Below, in pieces: positions 1 to 49,186 of a DNA stretch of 49,186 nucleotides (its first letter is position 1; the number at the start of each line of letters is the position of its first letter). The notes beneath the pieces were generated by a model, which saw nothing but the letters and a program-made list of their open reading frames with translations, had not been told where the DNA came from and did not search any database. The translations under genes were made by a program, and so were the position numbers. The DNA is taken from positions 1 through 49,186 of IMG/VR virus record IMGVR_UViG_3300009545_000213; one strand, given 5' to 3'. The stretch is from a virus.

Positions 1-36
1 CGCTCGGGTCCTATATTGGCGTCTCCATCAACAACG

Positions 37-50
37 AAAGGAGGTGATCC
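37..50 (+). promoter_or_regulatory. Extended Shine-Dalgarno sequence, 14 nt complementary to 16S 3' end
   Basis: AAAGGAGGTGATCC is fully complementary to the 3' terminus of bacterial 16S rRNA. Its GGAGG core ends 7 nt before a GTG codon at 52. So long a match is unusual and would favour very strong ribosome binding. It lies in host DNA outside attL. Confidence 0.6.
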
Positions 51-51
51 A

Positions 52-102
52 GTGTCTTATTCCAAGCGCTGTCACCTCGCTGGGATCGCCCGCCAGGCTT
101 GA
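52..102 (+). CDS. Possible 16-aa leader peptide (host)
   Basis: A GTG-started reading frame of 16 codons (residues SYSKRCHLAGIARQA after the start) follows an unusually perfect Shine-Dalgarno sequence and ends in TGA at 100-102. About 65 bp later there is a strong intrinsic terminator. This looks like a short transcript with a leader peptide, or a small RNA carrying a ribosome-binding decoy. I do not recognise the peptide, and its promoter would lie left of the window or within the first 36 bp. Confidence 0.4.
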   Translation: MSYSKRCHLAGIARQA

Positions 103-168
103 GTTTTGAAAGGCTCAATGCTCGGTGTTCGGCGCTCTCAGCGCCTGGGCCAGCGAGTGCAAGAGTTG

Positions 169-204
169 GAGTGCGGCGGGAGCGATTCCGCCGCACTCTT
201 CTTT
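169..204 (+). terminator. Rho-independent terminator
   Basis: An 11-bp perfect stem (GAGTGCGGCGG at 169-179 with its complement at 188-198) closes an 8-nt loop and is followed by TTCTTT. It would end rightward transcription from the small reading frame at 52-102. Confidence 0.8.
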
Positions 205-275
205 AGGAAGCCGTTCACCATCGTTGGCCGCTTGCGGCGACCGGTGCTACGGCAGCGTCGCCGCTTTAGAGCGGT

Positions 276-740
276 TCAATACTCGTTCTTGATCACGAAA
301 TAGGACCCGCGAATAGTTCCGGCGAGCTTCGACTTCTGGCGCGCGAACTTGAAGCGTAACGCAAGCTCCGCCGGCACTTCCATTCCCTCGCAGAGCTTGA
401 ATCCGACAGCCCGCTTCTTGGGATCGTCGATCGTATACATCACGTTGATCGACAGGCCGCTCTCGTAGAAGACGTAGGCCATGCGGATATTTTCAACCTG
501 AAACGAAGTGGCCTCCAGCGGAGGAGACGAGATGACGATGTCGCGTTCTTCCCGGAGAATGCGGTGCACCCAGTCGATGGCCGCCTTGGCCTTGCTGGCA
601 GGCTCCACCGTGAAGACGTGATCATATTTGTTCTTGTAATAGCGCGCCTCATGCGCCCGCAAACCGGCGAGCGCGGCGGCGACCGGCGACGATTCCAGGC
701 CTGCGGTCGAAACAGTGTTGAAATCCACGGCGTGGGACAT
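276..740 (-). CDS. Hypothetical host protein, 154 aa
   Basis: This is the host gene downstream of tRNA-Tyr before integration, since it lies outside attL. The product is soluble and basic at its C-terminus, with no signal peptide, membrane segment or motif that I recognise. The start at 740 (MSHAVDF...) gives the full-length frame. The prophage now separates it from the tRNA, so any read-through from the tRNA promoter has been replaced by phage sequence. Confidence 0.7.
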   Translation of the reverse strand: MSHAVDFNTVSTAGLESSPVAAALAGLRAHEARYYKNKYDHVFTVEPASKAKAAIDWVHRILREERDIVISSPPLEATSFQVENIRMAYVFYESGLSINVMYTIDDPKKRAVGFKLCEGMEVPAELALRFKFARQKSKLAGTIRGSYFVIKNEY

Positions 741-814
741 GAGGCACCGGTATCAAGAGCTGTGTTTGTGGGCGGCAGCGCGAAGGGCAAGAATTTGCAA
801 GGCCTGCTTTCAGG

Positions 815-831
815 GATGGTGGGGGAGGCAG
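815..831. repeat. attL: attL core (17-bp direct repeat)
   Basis: GATGGTGGGGGAGGCAG here matches 48783-48799 exactly. It corresponds to the 3' end of the tRNA-Tyr T-arm and acceptor stem plus CCA, read on the minus strand. Left of it is host DNA and right of it phage DNA. Confidence 0.92.
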
Positions 832-869
832 TTGTAGCCTTACCGTCGTAAGTCAAAGGCTTACAGAAA

Positions 870-881
870 GGTGAGGGATTT
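870..881 (+). repeat. Candidate integrase arm-type site, left
   Basis: GGTGAGGGATTT occurs here, 38 bp from the attL core, and again at 48732-48743, 39 bp from the attR core. In the circular phage the two copies would flank the attP core almost symmetrically, as arm sites of tyrosine integrases do. This copy also overlaps the ribosome-binding region of the gene at 885. Confidence 0.5.
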
Positions 882-884
882 AAC

Positions 885-1133
885 ATGGCATTGGACGAAA
901 AGGGGAATTTTGAGGGCTCCCCTCACCCTGCTGACCCCATCCGGCGCGGCCTCGTCGCCTTGCGAGCCAAGCACGGCAGATCCAGCCCGATCGGTGACCG
1001 CTGCTCACACCTGATCACGCAACTTGAGAACTATCCCAAGGCAGAGGACGACGACCAGCGCCGGAATCTGCGCCGGTCGATGGGCCATACGCTCGGGCAG
1101 CTTGAGCAGATGGTCGGCATCCGTCATCAGTAG
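885..1133 (+). CDS. Hypothetical phage protein, 82 aa
   Basis: First phage gene inside attL. It is preceded by AAAGGTGAGGG, a good ribosome-binding site for the ATG at 885. The product is hydrophilic, probably helical in its C-terminal half, and has no recognisable domain. In the circular phage it would follow the integrase in the same direction, so it is probably the start of the last part of the rightward operon. Confidence 0.65.
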   Translation: MALDEKGNFEGSPHPADPIRRGLVALRAKHGRSSPIGDRCSHLITQLENYPKAEDDDQRRNLRRSMGHTLGQLEQMVGIRHQ

Positions 1134-1160
1134 TGACAATTGCCACACAAGGATACCGAT

Positions 1161-1580
1161 ATGACATGGGATGAACTTTGCGGCGAACACACGTTGATGG
1201 CGGTCAGGGTAGACGTAACACACCCGTTTGATCCAAATGCTTCGGGCGGCGCGATACAGCTCGAACAACAGACAATTTTTGTCTTTGAAGATCCGACTGA
1301 CGGTTATCGGTCGTGCGCGATCGAGCCGATGGTGGTTAAATCACCGCTTTATTCATTCGGCATCAGCCCTGAATATATTCGCGCTCCAGTGCTGGTACGC
1401 AAATGGGAGAAGTCGGACGGCATCCAGGCGGATGGCATCGAAATCATCGACAAGCGGAACGGCAAGACAATCCTCACTGCCGGAACCGACAATTTCGACG
1501 ACTACTACCCCAGCTATACGTTTGACTGGCGCCCACAGGATCTCGCCACCAACGCCGCCGTCTCGAATGGAGAACGGTGA
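1161..1580 (+). CDS. Hypothetical phage protein, 139 aa
   Basis: The frame is open from a TTG at 1140, but the ATG at 1161 has AAGGA 7 nt upstream and is the better start. The product is soluble and beta-rich, with an acidic, aromatic C-terminal stretch (TDNFDDYYPSYTFDW). I do not recognise a family. Its stop overlaps the next start by one base (TGATG). Confidence 0.7.
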   Translation: MTWDELCGEHTLMAVRVDVTHPFDPNASGGAIQLEQQTIFVFEDPTDGYRSCAIEPMVVKSPLYSFGISPEYIRAPVLVRKWEKSDGIQADGIEIIDKRNGKTILTAGTDNFDDYYPSYTFDWRPQDLATNAAVSNGER

Positions 1581-1786
1581 TGGCTATCAGAATTGAGTAC
1601 GATGAGCGACGCTATTCCAGAGAAATGGGTGCATGGATCGCCTACCAGCTTTTTTTATCTGGCAAGACAGCAGTTCTCGCCAACTGTTCGTATTGCGATA
1701 GCGGCCATCCAGTACACCACGATCAAGAAGGGATGCATCACATGGTGAGCGGCGAACGGTGCCATCACATAACTTGTCGCTCCTGA
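1580..1786 (+). CDS. Small Cys/His-rich phage protein, 68 aa
   Basis: It starts at the ATG at 1580, sharing a base with the preceding stop codon, which suggests translational coupling. The C-terminal half carries CSYC, then several His residues and a final HHITC, a spacing that could bind a metal ion. No known family recognised. Confidence 0.55.
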   Translation: MAIRIEYDERRYSREMGAWIAYQLFLSGKTAVLANCSYCDSGHPVHHDQEGMHHMVSGERCHHITCRS

Positions 1787-1796
1787 CCGAGGAAAG

Positions 1797-1931
1797 ATGA
1801 GCACAATGATGCAGAGACTATGGCAGGCAATACGGCAGGAGCCGAGCGGTCTGATTTTCTATTTTGGGCTGGCTGTATTCGCCACATCGCCAGCGTGGCT
1901 CGCGGCCATCGCCATTTGGCTGCGTTCTTGA
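1797..1931 (+). CDS. Small membrane protein, 44 aa
   Basis: The ATG at 1797 follows the strong ribosome-binding site GAGGAAAG. After a basic N-terminus, residues 19-42 form one hydrophobic segment (LIFYFGLAVFATSPAWLAAI). It is one of several single-segment membrane proteins in this left-end operon. Function unknown. Confidence 0.55.
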   Translation: MSTMMQRLWQAIRQEPSGLIFYFGLAVFATSPAWLAAIAIWLRS

Positions 1932-1949
1932 GCAGAGACGGAGGATACA

Positions 1950-2126
1950 ATGGCTCTTTTCGCAGTTGATTTTATGATCGAGCCCACAGGCCGTGAGGTG
2001 GAAATGGATATCGAGGCCGAGACCAGCAAGGAGGCGATGGCGGCGGCGCTCGCACAACTTGAATTGGCTCCGAATGAGTTACTGCACACGCTGTTCGCCC
2101 ACATTGGGCGACCACAACGTTCCTAA
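1950..2126 (+). CDS. Hypothetical phage protein, 58 aa
   Basis: The ATG at 1950 is preceded by GGAGG at 1940-1944. The product (MALFAVDFMIEPTGREVEM...) is acidic and ends in a short helix-rich part. No motif recognised. It sits between two small membrane-protein genes. Confidence 0.55.
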   Translation: MALFAVDFMIEPTGREVEMDIEAETSKEAMAAALAQLELAPNELLHTLFAHIGRPQRS

Positions 2127-2202
2127 GCGACTTGAGCAGTGACGGCCGCGATGTGGTTTACTAATTGCTTATCTAGCATTTTGGAACTTTGAGCAGTCAA
2201 TC

Positions 2203-2352
2203 ATGACCCCAGCATATGCATTCGGTCCTGGATGCCATTTCAAGTACGAGGACTGTCCGCCACCACCTGAACACCTATGGATCTACACAGCCATTTTTGT
2301 GGCAGTAGTTGTCGGCGCATTTGTGCTGGCATGGTATCGTACACGCTTCTAA
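2203..2352 (+). CDS. Small membrane protein, 49 aa
   Basis: The ATG at 2203 opens a 49-codon frame. A Pro/Cys-containing N-terminus (residues 1-26) precedes one clear transmembrane segment (YTAIFVAVVVGAFVLAWY) and a short basic tail. This predicts a single-pass inner-membrane protein with its N-terminus outside. The ribosome-binding site is weak. Function unknown. Confidence 0.5.
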   Translation: MTPAYAFGPGCHFKYEDCPPPPEHLWIYTAIFVAVVVGAFVLAWYRTRF

Positions 2353-2373
2353 GCGAAGATGGAAAGAAAGACG

Positions 2374-2646
2374 ATGCCCTATACGATCTGGAAGACCGCT
2401 CTGAAGGCCATTGACGTTCAGGACATAGAGGTGCCCGAGGATGCGGAACTGCTAACGGCCCGAGATCAGCATGAGCAGCTTTGCATTTGGTTTAAGTGTG
2501 ACCCGAGCAAGCCTAAAACCAAGCGCCGTATCGTAATTTGCGGCACCGGTCACCCTGCCCCGGAAGGCGCCAAATACGTGGGAACGGGATTTCTACAGGG
2601 AGGGCAGCTTGTGTTTCATGTATTCGAGCGCATCGAGTCACCCTAG
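2374..2646 (+). CDS. Conserved phage protein with GTGHP motif, 90 aa
   Basis: The ATG at 2374 follows GGAAAGA; an alternative ATG lies at 2359. The layout (VQDIEVPEDAELL, then EQLCIWFKCDP, then GTGHPAPEG and GTGFLQGGQLVFHVFE) matches a widespread family of small phage proteins of unknown function that I recall being filed under DUF7352. Soluble, no catalytic residues evident. Confidence 0.7.
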   Translation: MPYTIWKTALKAIDVQDIEVPEDAELLTARDQHEQLCIWFKCDPSKPKTKRRIVICGTGHPAPEGAKYVGTGFLQGGQLVFHVFERIESP

Positions 2647-2665
2647 CGCTCCTGGCCAATAACAG

Positions 2666-2848
2666 ATGCCCCGTGACCCATACATCCGAGAGAAATTCAC
2701 CCGCGAGCATAAAGCAGCGCGGCAGTTGATCCGCGACTACCGGATCAAATATCCCCCGGAACAATATGAGACCGAGATCGAAAGCTGGAGGGAGGTTCAA
2801 TGCGAGAACTACGAGTTCACGATGAAGAGGCTCAGGGAGCCGAAGTGA
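2666..2848 (+). CDS. Hypothetical phage protein, 60 aa
   Basis: Highly charged, probably all-helical small protein (MPRDPYIREKF...). It is the last rightward gene before the convergent lysis genes; its stop ends directly beside the stop of the leftward 27-aa frame at 2849. No family recognised and no terminator seen between the converging units. Confidence 0.55.
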   Translation: MPRDPYIREKFTREHKAARQLIRDYRIKYPPEQYETEIESWREVQCENYEFTMKRLREPK

Positions 2849-2932
2849 TCACCGCCCGTCGCGCCATGTCTCGATAGCCCAAAGGACCATGATCACCACC
2901 ATCAGAACGATCAGGGTTAGGGCGAACTTCAC
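2849..2932 (-). CDS. 27-aa single-span membrane peptide
   Basis: A GTG at 2932 overlaps the stop codon of the RlpA-like gene by GTGA. It opens a 27-codon frame that is almost all hydrophobic ([17 protein letters not shown]) with a charged end (ETWRDGR). It is the last product of the lysis cassette. It could be a holin-like or regulatory membrane peptide. Only context and composition support it. Confidence 0.5.
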
Positions 2933-3261
2933 TCGACCCGCACCGGGGCTGTCCCGCCCATGCCAATGGCATTGGCTGCGGCTCGGGACAGATCGATGCA
3001 CCGGCCTTTAACAAACGGTCCTCTATCTGAAATACGGACGGCCACAGTGCGTCCATTCCTAAGATTGGTCACGTGCACTATCGAGCCGAACGGTCGCGTC
3101 CTGTGGGCTGCTGTGAGCGCGTAGGTGTTGAATATCTCGCCTGATGCGGTGCGCTTGCCATGATAGCCGTCACCGACCCCGTACTGGCTGGCGATGCAGG
3201 TTTCGGCATGGGCAAGCGATGGCGCAAGGGCGAGGAACAGAGCGACGATGATGCTTTTCAT
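2929..3261 (-). CDS. RlpA-like double-psi beta-barrel protein, exported
   Basis: An N-terminal signal peptide ([19 protein letters not shown]) precedes a domain with the hallmarks of RlpA/septal lytic transglycosylases: [19 protein letters not shown], then the [15 protein letters not shown] region, [10 protein letters not shown], and [12 protein letters not shown]. RlpA enzymes cleave or bind denuded glycan strands in the periplasm. In a phage lysis cassette it may help the endolysin. At 110 aa it holds only the core barrel, with no SPOR domain. Confidence 0.85.
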
Positions 3262-3303
3262 TGCCGCACTATCAGGGTGGCCAGTTAGTGGTTTATACGG
3301 TTT

Positions 3304-3609
3304 TTAGAGGTATTCGCCGTCCAGGCCGCCTTGTGATCGGTCCTGCACGAAGCCCCTGCCGTGACGAAGTTCCGAAATATCGCTTTGACAGTTCACAATC
3401 ATTCGAGCGTGATTGGTCTGTCGTTCTTCGATAATCGCAATTCGTTTGTCGAAGTCGCGAGACGACTCGATTGATTTTTCCATAGAGTCGATCCGCAGCG
3501 CCAGAAGATCGATGCGACCGCCGATCTTGGTAAAGGCAATCGTGAAGCCGATGAGCAACACGAGAGCGTTGATTACAGCTCCAAACGTGATGGTAGGATC
3601 AAAGTTCAT
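3304..3609 (-). CDS. Membrane-anchored coiled-coil protein, possible holin-like
   Basis: From the ATG at 3609 (alternative 3615) the product has about 101 residues. One N-terminal transmembrane segment (FGAVINALVLLIGFTIAF) is followed by a long charged helix likely to form a coiled coil. It sits in the lysis cassette between the spanins and RlpA. Its shape suits a holin, an antiholin or a spacer protein, but no family is certain. The frame is open further upstream to 3675, which would overlap the o-spanin gene. Confidence 0.6.
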   Translation of the reverse strand: MNFDPTITFGAVINALVLLIGFTIAFTKIGGRIDLLALRIDSMEKSIESSRDFDKRIAIIEERQTNHARMIVNCQSDISELRHGRGFVQDRSQGGLDGEYL

Positions 3610-3625
3610 TCCCATTGCGCCCAGC

Positions 3626-3856
3626 TTACTTGCGATAGGATGGAGGTGCGCCGCAAATAGCGACAAGCGCACCATTATTACCCACGACCTGGCGAATGGT
3701 TTCCTTGGTATCCTTGCGGGACAGATAGACGAACTTGATCGTCTCGCAGGTGACCGAGGAAGTGCTGCCGCCCGTCGTCTGGCATCCGCTAATCGCGAAA
3801 CCAGCCAGAAGGAGGCTCGCCATCGTCAAGCTTCTTGAGAGCGTCTGCCCTTCCAT
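3626..3856 (-). CDS. Putative o-spanin (Rz1-like lipoprotein)
   Basis: The ATG at 3856 has AAAGG 5 nt upstream. A signal sequence ends in a lipobox (FAISGC, cleavage before Cys), so the product should be an outer-membrane lipoprotein of about 50 residues. The mature part has two more Cys residues and the stretch FVYLSRKDTKETIRQVVGNN, which I recall from small lysis-cassette proteins of alphaproteobacterial phages. The gene overlaps the i-spanin gene by 68 nt in another frame, as Rz/Rz1 pairs do. It would join the inner and outer membranes at lysis. Confidence 0.75.
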   Translation of the reverse strand: MEGQTLSRSLTMASLLLAGFAISGCQTTGGSTSSVTCETIKFVYLSRKDTKETIRQVVGNNGALVAICGAPPSYRK

Positions 3857-4028
3857 CGTCGCCTTTCTGAATCGCGTCATTGATCTGCCTTTCGATTTTG
3901 GCCTTGTAGGAAGCGCGGCCGTCCAGTCGTCCCTTGGTGTAGATACCGCCGAGAAACATCACGGCGGCGAGTGCGCCGATAACCCATCGACCGATGGGCG
4001 AAAGCACGAATGCGAGAATGGCGGTCAT
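3789..4028 (-). CDS. Putative i-spanin (Rz-like)
   Basis: The ATG at 4028 overlaps the endolysin stop (ATGA). The 79-residue product has one N-terminal transmembrane segment (WVIGALAAVMFLGGIY) followed by a charged periplasmic helix (KAKIERQINDAIQKGDDGRA). This is the usual shape of an inner-membrane spanin, and the neighbouring overlapping lipoprotein gene supports the pairing. It is shorter than lambda Rz. Confidence 0.7.
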   Translation of the reverse strand: MTAILAFVLSPIGRWVIGALAAVMFLGGIYTKGRLDGRASYKAKIERQINDAIQKGDDGRADALKKLDDGEPPSGWFRD

Positions 4029-4816
4029 GAGACCTCCTTGAGCCGGTTGCTTTTCCATACCGAATAGATCGTGAAACCAAGGCCGATCACCGCACATGCG
4101 ATCAGCAGGTATTTGATGACCGAGAGCGTGTCAGAGAACGGTGCAAGCTGGTCCTGCACCTGCTGGACCACGGCAGAACCGGAAGCAGTCGCAGCGGTCG
4201 TGGCCGTCGCCGTGCCTTGACCAACCACAGGCTGGGCAAGGTCCGACTTGGAGGCCTTGGCTCCGGCATCCGTGGCGCGGGCGCGTAGCTCTCCATCGTC
4301 GCCTTGGACCATCCCTAACGCGGCTGCTTGGACCTCATTGACCCGGCGCATCCACCCCCGACCAAACCGAGAGAATGTCCGCATCGATTGCAGGAATTTC
4401 CGCCGCTGGTCGCACATGGAGCGGATCAATTCAGCCGGATCGGCCTCATGGGCAGCCAGAAGCGTCCGATCCCCGATATGGCCATCCGCCAGCACGCCGA
4501 GCGCTCGTTGCAGCCATTTGGCGGATTGCGCGACGCCTGAATTAACCCCTCCATCGAACATCACGTAATCGACGCCAGAGGGGAGATCGTCGCAACGGCC
4601 TCCAGTCCAGTATTTTTTCTTGTAAATCTCGTCGCGTTCAAGGGTGGTCATTCGCCGAACATCTTGCGTATCCAGCCCCTTGAGTCGCCGATAGGCGTCA
4701 TAATCTATGTGGGTAATGCCCCACATCGTAGCCCCGCCCGGGTCGCCGGCATCGTTGGAATAGCCGCCCTCGTGAACCAAAACTCGCTTCAGGCTGGCTT
4801 GAAAATTATCGGCCAT
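4025..4816 (-). CDS. Endolysin, glycoside hydrolase family 108, with C-terminal membrane segment
   Basis: Residues 5-170 match the GH108 fold: VLVHEGGYSNDAGDPGGATMW with catalytic Glu16 in EGGY, then YWTGGRCDDLPSGVDYVMFD and a C-terminal peptidoglycan-binding part (NSGVAQSAKWLQRALGV). It would cleave the glycan backbone of peptidoglycan. After an Ala/Thr-rich linker there is one C-terminal transmembrane segment at about 233-254 (VIKYLLIACAVIGLGFTIYSVW). The membrane tail may hold the enzyme until holin action. The ATG at 4816 has AGGA upstream, and the stop overlaps the i-spanin start. Confidence 0.92.
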   Translation of the reverse strand: MADNFQASLKRVLVHEGGYSNDAGDPGGATMWGITHIDYDAYRRLKGLDTQDVRRMTTLERDEIYKKKYWTGGRCDDLPSGVDYVMFDGGVNSGVAQSAKWLQRALGVLADGHIGDRTLLAAHEADPAELIRSMCDQRRKFLQSMRTFSRFGRGWMRRVNEVQAAALGMVQGDDGELRARATDAGAKASKSDLAQPVVGQGTATATTAATASGSAVVQQVQDQLAPFSDTLSVIKYLLIACAVIGLGFTIYSVWKSNRLKEVS

Positions 4817-4918
4817 TAGGCAATCCTTGGTCGTTCGCTGCCTTAAGCGTTGTCAGGTCGGGCATGGTCCGGTCTCCGGGGCTTTACGCGGGGAGGTTGT
4901 GAGGGTATCGCTAAAAGA

Positions 4919-5806
4919 ATGAGCAGAACCGAGCAGCTACTTCGAAATATCAATAAGTCCATGCGCGGCGCCGAGTGGGGTCCGTTTTATTCACCCACTG
5001 CGCCAAAGGCTGACGGATGGAAAACTATTGTGATCGACTACACGTCAGGCGACGAACTACGGCGCATCGCCCGCACGCATTCCGAACCGTCGATCCGGTC
5101 GTGCGAAAATCGGATCGAGGACGTCGACATTATCTGGAGCGGAGGACCAATCGGTGACAGGCTTCTATCTGCCGCGCCGAAGGGTTTGGATTTTATCATC
5201 GCAAGCCACGTCATCGAACACATCCCCGATTTGGTGGGGTTTTTCCAACAATTATCGATGGCCATCAAATCGAACGGCGTTATCTCGCTCGCCGTCCCGG
5301 ATATGCGATTTTGTTTTGACTTCTTCAAGTCTCCATCTTCAACCGCCGAACTAATGACCGCGCATAGGGAACGTCGGATGCTTCACACCCCAGAGAACAT
5401 TTTTCAGGCTCACGGCTATGGAGCGTTCGTCAATGGCGCGGCAAGTTGGTTGCGCGACAATCTGAAGCCGCCAAAACTTGTTGCTGGCATTGCCCACGCT
5501 AAAACGCAGTACCTTGAGTATCTGAAAAATTGGGAATCCCAGTCGCCCCAGTATCATGACGCTCATTGCTGGTTCTTTACTCCGTCCAGCTTTCAGCTTG
5601 TCATGCTGGAATTGAAATTTCTTGGCTTAATCGACCTTGATGTTGCCCACTGCGAGATCAACCCCGGCGCTGAGTTTATGTGCCAGCTTCAGCGCAGCGG
5701 TCCTCCCATCGATGATATTGATCTCAAGAGAGAGGAACTGTTTCGCGGCACTCTAAGAGAGCTTGCCGAGCGTCCTATCAGCGATCCCGTTCCTCGGACG
5801 ATTTGA
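4919..5806 (+). CDS. SAM-dependent methyltransferase (moron)
   Basis: From the ATG at 4919 the product has 295 aa; the frame is open to 4850. Residues 90-128 (DFIIASHVIEHIPDLVGFF, then NGVISLAVPD) match motifs of class I methyltransferases often found with cell-surface glycan genes. It is read against the flanking lysis and tail genes and looks less GC-rich than they are, so it is probably an independently acquired moron. Modification of host surface polysaccharide to change phage receptors is plausible but inferred. Confidence 0.75.
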   Translation: MSRTEQLLRNINKSMRGAEWGPFYSPTAPKADGWKTIVIDYTSGDELRRIARTHSEPSIRSCENRIEDVDIIWSGGPIGDRLLSAAPKGLDFIIASHVIEHIPDLVGFFQQLSMAIKSNGVISLAVPDMRFCFDFFKSPSSTAELMTAHRERRMLHTPENIFQAHGYGAFVNGAASWLRDNLKPPKLVAGIAHAKTQYLEYLKNWESQSPQYHDAHCWFFTPSSFQLVMLELKFLGLIDLDVAHCEINPGAEFMCQLQRSGPPIDDIDLKREELFRGTLRELAERPISDPVPRTI

Positions 5807-5808
5807 AA

Positions 5809-8544
5809 TTAGCCTCCAGCCATAACTACCCAATTAGTCCCATCCGATTGAAGCGAGGCCCATTTGCCAACGCCGCTGGCAAGCAGCGCCGTGCCTGCTG
5901 TAGCACTCCCAAGCGGGACTACGTTGGAGGATGCTGAATTGATCGCCTGTGCCGCGATACTCTTGACGTGAAGCCAACGTCCGGTGTGAGCCGAAGCTGC
6001 GAGCAGCGTTTCGGTGAAGGTGCCGGATGGATTGAAGATTATCGACCACTCAGTTGCGCCCTGCGTAGACGACGTGCCAGTCTTGGTAACTGGCACCGGG
6101 GTAATGATACCTGCGATGAACTTACCTGTAGCGTCGATCAATTGAGCGCCAGAGACGTAATAACCAAACGTGTTTGAATTGAACAATGCAGCGTTGTTCG
6201 ATCCAGAAGTCGAAATGTCGCCGCTCCCGTTCACACTCGCGGGTGTCGTCTTCGGTGCAGTACCAGCACCACCCCCGACCATGATGGCATCCGCAGCCAA
6301 GAGCGCACTTGAGGCAATAGCCGACGTACTAGAGAAATACGGGACGCCGCCGCTCGTCGCACTAGCAGGATAAGAAATTGAAGCCCATACCGGCTCCGCA
6401 CTCGCCCCGGACAGTAAGGGAAGATTGGCCGTCGCGGTTCCAGCGAGAATGGCCCCGGCAGATGCTGTAGAATAAAAGATGCCGCCAAGACTTGCAGTCA
6501 GGCTGGCGTTCAATCCGCCGCGCGTGAGGGCGAGTTGCCCTGTCCAGCCAACCGTAACCGATGTTGCGGCCAACAGGGCCGTGGTCGGAGATCCGGCGAG
6601 CGTCAATGTTACGTTGGTATCGTCGGTCTTGGTGAGTGCCGCTCCCGGAACGTCAGCAGCGAGAATCGTATCCCACGCCGGGGCCGCCGATGACGCGCCA
6701 CTGCCCGTTTGACGAAGGAATTTCTTGCTGGTCGTCGTATTGCCGGGGAGCTTGGAAAGCGTGTTTAAGGCGGAAGAGTAAAGTATGTCCCCCAGCGTGT
6801 ACGTTGATTGATTGGTGCCGCCGTTGACTTCCGGCAAAACTCCGGTAACGGCCGCTGAAGACGCGAGATTAAGTTGACCGAATGTGAGGGCTGTGCCGGC
6901 ACTGTTGACCCTCAAAACCTGATTGGCTGTGCCGGATATATCAGCATGGGCCGCTCCAGCGTTCCCAGTAACGCCAACAACTGACAGGGCCAGCCCGTTT
7001 GTCAGAGCCGAAAGAGAGATTGCTTGGGCTGCAAACCCCCCGGCCACGAATGCCGCGAGTTGGAACTGCGCGTCAACTACGCCGGAAACAAAAAGATTGC
7101 TCGTCCAATCGCCTGCCTTCGCGGCCCCGGTCGCAAGTGTATTGCCTATCTGCACCCAATTGTTTGTAGTGCCGGCCCCCATCGTGACCGTACCGTTCAA
7201 AAATTGGATATTGAAGCGGTTATAATACGAGTTGCTGTTGACCGACCCGCCGCCCGCATCAGCGTCCAAGGCGACAAGATCGAACACGTTGCTTGAGCTG
7301 GAATAATTGGCCGGAATATCGACTTGTAGATTTATCCAGTTGCTAAAGACATCTTGAGCGCGAAACCAATTTGCGCTCGTGGCGCCCGTAGCTGCGCTCG
7401 CAGAGTTCAGCAGTACACCATAGCCGCAATAACCAACCTGTCCGATGTCGAAGAAGTTCTGTTGAATATGCTGGCCGCTGTAAGTCGAGTTGGTGCTGTC
7501 GCAATAGAACCCTGCATAGGTAAACCCCAAGATTACGCCAACCGACACACCAGAGAATTGCAAGTTCTTGATCTGGAGACCGATAGTCCCGCCAACCGTC
7601 ACGCCTGTCGGAGTAGCTGAATTGCCTGGAACGCTACGCAGGCCAGCGAAGTGAAGCTTGAAGTCCTGATTTCGGCCAACTGTCGGCAGCGAATTGTTGA
7701 CTCGGACCGCTGCGCCGCTTGTGGCATTGTAATAAATGAATGATCGGAAATCGACGCAGCTCGCTTTGTCTATGTCGATGGTACCGGTTGTCTTGAAGAT
7801 ATAGCCCGCAGGAGCGCCCCACGACCCGGCGGGGCCGCCCGCGCTATCGGTACCCTGGGCGATGGCACAAGCTGCCGTGTTCCTTATGGCCGTCGTATCG
7901 TCAGTCGAATTGTCGCCCTTCGCACCGAACATGAAGACGGAAAGAACCGGCTCCGCTATCTCCCACCAGGCACCGTCTGCAGACTGAACTTTGCCATTGT
8001 GGGACGGTTGAGAGACCACCCGTTTGTAGAATGCCCCGCCCAAGTCTCCCGCCGTAGTATAACCTCCGGTTCGTATGACGTTTATGGCGCTATCAACCGA
8101 TGCTGCCTGTACATCTGCGAGAGTGTTAAAGACAGAAATGGCTGGAGAAAATCTCTGGAACGTAAGAGCGGTAGAACCCGGCGTAATCGGGTCAGATGAT
8201 GCGACGAACCATTCCGAACGCTGGCCTATTGTCCCCTCGTTTACGACAACCAGCGCTCCCTTGACTACCTCGCGAACGCTGTCGAAGTCGGTCGTGCGGG
8301 TCCAGTTGCCGGAAGACGCAAGATAAATTCCGTTCTGTGTAGCGTCGCTCTGATCCTTGACCAGCACCCGATCGCTTTCGGAAACCGTCACGCCATCGAT
8401 TGTTTGCAACCCATTGAGGGTGATATTCGCGGTCGTCGCCACGCGAGCCGGCGTCTTGATTGCCAGATTAGCGCTGGGGTCAGACGACCCAACAGCGGGA
8501 GACGTATCCCCCACCGTTAGGCCGCGTCTGTCGATGGTTGTCAT
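5809..8544 (-). CDS. Tailspike/tail fibre with beta-helix region, 911 aa
   Basis: Residues 1-135 form an N-terminal domain shared with the next fibre gene (RVATTANITLNGLQTIDGV, DRVLVKDQ, NGIY, GNWTR). At about 205 the motif VFMFGAKGDNSTDDTTAI marks the start of a pectate-lyase-like right-handed beta-helix. The C-terminal third is Gly/Ala/Ser/Thr-rich with repeats like those of trimeric fibres. It probably sits at the tail tip and binds or degrades host surface glycan. It converges with the methyltransferase gene, ending 3 bp from it. Confidence 0.88.
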   Translation of the reverse strand: MTTIDRRGLTVGDTSPAVGSSDPSANLAIKTPARVATTANITLNGLQTIDGVTVSESDRVLVKDQSDATQNGIYLASSGNWTRTTDFDSVREVVKGALVVVNEGTIGQRSEWFVASSDPITPGSTALTFQRFSPAISVFNTLADVQAASVDSAINVIRTGGYTTAGDLGGAFYKRVVSQPSHNGKVQSADGAWWEIAEPVLSVFMFGAKGDNSTDDTTAIRNTAACAIAQGTDSAGGPAGSWGAPAGYIFKTTGTIDIDKASCVDFRSFIYYNATSGAAVRVNNSLPTVGRNQDFKLHFAGLRSVPGNSATPTGVTVGGTIGLQIKNLQFSGVSVGVILGFTYAGFYCDSTNSTYSGQHIQQNFFDIGQVGYCGYGVLLNSASAATGATSANWFRAQDVFSNWINLQVDIPANYSSSSNVFDLVALDADAGGGSVNSNSYYNRFNIQFLNGTVTMGAGTTNNWVQIGNTLATGAAKAGDWTSNLFVSGVVDAQFQLAAFVAGGFAAQAISLSALTNGLALSVVGVTGNAGAAHADISGTANQVLRVNSAGTALTFGQLNLASSAAVTGVLPEVNGGTNQSTYTLGDILYSSALNTLSKLPGNTTTSKKFLRQTGSGASSAAPAWDTILAADVPGAALTKTDDTNVTLTLAGSPTTALLAATSVTVGWTGQLALTRGGLNASLTASLGGIFYSTASAGAILAGTATANLPLLSGASAEPVWASISYPASATSGGVPYFSSTSAIASSALLAADAIMVGGGAGTAPKTTPASVNGSGDISTSGSNNAALFNSNTFGYYVSGAQLIDATGKFIAGIITPVPVTKTGTSSTQGATEWSIIFNPSGTFTETLLAASAHTGRWLHVKSIAAQAINSASSNVVPLGSATAGTALLASGVGKWASLQSDGTNWVVMAGG

Positions 8545-8610
8545 TGAGTTCCTGACATTAAAAAAGCCGCCTCAGAAGGGCGGCCCGTCTAATTTAAAGC
8601 TTTGGTTGTG

Positions 8611-9840
8611 CTATTTGCCGCGCGTATCGATCCAGCCGTAGGTGAAGACCGAATAAGCCGTCGCAGTAGACCCACGAGCAGCAATTTGAGCGGACGTGTT
8701 CGTCAAGCGTTCAAAAGAGCCGGCTCCTTGACCAGTGCCAGGGGCATAAACATCCGCAATGCCCGTTGTGGATGTAGCCTGATCGTTTTCCTGAAGAGAC
8801 GTGAATAACATCGTACAAGCGCCACCGCCTCCTGTGTTGATAATAGCGCGGACCAGCGCGCCAACCACCACTCCAGTTGGAGCAGTCAACGTGTGCGAAG
8901 TCCTTGATCCCGTTGAAGCAGTACCGCCGCTTACGTCGGTAACGGAAGCCGCCCAGATGAACTTATCGCCAGTCTGTGTGAACGCGGTCCACTGCGCGCT
9001 GCCGTTGGTCTTCATCGATCCGATGCGACGAGATACCGAGTAGTTCGCCGGCATGGTCGGAGAGTTTGCGGAGGTCGAGATCAAAACATCAACAACGCCC
9101 GTATCTGTACGTTTGATTAGATAGACATGATACCAAGTGCTGTTCGCAATAGCCCCTGTATCAAGTGCCCCGTTCCCTGTGCCAACCGCCCACGCGCTGG
9201 TCGTCTTCGTGTAGGCCGACGCCAGGTTCATTAACGTGGTCACGGCATCATCAATCGCCATCCCGGCGCTGATCCCAAAGGTTGCCGAACTTCCCGCCGT
9301 TGAAAGTATCAACCCGGAAATCCGCCCGCGCTGGTAGGCGATATTTGCCGAATCTGCCGCCGCCGTGGCTGAGGCTGAGGCGGAACTTGCCGAAGAAGAC
9401 GCAGCGCTTGCAGAAGTGGCTGCTGCCGACTGAGAAGCCGATGCAGCAGTTGCCGCTGCCGTGGCAGTAGCGACCGCTCCAGCCATGATCGAGGTAAAGG
9501 TAATCGCGTCAGTGCCAACAACAGGATTACTCGACGTTACGACATACTCGGTCGCAGCGCTCGCCGTTCCTGATGTTATATAAATCCTGGTCCCGGTAAC
9601 GATGTCATACGGACCGTCGAAGTCCCTCGTCCGCGTCCAATTCCCCGTACTGACGGAATAAATCCCGTTTGTTGTAGCGTCCGTCTGGTTCTTGACCAGA
9701 ACGCGATCGCCCTCTGCCACCGCGACGCCATCAATCGTCTGTAAACCACTCAGGGTTATATTTGCGGTTGTCGCGACCCGGCACGGGGCCTTCACCGCAG
9801 TCCCTTCGGCTACGGAATAGCGTCGATCGATTATGGTCAT
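8611..9840 (-). CDS. Second tail fibre protein, 409 aa
   Basis: Its first 120 residues are clearly related to the N-terminus of the 911-aa spike (KAPCRVATTANITLSGLQTI, DRVLVKNQTDATTNGIY, GNWTRTRDFD), so both may dock on the same tail site or on each other. Residues 125-175 are an Ala/Ser-rich helical stalk. The rest is beta-rich with no enzyme motif seen. The arrangement suggests duplication of the adaptor domain with different receptor-binding parts. Confidence 0.85.
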   Translation of the reverse strand: MTIIDRRYSVAEGTAVKAPCRVATTANITLSGLQTIDGVAVAEGDRVLVKNQTDATTNGIYSVSTGNWTRTRDFDGPYDIVTGTRIYITSGTASAATEYVVTSSNPVVGTDAITFTSIMAGAVATATAAATAASASQSAAATSASAASSSASSASASATAAADSANIAYQRGRISGLILSTAGSSATFGISAGMAIDDAVTTLMNLASAYTKTTSAWAVGTGNGALDTGAIANSTWYHVYLIKRTDTGVVDVLISTSANSPTMPANYSVSRRIGSMKTNGSAQWTAFTQTGDKFIWAASVTDVSGGTASTGSRTSHTLTAPTGVVVGALVRAIINTGGGGACTMLFTSLQENDQATSTTGIADVYAPGTGQGAGSFERLTNTSAQIAARGSTATAYSVFTYGWIDTRGK

Positions 9841-12800
9841 TTAATGCGCCGCCTCGCGGTACTTCGCCAGCTTGGCGTCGCTAGCCTTCTTCATGATATC
9901 ATTGTCGGTCTTCACGCTCTGCATGATGATAAGCGACTGCGCGGCCTCCCGAGCCGACTTGATCGTTGTCTGTATCACTTCCTGCCTCGCAGCAGCGGGC
10001 ACATTAGGGTTGCCGATGATGTTCACCATGGCATTGAGCCGCATCTTGGCCATACGACCGGCCAGGCGTTGATAGTCGTCATATTGCTGGTCGGTCAGTT
10101 CAACGCCCCGTATTTTGCGATCGAGCTTGGCCGGAAAGTAGTTCGCTGATAGCAATGCCTTGTTCACCGGGTCATCCTTGATCCGCTTTTCCATGATCGG
10201 GCTCATGATGTCGGGACCAGCGCCGCCGTCCCGAACGACAGGCTCGCCCCAGATGTCACGGCGTGGCAGCAGGCCTTGCGACAGGCCGGGGATACGCGCC
10301 TTGAGACCGTCAAGCACGGTGCGCGCCTCTCGAACGACGGGATCAATCGTTTGCGCCGTCTGTGCTGAAATAGCGGGGACGACAGTTCCGATCATTCCCT
10401 TAATGTAATTCTTCCCGTAGCGTTCGGGGTCGGAAACAGCCTGGATCAGGTCAGAAGCTCCCGACAGGGACGCACGGTTCAGGATGTTCTTGGTGATGGC
10501 GCCGAATACCAGCGCCGGCAGGTGTTCTTTGTCAGCATGATCAGAACCGCCGGCCTGCTGGATCTCGTAGGCGTCCGCAACAACACCAAGGATAACGCTG
10601 AACGGATCGAGGCGGTTGTAGCGATAGTACATGTCACCGATGCGGACGCTGTAGTCCTGCCAGCCATTGGCCTGCATGACCGCCCGCTTCTTGCTATCGA
10701 CCGGGCCTCCCCCCGTGATCAGGCCTTGCGATGCCAGTTCATAGGTCGCGATGCCAACCATCGTCCCAAGGGTGATGCGAGCGATCTGGGTATCCCGTGC
10801 CACAGCACCATTCTTGCCGGAGAGATTGTCCCGGACCTCCTGAGCGAACAGCCCAAGCGGTGTGCGTTCATTGGCATATTTCAGCAAGTTAATCGGCGTG
10901 CGAACGAAGGGGACGACGAACTTTGCCAGGATATGGCTATTGGCGAAGTTCTGAACCGAGCGGCCGACCTTCCCCAGGGGTTGCTGGAAAGTCTGATATT
11001 CCGCAACGCCTTTGGCGTGATCAATCATTTCCTCGGTCGGGCTGGATGACAGCTCGGCCACGCGGGTATTGAAGCGCTCGCCTGCGAGACCTTCTTTGGC
11101 CGCGATGGCGTAGGCTTGCCGGTTGATATCCCCACGGAACGAAACCGACTTGAAGAACTCGTCTTCAGCTCCGAGCAGTCGCAAGGGTATACGAGCCTGC
11201 TTGCCGCCGATCTCCATTTCCCGACCGAACAGATTGACCGAGGCGGATGGCAGCGCTTTCGGATGTCCCTGCTCGACCTGGCGAACGCCGGTCAGTTGCG
11301 GTTCTTCGGTCTTGAACGCCTTGTAGGCGGCAATAACGCCTTCGCGCGACCCCTGCACCATGCCGAACAGTTCGGCAGCGGCCTCGCCCATCAACACGCG
11401 GTCTTGAGAGCCGGTAACAATGCTTCGGGCCTTGCCAATGGTTGCGGCAGTCGCCGTTTCCAGCGGTCGCCAAAGACCAGAAATCGTATTGCCAATAATG
11501 TTGGCCATATGCGTCTTCGGACCGGAGAGGAGCGAGGTGATCCATGCCTCAACGACCATTTCCTTCCAGGTCGGCTTTACCGAGTCATTCACGAATTTTG
11601 ATACTTGCGCCGGGGTCTCAAGCTGGCTTCCCAGCTTCATTTCGCGCTCAAGCTGAAACAGTGTCTTGTTATCCGAATTGGCCTTCAGAAACGCTGATAG
11701 CTCGCGGGCATCGGCCGCGCCGTTCATCTTCTTCAGCGCGGCAAACGCCTGGAGCGCGCGACCAGCTTCAGCGCGAGCGGCGGAAGCCTTCCCCTGCACA
11801 AAGTCATGAATCATGAGGTGCCTAGCTTTTGCCTCGGCATAGGCCGTCACATCTCCGCTCGCCATCACGTCACGCACGGCGGTTGCCGACTGGATCAAAA
11901 GCCTTTCAAGGCCGAATATCTCTTCCTTATTCCAAGCCTCACCGATCTTTTTGGTATTGAGATAGGCAACATCTACGCCCATCGCGTCGGCAAGACGAAG
12001 CGCATCGCCGTCAGTCATGACGCCGCGACGCTGCTCCAGAAAGTCATTATTGCGAGCGGCTGAATCCCTGAGTACCTGAAGAATGTCCTCGGGCGCGTTG
12101 ATATTATCGAGGCGGATATTGCCAGCCTTATCGACCAGCGCGGAATCCGATCCCTTGAAGAGCTCCTGAGGGCTTACTGGCGGCTCAGTTTTGCTTCCTG
12201 CGCCAACTGATGGTCGAGAGCCTTCTGGCGCAACGTCACTTCCGCCCGAGCCGACCTCTCCAGTTGCTTGATCGTTTCCAGCTTCTTCGGGGAGTGTCCG
12301 GGTTTCATTGCCATCACGGACAGGTTGCGGACCTCCCGCTTCGCGTCGGTCAGCTTTTGCCGCAATTCCGTCGAGTCGGGCATCATGTTCCTCAGGAATA
12401 TGCTCGTTGGCCAGCATATCACGCTCGGCCTGAATTGTCTCGGCTACCGGGTGAGCGGATTCAGGGGGTGTGAATTTGGCGTCAGATTCGTGAATATCCG
12501 CAAAGGTCTTTGGCGGCCCTTCCGGCTCAATTTTAACCTCTGACGGATGCATGGTCAGCAGCCGGTCGAACACGCCCCGGATTTCATCGTTAATCGGGGA
12601 TTTTAGGCGGGTAACAGTCTCATAAATCTTGGTCAGCCATGCCCTGAAATGGGCGAACACGTTGGCAAGGGCCTGATTGGGCGCTTTGCCCTCCATCATG
12701 TAGCGCTCAAACCCTCGGGCGAACCTCTCATGATGGCTTGTTTTGATGTCCTCCAAACTATGAACACCTAGCCAGGATCGGACGGCCTCGGCATCGTCCC

Positions 12801-14604
12801 GCAAACCGGCAGGGGCTTTTGGGTGTTCTGAGTCCTTAATCAGTTCTTCCAACCACTGATGCCCGGTTTCGTGGATGAAGGTCGAAGCGTTGGCGTCCTT
12901 GAACAGGGTGATGACGGGCTTGGCGTCTTCCCGAAGCTGGATTTTGCCGCGCTTGATTTGGGCAAGTTCACGGGACGATGACGCCCTCGCCTGCTCCAGC
13001 TTTGCCGCAGCTTCCACACCCTCGAGCTTAGAAATACCTTTATGCGGCGTGACCGCGTAAACTTTGTTGCCTTTGGTAACGATAAAGGCTGCGGCGTCAC
13101 CCTTAAATTCAGCCGGAACGACCCCCTCAACCTTGAGACCATCAACAATGCCGACCTTGACAATCCGGCCCGGCGTCCAATCCTGATACTTGCCGCGTCG
13201 CCAGTTCTCCGGGAGACCAGCGCGGCTGGCGGGCGGCAATGTCTGTCCATCTTCAGCAGCCGTTCGGGTGGCCTTGTTTAATTCGCCAAGATATTGGCCG
13301 ATCGGGACTGCTTCGTATTTAGCCGTATTGAGCGCTTCCACCTTTTTAGCGTCGAACGTTTCCAAAACGACTTCTTTGGTGTCCTTGTTGCGGATGACCC
13401 ATGAGGCCGTCCGGTTCAAGGAGGAGTCATTTGGTATTTTCGCCGCTTCTTCCGCCGATGAAGCAGCGCTGCCATCTTTGGTGTCAAAAGTAGCAGCCTC
13501 AAGATCAGGTCTAGCAACCGACCCGCCATCAATCGTTGGTTTTGGTCCTGTCGTTTCGACAGCACCAGCATCCGGCTCTGGGGTCGGTCTGATCGGTTCA
13601 GACTTGGCAGGCGCTACGCCCTGTCCAGGGCGAATGTCCGCCCCCTCGGCCCGGTACAGGTCTTCCGCAGTCCCCAGCGCTCCCTCGAACCGGGCCGCCC
13701 GAGCCTCGTAGTGCGAGGCAATAAGCTGCGCAGAGGCACTAGCCTCCTCTGCGGGCCGTCCAGCGGCAACCAGTTTGTCCGTGACATCCTTGGCAATATC
13801 AATTGGCGGCTGTACAAGCCGCTCGGGGGCCACAGCCGACTCGACTGGTGCGGTTTGGGCCGCCGCCGCCTGCTCCGGCGCGACTTCTGCCTTCGGACTC
13901 TCTACGGGCTTCTCTGCGGCTTTAACGACAGCATCCGGCGCACTGATCGGCGGGGTTGGTTCAGCCGCCTTTGTCCCGAAATAGCCTTCCTCGCCTGCCC
14001 CTATCACGCCTAGATCGCGCGCCCGCTCGATTTCAGCAAGCATCGGGTGGGGCGGCGCATGAGGGATGCCAGTCGGAGCCCTTACACCAACCGGGAACGC
14101 TTCGAAAGCCCCCGCAGCCTCACGGCCAAGCTGAGGTTGTCCCGCTTCCTCACCTATTTGAGCAATAGCCTCTTGGGCTCCACGAAACAGCGCCGGCAGA
14201 CCGCGCATGACCGGCTCAACAAGATAAGTCGCCGCACCTCGGAATAGACTCTCGTTTGCGGCCTTGATGATACTCCTTTGACCCTTGTCGTAATCGTTGA
14301 AGAGGCCCCACCTCTTCAGAGCGTCAACTGAATCCTGCGACAGCCCGTTAGGCTCCGAGCCCCAACCCTGCCTTGCGCCCTGCCCGAAATGATCCAGCAC
14401 GCGCGCAACCGGGTTAACCGACGTGTCACCGAAGATCAGGTCTTGAATTGGCGAGGTGCCGAGCGTCTGTCGGCGATAACGTTCGCGCTCGACCTCGGGC
14501 GGGAAGAGTTCATCAACGGATTTCGCGGGGAACAGGCTGTCTACGTCGGGGATCGGCGCCGCACTGGTCGGCTGTTCGTCTGGGGTGCCGGGTAAGGTCG
14601 TCAT
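9841..14604 (-). CDS. Giant internal virion (polyvalent-type) protein with HExxH zinc-protease motif, 1587 aa
   Basis: The ATG at 14604 overlaps the preceding stop (TAATG); the frame is open to 14658. The N-terminal 450 residues are Pro/Ala/Glu-rich and low in complexity. HETGH at residues 578-582, within STFIHETGHQWLEEL, is an HExxH zincin motif, followed by ARGFERYMMEG and a helical region typical of large polyvalent phage proteins. The C-terminal 600 residues resemble the membrane-active tail of such proteins (FVVPFVRTPINLLKY). By position it replaces T7 gp15/gp16. It probably enters the host with the DNA; the protease role is inferred. Confidence 0.82.
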   Translation of the reverse strand: MTTLPGTPDEQPTSAAPIPDVDSLFPAKSVDELFPPEVERERYRRQTLGTSPIQDLIFGDTSVNPVARVLDHFGQGARQGWGSEPNGLSQDSVDALKRWGLFNDYDKGQRSIIKAANESLFRGAATYLVEPVMRGLPALFRGAQEAIAQIGEEAGQPQLGREAAGAFEAFPVGVRAPTGIPHAPPHPMLAEIERARDLGVIGAGEEGYFGTKAAEPTPPISAPDAVVKAAEKPVESPKAEVAPEQAAAAQTAPVESAVAPERLVQPPIDIAKDVTDKLVAAGRPAEEASASAQLIASHYEARAARFEGALGTAEDLYRAEGADIRPGQGVAPAKSEPIRPTPEPDAGAVETTGPKPTIDGGSVARPDLEAATFDTKDGSAASSAEEAAKIPNDSSLNRTASWVIRNKDTKEVVLETFDAKKVEALNTAKYEAVPIGQYLGELNKATRTAAEDGQTLPPASRAGLPENWRRGKYQDWTPGRIVKVGIVDGLKVEGVVPAEFKGDAAAFIVTKGNKVYAVTPHKGISKLEGVEAAAKLEQARASSSRELAQIKRGKIQLREDAKPVITLFKDANASTFIHETGHQWLEELIKDSEHPKAPAGLRDDAEAVRSWLGVHSLEDIKTSHHERFARGFERYMMEGKAPNQALANVFAHFRAWLTKIYETVTRLKSPINDEIRGVFDRLLTMHPSEVKIEPEGPPKTFADIHESDAKFTPPESAHPVAETIQAERDMLANEHIPEEHDARLDGIAAKADRREAGGPQPVRDGNETRTLPEEAGNDQATGEVGSGGSDVAPEGSRPSVGAGSKTEPPVSPQELFKGSDSALVDKAGNIRLDNINAPEDILQVLRDSAARNNDFLEQRRGVMTDGDALRLADAMGVDVAYLNTKKIGEAWNKEEIFGLERLLIQSATAVRDVMASGDVTAYAEAKARHLMIHDFVQGKASAARAEAGRALQAFAALKKMNGAADARELSAFLKANSDNKTLFQLEREMKLGSQLETPAQVSKFVNDSVKPTWKEMVVEAWITSLLSGPKTHMANIIGNTISGLWRPLETATAATIGKARSIVTGSQDRVLMGEAAAELFGMVQGSREGVIAAYKAFKTEEPQLTGVRQVEQGHPKALPSASVNLFGREMEIGGKQARIPLRLLGAEDEFFKSVSFRGDINRQAYAIAAKEGLAGERFNTRVAELSSSPTEEMIDHAKGVAEYQTFQQPLGKVGRSVQNFANSHILAKFVVPFVRTPINLLKYANERTPLGLFAQEVRDNLSGKNGAVARDTQIARITLGTMVGIATYELASQGLITGGGPVDSKKRAVMQANGWQDYSVRIGDMYYRYNRLDPFSVILGVVADAYEIQQAGGSDHADKEHLPALVFGAITKNILNRASLSGASDLIQAVSDPERYGKNYIKGMIGTVVPAISAQTAQTIDPVVREARTVLDGLKARIPGLSQGLLPRRDIWGEPVVRDGGAGPDIMSPIMEKRIKDDPVNKALLSANYFPAKLDRKIRGVELTDQQYDDYQRLAGRMAKMRLNAMVNIIGNPNVPAAARQEVIQTTIKSAREAAQSLIIMQSVKTDNDIMKKASDAKLAKYREAAH

Positions 14605-16727
14605 TACTGGCTCACCGGCACAAGCGAGGGCGTCACGGCCGGTCGTTTCGCAGCCCAACCATTATCGATCGCCTTCTGATCGGCCTGTGCCTTAGTCACC
14701 TGGCCGGATCGATAGGCGGCTATAAGAGCATCCAAGGACTTCACCGATTTGATATCGAATGCAGGTTCAGCGGTTGCAGAGGTATTGGCCGGGCCCCCAT
14801 CCTGAATGACATCCGAAAACCATTGATCCATCGGGCGCACAAAGCCATTACCTGGGGTCTCAAGGACCTTGCCGATATAGTCGGGGCTGCCTGGGGTGAG
14901 TAGCTGCGCGGTTGATTTTCCGCTCTTCTTGCCTTCAGCAAGCGCGTTGTAGGCATAGGGCAAGAATTTCGCGAATAGCTGTTCGCCCTTCGGGTCTTTG
15001 ATGTGTAAACCTTCGTCCTGCCCGCTGATCTTGGCTTTGGCGTTGGCAAAGAACTGCTTCTGGATCGCCGCGTCAGCGTCACCTTCCGGGGTTTTCTTGT
15101 TCTGGATTTCAGTCACCAACTTATCGACACCGGCAACCGTCAAGTCCCCCTTCGGCCCAACCCGGCTATAAAGTTCGGCGGGGTCGGTTATCTTCCCCGG
15201 CGTTCCATCCGGCGCGTGTACTTTCTGATAGGCGTCATAAAAGCCCGCGCCGTAGGTTTTGTCCGCCTTGGAATTGGCGTCGGCCAAGCGGGCATGAGCC
15301 CTTACGACCAGCCGCTCGACTGCCTCTCGACTCAGTGAGCCACCATTCGCCGCTGCGTCTTTGGTGATGGCGAGGGCCGTTGTTTTCGGATTGTCGCTTT
15401 CAAGGTCTTGCATATAAGCAATCTCGGCAGCGTCAGACTTGTCCTTTGCCTGCTGCACCTCGATTTGTGACCGCCGCTGACCGTCGATCCCATTCGCCGC
15501 AACCTGTTCGTTCGCCGCGTGGAGCATTTCAACCCGTTTGTCTTCGGGGATGAAATCGATCAAGCCGCCCTTGCCTGTCGGACTGCCGCCCATCTTGGAT
15601 GACGCCCACTGTGCAACGGTATCGACTGTCTTTCCTTCCAGGACAGACTTGTTGGCGGCAATCGACTTTGGATCAACAACATCCGAGATCGGCGTGCCTG
15701 GAGCCGCCTTCAAAACCTTCGCCGCGTCACCAACACCAAGAAAATGGGCCAGATAAAGATTGGATGGCGTTGCTGCGATACCCTGGGATCGCAACACCGC
15801 CGAATTATCGTCAAGCAGATATCCCGCCATCTCGCGGGAAAGCTTGGGATCAGCACGAAGCGCCAGAACGTCCTTCGTATCGCGGCCCTGGAGCAAATCA
15901 GGCCGGTGAGCCTGTATTGTGTCAAGCCACGTTCCGTTCGTGAACTGGAAATTCCCCATCGCGGAGGAAGTCGAACTTCGCGCAGCCGGATTGCCGGTTG
16001 CGTTCTCAATCCCTCCGATCCGATCAAGGATCGCGTCCCGGCCCTGCACGGTCGGACTGAGCGTCTTGACCTGATCTTCGGGAGCCATAAGCTGGACGCG
16101 CCCGATGGCATAGTCCTGTGTCCACTTGGTGCGGTACTTCTGTTCCGTCACCGCGTCGATATAGCCAGCGTCTTTCAGTGTCGCGATGCGTTCCTGGCCC
16201 GCCTTGATGAAAGCTGCCTGTTGAGCCGGGTCGCTGGATTTCAGCGCTGCATTGCGGAGTTTATCCAGATCGTCTTGCGCGCTCGCAATGCCCTGTGAGG
16301 TCTCAAGCTTGAACTGCTGATCGCCAACCGCCAGAATATGCGTATTTGTCTGCGGCGCGGTTCTGGTTAGCCATAACTCCCTGGCTCTCGGATTGCTAAT
16401 GAGAGCGGCGGAATCCGCCTGCGCCTGTTGGAACTTGGGGACATAATTACCAGCAAGCGCCTTTGGATCGGTCTCGTCCGACATCTCGTCGCGAATGTTG
16501 GACGTTTTAATAAGGTAATCCGAATTGGCCTTGGCAATATCCAGTTCATCCAGCTTCCGCTGCGCGTCCTGCTGGACGACGGCAATCTCGTTCGTCGCCT
16601 GCCGCATCCCCTTTCCGAGTTCGGAGATGCCGGCACCTATAGCCGACGTGTCATAGCTCGCAATCGGACGGCCAGAGTTGCCGGATGGAAGGCCACCCAG
16701 CGCAGTGTCGTCGGGGAGGATTGCCAT
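14604..16727 (-). CDS. Internal virion protein with lytic transglycosylase domain, 707 aa
   Basis: Residues 1-225 are a long helical region. At 235-275 lies a lysozyme/transglycosylase signature (IGGIENATGNPAARSSTSSA then MGNFQFTNGTWL), with Glu241 the likely catalytic acid. The C-terminal 400 residues are helical and Gln/Lys/Asp-rich. As with T7 gp16, it probably opens peptidoglycan locally during DNA entry. It lies between the gp14-like gene and the giant internal protein, overlapping both ends by one base. Confidence 0.87.
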   Translation of the reverse strand: MAILPDDTALGGLPSGNSGRPIASYDTSAIGAGISELGKGMRQATNEIAVVQQDAQRKLDELDIAKANSDYLIKTSNIRDEMSDETDPKALAGNYVPKFQQAQADSAALISNPRARELWLTRTAPQTNTHILAVGDQQFKLETSQGIASAQDDLDKLRNAALKSSDPAQQAAFIKAGQERIATLKDAGYIDAVTEQKYRTKWTQDYAIGRVQLMAPEDQVKTLSPTVQGRDAILDRIGGIENATGNPAARSSTSSAMGNFQFTNGTWLDTIQAHRPDLLQGRDTKDVLALRADPKLSREMAGYLLDDNSAVLRSQGIAATPSNLYLAHFLGVGDAAKVLKAAPGTPISDVVDPKSIAANKSVLEGKTVDTVAQWASSKMGGSPTGKGGLIDFIPEDKRVEMLHAANEQVAANGIDGQRRSQIEVQQAKDKSDAAEIAYMQDLESDNPKTTALAITKDAAANGGSLSREAVERLVVRAHARLADANSKADKTYGAGFYDAYQKVHAPDGTPGKITDPAELYSRVGPKGDLTVAGVDKLVTEIQNKKTPEGDADAAIQKQFFANAKAKISGQDEGLHIKDPKGEQLFAKFLPYAYNALAEGKKSGKSTAQLLTPGSPDYIGKVLETPGNGFVRPMDQWFSDVIQDGGPANTSATAEPAFDIKSVKSLDALIAAYRSGQVTKAQADQKAIDNGWAAKRPAVTPSLVPVSQ

Positions 16728-17269
16728 TAGCCGTAAGCAATCTGGTCCAGGGAGCGCGTGTCGGGCAATCCCTTAAACCGTTTGTACGCCGACCCGGCAC
16801 CACCAATGATGGTCCCTGCCGCCGAGAGATAAGATGCCGTCTCCTTCGCGTCTCCGGTCGCGCGCTCGCCCTTGGCGGTATCTTCTAGCCCCCGCGCTCG
16901 ATTCTCGCCCGTGTACATGTCCATTAAGTGTTGGTATTCGCCCCGCCCCGCGATATCGCCGGCAAGATCGACCACGCCTGGATCGCTTGCACCGCCTCCC
17001 GACGCCGCAGCATTGGCTTGCAGCTTCGAGAGTGCAAGAGTGGTGTTGCGATCCTTTTCCAAAGCCTGCCGTTGGGAAGCAGCCCGGCTTTCCTGCGCCG
17101 CCTGATCTTCCTGAGCCGCCTTGAAATAGGACGAGCCTTTAGCCGCCTGCCCGCCTGCAATCGTGCCGGCCGCCGTCACCGCCGTGCTGACCACGGTCAA
17201 AGCGGTCAATGGGTCGAAACATGCCCTGTTATGGATGCTGCATGGATTGATGAAGCGCTCATTCCACAT
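16727..17269 (-). CDS. Small internal virion protein, T7 gp14-like, 180 aa
   Basis: The N-terminus has an Ala/Thr/Val-rich hydrophobic stretch (LTALTVVSTAVTAAGTIAGG), followed by an Ala/Gln/Arg-rich helix (QAAQESRAASQRQALEKDRN) and a Gly/Ala part that ends in a second hydrophobic stretch. This pattern and the place between the gp13-like and transglycosylase genes match podoviral gp14-type internal core proteins, which form the outer-membrane part of the DNA-injection channel. It overlaps the acetyltransferase gene by 11 nt. Confidence 0.78.
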   Translation of the reverse strand: MWNERFINPCSIHNRACFDPLTALTVVSTAVTAAGTIAGGQAAKGSSYFKAAQEDQAAQESRAASQRQALEKDRNTTLALSKLQANAAASGGGASDPGVVDLAGDIAGRGEYQHLMDMYTGENRARGLEDTAKGERATGDAKETASYLSAAGTIIGGAGSAYKRFKGLPDTRSLDQIAYG

Positions 17270-17627
17270 TAGACGCCTCCCATATCCACGCTTTTTCCTT
17301 TTCGACCATGACTTGCTTGAAACCTAATCGAGATAACCAGCGCTCAGCGGCAGGATTTGTTTTCTCAGCCAATGCAACAACCCTGCGGAAACCAGCCTTT
17401 TTTGCTTCTTGCATCGCCATCAGGCCGGCGCGATGCAGCGCGACCCGGTATTTTTCCGCGCCAGGCGCTTTCAGAACAAACGCTGCTATTGTCCCGTCCG
17501 GTTGATAGACAAAGCCACCAACGCCTAACAGCTTGCCGTTTTCCTCAACCGCGAAGGCCCTAATCCTGTGCGGCAGCGGTTCGCTGATTAACTGGTCGAT
17601 GTCTTTCCTTGTTGCTGGCCTGATCAT
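17259..17627 (-). CDS. GNAT-fold acetyltransferase-like protein, T7 gp13 position
   Basis: From the ATG at 17627 the 122-residue product has a GNAT shape: MIRPATRKDI at the start, the central strands GKLLGVGGFVY and IAAFVLK, a helix, then FRRVVALAEKTNPAAERWLS and a final LGF strand. A GTG at 17651 overlapping the previous stop is an alternative start. T7-like phages carry a GNAT-fold protein (gp13) between the gp12 and gp14 genes, so by synteny this may be a virion or assembly protein rather than a metabolic enzyme. No substrate can be named. Confidence 0.8.
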   Translation of the reverse strand: MIRPATRKDIDQLISEPLPHRIRAFAVEENGKLLGVGGFVYQPDGTIAAFVLKAPGAEKYRVALHRAGLMAMQEAKKAGFRRVVALAEKTNPAAERWLSRLGFKQVMVEKEKAWIWEASNVE

Positions 17628-17647
17628 AGGCAGCGTCAAGACGTTGC

Positions 17648-20395
17648 TCACCCCTCGTTGGTCGTCATGTCGAGGACCGCCGCCATCACCATTGCAGGCC
17701 TCGGGGCGGTGGCCCGAAGGCACAGTCTGGCATCGGTCGACCACTCTCCCGGCACAGTGACCATCATCTTGTCGTAGTCTTCCCAGACCAGATTGGTATC
17801 GGTCACGTCGCCATCTTCCACCAAAGGAAGGGTATCCATCACCGTGAACGACTGGCCGTATTCCAGTCCTTGCTGATGCGTGTTGGCGAGGATCAATCCT
17901 AGTGTGTCAATCTTCTTCGTCTGGTTTAGCGCCGTGCCCATCTGCGCCGCGTAGGCGAGTTTTGCCGATTTGAACGTGGCTTCATAGCCAAGACCGATAC
18001 AGGCGTCTGTGACGGCAGAACTAATTCCTGAGATAGCCCCAGACGTAACCGTGAACGTCCCGAAATCCCTGCCAACCGTCTGAGTCGAACCATCGGGCAA
18101 CGTCGCGGTGAAAGGCGTGCTGGTGTTCCAGCCCCAGACCACGACCGAGCAGCCCTCCAGATGGTCCAGCCCTGAGATCGTTGTCACCGCAGCGCCGGAG
18201 TACATCGTATGGCTATCCGCTAACCTTGCTTCAGGAAGACCATAACACTGGTCCCGTCGAGCCGCCTTTTCCAGGAACCGCTTGGTCGAGCCGTTGATCG
18301 TTCGCTTGACCGCGTAATAGACCCGGTTTTCCATCGAGCCCGGCAACACAGCCACACTTTCAACGACACCATTGACGCCGCCGTCCGTATCGATCCGCCA
18401 CCAGGCCTCAACTTGATCTTCCGCGTCATGGAGCAAGGCTGCGATTTGCCCATCCCCACGAATGAAGTGCAATTGCGTATCTGGCTGGCGCTGCACCGCT
18501 AGGTCGACAAAGCCTTCCGAGCCGATATCGGGGTTGAGCCTGGTCAGATCATGGGCGTTATAGTCCTGCGAGTTCACGTCGAACCCAAGTTCGAATACCC
18601 GACGATTGGACTGCTGGATGAAAACGCCGCGCGTATCGATCTTGACCGCTGCGACCGGCGCCGACCCTTGGGTAGAACAATCCTTCAGCGTAAAATTTGT
18701 TGGCGTCAAAGGCTGGTCAAAACTTCCCGAGCGAACCGAAGTTTCCGCCCCTTCCCTTCCGACAATCAACCTTGAAAGATCGAGCAGCCAGTTGATCGTA
18801 TCGACCGGACCGAAGCCCACCGATCGGTTAATAGGGCCAGCGTCGCCCGCATAATCCGGGTCGAAACTGGTATAGGCATCTGAAATCGAACCCCAGATAC
18901 GGTCTCTACCTGCAAACCATAGCCTTCCATCGTGAAATCTGAGAGCCGAAGGCCATCCGACATTATCGTTCCAGTCGCCCTCGCTCCAGTTGGACGAAGC
19001 CGTTAAGCTGGAAAATGGATTCAGCACCTCAATATTGACGACGGTCGTTGAGCTGTACGAAGTCACCCGCGCCACGCCGGCCGCGCCGCCACCCGGATAG
19101 GTCAGCGCGATAACCGCCGTCCCACTGGTATAAGCCGCCGCTTTAAACCCAATGCGATACCAGCAAATCGAATTGTTCAGACTGTCGTTGTACGAGTTCG
19201 TCGTGTTGGCCGAAAACGTCGTAACGTCGATAAAGCCCGTGCTATCGGAATCCAGTGAGCGCTGGAGCGTCAGCGTGCCCGACCATGTTCCGGTAACGGA
19301 ATAGTTGAATATTCGGTCATTGCCTGTTCCGCTCACCCTGATGGTGGCTCCGAACGTATTGCTCGCCGCCAAGCTGTCATTGGTGGTCTGCCCAGAAGAG
19401 AAGACCCGAAACAGAGACCCTACATGAGACGAGTTGAAATAGGCGCGCGATGCGGTAAGCGTCGTGTTACCGGACAGAGCCGCAGGGGTCATCGTGATAT
19501 CAGTCCCGTTGGCGTTCTGAAAAGGCCCGTCGTCGGCCTTGAACAGAACGAAGGACCATGAATGGACGCCTCGGCGTTCTATCTTCCGCTGCGCCTGCCC
19601 CTGACAGGCCAGGAATACGATGTCACCGGACTGGGTATATCTGACATAGGGCAGGTCAGCTTCATCATACGTCGTTGGGATAGTCAGGACGCCGGCCGCG
19701 TCAATCGTGATCGAATCAACTATCTTGGCCTGCGCCGTGATCGTCTCCAATTGAATGTAAACCGTGCCTCCAGTTGGGATGAAGGAGAGCGAGTGCGTTC
19801 CAGTATCCAGCGTGGTTTCGCTGATATAATCGTCCAAACCGTCCGCTGTCCCGGCCCGAAACCGGATAGGTCCGCGCGTGACGACAATGCGAAAACCATG
19901 CCGCACGTTCTGATCTGGAGCGGCTACCGTGACCGTCCTCTTGGCCTGGGCCAACCCGCCGGCAACGGGTGAAGACATGGTAAGCAGTCCACCCGAGATC
20001 GCCGAGGATGCCCCTGCCCCGGTCGCGGTGAGCGTCCATCCAGTTGAGGAAGAAAAATCTCCATTGGTGACCGTGGTCGATACGGTCGGGCGCGTGACCA
20101 GCGTTTCCGTGTCGTTGGCAACGGTCCAGATTCGCAGATCGGAGTCGGTCAACTCAAGCAGCGCCGTGTCATCGTTCGAGAAGACAAAGGGGATCAGCCG
20201 GCAGGTCAGATCATTCAGGATGCCGCCACAATACTGCAAGCCAGGTCGCAGCATCATAGGGCCGAGAACCCACGGCGCCCAATTAACCTGCTCCTCCGCA
20301 GATAAGCGCATCCGCTCGATATCAACCCGCGCCAGCGCGTATCTTGAAACTTCTCCCCGGTTGAATGAAAGGAGTGGAGAATGCGTCTTGCCCAC
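17648..20395 (-). CDS. Tail tubular protein B-like (nozzle), 915 aa
   Basis: The N-terminus (SPLLSFNRGEVSRYALARVD, then EEQVNWAPWVLGPMMLRPGL) is characteristic of podoviral tail nozzle proteins, and the body is beta-rich with Ig-like insertions. The C-terminal part (YGLPEARLADS, then GLDHLEGCSVVVWG) also fits. It should form the tail tube end, attached to the gp11-like gatekeeper encoded by the next gene upstream. It overlaps that gene by one base. At 915 aa it is longer than T7 gp12 (about 794). Confidence 0.88.
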   Translation of the reverse strand: MGKTHSPLLSFNRGEVSRYALARVDIERMRLSAEEQVNWAPWVLGPMMLRPGLQYCGGILNDLTCRLIPFVFSNDDTALLELTDSDLRIWTVANDTETLVTRPTVSTTVTNGDFSSSTGWTLTATGAGASSAISGGLLTMSSPVAGGLAQAKRTVTVAAPDQNVRHGFRIVVTRGPIRFRAGTADGLDDYISETTLDTGTHSLSFIPTGGTVYIQLETITAQAKIVDSITIDAAGVLTIPTTYDEADLPYVRYTQSGDIVFLACQGQAQRKIERRGVHSWSFVLFKADDGPFQNANGTDITMTPAALSGNTTLTASRAYFNSSHVGSLFRVFSSGQTTNDSLAASNTFGATIRVSGTGNDRIFNYSVTGTWSGTLTLQRSLDSDSTGFIDVTTFSANTTNSYNDSLNNSICWYRIGFKAAAYTSGTAVIALTYPGGGAAGVARVTSYSSTTVVNIEVLNPFSSLTASSNWSEGDWNDNVGWPSALRFHDGRLWFAGRDRIWGSISDAYTSFDPDYAGDAGPINRSVGFGPVDTINWLLDLSRLIVGREGAETSVRSGSFDQPLTPTNFTLKDCSTQGSAPVAAVKIDTRGVFIQQSNRRVFELGFDVNSQDYNAHDLTRLNPDIGSEGFVDLAVQRQPDTQLHFIRGDGQIAALLHDAEDQVEAWWRIDTDGGVNGVVESVAVLPGSMENRVYYAVKRTINGSTKRFLEKAARRDQCYGLPEARLADSHTMYSGAAVTTISGLDHLEGCSVVVWGWNTSTPFTATLPDGSTQTVGRDFGTFTVTSGAISGISSAVTDACIGLGYEATFKSAKLAYAAQMGTALNQTKKIDTLGLILANTHQQGLEYGQSFTVMDTLPLVEDGDVTDTNLVWEDYDKMMVTVPGEWSTDARLCLRATAPRPAMVMAAVLDMTTNEG

Positions 20396-21015
20396 TAGAA
20401 CCGATCTTCATTCCGGCTGGAATTATTGCCGGCGCGTCTCGCTGTCACCCACGTCCCGGAAGGCGGGAAGCCAACCGGCTCGTTCATGGCGTCCTTACCC
20501 CTCGCAACCGCTGCGGCCCGTCGCTCGGCCTTTATCAGATCGTCGTCCGGGTATTTTCCAGTAATCCGCTTGCAGGTCTTCAGGGCTAGCCTGGTGTCGA
20601 TGTAATCCGCGAACGTCTCGGGCCAGATCGATTGATCGGCTCCATAAGCCACGTCGTCAGAGACATATTTCACATAGAGAGGATCGCAATTGGCGTACCA
20701 GTAGTTCGGCTCGTCAACGATATCCAACAGCGGCGGATTGAGGCTTTCAAACTGCGACTGCTTGTAGGTGCGGATAAAGTCATCAGGCTTGGCAAAGGCG
20801 TAAGTGTACCCGAACGTCGGGGTAACGCTTGCCGATGAGTCAATCTGGACTGCCCGCATGGCAAAATTCCAGAAACCACTCTCTAGACAGTAACTCAGCA
20901 CCTGATCCCAGGCATCATCGAGCGCGCGCCGGGGTTCTCTCGCCTCGCTCAAGGAAGCAAGCTTGCGCTCCCCAAGGATCAGGAGCGCCCCATTGTAGCG
21001 TTCGAGCTTGCTCAA
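20395..21015 (-). CDS. Tail tubular protein A-like (gatekeeper), 206 aa
   Basis: The sequence MSKLERYNGALLILGERKLA, then EPRRALDDAWDQVLSYCLES and the terminal lysine/arginine-rich helix, matches T7 gp11-type adaptor proteins, which bind the portal ring and close the tail. Length equals the family norm (about 200). It lies directly upstream of the nozzle gene, as in T7. Confidence 0.88.
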   Translation of the reverse strand: MSKLERYNGALLILGERKLASLSEAREPRRALDDAWDQVLSYCLESGFWNFAMRAVQIDSSASVTPTFGYTYAFAKPDDFIRTYKQSQFESLNPPLLDIVDEPNYWYANCDPLYVKYVSDDVAYGADQSIWPETFADYIDTRLALKTCKRITGKYPDDDLIKAERRAAAVARGKDAMNEPVGFPPSGTWVTARRAGNNSSRNEDRF

Positions 21016-21456
21016 CTAAGCCGCCATTTTCGATTGGTGGTCGTTGATCCATTCCACGGCGGAAGCCTTGGTCTGGAAGTCTTTCGCCATGACGTAATTG
21101 TCGGCCTTGCGGACCACATCGAAGGATCGCTTGCCGACGTTCCACTTGGGAATAAGCTGGCCTTCCGGCTCTTTGACTTCAGGCATTGCCGCCGTAATCG
21201 TTTTGCCAAGGCGAATGAAATTCGTACCCACCTCGAAAATGACGAACAGCGCCCATTCGGAAGTGTCAGGCTTGAAGACCTCCACGGTGTCACCGGCCTT
21301 CTGCTTATCGGCAATGTCCTTCCACAGATAAGGATTGGACACATCGTCCATCGATTGCGATGGCTGTAGGACAAGGTGCCACTCGTTGCGCTTGAAGGAT
21401 GATACTCCGAAGTCCTGAGACTTGAAGCGCGGCTTGGCGGATTCGTTGTCGGTCAT
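21016..21456 (-). CDS. Hypothetical protein in virion gene cluster, 146 aa
   Basis: The start chosen is the ATG at 21456, which has GAGGG 5 nt upstream; the frame is open to 21468. The product is soluble, with a beta-rich middle (GDTVEVFKPDTSEWALFVIF) and a C-terminal helix. It lies between a small head gene and the gp11-like gene, so a minor head or tail role is likely. I do not recognise a family. Confidence 0.7.
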   Translation of the reverse strand: MTDNESAKPRFKSQDFGVSSFKRNEWHLVLQPSQSMDDVSNPYLWKDIADKQKAGDTVEVFKPDTSEWALFVIFEVGTNFIRLGKTITAAMPEVKEPEGQLIPKWNVGKRSFDVVRKADNYVMAKDFQTKASAVEWINDHQSKMAA

Positions 21457-21515
21457 ATAATCCCTCATAAAAAGAACGGACGGCCCATAAAGAGCCGTCC
21501 GCCAAGGCTGGGAGG

Positions 21516-21782
21516 TTAGGTAATCGCGGTCGGAGCCTGGACAGTCGCGGCGGCGCCGGACGTGCTCAAGACCTGATAACGCTTATATTTCGGAGTGCCG
21601 GTCTGGATGGCATCCACAAGGTCACCCTTGCGCATACCAAGAGTGGCGCCCGTGGCGAAGAAGCCGGCGCCGACGAGCGTAGCATCGCTCTCAGCGGCAG
21701 CATCGTAGTAAATGAAGATGCGCGGACCCTGCGCACCTACCCCGTTAAAAACGAGGGCAACACCGTCAGCAGAATAAGCCAT
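21516..21782 (-). CDS. Small structural protein after capsid, 88 aa
   Basis: Beta-rich, Gly/Ala-rich product directly downstream of the capsid gene (MAYSADGVALVFNGVGAQGP..., ending in YQVLSTSGAAATVQAPTAI). Its position and composition suggest a capsid decoration or head-completion protein. No diagnostic motif. Confidence 0.65.
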   Translation of the reverse strand: MAYSADGVALVFNGVGAQGPRIFIYYDAAAESDATLVGAGFFATGATLGMRKGDLVDAIQTGTPKYKRYQVLSTSGAAATVQAPTAIT

Positions 21783-21795
21783 GTGTCAGTTCTCC

Positions 21796-22635
21796 TTACG
21801 ACAGGTTGAATGCCGAGCCGTCGTGCTTGAGCTGCACGATGCCGGTATTCTGGAGGATCTTTGCTCCGTGAAAGATAGTGGCACGAGACCAGGACGTGTC
21901 CTGCTTCGCGTCATAGCCGATGTCGATGGAGTCCTCACCGACGTTCACGGCCCAGCCCAGCGCCGAACGATGCCACATGTAGCAAAGCTCGGTGGAGGTG
22001 CCGACGCCGGTAACGCGGGCCGACTGCATCCAGTTGACGCCGTTCCAACGCAGCATCTTGCGGGTCGGACCAACCAAGGGTTTCACATCGACGTAATCGG
22101 ACGATGCAAATTCCGTGGACTGACGAAGATATGCCATGAAGCCACCCGAGACGATGGCGAACATGTTGTCTTCTTCCTCAACAGGAATATCGTTGTTGGC
22201 AAGATATCCCTTGGCTTTTTCGATCATCGCCATTGACGCCGTGGCATAACCGCCAGTGTCGATTGTGGCGTTCGCGAGTTCGGCCAGACAGACCAGATCG
22301 ATGTCACGGTTGATGACATTCATCGAGGCCTGGCGCATCACCGCCTTCTGATCACCCTGGCTTGCGAAGATGTTGAAGCCAGTGAGTTCGTAAGGCGCGT
22401 GCTTCTCGACCAGCGTCGCGGAAACCTGCGTGTTGGTCGGATTGCCATAGGGGATCTGGCCGTTGGTGCCGCGCGTGACTGCGGTATCAGTGCCGGAACC
22501 AGCGACTAGGAAGGTGGCGGTATTGCCCTTGATGACGGATTCTTTGGTGGTGGCTACGCGGAAAGCCGAGGCCCTGCCCTCGAACTGATCCACGAACGCT
22601 TGGCGGTACTGCGTGACCGCTGCTTCAATAGACAT
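21796..22635 (-). CDS. Major capsid protein, 279 aa
   Basis: Follows the scaffold gene and has the composition of an HK97-fold capsid protein: an N-terminal helix (TQYRQAFVDQFEGRASAF), a central EKHAPYELTGFNIFASQGDQ loop, and the late strand region MWHRSALGWAVNVGEDSIDI with YDAKQDTSWSRATIFHGAK, which is typical of podoviral capsid proteins. A 186-nt untranslated stretch separates it from the scaffold gene, long enough to hold a promoter or leader, though I see no clear signal there. Confidence 0.85.
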   Translation of the reverse strand: MSIEAAVTQYRQAFVDQFEGRASAFRVATTKESVIKGNTATFLVAGSGTDTAVTRGTNGQIPYGNPTNTQVSATLVEKHAPYELTGFNIFASQGDQKAVMRQASMNVINRDIDLVCLAELANATIDTGGYATASMAMIEKAKGYLANNDIPVEEEDNMFAIVSGGFMAYLRQSTEFASSDYVDVKPLVGPTRKMLRWNGVNWMQSARVTGVGTSTELCYMWHRSALGWAVNVGEDSIDIGYDAKQDTSWSRATIFHGAKILQNTGIVQLKHDGSAFNLS

Positions 22636-22821
22636 GGATAATCCCTTTCAGAGATTTCGTTCCTTTCGTTGGGGTTGCCTCTGTTCAGGGTGTCCACGGG
22701 CCGACGCGCCCGGGGTGTCCTTGCGGAGCCGAGTTCGTCAGATTGTGGGGCTTCACTTGTGGCGGTGTGTGCGTCTAAATCCGGGGCCTTGCGGGGTATC
22801 CGGGCGCCGACGCGGGCGCTG

Positions 22822-23769
22822 TTAGGCTGCTCGTGCTTTCAGTTTCGATTGGGCTTCGAGCAATTCGAGTTCGCGGGCCTGCAATTTCTTGTCGGCCTCG
22901 TATTTGTTCGGGTCTTCGCGGCGAAGCTTCCTGATGTCCTCAAGTTCGCTTGCCACGGATTTAGCCGGATCAGTCGTGCCGGCCGGGACCAGCGTTGATG
23001 TCGGGTTCAATTCAACCGCCAGCGCGGCAAGTTGCTTGATGAACGCGGAGTTATCCCCGAGCTTGCGGCCGTTGGGATCACGCCCAGCCAGAACAGCGGC
23101 GGCTAGTCCTTCCGGCCAGGTCGAGATCAGGTTATTGACGGCTGTCAGGTTGCGGCGAAAATCCGCGCCTTGCCATTCAGAACGAAGCGCCTCTTCCGAT
23201 TCAGTCTTGAAGGTGGCGTCCGCGTCTTCCTGCTCTGCCCGCTGCTTGTCCAGGATTTCATAATACTTGCCGACCATGCCGTTGAATTGCTTGGGATCGA
23301 CATTGCCAGCCAGTGCGGCAGCGGCGAACTCTGCCACGATGGGCTTGTCCGCTTCGCCAATGACCAGCCCCTTTGGCAGTTCTAGCTTTTCAAGATACCC
23401 GTCCGGCTTCTCCGGCAGGCCGTTTTCCTTGCGCCATGTCGCCAGTTCTTCAGGGGTTGCGCCCTCCGGCAGCGCCTTCTTGAACTCGCCGGATGAGAGC
23501 TTGGTTTGCAAAGCTCTGTGAGCCTTGCCGAAGGCCGCCGGATCGGAATAGCGGCCAAGCTGCTTGGCGAAGTCCTTGTCCTCGCCAGCGAGAGCCAGCC
23601 GCCAGTCAGGCGCATCGGTCTTGCCAGCATTGCTAGCATCGGCACTCTTGTCGCCATCTTTTGCGGCGGTATCCAGGATCGTCCCGGTATCTTGGGTGCC
23701 AGTGTCCGCACCCTTGTCAAGCGTAGTGTCTTGAGCGCCGGTATCGGCACCCTTGTCTTCAACAGCCAT
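22822..23769 (-). CDS. Capsid scaffold protein, 315 aa
   Basis: The ATG at 23769 has AGGAG upstream; the frame is open to 23850. The N-terminal 50 residues are acidic with an imperfect repeat (DKGADTGAQDTT, then LDKGADTGTQDTG), the middle has GYLEKLELPKGL, and the C-terminus is a charged helix (ELELLEAQSKLKARAA). This is the usual make-up of podoviral scaffolds encoded between portal and capsid. It should be present in procapsids and lost on maturation. Confidence 0.85.
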   Translation of the reverse strand: MAVEDKGADTGAQDTTLDKGADTGTQDTGTILDTAAKDGDKSADASNAGKTDAPDWRLALAGEDKDFAKQLGRYSDPAAFGKAHRALQTKLSSGEFKKALPEGATPEELATWRKENGLPEKPDGYLEKLELPKGLVIGEADKPIVAEFAAAALAGNVDPKQFNGMVGKYYEILDKQRAEQEDADATFKTESEEALRSEWQGADFRRNLTAVNNLISTWPEGLAAAVLAGRDPNGRKLGDNSAFIKQLAALAVELNPTSTLVPAGTTDPAKSVASELEDIRKLRREDPNKYEADKKLQARELELLEAQSKLKARAA

Positions 23770-23777
23770 AAAGGCTC

Positions 23778-24038
23778 CTATGCTTTCTTGATGATCTTCG
23801 TCAGCCGGACGATCTGATTGCCGACGTGCCGCTTGCCCTCGGCGAAGCAAGTAGCCCGTTCTCCATCAATCCCCGGCCTGAAACTCAAATCGTAAGTGCC
23901 GCAAATCCTGTTCACGATCAGCGAGAGCGCCTGCTTCTGTTGCCCTTCGCTCGCAACACCCGAAGCCAATGCCTTGATCGCAGCAATGTCGGCATCATCC
24001 GCCTCAAATGAGGACCACGGCTCCGGGGCTTTCTTCAT
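23778..24038 (-). CDS. Conserved small protein between portal and scaffold, 86 aa
   Basis: Product MKKAPEPWSSFEADDADIAA..., with the C-terminal part FAEGKRHVGNQIVRLTKI that I recall from genes in this same place in many podoviruses. It is soluble and may assist virion assembly. The start overlaps the preceding stop (ATGA). Confidence 0.7.
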   Translation of the reverse strand: MKKAPEPWSSFEADDADIAAIKALASGVASEGQQKQALSLIVNRICGTYDLSFRPGIDGERATCFAEGKRHVGNQIVRLTKIIKKA

Positions 24039-24226
24039 TCTGGGTCAACCCAGGTGATACCGCCCGACTCGAACTTGTGAACAAATCCGATTGCGTCTTT
24101 CGGCTCAGAAATGCGCAATCGTGGTGTTACATAACCATCTTCCGGTACGCGCCACATTGAACGATGAACGATCTTCCGTTCATGGATCGGGCGACCACTG
24201 GGGTGTGGCGAACCTTTTGGTTTCAA
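24035..24226 (-). CDS. Small protein, 63 aa, ending in a portal-derived sequence
   Basis: A TTG at 24226 overlaps the portal stop. The last nine residues (GGITWVDPE) are encoded by a 25-bp segment identical to one inside the portal gene, in the same frame. An ATG at 24157 could also start a 40-residue product. The rest is basic and resembles nothing I know. This may be a gene whose end was replaced by recombination with portal DNA, or a remnant. Confidence 0.45.
   Translation of the reverse strand: MKPKGSPHPSGRPIHERKIVHRSMWRVPEDGYVTPRLRISEPKDAIGFVHKFESGGITWVDPE
24042..24066. repeat. 25-bp direct repeat, copy 1 (other copy in portal gene)
   Basis: Positions 24042-24066 equal 24926-24950 base for base, and both copies encode the same residues in the same frame. 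The copies are 884 bp apart. An exact 25-bp repeat in coding DNA is far beyond chance. Confidence 0.85.
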
Positions 24227-25911
24227 GCAGCAGCCCCGCCCATTGCGGCCTGTACGCTCTGCGCCGCGTCACCCGCGCCCTTGACCGCCGTTCCCATCCG
24301 GGTTGCCACGTCCGCACCAGTTGCCAATTGCTGGGCGGCAGCGGCGGCCTGCTGTTCCTGCTGTGCGTTGGCCTTGAGTTGGCTCGATTGCTCAACCGGG
24401 ACAACCCATTTAGCTGGGACAATGCCGCCCAAGGCATCCCGGAAGGCGGTATCAACGTCAACGTCATATCGGACGTTCGGATCAATCTGCATGGCTTGGG
24501 CCAACAATTGAGCCGCTTGCGAGAACGCAGTGGACTTCAAGCGATCGTTCGACGCCTGTAGCGGGCTTTCAAACTGCCAGTTAATCTCACGGCCCTTGAG
24601 AACCGGGGGCATGTCATCGAACGAGCCGAACAGGCCAAGATCCATCGAAACATTCCAAGTCTGCTCGCACAGACCGCCGTTGTACTCGACTTCCATCGGC
24701 TCAAATAAGGGAAGTGCCCTTCGGATATATTCTTCAACCCTTTGCTGGGTTTCATAGGCGGTCATCTTGTCGCCGCCTTGAGCCTCGGGCAGGTTAATGA
24801 CATTCAGAAAGAACGCCTCCGAGATCATCTTCTCGATCTTGTCTTCGCGAGCATCGCCCCAATTCAGGTCTCCGGGCGGTCCCATCAGGCGCTCCAGCGC
24901 CGCACCGCCGCGCTCGTCATACTCGGGGTCAACCCAGGTGATACCGCCCGCGAACGCGTTCACACCACCTTGAACCGCCTCGGAGGTTGCCTTCATCGGA
25001 GGATCGACCGCCTTCTGTCCGGCCTCCAGAAGTGTTAGCGTGATCTGTTGCAGCAACCTCGCATCAGGCAGGGCGACGACGGTTGCCGGAGAGAATGCAT
25101 AGGGCGAGCCAGCGACCGTGACCCATCTCGGGATGACGTAGTTTGAGCGTTTAGCCGGCTTCTCTTCCAGAACCGTGTCATGCTCTACGTCGATATAGAG
25201 CGAGACAAACGGGAATCGGGAAGCATTCTTCGGCTTGACCTCAAGGTCATACTGATCCGCCGGCAGGATGATGTGCCGACATTTGACTTCGCGATATGGC
25301 TCCTTGTCTACCATCTTCCGAACCGCTGGATGAACGGTCTTCGGGAACAGCCGCATCAAAGACCGCGCTTCCAGCATCCAATTGCGGTGCACGGTATCAA
25401 TGACGAGTTCGGAGTTCTCGCACCACGCCAGGTCTTTAAGATGCCAGTTACGATATAGAATCCCATCGCCATAGGCATTTGGATCAACCGATATTACCGT
25501 CTGCCCGAAAGCAATAAAATCGTTGTCGCCTTGCTTCGTGGCCCGAATGAACTGGGAACGCTGATCGTACATCGCGCGCCGCATGACATCGGACTTCGCG
25601 TCCAGCCATTGCTTTGCGCTTGCGTTGTTGTTGATATCCTCATCGCCCGTTCGGGCGTGAAACCACGCCGTTCCCCTGGGTCGAAGCATGGAAGACAGCG
25701 AATTGCCCAAATCGCGATGGGCCAGGATCGGCCGACCCGTCATCAGGTTATTGGCGAACTCCTCGCCCAAATTGATCTGCCGCGTGAAATCGGCCCTGAT
25801 GGGATAGAAATTCTCAGCCATTGTCTGCCACAGGGACAGCAACGGTTGGCGCTTTGTGAACAGCCGGTCTCCCTGCTCTACCAGTTCACGAACACGCGCC
25901 TTGCTTGCCAT
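24223..25911 (-). CDS. Portal (head-tail connector) protein, 562 aa
   Basis: The sequence LVEQGDRLFTKRQPLLSLWQ, then SSMLRPRGTAWFHART, TVVALPDARLLQQITLTLLE and NLPEAQGGDKMTAYETQQRV matches T7 gp8-type portals, and the length is close to that of T7 gp8 (536). Twelve copies form the ring through which terminase loads DNA. The C-terminal 70 residues are Gln/Ala-rich helix. It contains the source copy of the 25-bp repeat at 24926. Confidence 0.9.
   Translation of the reverse strand: MASKARVRELVEQGDRLFTKRQPLLSLWQTMAENFYPIRADFTRQINLGEEFANNLMTGRPILAHRDLGNSLSSMLRPRGTAWFHARTGDEDINNNASAKQWLDAKSDVMRRAMYDQRSQFIRATKQGDNDFIAFGQTVISVDPNAYGDGILYRNWHLKDLAWCENSELVIDTVHRNWMLEARSLMRLFPKTVHPAVRKMVDKEPYREVKCRHIILPADQYDLEVKPKNASRFPFVSLYIDVEHDTVLEEKPAKRSNYVIPRWVTVAGSPYAFSPATVVALPDARLLQQITLTLLEAGQKAVDPPMKATSEAVQGGVNAFAGGITWVDPEYDERGGAALERLMGPPGDLNWGDAREDKIEKMISEAFFLNVINLPEAQGGDKMTAYETQQRVEEYIRRALPLFEPMEVEYNGGLCEQTWNVSMDLGLFGSFDDMPPVLKGREINWQFESPLQASNDRLKSTAFSQAAQLLAQAMQIDPNVRYDVDVDTAFRDALGGIVPAKWVVPVEQSSQLKANAQQEQQAAAAAQQLATGADVATRMGTAVKGAGDAAQSVQAAMGGAAA
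24926..24950. repeat. 25-bp direct repeat, copy 2 (within portal gene)
   Basis: Identical to 24042-24066. Here it is part of the portal sequence NAFAGGITWVDPEYDERGG, where it reads naturally into flanking portal residues, so this is probably the source copy. Confidence 0.85.
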
Positions 25912-26121
25912 TTAGGTGCCGGCACCTAGCGACGTTGAGTTATAGTCGCCTCCGGTCGTCCTGTCTTTGGGAGCGGTCAGGATCGTTGACGACCGACCAG
26001 CCCGAGCCAGGATATCGGCCTGGGCCTTGCGTTTGGCTTCAAGCACCGCTGCCGATTGATCATCCGGCATAGGGGCGGGAGCCTGGGGAGTTGGCATTTT
26101 TGGAGCGAATAGACCTGACAT
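25912..26121 (-). CDS. Small conserved protein before portal, 69 aa
   Basis: The Pro-rich start (MSGLFAPKMPTPQAPAPMP) followed by a charged helix and ARAGRSSTILTAP is a pattern that recurs in podoviral genes between the large terminase and portal. It may be a minor head protein. The start overlaps the terminase stop. Confidence 0.72.
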   Translation of the reverse strand: MSGLFAPKMPTPQAPAPMPDDQSAAVLEAKRKAQADILARAGRSSTILTAPKDRTTGGDYNSTSLGAGT

Positions 26122-27686
26122 CAGCGTCTCTTCTTCATGTGAGAAAACCCAAGATTTGCGGTCGTCTGCCGAGGCCCCGAATTGAGAGCCCGCTTGACTG
26201 CTGCGTTACCCTCGCTCAGGCACATCACCACGGCGTCACCCTTGCCAGGCGAGCGCCCAAGTCGTTTACGAAGGTCGTCCTTGCTTTCGATCAGGATACC
26301 CCGAGCAGCGACTTCATAAGTCGGCGCAGCCAGATCAGCCCTAAGCTCAGGATCAGGCGGAAGACAAATAACCGAGCCGCCCACCTGATCGGGGTCGAGT
26401 TCTTCCCGAAACTTCCACCAGGCTTCCGCCCGCTTGTTGGCAAACTTGAGCTGACCGTCCTTTGTGTGCTTGTTGGACGATGAAGCGCCATTGAACCCGA
26501 TATGAGGGATGTTGTTGTCCTTCAGTCGAAGTGTAACGGCTCCGCCATAGCCCCCACCGACATCGACCACGATCGGGGCGTTGTCCCTCCGGTGCGAGAT
26601 AATCATCCCAGCACTGCGAGACCCGTCCGCCGTTTCCTCGCCCTTTTCCGAGATCATTTCGGCGTACCAGCCGCCATGTCGTCTTGCGAGTTCGGCGCTA
26701 TCCGCCCCGCCCCCGGCGGGATCGAATGCCATCGCGGTCATATTGAACGTCTTGAAGCCGTCCGGCTTCCATCTTGCCTGCGCCTCTACAATCCATTGGG
26801 TGGGGATGACCTGAAAATCGGCATCCGACCGCATCGCCATGAAGTTGCCGTCGCGAACGGCAGACCGTAACGGCTCAGGCAACCCATCCAGATTGGCCTG
26901 GTAATTCGTGTTGATGAGGAATGGATTGTCCTTTAGCGCCGCAGGAATGAAGGTCCGCGACATCGGGACCAGTTTCCGACCATCGATCTCAACCGGCGTT
27001 GAGTCTTCAACCTCTAAATCTGTTCCGTCCGGCGCGGTTACGAACCACCTCAGTTCACCATGTTTTGCGGGCTTAGGGTGTGTAATGTCCAGCCACGGAC
27101 GGAACATGCGGATGATCCAGTCGCCATCCGCGTTCAGCGGAGGGTTGGACCCAAGTATTGCCCTTACTCTTTGCCCCTCGGTCGTCGAACGAAGCCAGCC
27201 AAGATGAAATCGGATTTGGCTTTCGAGAAACTGGGTTGCCTCATCGAAGTATTTGAAATCGAAGGCGTGGCCTTGCCAGTCCTCCTCGTCGCCGGCGTGT
27301 TGGTTGCCGGCGAACTGGATGTATCGCCCGTCATTTGTTCTAAGCAGTGGCGGCGGGGAGCCGTTAAAGCCATCCCGCGTTCCGTTGATCTGGATTGCAC
27401 GTTCCGTCAACGCGCTCAGATTGGCGTATTTTCGCCGCATGATGAGCGAGCGCTGATGAGCGGTAAAAGCTAGCCCAAGTCCTAGGTCCGACTTACCGCC
27501 GCCGCCCTGCCCTCCGTAGAGCAGAACGTCAGCCAGGCAGAAGTACGCGTCGGTCTGTGGTCCAGGATTCGGCACCCACCTCATATTAGCCGTTGCGGCG
27601 ATAGCGTCCGCTACAACGGCCTTCTTGTCGTCAACCGATAAGCCCCCTAGCTTCTGGGTTATTTCCTCAAGAAGCGTAAGGGTCAT
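26121..27686 (-). CDS. terL: Terminase large subunit, 521 aa
   Basis: Walker A GGQGGGGKSD at 58-67 and Walker B FDFKYFDEA at 142-150 identify the packaging ATPase. The C-terminal nuclease half holds AFDPAGGGADSAE and IVVDVGGGYGG, with acidic residues placed for RNase H-like metal binding. It cuts concatemeric DNA and pumps it through the portal. The small subunit is encoded upstream at 29095-29514, separated by two unusual structural-type genes. Confidence 0.93.
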   Translation of the reverse strand: MTLTLLEEITQKLGGLSVDDKKAVVADAIAATANMRWVPNPGPQTDAYFCLADVLLYGGQGGGGKSDLGLGLAFTAHQRSLIMRRKYANLSALTERAIQINGTRDGFNGSPPPLLRTNDGRYIQFAGNQHAGDEEDWQGHAFDFKYFDEATQFLESQIRFHLGWLRSTTEGQRVRAILGSNPPLNADGDWIIRMFRPWLDITHPKPAKHGELRWFVTAPDGTDLEVEDSTPVEIDGRKLVPMSRTFIPAALKDNPFLINTNYQANLDGLPEPLRSAVRDGNFMAMRSDADFQVIPTQWIVEAQARWKPDGFKTFNMTAMAFDPAGGGADSAELARRHGGWYAEMISEKGEETADGSRSAGMIISHRRDNAPIVVDVGGGYGGAVTLRLKDNNIPHIGFNGASSSNKHTKDGQLKFANKRAEAWWKFREELDPDQVGGSVICLPPDPELRADLAAPTYEVAARGILIESKDDLRKRLGRSPGKGDAVVMCLSEGNAAVKRALNSGPRQTTANLGFSHMKKRR

Positions 27687-27700
27687 GCAGTCAGCTAAGG

Positions 27701-28657
27701 TTAGCTATCAACCGCCGGGATAACAAAGCCCGTCGCGCCGACCACGCCGGAGACGCGGTTTTCGAACGGGAAAAGGCCAACCGTAGTTGTGAACAGTTTG
27801 TCGCTCGACGTTAGCAACGTCCCGGCATAATTGCGATAGACCACACCCGTCGAGGACGCACCAACATCCAGCAACGAGCCGGCCGTACAAGCGGTTTGCT
27901 TGGTGATGACGACATTTTCTCCGCAGTCAAGGTTGGTGCAGGCGCCCGTGGTCATCTTGAGCAAGCTGGACGTGTCAACCGCGTGGTTGTGAATGATGCG
28001 ATTGCGGCGCAAGATAACCCCATCAAGTGCGTCGGCCGAGAGAAAGAACGAGCTGATCGAGGTGACGCCGAGGCCCTTCCAAATATTGTCCTGGGCGTTC
28101 AGGCGGTCAGTGGTGTTTGCCGCGCCAGTGCCCTTGACGATGTTCAGGAAGTTCAGAACGCTGGATGTCTCGCGGAACTCGCAGCCATAGAGGGAGAACG
28201 CTTTGGCGGTCGAGAGCGTGAAACATGCCGCGATTGACAAGAAGTTCGCCACGAAAACCATGTTTTCGAAGCTGTTGCTTGCCGCCGAAACCGCAATCGA
28301 TGCCGTGTTCGCCGTGTCGAGCGTAATGGTCGGGCGCGCGTCGCCCTCGCCAAGACCGATGATGCGGATGCCTGCCTTTGTGCATGAAAGACCCGTGGTG
28401 GCGTGTGAGATGCTTTCCGTATGGCCGGGCATGACAATGATCGTGTCACCCACGCCCGCCGTACAAAGCGCGTAAGCTGCCTTGATCGTGGCTACCGCCG
28501 TCGAGGGAGAACGGCCTTCCGAGCCTGCCACATTGGAGTCCACATAGAAGGCCGTGCCGCGACCGAGCGCGGCGGGGATGCGTCCAACGGGGGTGCCGTC
28601 AAACAGAAGACCATTCTCGTCAAAACCAAATTTCTTGCCGCGAATTGAAACGTACAT
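27701..28657 (-). CDS. Beta-helix (pectate-lyase-like) protein between terminase genes, 318 aa
   Basis: After an N-terminal part (YVSIRGKKFGFDENGLLFDG) the sequence has the rhythm of a right-handed parallel beta-helix: GDTIIVMPGHTES, IRIIGLGEGDARPTITLDT, NSFENMVFVANF, FSLYGCEFRE, GVILRRNRIIHNHA, each about one coil. Such folds form tailspikes, head fibres and polysaccharide lyases. Its place between small and large terminase is unusual for a tail fibre and rather suggests a head-attached fibre. No catalytic residues could be assigned. Confidence 0.72.
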   Translation of the reverse strand: MYVSIRGKKFGFDENGLLFDGTPVGRIPAALGRGTAFYVDSNVAGSEGRSPSTAVATIKAAYALCTAGVGDTIIVMPGHTESISHATTGLSCTKAGIRIIGLGEGDARPTITLDTANTASIAVSAASNSFENMVFVANFLSIAACFTLSTAKAFSLYGCEFRETSSVLNFLNIVKGTGAANTTDRLNAQDNIWKGLGVTSISSFFLSADALDGVILRRNRIIHNHAVDTSSLLKMTTGACTNLDCGENVVITKQTACTAGSLLDVGASSTGVVYRNYAGTLLTSSDKLFTTTVGLFPFENRVSGVVGATGFVIPAVDS

Positions 28658-28714
28658 TGGTATGATTCCTTGCTTTTAGCTGTTGCTAGTGGAGGTGGGC
28701 GGGATGCCCGGTAG

Positions 28715-29035
28715 TTACGCGGTGATGATGGAAATCTTGACGCCCGCAGCCATGGGCACGTCAAAATATTCTGGCGAACTGGCAATGATCTTGATGCCGT
28801 TTGAAGTGGTGGCCACGTCCCCCAATGGACTCGCGGCGCCAGATTTGTAGAGCTTGAACCAGCAATCCGTGTCGGATAGAAGCCGAACCCCGATCGTCGC
28901 ATTATCGAGAGCGTTTGCCGTCTCTGCGTGCGTCGAACTGATCGTGACGTTCTGCGGCGCGTTGCCGGGCAGCTTCGCCACCTGATCCCGGTTATTCCCG
29001 GAGGCGTAGTATTCCCAGACTTGGCAGGTGCCCAT
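28715..29035 (-). CDS. Hypothetical virion-associated protein, 106 aa
   Basis: The ATG at 29035 has GGAG 5 nt upstream; a second ATG lies at 29053. The product is beta-rich (VWEYYASGNNRDQVAKLPGN, ending in PMAAGVKISIITA) and could be a head decoration or fibre-base protein, given its neighbour, the beta-helix protein. No family recognised. Confidence 0.65.
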   Translation of the reverse strand: MGTCQVWEYYASGNNRDQVAKLPGNAPQNVTISSTHAETANALDNATIGVRLLSDTDCWFKLYKSGAASPLGDVATTSNGIKIIASSPEYFDVPMAAGVKISIITA

Positions 29036-29094
29036 GATGTCTCCAAACGACAAAACCGCCCGAAGGCGGCGTCAGGTCAGCTATTTTCGATTGT

Positions 29095-29514
29095 CTAGTG
29101 CGTGGTCGGCTGGGTAGCCTTGGCCAAGGTAAAAGCTATCCGTCTTGCCGCTTCCGTGTCTGACAGATCAACCGTCTCAATCGGGCCACCGTCTTTGCCG
29201 GTATGTTCGTTAATGACCTTATCGGCCCAATCTTCTGCAGCTCGGTTCTTCAGCCCAAAGATTGCCGCAGTAGCATTGCCGCCGCCTTCTCTTGCGACCT
29301 TTACCAGAATCGACTCCCAAAGAGCGGTCGCTTTGGCTTGCCCAATCTTTAAGGCGTCCGAAAATTCAGGGATTTCCTCGGCCCATTTGAAGACCGTGGA
29401 CCTGGCGACGCCGATATGGCCGGCAAATGCCGTGACCGAATGACCACCTGCCAAGAACTCAATTACCTCGTTGCAGTAAGCATCCGAGTATTTGGAGGGG
29501 CGACCGGCACTCAT
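29095..29514 (-). CDS. terS: Terminase small subunit, 139 aa
   Basis: MSAGRPSKYSDAYCNEVIEF followed by a helix-turn-helix (HSVTAFAGHIGVARSTVFKW) and AEEIPEFSDALKIGQA is the typical N-terminal DNA-binding region of TerS proteins, followed by an oligomerising helix (FGLKNRAAEDWADKV). It should recognise the packaging site. It is the first gene of the leftward virion module. Confidence 0.85.
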   Translation of the reverse strand: MSAGRPSKYSDAYCNEVIEFLAGGHSVTAFAGHIGVARSTVFKWAEEIPEFSDALKIGQAKATALWESILVKVAREGGGNATAAIFGLKNRAAEDWADKVINEHTGKDGGPIETVDLSDTEAARRIAFTLAKATQPTTH

Positions 29515-29528
29515 GACGTATCCTAGGG

Positions 29529-29699
29529 CTAGGCCCCATCTCTCTCAGGAGCGGCATATTCGCTCGGTGCGGTGTCTGGGAATGGCTCGGGGTAGATGAC
29601 TGCTCTCATGAGGTCTTCAGCCAGTTGGACGAGATGCTGGTATTTGGCCGTGTAGTTCCTGTCTCTGGCCTTGAAATCGGCGTAGATGACAGTGCCCAT
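29529..29699 (-). CDS. Small hypothetical protein, 56 aa
   Basis: The ATG at 29699 opens a frame (MGTVIYADFKARDRNYTAKY..., then LVQLAEDLMRAVIYPEPFP) that fills the space between the small terminase gene and the next early gene. The amphipathic helical middle and sensible codon use support it. AGGGA lies about 9 nt upstream of the start. Between 29700 and the next gene there is an 8-bp GC-rich hairpin (29724-29731 with 29743-29750), possibly a weak terminator. Confidence 0.55.
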   Translation of the reverse strand: MGTVIYADFKARDRNYTAKYQHLVQLAEDLMRAVIYPEPFPDTAPSEYAAPERDGA

Positions 29700-29806
29700 G
29701 AGGAGCCGTCCCTTAAACGACTTCGCCCGCCTCGATTTCTCGGGCGGGCGCGCAAATCACGATGATGCCTGATTTGGGGTGATTTCTGACGGGATGTCAA
29801 GAACGC

Positions 29807-30421
29807 TCATGAAATCCCCCACAGCTTCGCTAGCTTCCGTGCGCTCTCCCGAACAACCCGCTCCGCTCCATCCCTTGCCGATGTTCTCGAAGGCCCCAAA
29901 CCAACCGACCAGCCGGCGATATCCAGCGGATTGTCAGCGAACAGCACGTTCTCCACGATGATATGAGGCTTCCAGCCGAGTAAGGCCCGAGCATCCCGAA
30001 ATTGCTTCCGGTGATGTGCCTGGCGCTCGGTCTTGGCCATGCCGGACATTGACGATGGATCTGACGCGAATATCCGGTTTAGATCGACGCTGCCGATCGA
30101 CGGCTCAAGGCCCGCATTATGCCAATGGTGCCTGTAGCGTTGCAGGGCGGTGTATTCCGATCGGATCAATTCCTCAGCCACTCGGGATTTAGCCTGCTTG
30201 GCAAGGCGGCTGTAGAGCCTGTCGATCGCTGAATCGTGGAAGTGATAAACACGGGTACCCTGCTTGTCGTCCCCAACGGAAACGTGCCCCACGGCCTTGG
30301 CAAGGCGTTCCAGCGTAGGTCCGCTCGCCTCGGCATAGGTCGGATTGACCCTCCCCCTCTTCGTCGCCGGCACGCCGACGCGGCGGATGTTCTTAGACAT
30401 GGTGATTGCTGCCCCGTGCAT
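29807..30421 (-). CDS. Hypothetical phage protein, about 204 aa
   Basis: The start is uncertain: ATG at 30454 (overlapping the neighbour), 30421 (with GGGGA 7 nt upstream, chosen here) or 30400. The C-terminal half (YRHHWHNAGLEPSIGSVDLN, FASDPSSMSGMAKTERQAHH) followed by VENVLFADNPLDIAGW and a final ARKLAKLWGI is a layout I recall from rhizobial phage and host proteins of unknown function, somewhat like DUF6456. Role unknown; it lies at the end of the early operon next to terminase. Confidence 0.65.
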   Translation of the reverse strand: MHGAAITMSKNIRRVGVPATKRGRVNPTYAEASGPTLERLAKAVGHVSVGDDKQGTRVYHFHDSAIDRLYSRLAKQAKSRVAEELIRSEYTALQRYRHHWHNAGLEPSIGSVDLNRIFASDPSSMSGMAKTERQAHHRKQFRDARALLGWKPHIIVENVLFADNPLDIAGWSVGLGPSRTSARDGAERVVRESARKLAKLWGIS

Positions 30422-30435
30422 GTTGAAGTCCCCGG

Positions 30436-30699
30436 TTAGCGTGGTGGTGTCCATCGGATATACAGCCGGTGGAATAGGTTGATGACGCGCCAGCCACGCT
30501 CACGGTCTTGTGGCATCCAGAACAATCCGTGCCCATGCTCGCCTCTGCAATATGAGCAAGTGCAACCGCGCGTATGCCTCTCTATGAGAAGCCAAGCGCC
30601 GCGAATTTCCGCCTCGAGAATGTGCCAGAAGGTCTTGTTGGGAAATTGGTCGCCAAAGACAAAACGACGATACCAGGGAACGTTCGGGGAAAAATTCAT
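30436..30699 (-). CDS. Small Cys-containing phage protein, 87 aa
   Basis: Residues 46-51 (CTCSYC) followed by GEHGHG could bind a metal ion. The rest is aromatic and basic (MNFSPNVPWYRRFVFGDQFP). No family recognised. It overlaps the longest form of the next gene by 19 nt. Confidence 0.6.
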   Translation of the reverse strand: MNFSPNVPWYRRFVFGDQFPNKTFWHILEAEIRGAWLLIERHTRGCTCSYCRGEHGHGLFWMPQDRERGWRVINLFHRLYIRWTPPR

Positions 30700-30708
30700 T
30701 TGAAATTC

Positions 30709-31299
30709 CTAAATCGTGCCCGGCGAAAAGCCGCGCTCAATATGATCCTCAAGTTCGGCCTGGTTCTTCGGCTTGAACGCAAGGCCGAAGTGTTGATAGT
30801 GATGCCTGAGCTGATCCTTCGTCGGCGCTGGTTCGAGTACAGTCTTGGCGCCGGGCTCTTCCCCAATTCCCCAATTCGGCCCGTATTTTTCCTTGAGGTG
30901 GTCTAGCGAAGGGCGCTCGCGTTCGACCTCGTCTCTGGCAGCAATCTGCTCCGCAATGCGCTTCTCACGGGCAACGCTCTCCAGTGTTAGCTCATGGGCT
31001 TCCATGCAGGCGTCGGTCACTTCCTTGACCGTTGGCAGCCAGCTTTTGGCGTGCGGCAGGCCCGTCACCGGATGGGTTACCCGCGTGATGATCTCCTCAG
31101 GATAACGCGCCAGCACAGCGGTAATGGCCGCCACGTAAGTCTCTGGATCGTTGGCGTCACCCGTGCGATAGCAGCCGAACAGGAGCCGCGCTCGCTTGGC
31201 CGCGTAGCTCGTCTGGGCCTCTTGGCGGGCCATCGAATCCGGCAATTTTTCGGGCGAGATCGTCAGCGGCTTGAATGATTGCGTTCTTGGGCTTCGCAT
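30709..31299 (-). CDS. Hypothetical replication-module protein, 196 aa
   Basis: The ATG at 31299 has GGGGA 6 nt upstream and overlaps the preceding replication gene by 143 nt in another frame; an ATG at 31233 would shorten the overlap to 77 nt. The central part (RARLLFGCYRTGDANDPETY, then ITAVLARYPEEIITRVTHPV and KSWLPTVKEVTDACM) resembles proteins next to replication initiators in rhizobial phages, and a helicase-loader-like role is possible but unproven. The C-terminus is charged. Confidence 0.68.
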   Translation of the reverse strand: MRSPRTQSFKPLTISPEKLPDSMARQEAQTSYAAKRARLLFGCYRTGDANDPETYVAAITAVLARYPEEIITRVTHPVTGLPHAKSWLPTVKEVTDACMEAHELTLESVAREKRIAEQIAARDEVERERPSLDHLKEKYGPNWGIGEEPGAKTVLEPAPTKDQLRHHYQHFGLAFKPKNQAELEDHIERGFSPGTI

Positions 31300-31990
31300 C
31301 CAAATTCCCCTTGGTTTTCAGGCTTGCAACTATCCATGCCGATGGATCGGCTACCCGGTTTCGGTCGGCGTCCTCGATCAATCCGAGAACCACAACGGCG
31401 TCATCTCCGGCTGCTTTCAGGCACTTCCCGACGAACGATCGACAGGCGTCAGGGCCTTTTCCGGTGATCCTGCCAAGCGTTTTCAGCCCTCGGTCGAACA
31501 GGTCCGCTCGCAGATCGACAGGCGCATCAGCGCCCGAAGCGTTAGCTTCGGAATTACCTTCCCCTCCACTACCTTCCCTTCCATTCCCTTCCGTCGCGAG
31601 CGTTCGTCGATCATTCGTCGAATGCTCGGCGATTTCAGGATTTATCTTTGGTTTAAAGCCATTTATGGGGGCTGGGCATTTCCCAGGCTGAGGCCGGTCG
31701 ATCTTCTGATGCTGCCATCCAGTGATCTGGATAAACTCCCTGCCATCCACTTCGTAGAGCAGGAGCAGACCGTTCGACGACAATTCGTCGATCAATCGTC
31801 GAATGCTCGAAGCGTCTACATCATCGCTCGGGAAAATCTGCGCCTTAATCGATTTGGCAGACAGCGGAAGCCGCCCCAGATCGTCCGCAAAATTCCACAT
31901 GCCGATGAACAGCAACCTGGCGAGCATGGAACATTCCATGACTCGTTCGTTAGTCCAAAATTCCGGCTTGATGGTGCGTATGCGGGCCAT
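31157..31990 (-). CDS. Phage replication initiator-like (replisome organiser) protein, 277 aa
   Basis: The N-terminal 100 residues (ARIRTIKPEFWTNERVMECS, then ARLLFIGMWNFADDLGRLPL, KIDRPQPGKCPAP) are the winged-helix region typical of phage replisome organisers in alphaproteobacterial phages. A Ser/Gly/Glu-rich linker follows, then a helical C-terminal domain (ITGKGPDACRSFVGKCLKAA). It would bind the phage origin and help load the host helicase. The start shares a base with the GapR-like stop (TGATG). Confidence 0.78.
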   Translation of the reverse strand: MARIRTIKPEFWTNERVMECSMLARLLFIGMWNFADDLGRLPLSAKSIKAQIFPSDDVDASSIRRLIDELSSNGLLLLYEVDGREFIQITGWQHQKIDRPQPGKCPAPINGFKPKINPEIAEHSTNDRRTLATEGNGREGSGGEGNSEANASGADAPVDLRADLFDRGLKTLGRITGKGPDACRSFVGKCLKAAGDDAVVVLGLIEDADRNRVADPSAWIVASLKTKGNLDAKPKNAIIQAADDLARKIAGFDGPPRGPDELRGQASAAPVRLLSHG

Positions 31991-32238
31991 CAAATCATCC
32001 CCAAGGCCTGCATATAGCTCTCTAGCACGGCTTCCTGATGGGCACGCTCGTTTGCATCCTGCTTGCGCATCCGTACAATGGTGCGCAGCGCCTTCACGTC
32101 GAATCCAACACCCTTGGCTTCCGCGAAAACGTCCTTGATCTCGTCGGAGATCGCTTTCTTGTCCTCCTCAAGCTTCTCGACGCGCACAACAATCGAACGC
32201 AACTGTTCCTTGCTGTTGTGTCCTGGTTCTTCAGTCAT
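31990..32238 (-). CDS. gapR: GapR-like (DUF2312) nucleoid-associated protein, 82 aa
   Basis: The product (EQLRSIVVRVEKLEEDKKAI, then VFAEAKGVGFDVKALRTIVR, then MRKQDANERAHQEAVLESYM and ending QALGMI) has the complete DUF2312/GapR pattern. GapR of Caulobacter binds overtwisted AT-rich DNA ahead of replication forks and helps topoisomerases and chromosome replication. It is full length, with the coiled coil and basic C-terminal helices intact. It is coupled on both sides (ATGA with the upstream gene, TGATG with the replication initiator). A role in phage replication or interference with host chromosome dynamics is inferred. Confidence 0.88.
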   Translation of the reverse strand: MTEEPGHNSKEQLRSIVVRVEKLEEDKKAISDEIKDVFAEAKGVGFDVKALRTIVRMRKQDANERAHQEAVLESYMQALGMI

Positions 32239-32477
32239 CCTGCCCTCGCTAGATCGTCGCCTAAATCAGCCACGGCGCTCTGTAGCTCCGGGTCTGCTGT
32301 TTCACGTGGAGCATCGAGCCTGAACGGTTTGACCGGCTCTCCCTTGCCCTTCCATTCCATCAATGCCGACCAGAAGCCGTGATGCGTGCCGTCCAATGCG
32401 TTATGACGTATCCAGCCGATGCGCTCGTAGGCGGCTACCTCATGCAAACGGACAAAGTGAAAGATTTTCTCGGTCAT
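32235..32477 (-). CDS. Hypothetical phage protein, 80 aa
   Basis: Product MTEKIFHFVRLHEVAAYERI with WIRHNALDGTHHGFWSALME: a small soluble protein of the kind often seen in rhizobial prophages without known function. Both ends overlap neighbours by ATGA, so it is translated in a chain with the MT-A70 and GapR-like genes. Confidence 0.7.
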   Translation of the reverse strand: MTEKIFHFVRLHEVAAYERIGWIRHNALDGTHHGFWSALMEWKGKGEPVKPFRLDAPRETADPELQSAVADLGDDLARAG

Positions 32478-33094
32478 TCGGCGGCCTCCGCGAATTTACC
32501 GACTTCGTTACCCCAGCAATCCCAATTAGGACGACGCTGGCGGGCGAAAAGCTCGACGTAGGGGCCGGCTACAAGGCGCTCGATGCGCTCATGGATGCCG
32601 TCGGGCTTGCGGCTGTGCTCACGACGCGGCGCGATGATGCCTTGGCGAACGTCGGCGTTGAGGCGTTTTGGCTTGCCTCGTGTGCCGAGAAGACAGTATT
32701 CAGAGTTCGCCCGCGTCCAATAGCCGAGAAGCATGTCGGCCGTGATTTCGGCATCAAACATTTCGATCTGAGTGCCGTTAGCCTTCATCCAAGAGAAAGC
32801 GCAGGTTTTGTATTCAAAGCCCCAGGATTGAAGAACATCCATTGCCTCGGGAAGCATCGGCCATGTGCCCCACATGAAAAGCACACAGTCTTTCGCAGCG
32901 AGCCCAGCAACCGGAAGATCGCGAATGTTCGTGGCTTCCATTGTGTCGTAATGCTTATCAACCGAGCGGTCGCCAATAGGCGCAAGGCTCGCGCGTTGGC
33001 CGCGATACCTGCCCCAGCTTTCCCAGCGCCACGGCGGATCAGCCAAGATCGCCCCGTATTTCCCGCGTTCGAGTCCGTCGAAAATCCAACTCAC
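32474..33094 (-). CDS. MT-A70 family N6-adenine DNA methyltransferase
   Basis: The GTG at 33094 overlaps the GcrA-like stop (GTGA) and gives 206 aa. DPPW at residues 19-22 is the catalytic motif, and VLFMWGTWPMLPEAMDVLQS, the later SEYCLLGTRGKP and HSRKPDGIHERIERL complete the MT-A70 fold. It transfers a methyl group from SAM to adenine; the site recognised cannot be read from the sequence. It is not the CcrM family by sequence, but its direct coupling to a GcrA homologue, whose host counterpart senses adenine methylation, is striking. The start may instead lie upstream in the same frame. Confidence 0.9.
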   Translation of the reverse strand: MSWIFDGLERGKYGAILADPPWRWESWGRYRGQRASLAPIGDRSVDKHYDTMEATNIRDLPVAGLAAKDCVLFMWGTWPMLPEAMDVLQSWGFEYKTCAFSWMKANGTQIEMFDAEITADMLLGYWTRANSEYCLLGTRGKPKRLNADVRQGIIAPRREHSRKPDGIHERIERLVAGPYVELFARQRRPNWDCWGNEVGKFAEAAE

Positions 33095-33558
33095 ACCGCC
33101 GCCCTTTCCGCTGCCGTTCCCGTCCCTACCGACAACTGAAAATGCGCAAGGCAATAAGAACCGATCATCTTTGAATGACCGCAGAAGGTGATGTTTGGGC
33201 TTTCCGAATATGGCCAGCGGCAGTGATGTGGTTCGAGATCAAGTAATGTCAGGTGAAGCGGCTCGATCTCGGCGCAGCGCATTTCGATAGCAGCGCGCGG
33301 TGTGGGAGACGGGTCGGCCCGGCGCGCATATCGTGGCATGGACGGATCGCGCTTTGGTCTCGGGGGATTTTTCGGAGGCGGCTTGGCAGGGCTCGCAATC
33401 CCTATTCGCTTGGCACGGCCGATCACGGCATTACGTGAGAACGTAGTACCGAACTTCGCGTTAAGCTGTTCCGTGACCTCGCGATAGGTGAGGCCTTCCA
33501 GAACAAAATCATTGATCGCCTCGGACTGCTCGTCCGTCCAAACTACGAAATGCCCCAT
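33091..33558 (-). CDS. gcrA: GcrA-like cell-cycle regulator, 155 aa
   Basis: Residues 5-54 (VVWTDEQSEAINDFVLEGLT, then SRNAVIGRAKRIGI) match the GcrA N-terminal helix-turn-helix. After a Pro/Arg-rich linker, residues 114-142 carry the conserved C-terminal motif CRWPYSES, FCGHSK, SYCLAHFQ with Cys114, Cys127, Cys137 and His140 placed as in GcrA. Host GcrA binds sigma-70 and methylated GANTC promoters to activate S-phase genes. Both domains are intact, so the phage protein could redirect sigma-70 or compete with host GcrA; that is an inference. Its stop overlaps the methyltransferase start. Confidence 0.9.
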   Translation of the reverse strand: MGHFVVWTDEQSEAINDFVLEGLTYREVTEQLNAKFGTTFSRNAVIGRAKRIGIASPAKPPPKNPPRPKRDPSMPRYARRADPSPTPRAAIEMRCAEIEPLHLTLLDLEPHHCRWPYSESPNITFCGHSKMIGSYCLAHFQLSVGTGTAAERAAV

Positions 33559-33572
33559 CCCCCGATGCCCCT

Positions 33573-33755
33573 TTAGTTCGCGCGGTTCTCTCGTTTAAGC
33601 TGCAACAACATCTTGTCCTGTAGCAGGGCTTCCAATTCGCCCCTGCGGATGCTGCGGGGCTTCTCCTGCTCCACCAGGGAGCGCAGGTGTGCTATCTGAT
33701 GCGGTAGCGCCAGCCGCTTGATCCGCCGGCAAACAAGATGGCTTGGAGTGGCCAT
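33573..33755 (-). CDS. Small basic phage protein, 60 aa, overlapping the DnaA-like gene
   Basis: The ATG at 33755 follows a strong ribosome-binding site (GGGAGG, 6-nt spacing). The product is a charged helix (LPHQIAHLRSLVEQEKPRSI, then GELEALLQDKMLLQLKREN). It overlaps the last 161 nt of the DnaA-like gene in a different frame, where that protein is low-complexity, so the overlap may have arisen by extension of the other frame. Function unknown. Confidence 0.65.
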   Translation of the reverse strand: MATPSHLVCRRIKRLALPHQIAHLRSLVEQEKPRSIRRGELEALLQDKMLLQLKRENRAN

Positions 33756-34233
33756 CAATTTCCTCCCGAAGCTCAAGGACGATTTTTGCAACGGCAGGAT
33801 CTGTCTCGATCAGACGTTCGATCTTGCGCGTGGCACTGATCACGGACGTATGGTCGAAACCGCCGAATTTTCTGCCAATTTGGGGAAACGAGAATGTCGT
33901 TAGCTCGCGGCAGAGATACATTGCGATCTGCCGAGGAAGCACGACGCCCTTGAGGCGACGGCGCTGGAGCAATCGGAGTCGATTGATCTTGTATTTCTCG
34001 CAAACCGCGTCTTGCACGGTTCGGATCAGTGGCTTGTGAGGCTCCTCAATCGTGAACCAAACAGGCTTCGCGGGCGGGAGTTTTGGCTCTTCGATGATAA
34101 CCCGAAGCGGAGCAACGACGACCGTCGGTTTTGGTGTCATCTTTCGGCCATGATACCGCTTCAGCCGGCGCAAAAGGCCATCGCTGCTAACGACATTGAA
34201 CTTGTGATGCGTTTCGGAATAGTCGAGCATCAT
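33595..34233 (-). CDS. DnaA domain IV-like DNA-binding protein, 212 aa
   Basis: Residues 70-155 resemble the C-terminal DNA-binding domain of DnaA: VVLPRQIAMYLCRELTTFSF, then PQIGRKFGGFDHTSVISATR, including the DHTSV signature that contacts the DnaA box. There is no AAA+ ATPase domain, so it can bind DnaA boxes but not open DNA. The first 65 residues are basic and Pro-rich. The last 55 are low-complexity and overlap another gene. It may mark the phage origin or compete with host DnaA. Confidence 0.85.
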   Translation of the reverse strand: MMLDYSETHHKFNVVSSDGLLRRLKRYHGRKMTPKPTVVVAPLRVIIEEPKLPPAKPVWFTIEEPHKPLIRTVQDAVCEKYKINRLRLLQRRRLKGVVLPRQIAMYLCRELTTFSFPQIGRKFGGFDHTSVISATRKIERLIETDPAVAKIVLELREEIDGHSKPSCLPADQAAGATASDSTPALPGGAGEAPQHPQGRIGSPATGQDVVAA

Positions 34234-34997
34234 CCAAACCTCTGATCCATGAGAGGGCTTTCAATGCGGGCGAGAAATTCTTGGCGCGCGTCTAATGACG
34301 CCTTGTTCCAGGCATTCATGAGCGCAGCAACTTGGCTTTCCAGCGCCTCAATGCCGCTGATGGGGTCTTTGGCAAGCTTCACGACGCGCGGGGCCGTGTG
34401 ACGGCGATGAATCTCAGCCACTTGCTCTGCGACCGTTGGCTTTGCAGCGGCGTCAAGCAAGGCAGAGCGGTTGTCGTCAAGACCAACCTCACGTGCGGCC
34501 GTCTTAGCTTCTTCCGAGAGAGACGCTACCTGCATGGCGCGGTGCGCATCATGACGATGAATGCCTAACTCGCGCGCCGCATTCTCGACGCCAGAAGGAC
34601 GGCCGCCGCGTCCATCCGACCTCAAACTCCCATTTTGGGAGTTTGATATCCGCTCGGTAAGCTTGATCCATTCCGCGATCTGCTCATCACGCTCCAGCTT
34701 GGTTAGATCGGAACGATGTAAATTCTCAGCGATCTCCCAAAGTCGCGCTTCGTCATTTGTCATTTTCACGATAATGGCCGGGATATGCTCCCGACCGAGT
34801 TTTTCAAAAGCCGCCATCCGATGGCGACCTGCAACGAGCGAATACCGCTCGCCGCGCTCGCGAACCGTGATCGGATGACGAAGGCCGATTTGCTCAATGC
34901 TCTCGGCAAGCCGGCGGACGGCAGCGGCGTTCAGCTCCCGACGCCCCTCCGGGATATCGATATCTGTGATGGTGATCGGGAGATGAATGTCGCGCAT
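34230..34997 (-). CDS. ParB-like protein, 255 aa
   Basis: The N-terminal ParB domain is clear: PITITDIDIPEGRRELNAAA, the box II segment YSLVAGRHRMAAFEKLG (GRHR at 57-60) and ENLHRSDLTKLERDEQIAEW. A helix-turn-helix region follows (AARELGIHRHDAHRAMQVAS). No ParA gene is adjacent, so this is probably not a partition pair; a role in phage replication or regulation is more likely. It lies one base from the DGQHR gene and overlaps the DnaA-like start. Confidence 0.87.
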   Translation of the reverse strand: MRDIHLPITITDIDIPEGRRELNAAAVRRLAESIEQIGLRHPITVRERGERYSLVAGRHRMAAFEKLGREHIPAIIVKMTNDEARLWEIAENLHRSDLTKLERDEQIAEWIKLTERISNSQNGSLRSDGRGGRPSGVENAARELGIHRHDAHRAMQVASLSEEAKTAAREVGLDDNRSALLDAAAKPTVAEQVAEIHRRHTAPRVVKLAKDPISGIEALESQVAALMNAWNKASLDARQEFLARIESPLMDQRFG

Positions 34998-34998
34998 G

Positions 34999-35916
34999 TC
35001 ACCGCTCCAGCTTGGGCAGCTTGCCGCCGCTCATCTTGAAGTGGTCGATGCTGTGACCGGACCGCCAGGCATTCCAGCACTTGAAGACCAGTTCCGCGCG
35101 GGTGCCGGCCCGGATACCGCGTCCCATGCCAATAAGGCGGTTGCGGCAATAAAGGATCGGGTCTCCCTTCTTGAGGCCGTCGCCCTCCATGAGTTTGGTC
35201 ACGAAGAAATCGGCATTCTCGCGAGAGGAGACTTTCCAGAAGGCGTGATGGCAGAAAGCCAAGACAGCGTGCGAGCGCACGGTTTTCATGCAATCAGCGG
35301 TGAAGAGGACGCTGGCGTCGATACCCCTGATCGCGTCCGCCGCCTCCAATTGGGCCTGTTTCGTAGGCTTCGTTTCAGCTCCGACAGGCAGGTAGCCGTA
35401 TTGCTTCCATTGGAGAATGTAGCCAACTGCCGGACCGAGAACATGAGTGTATTTGCGACCCTTCATGGCGAGGAAGTTCGAAAGGGTCTTGCTCTTGCCG
35501 GTATCGACCGTGAATCGCGTTTCTTCTTTCGGGCCAAATACAATTACTGTCTGGATCGAAACTCCGGTCTCCAGCACATTAACGCAGCGGTGCTGACCAT
35601 CGTTGAGAACGCCGGTGTCGGAAACGATGATGCTCTCGCCGTTGAAGACATAACGACCGTTAGCTAGATCCTGTTTGATCTCAGCCTTTCCGAGTTTGCT
35701 AATCGGCCGGTTAATCGGGTTGCGCTCAAGCAGGAGGGAAGCCAGTACCGGCGTAAGTGTGATGATCTCGGCGGACGGCGCCTTTTTGCCCTTGGCAATG
35801 CGCTCATCGAGCCAAATCCGCATACGCGAAACTTCAGCCGACGAACCGACAGGTTTCTTGTCACCAACTGCACCCACAATCTTGTCAATTTTCTCTTCAG
35901 GAATGATATTAAGCAT
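34999..35916 (-). CDS. DGQHR/ParB-superfamily protein, 305 aa
   Basis: The ATG at 35916 has GAAGG 8 nt upstream; the frame is open to 35973. Residues 71-125 (PISKLGKAEIKQDLANGRYV, then NGESIIVSDTGVLNDGQHRC) contain DGQHR at 106-110, the mark of a ParB/sulfiredoxin-fold family found in phages and in DNA-modification loci. The C-terminal half is helical. It follows a true ParB-like gene, so two related folds are paired. Activity unknown. Confidence 0.72.
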   Translation of the reverse strand: MLNIIPEEKIDKIVGAVGDKKPVGSSAEVSRMRIWLDERIAKGKKAPSAEIITLTPVLASLLLERNPINRPISKLGKAEIKQDLANGRYVFNGESIIVSDTGVLNDGQHRCVNVLETGVSIQTVIVFGPKEETRFTVDTGKSKTLSNFLAMKGRKYTHVLGPAVGYILQWKQYGYLPVGAETKPTKQAQLEAADAIRGIDASVLFTADCMKTVRSHAVLAFCHHAFWKVSSRENADFFVTKLMEGDGLKKGDPILYCRNRLIGMGRGIRAGTRAELVFKCWNAWRSGHSIDHFKMSGGKLPKLER

Positions 35917-35984
35917 GGTTGCTACCTTCAGGCCCGTTTCCGTGGTTGCTCGCGGGTGCGGGCCTTTTCGCATCCGCCACGATC

Positions 35985-36359
35985 TCAGGAGCGATCCAGA
36001 CCGCGAAGTGCGCGAGCTGCATCGATAAGCGAAGTAATGTCATCGCAGTGAAAATCCGAATCCTTGGCATTGAGTGATCCCGCGATGCTTTCGAATTGTG
36101 CCGCTAACTGTTGCGCTTCCTGTCTTGCTCGTTCCGCCGCATTCACTATTTCCGATGCCACAGTCCATTTCGGATCAGTCGTTTCGCCGTAGTACATGGC
36201 TTTGCACTGACGAAAGGTAATGCCGGCTTTGCGAGCCGCGCGAGCCAACCAGCTTTCGCGCGTATCGCCGGGGTACATAGGTCCCGCAATCGCGGTGATC
36301 TCGGCTTGCCAATTCATTACGCGGCTCACTTTCCGAACTCCGTCTGACTTTTCCGACAT
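35985..36359 (-). CDS. Hypothetical early protein, possible helix-turn-helix, 124 aa
   Basis: The ATG at 36359 follows AAGGA with 7-nt spacing; the frame is open to 36470. Residues 30-60 (TRESWLARAARKAGITFRQC) look like a helix-turn-helix, followed by a long helix (VNAAERARQEAQQLAAQFES). It lies in the leftward early operon after two small membrane-protein genes. It is probably DNA-binding, but no family is certain. Confidence 0.6.
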   Translation of the reverse strand: MSEKSDGVRKVSRVMNWQAEITAIAGPMYPGDTRESWLARAARKAGITFRQCKAMYYGETTDPKWTVASEIVNAAERARQEAQQLAAQFESIAGSLNAKDSDFHCDDITSLIDAARALRGLDRS

Positions 36360-36462
36360 TTCCGAATCCTTCCATGTTTGATTGCTCGACATGAAAGGCA
36401 GCACGCACGACAACGATAATGACGACACTTGGCAGACTCTCTCCGCAGCAACGGAGCGAGCG

Positions 36463-36699
36463 TTAGGCAAACCAGGCTTTCAGAACGGCACCAGCAGTCC
36501 CGAGAAACACAGCGATAAGGCTGATGAAGATGGCGAGAGCGACAAGAACGACCGTGTCGCGGAAGGCATCCGAAATATCGAGAGATTCGAGGCGCGGTAT
36601 AGACGCGGCCGGTAGTGGATGAAGTTCAGGCGAAGCCCCGCGCCTGTCAAAGCGGCTCGGTTGATCGAATGCCCCCTCGATTGGCCGAGCCGTGGTCAT
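36463..36699 (-). CDS. Small membrane protein, 78 aa
   Basis: A Pro/Arg-rich soluble N-terminus (residues 1-45) precedes one transmembrane segment (VVLVALAIFISLIAVFLGTA). The start overlaps the stop of the preceding 49-aa membrane protein (ATGA). Its place next to the Cro-like gene suggests an early or immunity-related membrane role such as superinfection exclusion, but this is inferred. Open frames also exist on the plus strand here, with no ribosome-binding support. Confidence 0.55.
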   Translation of the reverse strand: MTTARPIEGAFDQPSRFDRRGASPELHPLPAASIPRLESLDISDAFRDTVVLVALAIFISLIAVFLGTAGAVLKAWFA

Positions 36700-36845
36700 G
36701 TGTGGACCTCGCGGAGGAGTTCAATCAGCCTAGAGAGTGCGCAGGCTACGCCTCCAGCAATCCATCCCGAGACAAAGCTGTCAGAGATCGAACGCGCGAT
36801 GGAGTACGAACCCATGAAAATGCAGAAGTCGATGAGAATGCTCAT
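36696..36845 (-). CDS. Small membrane protein, 49 aa
   Basis: The ATG at 36845 overlaps the Cro-like stop (ATGA), and the TGA overlaps the next start in the same way. The product (MSILIDFCIFMGSYSIARSI, then FVSGWIAGGVACALSRLIEL) has two short hydrophobic parts, and is likely to be membrane-inserted. The seamless fit between two genes supports it. Confidence 0.58.
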   Translation of the reverse strand: MSILIDFCIFMGSYSIARSISDSFVSGWIAGGVACALSRLIELLREVHT

Positions 36846-37057
36846 GACGCCTGCGCCTCCGGGTGGGAGGGCAGATCGGCAAAGTCATTTGCGGTGACCG
36901 AGCCGCTGGTAACCTCAAAGATTTTCACGAGAATTGGCTTTTCGGGAAACCGTTCATCGTTTTTGTAGCGGCCGACCGCCTGCCGTTCGACGCCAATCGC
37001 ACGGGCAAAGGCCGCATCCGAGATTTCATTATCGCTGAGGTATTTCGCCAACTTCAT
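36842..37057 (-). CDS. Cro-like repressor, 71 aa
   Basis: The ATG at 37057 is chosen over a GTG at 37075 because the operator at 37070-37088 would otherwise lie partly inside the gene. Residues 4-33 (AKYLSDNEISDAAFARAIGV, then ERQAVGRYKND) form a helix-turn-helix. The gene is divergent from cI and is the first gene of the leftward early operon, so it should act as the lytic-cycle repressor of the shared operators. Confidence 0.82.
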   Translation of the reverse strand: MKLAKYLSDNEISDAAFARAIGVERQAVGRYKNDERFPEKPILVKIFEVTSGSVTANDFADLPSHPEAQAS

Positions 37058-37062
37058 GGTTG

Positions 37063-37094
37063 GCGATACTGTCACCGTTTTGGTACCGCGTCAA
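37063..37094 (-). promoter_or_regulatory. Leftward early promoter with embedded operator
   Basis: On the minus strand TTGACG (37094-37089) and TATCGC (37068-37063) are 20 bp apart, with a full operator between them. The arrangement is copied at 38604-38635 for the rightward operon; about 25 of 32 bases agree. The 20-bp spacing is longer than the usual 17, so the exact -10 may be shifted upstream by 1-3 bases. Confidence 0.65.
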
Positions 37095-37143
37095 GAGGTC
37101 GGTACCATCTTGGTGCTTTCGCCGCGTCCCCATTCCGGTGACA
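37070..37143. promoter_or_regulatory. Three phage operators between cro and cI
   Basis: The sites are 37070-37088, 37100-37118 and 37125-37143. Each has two 7-bp half-sites around a 5-bp spacer, close to TGTCACC-N5-GGTGACA with a variant half CGGTACC. Centres are 30 and 25 bp apart, as in lambda OR. They should bind the CI and Cro-like repressors. Confidence 0.72.
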
Positions 37144-37153
37144 ATGGCGGAAT

Positions 37154-37792
37154 ATGAAAAAACCTAAGTATCCAAATGGGTTACGAAAAGCCATGGATTT
37201 GGTCGGCAAAGGTCCGACCGAACTGGCTGAGGCATTGGACACAAACAAGCAGAATATAACCCGCTGGTCCAACGGGGACCGGAAGCTAACCGTAGAATGG
37301 GCCAAAAAGCTGGCTCCGCTGCTAAATACTACGGCGGACGTACTTTTGCTGGTTGCCGATGCGGGCGCACCTGAGAAGCTCGCGCGTGGCGCCAGGGGCA
37401 TCCAGAATATTCCATTGCTCGACAAAGTTACCGCCGGCCGGCTCAAAGCCGCCTCCTCCCAAATCCCCGTGGAAGATGTGCCCCTACTGGCCTTTGCCGA
37501 TCTGGGTCGGGGCGAATTCTTCGCACTCACCGTCGATGGCGATTCGATGGACCGCTGGTCGCCGGATGGCTCCATTATCGTGGTGAACCAGGCCGATCGG
37601 ACGCTGGTATCGGGCAAGGCCTACGTTATTTCACAGCGCGGCGAGGCCACGTTCAAGATGTGGCGACCTGACCCGCCCAGGTTCGCGCCGTACTCCACCA
37701 ACCCGAGCCATGAGCCAATTTTTGTGAAATCAAAAGCGGAAGCGGAAAAGCTTGTAGTTGGCCGAGTCAAACGAACGGTGTTGGATTTATGA
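37154..37792 (+). CDS. CI-type LexA-like repressor with S24 peptidase domain, 212 aa
   Basis: Residues 8-60 are a helix-turn-helix (GPTELAEALDTNKQNITRWS). The C-terminal half is an S24 self-cleaving peptidase: cleavage pair Ala94-Gly95 in KVTAGRL, Ser131 in GDSMDRW and Lys168 in ATFKMW. It should hold the prophage silent and be inactivated by RecA after DNA damage. It is transcribed away from cro over three operators. Its stop overlaps the following membrane-protein gene by ATGA. Confidence 0.93.
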   Translation: MKKPKYPNGLRKAMDLVGKGPTELAEALDTNKQNITRWSNGDRKLTVEWAKKLAPLLNTTADVLLLVADAGAPEKLARGARGIQNIPLLDKVTAGRLKAASSQIPVEDVPLLAFADLGRGEFFALTVDGDSMDRWSPDGSIIVVNQADRTLVSGKAYVISQRGEATFKMWRPDPPRFAPYSTNPSHEPIFVKSKAEAEKLVVGRVKRTVLDL

Positions 37793-38265
37793 AGCCCGTC
37801 TCCACGCACAGGGCCGTGGCCTTGGGGTTATTTCGATCATCGGTATTTTTCGTTTTTGCCGTAGCCGCTTTTACAGAGGCCGACCGACATACACAAACAT
37901 TGCTAATAACTGGCATCTTCATGATTGATGTAGTCAGTTGGCACCTCTGCGAGGTGATCGGCGTCCATAGCAATCTGGTTTACAACCAGACCTGGTTTAA
38001 TGTCCTTGCAGACCGGTTCACTTTTGAAAAGCTTTTGGATCGCTTTAGAGATCGTCAATTCATTGACTTTCCAGAGCTTGTTAGGGAGGGAACACAGGCA
38101 GCTCGCGCCGATATAGACCTCTTCCTGCAAGAGAAAACCATATGGGCTGGATGGGGATGGTTCAGAAAGACCCTCGCGGGTGCGGGTTATTTCCTGTGGT
38201 ACTGGATAAGCTACGGTATTTTTTACTGGATTGCCGCCGCCGTGGCGAACATATTGCACCCCTGA
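37789..38265 (+). CDS. Membrane protein co-expressed with CI, 158 aa
   Basis: The start overlaps the cI stop (ATGA), so it should be made in the lysogen. Hydrophobic segments lie at about 10-28 (ALGLFRSSVFFVFAVAAF), 37-54 (QTLLITGIFMIDVVSWHL) and near the C-terminus (YFLWYWISYGIFYWIAAAVA), with a charged middle loop. This is the arrangement expected of a superinfection-exclusion or other lysogenic-conversion protein, but no family is recognised. Confidence 0.7.
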   Translation: MKPVSTHRAVALGLFRSSVFFVFAVAAFTEADRHTQTLLITGIFMIDVVSWHLCEVIGVHSNLVYNQTWFNVLADRFTFEKLLDRFRDRQFIDFPELVREGTQAARADIDLFLQEKTIWAGWGWFRKTLAGAGYFLWYWISYGIFYWIAAAVANILHP

Positions 38266-38340
38266 GCCACCCATCCCCTTGCAACCATAAATAGACCCGA
38301 TAATCTCCCCTCGCCCGATCCTGGGCGGAGGAAACATTTC

Positions 38341-38478
38341 ATGAAACATCTGCTTTTGGCAGCCGCCGCGCTGTCTTTTTTGGTCATTTCGGTGCCGGCA
38401 AAGGCCGGCTGCCCTCCCGGAACATCGTATAATTGCGTGCCGTCCTACGGCGGCAAGCAGTCCTGCGGCTGCCGGTAA
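38341..38478 (+). CDS. Secreted Cys-rich peptide, 45 aa (moron)
   Basis: The ATG at 38341 has GGAGG 9 nt upstream. The first 22 residues (MKHLLLAAAALSFLVISVPA then KA) are a signal peptide with an AKA cleavage site. The mature peptide of about 23 residues (GCPPGTSYNCVPSYGGKQ, then SCGCR) has four Cys residues that could form two disulfides. A terminator follows at once and TTGCAA/TAATCT upstream (38279-38306) may be a promoter, so it is its own transcription unit between immunity and the rightward operon. Function unknown. Confidence 0.65.
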   Translation: MKHLLLAAAALSFLVISVPAKAGCPPGTSYNCVPSYGGKQSCGCR

Positions 38479-38500
38479 GACGAGTTCGACCTCTAATCAG

Positions 38501-38527
38501 AAGCCCGCCCTAACCGGCGGGTTTTTT
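38501..38527 (+). terminator. Rho-independent terminator after secreted peptide
   Basis: A stem of CCCGCC (38504-38509) and GGCGGG (38516-38521), extended by weak A-T pairs, is followed by a run of six Ts. It would end transcription from the cI side before the rightward operators. Confidence 0.85.
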
Positions 38528-38579
38528 GTTTGCCTACAGATCATCCCCTCCCCAGCCGAACACATAGGCCAAAATAATT

Positions 38580-38628
38580 TGTCACCTTTTTGGTGTCAGC
38601 CCGTTGACACGGTACCAATTTGGTGACA
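38580..38628. promoter_or_regulatory. Two phage operators upstream of the rightward operon
   Basis: Sites at 38580-38598 (TGTCACC-N5-GGTGTCA) and 38610-38628 (CGGTACC-N5-GGTGACA) match those between cro and cI. Their centres are 30 bp apart, the same as the first pair there. This second operator region allows CI to silence the rightward operon too. Confidence 0.75.
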
Positions 38629-38635
38629 GTATACT
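38604..38635 (+). promoter_or_regulatory. Rightward early promoter with embedded operator
   Basis: TTGACA (38604-38609) and TATACT (38630-38635) are 20 bp apart with an operator filling the gap. The same design occurs at the leftward promoter. It should drive the operon from 38668 to the integrase and be blocked by bound repressor. Confidence 0.68.
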
Positions 38636-38667
38636 CCCCAACGAGACCGGCACTCAGGGGATCACAG

Positions 38668-38934
38668 ATGGCCACTCTCACCGTAAATAACCTGATCGAT
38701 GAAGAGACCGGCGAAGTCCGGCTTGGGGTTCTCAAGGGACTGGCCCGCCGCGAGGCGATGCTGACCTACGGGGCGATCACCCCGCGCTCGCTGCGCTCCG
38801 GCTTGAAGATGTACGCAAGCCGCCTGCCAGAATTGATCTGCGCCTGGCGCCAGCGCCACGGCCTCCCCGTCGAAACCACGATGATCGAACCCTTTGGCCG
38901 TCAGGTCGAAGGCGTCCGGTATTCGGCTTTTTGA
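38668..38934 (+). CDS. Hypothetical early protein, 88 aa
   Basis: First gene of the rightward operon, 33 bp after the promoter -10. The ATG at 38668 has AGGGGATC upstream. The product (MATLTVNNLIDEETGEVRLG, then ARREAMLTYGAITPRSLRSG) is basic and probably helical, possibly DNA-binding. No family recognised. Confidence 0.65.
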   Translation: MATLTVNNLIDEETGEVRLGVLKGLARREAMLTYGAITPRSLRSGLKMYASRLPELICAWRQRHGLPVETTMIEPFGRQVEGVRYSAF

Positions 38935-38943
38935 GGCCGGGCG

Positions 38944-39117
38944 ATGACCTCCGATCAGGCCAACTCCCTGCTCCAGCTTTGGCAGTTACAGCGCCGCCTT
39001 GGGATCAAGCCGGAAGATCGGCTTCTGCCCGGCGATCCTAACCGGCAGGACAACATTTCAATCGAAGAACTCGACCGCCAGCTTAACGCGGTGGCCGCAA
39101 CAGCCTTGGGAGTTTGA
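38944..39117 (+). CDS. Small hypothetical protein, 57 aa
   Basis: The ATG at 38944 has GAGG 7 nt upstream. The product (MTSDQANSLLQLWQLQRRLG, then SIEELDRQLNAVAATALGV) is amphipathic helix with no motif. It fills the space between two convincing genes; the Gp157-like gene starts 3 bp after it. Confidence 0.58.
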   Translation: MTSDQANSLLQLWQLQRRLGIKPEDRLLPGDPNRQDNISIEELDRQLNAVAATALGV

Positions 39118-39119
39118 GC

Positions 39120-39731
39120 ATGGACGATCGGTCCGACAGTCTCCTCCGATCCATTGAAGCGGCCAGGAGCCTTCGCCTTGAACTGGCACGCATGATTGCG
39201 CCGCATGGCGAGGAAATGACGGCGGACGATCTGCAAGCATTGCAGGACAGTTTCGATGGCGAAACCACGCTGGATATCCAAATCCGCAATGCGGTCCTTT
39301 CGATCGAGGAGGACGAGATTTTCGTCAACGGCATTGAAGCCCGTGAGAAGGAATTGAAGGCCCGCCGCTCGCGGCTGGAGAAGCGCATTGAAACCACACG
39401 CGGCCTTATCGAGCAGGCCATGACGATCGCCCAATGGCCACGGCATGAGATGGACATCGGGACCGTGAGCCTTGGCGCTGCTGCGCCTCGCATTGAGATC
39501 GACAATGAGAGCGAAATTCCAAGCCAGTTCTGGAAGCGCTCTGATCCGACCTTGGACCGCGCCGGGCTCGGCAAGGTGCTCAAGGAGCGGCACGCGAAAA
39601 TGCAAGAAATCGCCAAGCTGCCTCCCGAGAAAATTCAGGCCGCGATGCAGGCACTCGATGTCGAAATGCCCCCTATTCCAGGCTGCCGCCTTGAAACCAG
39701 CGGCACCACACTCAAAATCCGCAGGAGTTGA
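39120..39731 (+). CDS. Siphovirus Gp157-like protein, 203 aa
   Basis: The long helical N-terminal part (residues 10-100) followed by EMDIGTVSLGAAAPRIEIDN, SEIPSQFWK and the end CRLETSGTTLKIRR matches the Gp157 family, whose genes stand next to RecT/Bet or SSB genes in many phages and whose members have been linked to phage resistance in streptococci. A recombination or replication accessory role is likely. Confidence 0.8.
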   Translation: MDDRSDSLLRSIEAARSLRLELARMIAPHGEEMTADDLQALQDSFDGETTLDIQIRNAVLSIEEDEIFVNGIEAREKELKARRSRLEKRIETTRGLIEQAMTIAQWPRHEMDIGTVSLGAAAPRIEIDNESEIPSQFWKRSDPTLDRAGLGKVLKERHAKMQEIAKLPPEKIQAAMQALDVEMPPIPGCRLETSGTTLKIRRS

Positions 39732-39733
39732 GT

Positions 39734-40732
39734 ATGAACCAGATCGTCACGCTACCCAATAACGCTGTTGGCAGTTGGACCGGACGCCAGCTCGACACCA
39801 TCAAGCGCACCGTTGCGGCCGACACCAACGAGGACGAGTTCAATCTCTTCGTGGAATACGCGAAGGTGAAGCGGCTAGATCCCTTCTCCAAGCAGGTTAT
39901 CGCCGTCGTTTTCTCCAAAGACGATGCCAAGAAGCGGCGCATGTCGATCATCGTCACCCAGGACGGCCAAAGGGTTTTGGCCTCCCGCTGCCGGGACTAC
40001 CGGCCCGCCGAGGACGTTCCCGAGTTCACCTATTCCGATGCCCTGAAAGGTCCGACGAACCCGCTCGGCATTGAGAAATGCACCGTCACGCTTTGGAAAC
40101 AAGACAACCAGGGCGCTTGGCACCCGGTGAAGGGCTGGGCCTATTGGGACGAGTATGCACCCATCAAAACGTCGAGCGCGGCCTATGAATGGGTGGAAAC
40201 GGGCGAAACCTACTCGGACTCTAACAAGCCGAAGAAGCGCAAGCAGCTTAAGCAGGGCGTCGATATTGCCAGCCTGCAATCACTCGATGACTCCGGCAAT
40301 TGGGCGAAGATGCCGCGCGTCATGATCGCGAAGTGCGCCAACATGGTTGCGCTCCGCGCCGGCTGGCCCGAGACCTTCGACGGCGTATATGGCGAAGAGG
40401 AACTGGATAAGCAGATCGCGGCCGATCTTACCGCTACCGAAATGGTTGAAATGGAGCGCGAACATCGCCGCATGAAAACCATTGCCATGTCGGACGACGA
40501 ATATCCGTTCGTTTCCGATGACGGAACGCTCTCGTTCATCCCGGCCGGTCGATACGCTGACCACATCATCAACCTCACCCGCAACTGCACGGACCTCAAG
40601 GAGTTGGACGGCCTCAAGACCCGCAACCGAGAAGGCCTTCAGCGCTTTTGGGCTCGCCACAAGGCTGATGCCCTTGAGATCAACGCGCAGATCGAGAAGG
40701 CCCGCGCGCAACTTGTAAAGGCTGCGCCATGA
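39734..40732 (+). CDS. bet: RecT/Bet-type single-strand annealing recombinase, 332 aa
   Basis: The ATG at 39734 starts the product. The sequence VEYAKVKRLDPFSKQVIAVV, SIIVTQDGQRVLASR, KGWAYWDEYAPIKTSSAAYE and MPRVMIAKCANMVALRAGWP is the RecT/Bet core. It anneals complementary single strands during phage replication and repair, usually with an exonuclease partner; none is obvious next to it. At 332 residues it is longer than lambda Bet (261). Confidence 0.9.
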   Translation: MNQIVTLPNNAVGSWTGRQLDTIKRTVAADTNEDEFNLFVEYAKVKRLDPFSKQVIAVVFSKDDAKKRRMSIIVTQDGQRVLASRCRDYRPAEDVPEFTYSDALKGPTNPLGIEKCTVTLWKQDNQGAWHPVKGWAYWDEYAPIKTSSAAYEWVETGETYSDSNKPKKRKQLKQGVDIASLQSLDDSGNWAKMPRVMIAKCANMVALRAGWPETFDGVYGEEELDKQIAADLTATEMVEMEREHRRMKTIAMSDDEYPFVSDDGTLSFIPAGRYADHIINLTRNCTDLKELDGLKTRNREGLQRFWARHKADALEINAQIEKARAQLVKAAP

Positions 40733-41184
40733 AACCCCTCGCCATTCGAGCAACCTATTCCGATTTTAAGCTTATCAAGACGCGCCAGGTCGTGCAGCTT
40801 GTTTTCGAAGTGCCTCTTTCCGACGTGAACGAAACGCTCGACGTGATCGGAGGGATGCCAAATCCCGCAAACGAGCGATGGTTTGGCATCGCGCCACTCG
40901 ATAGTGCCATCAGCCAGCCCGAGGCGCGACCGGACAAAAAGGACTGGCGCGATCTGTCGCCAGTCCAACAGGCCGGCATCCGCTGTGAGGAGCCGGTGTT
41001 TCAGGCCTTCCTCAATGAGCAGCACCAGGAGGACTGGCGCGAAAGCAAAGACGCTGCCGAGTGCGTCCGCATCATCTGCGGGGTTTCCTCACGCTCGGAG
41101 TTGTCAACCAACCACGGCGCGCGCGTCATCTGGCATCAGCTCGATACCGCATATCAAGCATGGAAGGCGCTCGAACATGCGTGA
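40729..41184 (+). CDS. Hypothetical recombination-module protein, 151 aa
   Basis: The beginning (MKPLAIRATYSDFKLIKTRQ, then VQLVFEVPLSDVNETLDVIG) and WRDLSPVQQAGIRCEEPVFQ match proteins that follow recombinase genes in many alphaproteobacterial phages. It may be a DNA-binding accessory factor. It overlaps the bet stop (ATGA). Confidence 0.75.
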   Translation: MKPLAIRATYSDFKLIKTRQVVQLVFEVPLSDVNETLDVIGGMPNPANERWFGIAPLDSAISQPEARPDKKDWRDLSPVQQAGIRCEEPVFQAFLNEQHQEDWRESKDAAECVRIICGVSSRSELSTNHGARVIWHQLDTAYQAWKALEHA

Positions 41185-41548
41185 AGTACCTGAGTGGGTT
41201 GGCAAGGATGGTAACAGCGCGATCCCGCCTCGCGTTCGCTTGCGCCAGTTTGAGCGCGATGGGGGCCGTTGTCAGTGCGGCTGCGGAATCCTCATTCGCC
41301 CCGGCGACGAATGGGAAACGGATCATCTGATAGCCATCGCAAATGGCGGGGCTAATGCAGAGAGCAATCTCCGCACCATTTTGAAAGCCCACCACAAGGA
41401 AAAGACCGCCGCAGACGTTGCCGAGAAATCGCGCGTCTATCGCAAGCGGTCAAAGCACATCGGCCTCAAGAAATCATCGCGGCCCATGCCAGGATCTAAG
41501 GCGAGCGGTTGGAAGCATACGATGTCTGGAGATTGGGTGCGTAGATGA
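41177..41548 (+). CDS. HNH endonuclease, 123 aa
   Basis: The central sequence CQCGCGILIRPGDEWETDHL is followed by NGGANAESNLRTILKAHHKE, giving an HNH motif (D-H, then N, then H) with Cys residues that probably bind structural zinc. The start at 41177 overlaps the previous gene by 8 nt. Such small HNH proteins in the replication region may act as nicking nucleases or replace an exonuclease partner of Bet. Confidence 0.88.
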   Translation: MREVPEWVGKDGNSAIPPRVRLRQFERDGGRCQCGCGILIRPGDEWETDHLIAIANGGANAESNLRTILKAHHKEKTAADVAEKSRVYRKRSKHIGLKKSSRPMPGSKASGWKHTMSGDWVRR

Positions 41549-42204
41549 GGCCACTTGATCTTCGCGGGCAGAAGTTCGGCCGACTAACCGTTGGTGCGCT
41601 TGCTATAAATGATGGCAACGGTCGCCGTTGGCATTGCCAATGTGATTGCGGCAAGCAAACGATAGTCCGGACTGAGTATCTTCGGACCGGAGATACCAAA
41701 TCATGCGGGTGCCTGCAAAATATTCAACGGAGAGACGGAAATAAGACCCACGGCCTTTCAAAGCAGGGCCGGGGCTCGGCATATGTCTCGTGGATGAACA
41801 TGAAGGGCAGATGCCTGAATCCGAACCATCGCGATTATGCAATCTACGGAGGTCGGGGAATTTCCATCTGCGATCGCTGGCTCAACTTTGAGGAATTTCT
41901 TGAGGATATGGGACATCGGCCGAGTCGGCGACATACGCTGGATCGCATCAACCCGGACGGCAATTACGAGTCATCCAATTGCCGATGGGCTACTCCCATT
42001 CAGCAGGCCCGCAACACGCGACGAGTAATTATGATCCTGCATGAAGGCTCATGTATCTCGGCAATGGATATTATCGAAATGGCACTCAACTCCTCTACTA
42101 TCGGAGATTCAACCATCTCTGAGTTTCTAGCTCGCCACGGGATCGCCATAGGTCTTCGCCGACTTCGCAAACGTATGAATGGCACAGTGGAGCGCCGGCC
42201 ATGA
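41545..42204 (+). CDS. HNH/AP2-type phage DNA-binding protein, 219 aa
   Basis: After a zinc-finger-like start (WHCQCDCGKQTIVRTEYLRT, then SCGCL) come YVSWMNMKGRCLNPNHRDYA, YGGRGISICDRWLNFEEFL and HTLDRINPDGNYESSNCRWA, which match a family of mobile HNH/AP2-like phage proteins. It begins within the stop of the HNH gene before it (ATGA). It could be a free-standing homing endonuclease. Confidence 0.82.
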   Translation: MRPLDLRGQKFGRLTVGALAINDGNGRRWHCQCDCGKQTIVRTEYLRTGDTKSCGCLQNIQRRDGNKTHGLSKQGRGSAYVSWMNMKGRCLNPNHRDYAIYGGRGISICDRWLNFEEFLEDMGHRPSRRHTLDRINPDGNYESSNCRWATPIQQARNTRRVIMILHEGSCISAMDIIEMALNSSTIGDSTISEFLARHGIAIGLRRLRKRMNGTVERRP

Positions 42205-42401
42205 TGGATAAAATCGACAAATATCTCGATTGGATAATGATCGTAAGCTCACCGGTTTTTATGCTCTCGGTCATCTATACCGACGATATCGTGTGGCTTC
42301 GATTGTGCGCTGGTCTCTGGCTTATCAGCATAGTCACCCAAGCTATTTCTGACCGTCTAAAATCGCGCGCCAAACGTGTCCTTATGGAGCGCCGCCCATG
42401 A
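42201..42401 (+). CDS. Small membrane protein, 66 aa
   Basis: Two hydrophobic segments (IMIVSSPVFMLSVIY and LRLCAGLWLISIVTQAI) make a short hairpin membrane protein with a basic tail. It starts at either of two ATGs, 42201 or 42204, overlapping the previous stop. Function unknown. Confidence 0.6.
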   Translation: MMDKIDKYLDWIMIVSSPVFMLSVIYTDDIVWLRLCAGLWLISIVTQAISDRLKSRAKRVLMERRP

Positions 42402-42439
42402 CGCACGTTCAATCACTGCCAGAGAACGCAAACCAGTAA
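42398..42439 (+). CDS. Possible 13-aa peptide
   Basis: An ATG overlapping the previous stop (ATGA) opens a 13-codon frame (MTHVQSLPENANQ). Only the coupling arrangement supports it, and it may have no product. The 48 bp after it before the next gene contain a GC-rich stretch followed by ATTTTT. Confidence 0.2.
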   Translation: MTHVQSLPENANQ

Positions 42440-42487
42440 GCACCGCGTTCGCGCGCCTCGGCGATTTTTAGGGGCAGGAGAAACGAA

Positions 42488-42787
42488 GTGACCAACCATC
42501 CTAATCGCAACAACAAGCAAAAGAACGGAACGTCCCGCACGACGCAAGGCTTGCGCGATATCCTGTTTGATGAAATCGATGAACTCCGAACGGGTGACGG
42601 GGACCCTACGAAATCCTTGGCCGTGGCGAATCTGGCAAAACAGATCATCAACACCGCCAAGGTAGAGCTGGATTTCCATCGCGTGATCCAGATGGCGGAG
42701 AGCGAAGGCAAGCCCGTTCAAATGGGCAGCCTGCAACTCGGCTCGGGAAATGCTGCCTCTGCAGCGACAAATGTGACGGGTCACTAA
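42488..42787 (+). CDS. Hypothetical protein, 99 aa
   Basis: A GTG at 42488 with GGAG upstream starts the frame. The beginning (TNHPNRNNKQKNGTSRTTQG) is basic and Asn-rich; then LRDILFDEIDELRTGDGDPT and AKQIINTAKVELDFHRVI look helical. This pattern recalls small phage proteins linked to terminase or DNA binding, but none can be named. Confidence 0.62.
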   Translation: MTNHPNRNNKQKNGTSRTTQGLRDILFDEIDELRTGDGDPTKSLAVANLAKQIINTAKVELDFHRVIQMAESEGKPVQMGSLQLGSGNAASAATNVTGH

Positions 42788-43281
42788 TGCGCACTGACCC
42801 ACGGTATACTCGCGTGCGGGCGATGTTGCTGGATGATGCGGTGCCACGCCTATCTAATGGCGGCATCGCCCTCTGTCACATTTGCCAGCGCATGGTATAC
42901 CACGCAAATGGGTTCTTGGCGCTTGTCATCAGGACCCTTGAAAGCGCAGCAATGCATACGAAGCCGGCGGGGCATTGCCCCCGCTGCGCCTCTGCCAAGC
43001 TTTATTTGATCGCTCGGCATTGCCGGATTAGGTGCGCCGATTGCAGGCACGAATGGTCGGGAAACAAGGGCACGGAGCGCGCGAGCGCAAAGAAGCCTGC
43101 CGCCTGGTATGACCGCATCACCGAGCTTCATCGCGAAGGTCACAATCCTCACGCAATCAGCAAGATCATCGGCGCGAAAGATTCCAAGAGTGTCTATCAC
43201 TTCGTGAAGCGCTTGATCGCGTTTGACAATCTGCGCGACGCGACACCGCTCTCTCAACATGACGGATTAGGGGGCGAATGA
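42787..43281 (+). CDS. Zinc-ribbon and helix-turn-helix protein, 164 aa
   Basis: Cys64, Cys67, Cys83 and Cys86 (HCPRC, then RCADCRHEW) form a zinc ribbon like that of transposase and primase-type proteins; another pair is at Cys30 and Cys33. The C-terminal part (WYDRITELHREGHNPHAISK) looks like a resolvase-type helix-turn-helix. Together they suggest a DNA-binding regulator, perhaps of late genes. No late activator is otherwise evident in the prophage, so this is a candidate. Confidence 0.65.
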   Translation: MRTDPRYTRVRAMLLDDAVPRLSNGGIALCHICQRMVYHANGFLALVIRTLESAAMHTKPAGHCPRCASAKLYLIARHCRIRCADCRHEWSGNKGTERASAKKPAAWYDRITELHREGHNPHAISKIIGAKDSKSVYHFVKRLIAFDNLRDATPLSQHDGLGGE

Positions 43282-43508
43282 TGGCGGCACTGTTCAAAGA
43301 ACGAGCACGCAAGCCAATCATTCCAGCCGGTATCGGCATTGCCACTCCGACGATCAAGAGGATCGGCGCTGAACTTTTCTATGTGGCTGAGATTCGCGAG
43401 CCATGGTCGGAAGGCGGCTATCAGATTTTTCAGTTGCTCTTGACTGAACAGGAAATGTTGCGGGCCGTATCTGAATGGACGGCGACGTTAGCGCGGAGTC
43501 AGCCATGA
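43278..43508 (+). CDS. Hypothetical protein, 76 aa
   Basis: Small beta-rich product (ERARKPIIPAGIGIATPTIK, then AELFYVAEIREPWSEGGYQI) with no motif. It starts at overlapping ATGs on the previous stop and ends overlapping the next start by ATGA. Confidence 0.6.
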   Translation: MMAALFKERARKPIIPAGIGIATPTIKRIGAELFYVAEIREPWSEGGYQIFQLLLTEQEMLRAVSEWTATLARSQP

Positions 43509-44881
43509 CCGACGCAGCAACCCGCCTGGCTGATGAGATTGAACGATACGGGGTGATGGCGTTTTTACGCACGGATCTACAACGTGAACTCATTGCCACC
43601 CTCCGCGCCGCAGCTTCCAAAGCGCAGGAGCCGGTAGCGTGGCGAGTTGACGGTATTCGCAACGGTGAGCCGCAGGTCTGGTTTTATTGGAAGCCTGAAT
43701 GGCCCATCGCCCATAAAGAGCACGGCGACAAGGTTACGCCCCTCTACGCCACGAAATCAGCCCCGGAGGTTTATGGCTCTCTACCCTCGGGAGAGAGTGA
43801 TCCTGTAGTGATGCAGGATTACGCCGGGGCTGATACCCCTCCGCCAGCAATCAATGGGCTGGACCCGCGCGATTATCTTGCTGGTATTCGCGACGGCAAC
43901 ATCGTGCCAACAATTGAAAACCTGCGAGAAGCCCTTGCTGCCGTCCTCGTCTCTCCGCCAGCCGACGCCGAGATCAGGGAGGCGTTGAAGCAATCTTTGC
44001 CCTTGTTGGAAACACTTCACAGCATCCTTTCGATTGGGGATGCCCGGCGAACAGTTTTCAAGGTTGTAAAAAATGTCCGCGCCGCCCTCGAACGCCTCTC
44101 CCGCACCGATGCAGAGGAGAAGGCGGGGAAGGCAGATGAAGCGGGCTGGCTTATCGAAAAAGACGATCCGCCCGTTTATGCCGTTTTGTCGGATGACTTT
44201 GATGAGCATTGGACAGATGACGCCGAGAAAGCCCTGCGGTTTGCCCGCCGGGAGGATGCCCAAGCTTATGTCGATCATATCGGCTGGACATCACCTCCGG
44301 TCCGCGTGGTCGAACATATGTGGCCAGAGGTTTCGCGCCCTTCACCCGCCTCCGCACGGGGGGAGATAGCGCAGAAGGGCTTCACTGTCGATACGATCAT
44401 GGAAGCGTTCAATGTCTGGTATCGAACGCTAACTGTTCGAGATATGCCCACAAATCGCGATGTATTTGCACAAGGTTACGTCGCTGGCTGGAATGAAAAA
44501 GAAACTCAAGCCGACGCCATCCTTGCGCTCCGTGACGCCCGCGTAGAGGAGCTTGGGCGGGAACTAGAGGCGGCAAAAGAACAAGGACAACGGTTTCTTG
44601 ACGCGCACCTAGCATGTTGCGGGGATAATCATGCCCGCGCTGAAAAGGCCCTCGCCCGCGTGGCCGAGCTGGAGAAGGCGCTGGAGGCCGAGCGCGAACG
44701 CTGCGCGAAAATTGCCGACCAAGTAGCTGTTAATGCTGAGCGCCGGGCAGCGGACCGCACGCCTCAATCAGCAGCGCAGGAAGCGGCTTACAACAAAATG
44801 GAGGGCGCTCAAGAGGTCGCCAATCAAATCCGCGCGCGCTCACCAGTCACGCGCCCTCAGTGCGAAGGGGGTGAAAAATGA
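43505..44881 (+). CDS. Long phage accessory protein, 458 aa
   Basis: The ATG at 43505 overlaps the preceding stop. The product is a mosaic of short modules of the Ead/Ea22 type: an N-terminal helix, a beta module (EPVAWRVDGIRNGEPQVWFY), a module with DEAGWLIEKDDPPVYAVLSD, and a long coiled coil (RVEELGRELEAAKEQGQRFL). Such mosaics are common in phage early regions and are thought to recombine freely. Function unknown. Confidence 0.75.
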   Translation: MTDAATRLADEIERYGVMAFLRTDLQRELIATLRAAASKAQEPVAWRVDGIRNGEPQVWFYWKPEWPIAHKEHGDKVTPLYATKSAPEVYGSLPSGESDPVVMQDYAGADTPPPAINGLDPRDYLAGIRDGNIVPTIENLREALAAVLVSPPADAEIREALKQSLPLLETLHSILSIGDARRTVFKVVKNVRAALERLSRTDAEEKAGKADEAGWLIEKDDPPVYAVLSDDFDEHWTDDAEKALRFARREDAQAYVDHIGWTSPPVRVVEHMWPEVSRPSPASARGEIAQKGFTVDTIMEAFNVWYRTLTVRDMPTNRDVFAQGYVAGWNEKETQADAILALRDARVEELGRELEAAKEQGQRFLDAHLACCGDNHARAEKALARVAELEKALEAERERCAKIADQVAVNAERRAADRTPQSAAQEAAYNKMEGAQEVANQIRARSPVTRPQCEGGEK

Positions 44882-45108
44882 AATACGAAATGAGGCGCCC
44901 CAATACAGAGGCGGAAGCCATCGAGATAATCGATAGCGCCTTGCGGGTGATCTACGGCCAGATCGAAGTCTATCGCGGCGTGAGGAAAAAGGCCTGGAAC
45001 GGCGATTTTGTCGATCACCTTCGAATTGAAGACAACCACGCTCTAGCTTGGCTTTCTGATCGATACCCTCAGCGTGTTGATCGTGCAAACGATGGGGCAC
45101 TGTCATGA
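44878..45108 (+). CDS. Hypothetical protein, 76 aa
   Basis: Charged, mostly helical product (MKYEMRRPNTEAEAIEIIDS, ending in DRYPQRVDRANDGALS). Its start overlaps the previous stop by ATGA and its own stop overlaps the next start in the same way. No motif seen. Confidence 0.6.
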   Translation: MKYEMRRPNTEAEAIEIIDSALRVIYGQIEVYRGVRKKAWNGDFVDHLRIEDNHALAWLSDRYPQRVDRANDGALS

Positions 45109-45494
45109 GTTGGGCTGTCGGCATCGGCAAGGATGGCCGCGACATCGGTTACGGAGTGCCGGCGCTTTGCGACCATCCGAAGTGTGACAAGCAGATTAAT
45201 CGCGGTCTTTCCTATGTCTGCGGCATGATTAACACAGACGGCGAGGATCGGGGCTGCGGACTGCATTTCTGCGCCGACCATCTTCGACATTCTGAGAAAT
45301 TCGGCCAACTTTGTTTCCGATGCTGGCCTCGCAGCCGCGCGCCATTCACACGCAAGCCTGATGTACCCGAATGGATCGAACACAAGCTAACCGATGAAAG
45401 TTGGGCGGAGTGGCGGGCCGACAATCCCGACGAAGTGGCCGCGCTTTCACCCCAAGAGACCATTTCCAAGGAGAGTGAAGCCCATGATGGATGA
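45105..45494 (+). CDS. Cys-rich zinc-binding phage protein, 129 aa
   Basis: Cys22, Cys27, Cys39, Cys51, Cys56, Cys70 and Cys73, with several His residues (DHPKC, YVCG, CGLHFCADHL), form what looks like a treble-clef or RING-like zinc cluster. The pattern GRDIGYGVPALCDHPKCDKQ recurs in phage proteins of unknown function. The C-terminus is charged. Confidence 0.72.
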   Translation: MSWAVGIGKDGRDIGYGVPALCDHPKCDKQINRGLSYVCGMINTDGEDRGCGLHFCADHLRHSEKFGQLCFRCWPRSRAPFTRKPDVPEWIEHKLTDESWAEWRADNPDEVAALSPQETISKESEAHDG

Positions 45495-45684
45495 GCTACC
45501 AAGCTTTTCAAAGCAAGAAGGTCTCACCCTGCGCGCCCTAGATCATGGGGGCTTTCTTGTTGCACACCCCGACATTTATACAGTGAAGGCACTCTATTTC
45601 GCAGCCACCACAATTGATGAAGCGTTCGAGTTTATGCGCAAGCACCTCAACCCCCAAGAAAACGCGGGGGGCGAGCAGTCATGA
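45484..45684 (+). CDS. Hypothetical protein, 66 aa
   Basis: Starts inside the end of the previous gene (11-nt overlap). It is soluble with a small alpha/beta pattern (GLTLRALDHGGFLVAHPDIY, then FAATTIDEAFEFMRKHL). No family recognised. Confidence 0.58.
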   Translation: MMDELPSFSKQEGLTLRALDHGGFLVAHPDIYTVKALYFAATTIDEAFEFMRKHLNPQENAGGEQS

Positions 45685-46037
45685 GCCTAACTGCGGATAT
45701 GCTGCAAAGATTCAATGAACTCGAACAGAGTTTGGTCCCCGAGGATTTGCGCGCGCTCGGATGGAAGTACGTCGATCCTCCGACGAAATTTTCGCACGAA
45801 ATGTGGGAGTATTTCCGAAACCTGATCGGAATGGATGAGCACAAGCTGCTGATCTACAGTGATGGCATCACGCGCGACGGTTTCCCGTGGAAACGCGGTC
45901 AGTTCGTCATCAGCCCGCAAGGCATGAAGAACCTAGCCGATAAGGATCGCGCCCTGAAGCTTCAGATCTCGCTCAAAACGACTGGAGACACACCCAACGG
46001 CAGGGCCCCCACCCAAGGGAGCGACGCCAATGGGTGA
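45681..46037 (+). CDS. Hypothetical protein, 118 aa
   Basis: Soluble product (MSLTADMLQRFNELEQSLVP, then HKLLIYSDGITRDGFPWKRG). Helical N-terminus and a beta-rich middle; no motif. It overlaps the previous stop by ATGA. Confidence 0.58.
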   Translation: MSLTADMLQRFNELEQSLVPEDLRALGWKYVDPPTKFSHEMWEYFRNLIGMDEHKLLIYSDGITRDGFPWKRGQFVISPQGMKNLADKDRALKLQISLKTTGDTPNGRAPTQGSDANG

Positions 46038-46251
46038 GCACGAATGGCTGCGCGCAAATCGAGCGTGGATGGATCGAGCCTTTAAGGCTGAGGGCGAACG
46101 AGACGCGCTGGTGAGCGCCCTGAAAGACATCGCCTATGTCGCGGAAAACGGTCGCCCCGTAGAGGGTAAGGATCCTGCGGCTGTACAGCGATGGTGCCAG
46201 GAGCGCGCGAAGGAAGCCCTCGACCGCGTAGGTGTGGGAGGATCGCGGTGA
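46030..46251 (+). CDS. Hypothetical protein, 73 aa
   Basis: Helical, charged product with an early coiled-coil (RAWMDRAFKAEGERDALVSA, then ALKDIAYVAENGR). It overlaps the previous gene by 8 nt and the following GTG start by GTGA. Confidence 0.58.
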   Translation: MGEHEWLRANRAWMDRAFKAEGERDALVSALKDIAYVAENGRPVEGKDPAAVQRWCQERAKEALDRVGVGGSR

Positions 46252-46763
46252 GCTACGTCAGCATGGATCACGCCTGTTGGGTCGAGCGCAATATCGAGGC
46301 TGGCAAAAAACAGCATCAGACGAAGTCAGATTGGCGCAAGGCCAAAGAGGGCATCGGGTGGCAGGCCGCGCCCGATAAATTGAACCCATTTCAACGTCGC
46401 GCTTTCGACATCCTGGGGATCGTCGGAAACGGGATCTATAATGCTCCTATTGCTTGGGGTGGCATCTGCTGGCATCCGTATTTCATCACCGTTAGCTGGC
46501 GTCATTCCTTGGCTACATGGGACTTCGCAGCCCTGACGAGGCTAGTTTTCCTATGCCATGAGGCCAGGATACGTTGCGGAGTCGCGCCTAAGAATTTCAA
46601 CCATATCGAGATTCATCTGAGCGAGAGAACTCACCTTGGGTCGATGTCAGTTCGGCATCCGAATCTCGATGAGGCCGTTTCGGATTTCCGAGGCTATTTC
46701 CCGGCGACCCACCCGATCAACTATCCCGCGCATCCTCCGGCAGAACGTGGAGGCGAGCGGTGA
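46248..46763 (+). CDS. Hypothetical protein, 171 aa
   Basis: A GTG at 46248 overlaps the previous stop. The sequence VSMDHACWVERNIEAGKKQH, YNAPIAWGGICWHPYFITVS and LTRLVFLCHEARIRCGVAPK with several His and Cys residues suggests a compact enzyme-like fold, but I do not recognise one. Its stop faces the divergent ribbon-helix-helix gene. Confidence 0.62.
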   Translation: MSYVSMDHACWVERNIEAGKKQHQTKSDWRKAKEGIGWQAAPDKLNPFQRRAFDILGIVGNGIYNAPIAWGGICWHPYFITVSWRHSLATWDFAALTRLVFLCHEARIRCGVAPKNFNHIEIHLSERTHLGSMSVRHPNLDEAVSDFRGYFPATHPINYPAHPPAERGGER

Positions 46764-46764
46764 C

Positions 46765-46941
46765 CTATTTGCGCTCCCGCTTCTTCAGTTCTTTTTCGAC
46801 GGCCTCCCGGATGAACTCGGCCCGTTTGTTCGGGCCGGCAACGGCATCGATCCTCTCTGGTACCCCGGCAGGTAGCCTGACGACAGTTGGCCTTACCCCC
46901 ATCTCCGGGCGCCCCGGTCCCCGCTCCTCAACTTTTTTCAA
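46765..46941 (-). CDS. Ribbon-helix-helix regulator, 58 aa
   Basis: RPTVVRLPAGVPERIDAV followed by NKRAEFIREAVEKELKKR is a ribbon-helix-helix domain. A TTG at 46941 has AGGAGA 6 nt upstream and places the operators outside the gene; an ATG at 46980 would put a 14-bp palindrome within the coding region. It is read against its neighbours and beside paired operator-like repeats, so it probably represses the promoter at 46971 and itself. An antitoxin role is possible, but no toxin partner is obvious. Confidence 0.72.
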   Translation of the reverse strand: MKKVEERGPGRPEMGVRPTVVRLPAGVPERIDAVAGPNKRAEFIREAVEKELKKRERK

Positions 46942-46955
46942 AAAATCTCTCCTAA

Positions 46956-46999
46956 AAGCGATATCGCTTATTGACAGCATAACCGATATCGCTTATAAA
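46956..46999 (+). promoter_or_regulatory. Consensus promoter with paired palindromic operators
   Basis: TTGACA (46971-46976) and TATAAA (46994-46999) are 17 bp apart. A 13-bp repeat (CGATATCGCTTAT) occurs at 46959-46971 and 46984-46996, 25 bp apart; the first lies within the 14-bp palindrome AAGCGATATCGCTT (46956-46969) and the second overlaps the -10. They are the likely target of the neighbouring ribbon-helix-helix protein. Confidence 0.78.
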
Positions 47000-47025
47000 G
47001 GCAATATCAAACACGGGAGAGATAA

Positions 47026-47226
47026 ATGATCATCGAGACCTCAGCCAACATCCTCTACTTCGTAGTCGATAACTCCGACCCGGCGCTCTCCCACTGCTGG
47101 ACCGGCCTCCGCGTGAAGCGCGCAAAGGGCGGCTATGTTGTCGTCAAGAACCCCAAGAAGGAATTGGTTCGCAAGGCTGGCTGCCGCGAAGTCGCTCCCT
47201 TCTCCGAACTCAAGGGAGCAGCATAA
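47026..47226 (+). CDS. Hypothetical protein, 66 aa
   Basis: The ATG at 47026 has GGGAGAG upstream and lies 27 bp after the consensus promoter. It is a small beta-rich product (NILYFVVDNSDPALSHCWTG, then RAKGGYVVVKNPKKELVRKA). It is controlled, I infer, by the ribbon-helix-helix repressor. Ends sharing a base with the next start (TAATG). Confidence 0.65.
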   Translation: MIIETSANILYFVVDNSDPALSHCWTGLRVKRAKGGYVVVKNPKKELVRKAGCREVAPFSELKGAA

Positions 47227-47471
47227 TGACAAACGAGCAGATGAAACCCTTCCGCTTCCTCCGCTGGCAGATGGCCCGCAGCAAGATCGCTTTCATCCAG
47301 TCCCACCTGTTGCAGGGACAGACGGTTTACCTCTGCACCATGACTCGCGCCACCAAACTGACTGCCAAGAACTTCGATATGATCAAGGCTACCAAGTCCG
47401 GCGCCTACATGCAGAGCGGCAAGAATTGGGTTTGCATCGACGGATGCGGCGTAAAGGTGGGGAACGCATGA
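47226..47471 (+). CDS. Hypothetical protein, 81 aa
   Basis: Basic product (MTNEQMKPFRFLRWQMARSK, then LTAKNFDMIKATKSGAYMQS) ending in WVCIDGCGVKVGNA. Possibly nucleic-acid binding; no family recognised. It is translationally coupled to the previous gene. Confidence 0.6.
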   Translation: MTNEQMKPFRFLRWQMARSKIAFIQSHLLQGQTVYLCTMTRATKLTAKNFDMIKATKSGAYMQSGKNWVCIDGCGVKVGNA

Positions 47472-47503
47472 CAGTGCTCTCTTCGCAGGATCGCCAGCCA
47501 TGA
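47468..47503 (+). CDS. 11-aa relay reading frame
   Basis: An ATG overlapping the upstream stop (ATGA) opens an 11-codon frame whose TGA overlaps the downstream ATG (ATGA). This links two genes by stop/start overlap at both ends. It may exist to carry ribosomes to the next gene rather than to make a working peptide. Confidence 0.35.
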   Translation: MTVLSSQDRQP

Positions 47504-47685
47504 GCCGCACCCCTGCCCGCATCACCCAGGCTGATGTCGCCCGAGCTATCCGGGCGGCAAAGCAAGCTGGCGCGGGCATGGTCCGTATCCTACCTGACGG
47601 CACAATCGCGATCTCCCTGCAACCGGAACCTGCGGGGGACAAGTCGGAAAATACCGTTGATGACGGCGAGGAGGTTGTCCTTTGA
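47500..47685 (+). CDS. Small conserved protein upstream of integrase, 61 aa
   Basis: The sequence ITQADVARAIRAAKQAGAGM, then VRILPDGTIAISLQ matches small proteins encoded directly before integrase genes in many rhizobial prophages. It may be a recombination directionality factor, but it lacks a recognisable excisionase fold. Its stop overlaps the TTG at 47682. Confidence 0.68.
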   Translation: MSRTPARITQADVARAIRAAKQAGAGMVRILPDGTIAISLQPEPAGDKSENTVDDGEEVVL

Positions 47686-48758
47686 TCGACGACATGCCCC
47701 GCCCTCGCCCGCCGCATCTGCACAAGCAGACGACCCGCCACGGCAAAACCGTGTTCTATGTCCGCGTCGGCAAGGGAAAGCGCATCAGGATTCGGGCCGA
47801 CTTCGGAACCGAGGACTTCAAGACGGAATATGCCGCTGCGATTGATGGCGAGGAAACCAAGCCGGCCGGCAAAGCCAGCCATGGCTCGCTTGAATGGCTG
47901 TGGATGCTCTACCGGCAAACAGACGCCTGGACGAGCCTTTCCATGGCAACGCGCCGGCAGCGTGAGAACATCATGCAAGGCGCGCTCAAGACCGGCGGCA
48001 ACCAGCCACTATCGAAGATCACTGGAAAGACGATCAAGGCAGGAATCGACCGGCGCAAGGGCCACGCCGCCCGGCATTTCCTCGATACGATGAAGGGGCT
48101 ATTCAAATGGGCGGTCGATGCCGAGCACGTCAAGACTGACCCGACCTACGGGAAGGCCGTCGCCAAGCCTAAGACCAAGGGCTTCCCGGTTTGGGAGGAA
48201 GACGAGATTATCAAATTCGAACAGCGCTGGCCGCGTGGTACCCGCGAGCGCGTCATGTTCGATATTTTCTGCTACACCGGCCTGCGTCGCGGTGACGCTG
48301 CCGCCCTCGGGAAGCAGCACGTCAAGAACGGCGTGATCAGCATCGATACCGAAAAAACGGGAACGCGGGTGACTATCCCGGTTCTTGATGTCTTGCAGAA
48401 AACACTCGACGCCGGCCCGGTCGGGGATCTGGCCTTCATCGCCAAAGCGAATGGAGACCCGCTGACAAAGGAAAGCGTCGGCAATGCGTTTCGGGATGCT
48501 TGCCGGACGGCTGGGATTCGGAAGTCTGCTCATGGCCTGCGGAAAGCCGCTGCCACCAGGGCAGCGAACAACGGCGCGACGGAGGCCCAGCTAGAGGCCA
48601 TCTTTGGATGGGAGGGCGGCAAGATGGCTGCCCTTTACACCCGCACGGCGAACCGAGAGAAGCTGGCAACAGGCGCGATGAACACGCTGGAGAGAACGAA
48701 AACTGAAATCCTATTCCCTCACCTAAAGGAGGGTGAGGGATTTCAGACGAAAAGCTGA
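47682..48758 (+). CDS. int: Tyrosine recombinase (phage integrase), 358 aa
   Basis: Catalytic residues are Arg202 (TGLRRGD), His284 and Arg287 (HGLRK), Trp310 in place of the second His (GWEGG), and Tyr319 (AALYTRT). The N-terminal part is a SAM-like arm-binding domain. The TTG at 47682 has GGAGG with 7-nt spacing; an ATG at 47694 is the alternative start. It cuts and joins at the tRNA-Tyr attachment site that begins 24 bp after its stop. The candidate arm-type site overlaps the last codons. Confidence 0.93.
   Translation: MIDDMPRPRPPHLHKQTTRHGKTVFYVRVGKGKRIRIRADFGTEDFKTEYAAAIDGEETKPAGKASHGSLEWLWMLYRQTDAWTSLSMATRRQRENIMQGALKTGGNQPLSKITGKTIKAGIDRRKGHAARHFLDTMKGLFKWAVDAEHVKTDPTYGKAVAKPKTKGFPVWEEDEIIKFEQRWPRGTRERVMFDIFCYTGLRRGDAAALGKQHVKNGVISIDTEKTGTRVTIPVLDVLQKTLDAGPVGDLAFIAKANGDPLTKESVGNAFRDACRTAGIRKSAHGLRKAAATRAANNGATEAQLEAIFGWEGGKMAALYTRTANREKLATGAMNTLERTKTEILFPHLKEGEGFQTKS
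48732..48743 (+). repeat. Candidate integrase arm-type site, right
   Basis: GGTGAGGGATTT, identical to 870-881, lies within the end of the integrase gene 39 bp before the attR core. See the left copy. Confidence 0.5.
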
Positions 48759-48782
48759 GTGATATCAAAGTCGATTTTTTGC

Positions 48783-48799
48783 GATGGTGGGGGAGGCAG
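48783..48799. repeat. attR: attR core (17-bp direct repeat)
   Basis: Identical to 815-831. It covers the last bases of tRNA-Tyr including CCA, so the integrated phage restores a complete tRNA gene. Confidence 0.92.
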
Positions 48800-48870
48800 G
48801 ACTCGAACCTGCGAAGCCATGAGGCGGCTGATTTACAGTCAGCTCCCTTTGCCACTCGGGACACTCCCCC
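48785..48870 (-). tRNA. tRNA-Tyr (anticodon GTA) with encoded CCA
   Basis: On the minus strand the sequence folds into a class II tRNA: acceptor stem GGGGGAG/CTCCCCC, anticodon loop CTGTAAA, a long variable arm and T-loop TTCGAGT. The 3' CCA is encoded. The D- and T-arms look intact. The final 15 bases belong to the phage-derived att repeat. Confidence 0.95.
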
Positions 48871-49088
48871 GCTCAACGTCATCGAGCCCTGCGGCCCAAA
48901 GCCTTTTCAGGCAATCAAGCCCTAAAAAGCCATCGATGAGGCTGAAAACCGCGGTCCCATAAATGGGCGTCCGGGTCGGCGCGTTTATGGGGACCGGCCA
49001 TGGCAAAGTCAACCAAGGCGCGCGGCCAAATCGATGCGATCGTTTCGCGAAATTGCCATTCTTCGGAACCCATGACACAAGCCTCTCG

Positions 49089-49186
49089 ATGACCGATCGC
49101 GACCATAAACGGCCCTTCCGCCGCAACCGGCCTCAAAATGCCGGAAAACCGTTGGCCGGCCGCCGCCGGCCGGCGTTTTCGAGGGA
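49089..49186 (+). CDS. rlmB: Start of TrmH-family RNA methyltransferase (partial, host)
   Basis: The ATG at 49089 opens an Arg/Pro-rich N-terminus (MTDRDHKRPFRRNRPQNAGK...) that runs out of the window. Alphaproteobacterial RlmB/TrmH proteins have such extensions and are often adjacent to tRNA-Tyr, so this is my best reading. Only 32 residues are visible. The 218 bp between it and the tRNA hold no clear gene and presumably carry divergent promoters. Confidence 0.5.
   Translation, partial: MTDRDHKRPFRRNRPQNAGKPLAGRRRPAFSR

What the first reader, a model, noticed from the sequence alone, without database searches (positions are those of the whole stretch)
33595..34233. DnaA domain IV without the ATPase
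The DHTSV signature and flanking helices of DnaA domain IV are present, but no AAA+ domain exists. Such a protein could occupy host DnaA boxes and block chromosome initiation, or mark the phage origin and recruit host DnaA.
Basis: partly seen in the sequence, partly recalled or inferred. Interest (0 to 1): 0.6.

Follow-up and report, generated by a model that had tools for sequence, protein, structure and literature searches.

The report
Phage DnaA DNA-binding domain, no ATPase
A temperate phage of alphaproteobacteria makes only the DNA-gripping end of the bacterial replication starter DnaA; such stripped-down proteins turn out to be common and already annotated in phages but untested, and here the gene sits in one operon with copies of other host cell-cycle and chromosome proteins, which suggests that the phage tampers with the host's replication timing.

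Summary
ORF 33595-34233(-), 212 aa, holds a complete DnaA domain IV (Bac_DnaA_C E=1.2e-24, residues 71-138; AlphaFold model matches E. coli domain IV structure 1J1V at 0.8 Å) and no AAA+ or domain I. It is not unique: IMG/VR gave 294 loci with relatives, most of those examined short, and databases already label many "DnaA C-terminal". DNA-contact residues are nearly invariant; domain IV is under strong purifying selection. New details: an N-terminal helix, a proline-rich linker and a recurring W-[FYL]-x-[IV] motif before domain IV, absent from full-length phage DnaAs; the last ~50 residues read through a small conserved overlapping gene. The operon also encodes GcrA, GapR, an MT-A70 methyltransferase, a ParB-like protein and the phage initiator; GcrA lies beside this gene in 16 of 22 loci holding both. 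The phage has no DnaA boxes in 49 kb, and 11-bp-spaced iterons lie inside its own initiator gene, so marking the phage origin through DnaA boxes is unlikely. Most likely it acts on host DnaA boxes as a non-initiating competitor or adaptor; this is inference, not shown. Known kind, unknown function.

The parts
33595..34233 (-). DnaA domain-IV-only protein, 212 aa ORF (focal gene); ATG overlaps the stop of the upstream ParB-like gene (34230), so probably translationally coupled
33820..34023 (-). DnaA domain IV (Bac_DnaA_C), residues 71-138; DHTSV signature at 33841-33855
   Evidence: dN 0.005, dS 0.14 against L002
34042..34059 (-). WFTIEE motif (residues 59-64) just before domain IV; W-[FYLW]-x-[IVLM] motif recurrent in the family
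   Evidence: 29 of 83 domain-IV-only proteins against 2.5 expected, 0 of 15 long/full-length phage DnaAs; W59 kept in 34 of 36 rows occupied at that column
34150..34221 (-). N-terminal helix, residues 5-28 (predicted); followed by proline-rich linker
   Evidence: dN 0.12, dS 0.33 over residues 1-66
33598..33756 (-). C-terminal tail, residues 160-212: probable read-through over the next gene, not conserved as protein
33573..33791 (-). Small conserved gene overlapping the 3' end of the focal gene (72-aa ORF, probable start ATG at 33752); function unknown, found near the domain-IV gene in 22 loci
   Evidence: no Pfam or NCBIfam match
33091..33558 (-). GcrA-family protein, next gene downstream
   Evidence: PF07750 E=7.3e-28; weak to the GcrA equivalog NF050816 (53 bits, cut-off 280)
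32474..33154 (-). MT-A70 adenine methyltransferase (DPPW motif)
   Evidence: PF05063 E=2.7e-27; phrog_359 E=3.4e-74
31990..32238 (-). GapR nucleoid protein (DUF2312)
   Evidence: PF10073 E=6.5e-32
31157..31993 (-). Phage replication initiation protein (phrog_1408)
   Evidence: E=7.1e-36
31603..31802 (.). Candidate phage origin: TTCGTCGA-type iterons (some with one mismatch) at 31603, 31614 and 31773, 31784, 31795, 11 bp apart, inside the initiator gene
   Evidence: three 11-bp pairs; 28 of 30 shuffles had none, two had one
34230..34997 (-). ParB_N protein (ParB/Noc-like), directly upstream
   Evidence: PF02195 E=2e-12; TIGR04285 Noc 72 bits, below cut-off

Best explanation
It is a real, conserved phage protein: a DnaA-box-binding domain (DnaA domain IV) carried on a short N-terminal region made of a helix, a proline-rich linker and a W-F-x-I contact motif. 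It is made in the replication operon of a temperate podovirus of an alphaproteobacterium, probably translationally coupled to a ParB-like protein. Proposed mechanism: it binds the host's DnaA boxes at oriC and at DnaA-controlled promoters. Having no AAA+ domain it cannot oligomerise or open DNA, so it holds back or retimes host initiation and the DnaA regulon, while the N-terminal motif brings in a partner (phage or host, unknown). Together with phage GcrA, GapR and the methyltransferase it would shift the host towards a replication state that suits the phage, whose own origin uses iterons in its initiator gene. Shown: domain, predicted fold, conserved contact residues, selection, gene neighbourhood, lack of DnaA boxes in the phage. 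Inferred: binding to host DnaA boxes, effect on host initiation, partner recruitment.
For: Domain and fold. Across 87 phage domains R399 is kept in 94%, R407 100%, Q408 80%, H434 99%, T435 86% (these positions were not fixed by the search pattern, unlike 425-433). Purifying selection on domain IV: dN 0.005, dS 0.14. No DnaA boxes in the phage and no clusters in relatives. Own origin candidate of a different sequence. Co-encoded GcrA, GapR, MTase and ParB-like protein in one run of genes; GapR in 26 of 36 and GcrA in 7 of 36 related phage records over cut-off; GcrA within 500 bases in 16 of 22 loci with both, all same strand, including a Bradyrhizobium elkanii 67-kb plasmid. Recurrent W-F-x-I motif.
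Against: No experiment shows DNA binding or any effect on the host. R432 is F and T436 is S in the window, so specificity may have drifted. The gene sits close to the phage initiator, which fits a direct role in phage replication at least as well. GapR is common in alphaproteobacterial phages anyway (147 records), and in a sample picked by GapR alone the DnaA-C/GcrA association was not significant (5 of 15 against 9 of 64, Fisher p=0.13). Full-length DnaAs in other phages of this group suggest a replication role for the slot.
Confidence: 0.4

Rival explanations
1. Phage replication accessory: it binds a site on phage DNA (not a canonical DnaA box) and its N-terminal motif delivers the phage initiator or the host helicase to the phage origin, a split version of a DnaA-type initiator.
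For: The gene lies in the replication operon a few genes from the initiator; other phages of the group carry full-length DnaA with GapR upstream and the same MTase directly downstream; it lies beside replication proteins in other phages; Bacillus phage Pascal's DnaA-like protein was annotated as a replication initiator (PMC4319499).
Against: No DnaA boxes in the window and no clusters near the gene in 82 loci; contact residues are those for DnaA boxes; iterons in the initiator gene look sufficient for the initiator itself.
Confidence: 0.3
2. Transcription regulator: a domain-IV repressor or activator of phage or host promoters, in the way DnaA itself regulates genes, perhaps working with the adjacent GcrA.
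For: Domain IV alone is a sufficient DNA-binding unit; adjacency to GcrA, a sigma-70 cofactor family, in 16 of 22 loci with both; GcrA in phages was proposed to change host expression (PMC3556154).
Against: No operator-like DnaA box in the phage; nothing shows contact with RNA polymerase.
Confidence: 0.2
3. Decayed remnant of a captured DnaA with no present function.
For: Loss of the AAA+ domain; full-length and partly degenerate phage DnaAs exist (L072).
Against: dN/dS about 0.04 in domain IV, near-invariant contact residues over a diverse family, recurring N-terminal motif.
Confidence: 0.05

Closest known systems
Phage proteins annotated 'Chromosomal replication initiator, DnaA C-terminal' (PF08299 only) in uncultured Caudovirales
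   Same: Same predicted fold, same domain-IV-only size (about 90-200 aa), in phages
   Different: Those entries carry only an annotation; the N-terminal W-F-x-I motif and the GcrA/GapR neighbourhood were not found described in the papers searched
Bacterial DnaA (TIGR00362), domain IV
   Same: Domain IV with the DNA-contact residues, 43% identity to E. coli over the structural match
   Different: No domain I and no AAA+ domain III, so no ATP binding, oligomerisation or DNA opening; 97 bits against an equivalog cut-off of 344
NF004687 / PRK06030 hypothetical protein (NCBIfam)
   Same: Short protein (140-position model) matched over the domain-IV part
   Different: Only 17.7 bits, cut-off 181: not a member
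Rickettsia felis plasmid DnaA-like proteins (pRF05, pRF19, pRF20)
   Same: DnaA-like proteins on a mobile replicon of an alphaproteobacterium, proposed for plasmid initiation (PMC1800911)
   Different: Plasmid, not phage; domain content not compared here
phiCbK-like phage GcrA (gp222)
   Same: Phage GcrA homologue proposed to alter host replicative state (PMC3556154)
   Different: Large lytic Caulobacter phage; the passages read do not describe a domain-IV protein beside it
Sinorhizobium phage phiLM21 GANTC methyltransferases
   Same: Phage adenine MTase beside the replication genes (PMC5537653)
   Different: Those have NPPW/F/Y motifs and GANTC specificity; the window MTase is MT-A70 with DPPW and its specificity is unknown

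Membership tests
DnaA domain IV (PF08299 Bac_DnaA_C) | Full-length match to the domain profile above the curated cut-off | tested here: met
   86.5 bits against 31.5, positions 2-69 of 69
DnaA domain IV (PF08299 Bac_DnaA_C) | Domain IV fold | tested here: met
   AlphaFold model against 1J1V: TM 0.95 by target, 0.8 Å
DnaA domain IV (PF08299 Bac_DnaA_C) | DNA-contact residues R399, R407, Q408, D433, H434, T435, T436 | tested here: met
   All kept except T436 to S; R432 is F
DnaA domain IV (PF08299 Bac_DnaA_C) | Binding to TTWTNCACA boxes | not testable with these tools
   Needs gel shift or ChIP
DnaA initiator (full protein) | AAA+ ATPase domain (PF00308) | tested here: not met
   No match; the part before domain IV is about 70 residues
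DnaA initiator (full protein) | Domain I (PF11638 DnaA_N) | tested here: not met
   No match; only one predicted helix at the N-terminus
Phage 'DnaA C-terminal' proteins | Short phage protein with domain IV only | tested here: met
   36 BFVD viral models at E<=0.001, many named DnaA C-terminal; 294 IMG/VR loci with relatives
Phage origin marked by DnaA boxes | Cluster of DnaA boxes on the phage genome | tested here: not met
   0 in the window; no clusters in related phages

The most novel reading that the evidence does not exclude
Alphaproteobacterial phages carry a compact kit that copies the DNA-binding parts of the host's cell-cycle machinery (DnaA domain IV, GcrA, GapR, an adenine methyltransferase, a ParB/Noc-like protein) in one operon, with a DnaA-box binder tethered to a partner through a W-F-x-I motif, to take over the timing of host chromosome initiation during infection.
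Probability: 0.2. Interest if true: 0.75.

Novelty: new member of a known kind. Interest (0 to 1): 0.42.

Why it matters
DnaA controls when bacteria start copying their chromosome. A widespread phage family that keeps only its DNA-binding end would be a natural dominant competitor and a ready tool for switching initiation or the DnaA regulon without touching the ATPase. Its repeated place next to GcrA and near GapR gives a directly testable idea: that phages of alphaproteobacteria steer the host cell cycle. The papers searched report single parts (GcrA in phiCbK, GANTC methyltransferases in Sinorhizobium phages) but not the DnaA part or the set.

Tried and rejected
Full-length DnaA at the site: rejected, no AAA+ or domain I. 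Phage origin by DnaA boxes: no boxes in the window, no enrichment specific to domain-IV loci (28 TTWTNCACA against 19 expected in 933 kb; GapR-only controls 27 against 11 in 639 kb), none clustered in whole records. C-terminal tail as a functional part: rejected. GapR as specific evidence for a kit: weakened, GapR is common in these phages. Specific DnaA-C/GcrA co-occurrence in a GapR-selected sample: not significant. Tree of domain IV: groups the window with L002 and L012, but 83 columns are too few to say whether domain-IV-only proteins came from phage full-length DnaA or from hosts. Some 'phage' hits (L008, L009, L010; Staphylococcus, Enterococcus, Salmonella, Campylobacter, Listeria records) look like bacterial dnaA genes in mislabelled or contaminated records; L008-L010 were left out. 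GANTC in the phage is the most depleted such palindrome (84 against 220, 0.38), but related phages show the same, so it marks the host group, not this gene; GANTC is not concentrated between genes. An alignment of distant GcrA proteins could not be used for a collection scan. Host genomes could not be surveyed: the held genome search does not draw relatives for virus records, and the one genome-contig scan returned only a full-length-sized DnaA ORF in an Oscillospiraceae bin.

Full report
Observation. The ORF at 33595-34233 on the minus strand is open from an ATG and encodes 212 residues. Pfam finds a single domain, Bac_DnaA_C, over residues 71-138 (E=1.2e-24, profile 2-69 of 69). The best solved relatives by sequence are E. 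coli DnaA domain IV (1J1V), DnaA of 8btg and the DnaA DNA-binding domain 3pvp. An AlphaFold model from 44 sequences (the window and 43 phage relatives) has pLDDT 95-98 over domain IV and matches 1J1V with rmsd 0.8 Å and TM-score 0.95 by target length. No AAA+ or DnaA_N domain is present.

Anatomy. Residues 5-28 form a predicted helix, residues ~30-58 are proline-rich, and residues 59-64 read WFTIEE. A motif W-[FYLW]-x-[IVLM] lies in the 45 residues before domain IV in 29 of 83 domain-IV-only phage proteins (mean 2.5 after shuffling, maximum 7 in 500) and in none of the 15 long or full-length phage DnaAs; in an alignment of 48 such proteins the W is kept in 34 of the 36 rows occupied at that column. 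The sequences are related, so the count is not of independent events, but the rest of the N-terminus is strongly diverged. This looks like a protein-contact peptide; the partner is unknown. Residues ~160-212 have no counterpart in most relatives. They lie over a small conserved ORF (33573-33791) that directly follows the domain-IV gene in several phages. Comparison with L002 gives codon-position changes of 9/5/4 in the tail frame and 9/8/19 in the small ORF's frame, so the tail is most likely a read-through product and the small ORF a real gene. Domain IV itself has dN 0.005 and dS 0.14.

DNA recognition. Across 87 phage domains the residues that contact the DnaA box in E. coli (numbering and roles from my knowledge of 1J1V) are nearly invariant: R399 94%, R407 100%, Q408 80%, H434 99%, T435 86%. 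The loci were fetched with a pattern covering residues 425-433, so D433 and its neighbours cannot count as independent evidence. The window protein keeps all of these, has S at 436 and F at 432.

How common it is. A profile scan of IMG/VR matched 373 stretches, 294 of them coding for relatives; the best 80 were kept. A structure search of viral proteins returns dozens of 'Chromosomal replication initiator, DnaA C-terminal' entries. Named phages with it include Bradyrhizobium phages ppBjS10J-1 and ppBeUSDA76-2 and Rhizobium phage RHph_N28_2. Of ten long relatives scanned with Pfam, seven have the DnaA ATPase and domain IV clearly (L025, L032, L033, L047, L050, L063, L076), L072 has a weakened ATPase match, and L016 and L084 have domain IV only. 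L031, L062 and L076 form one clade and have GapR upstream and the same methyltransferase overlapping or next downstream. In a sample picked by GapR only, 16 of 80 loci had a domain-IV gene and all were short.

Neighbourhood. The gene's start overlaps the stop of a ParB_N gene. Downstream on the same strand come the small ORF, a GcrA-family protein (E=7.3e-28), an MT-A70 methyltransferase, GapR (E=6.5e-32) and the phage replication initiator. GcrA, GapR, DnaA and adenine methylation are host cell-cycle or nucleoid factors in alphaproteobacteria (general knowledge). Where both a DnaA-C gene and a GcrA gene lie within the fetched stretch, they are within 500 bases of each other in 16 of 22 loci, always on the same strand; Pfam confirms most of the GcrA calls checked, with L035 just under the cut-off and L103 a weak match in an HNH protein. 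A B. elkanii 67-kb plasmid has the same neighbours. GapR is present over cut-off in 26 of 36 and GcrA in 7 of 36 related phage records. Two cautions: GapR is common in alphaproteobacterial phages in general, and in the GapR-picked sample the association of GcrA with DnaA-C is not significant (p=0.13).

Phage context. The record is a temperate podovirus-like genome with terminase, head-tail adaptor, S24-type repressor, integrase and RecT/Gam recombination genes; among the best terminase matches are Caulobacter SR18-like and Bordetella BPP-1-like phages. There is no TTWTNCACA site in 49,186 bases, though only about 0.9 is expected, and related phage records have scattered single sites, never clusters. 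Inside the initiator gene five TTCGTCGA-type repeats (some with one mismatch) lie in two groups with 11-bp spacing; of 30 shuffled genomes 28 had no such pair and two had one. This is the likely origin, by analogy with lambda-type initiators (inference).

Mechanism. The best-supported reading is a DnaA-box binder that cannot initiate and acts on host sites, holding back or retiming host initiation or the DnaA regulon, with a partner recruited through the N-terminal motif. The DNA-binding step is inferred from conserved residues and fold; the effect on the host is inferred from the absence of targets in the phage and from the company it keeps. The main rival is a helper of phage replication.

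Known or new. Short phage DnaA C-terminal proteins are already in the databases and one phage DnaA-like protein was annotated as an initiator (PMC4319499). No functional study of a domain-IV-only phage protein was found in the searches made, which cover open-licence papers only. Phage GcrA (PMC3556154) and phage GANTC methyltransferases (PMC5537653) are known separately. So this is a new member of a known, uncharacterised kind, with a neighbourhood and a motif that make it worth testing.

Noticed in passing
window 30709-34997 (-); L091 6944-12968: Run of genes combining ParB-like, DnaA domain IV, GcrA, MT-A70 methyltransferase, GapR and phage initiator; a similar set (domain-IV protein, GcrA, DNA methyltransferase, DUF2312/GapR) lies on Bradyrhizobium elkanii plasmid pUSDA31-2.
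   Followed up: partly
L025, L032, L033, L047, L050, L063, L076 (also L031, L062): IMG/VR phage records with long or full-length DnaA (ATPase plus domain IV, several also with DnaA_N), some followed by the same methyltransferase with GapR upstream.
   Followed up: partly
window 1-49186: GANTC, the CcrM/GcrA motif, is the most depleted palindrome of its form (84 against 220 expected); related phages show the same depletion (ratio 0.35-0.43).
   Followed up: yes
window about 31553-31592 (in the initiator gene) and the initiator genes of L002, L013, L060: Purine-rich 5-bp tandem repeats (GGAAG/GGGAA) in the middle of the phage initiator gene, recurring in divergent relatives; possibly part of the origin.
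   Followed up: no
window 33573-33791 (-): Conserved small ORF of unknown function overlapping the end of the domain-IV gene, present in 22 related loci.
   Followed up: partly
window 35985-36470 (-): Unknown, possibly HTH-type protein found near the domain-IV gene in 34 loci.
   Followed up: no
L008, L009, L010 and several INPHARED records named Staphylococcus, Enterococcus, Salmonella, Campylobacter or Listeria phage: These 'phage' records appear to contain bacterial dnaA genes (L008 and L010 with DnaA-box clusters beside them), so they are probably contaminated or mislabelled.
   Followed up: partly
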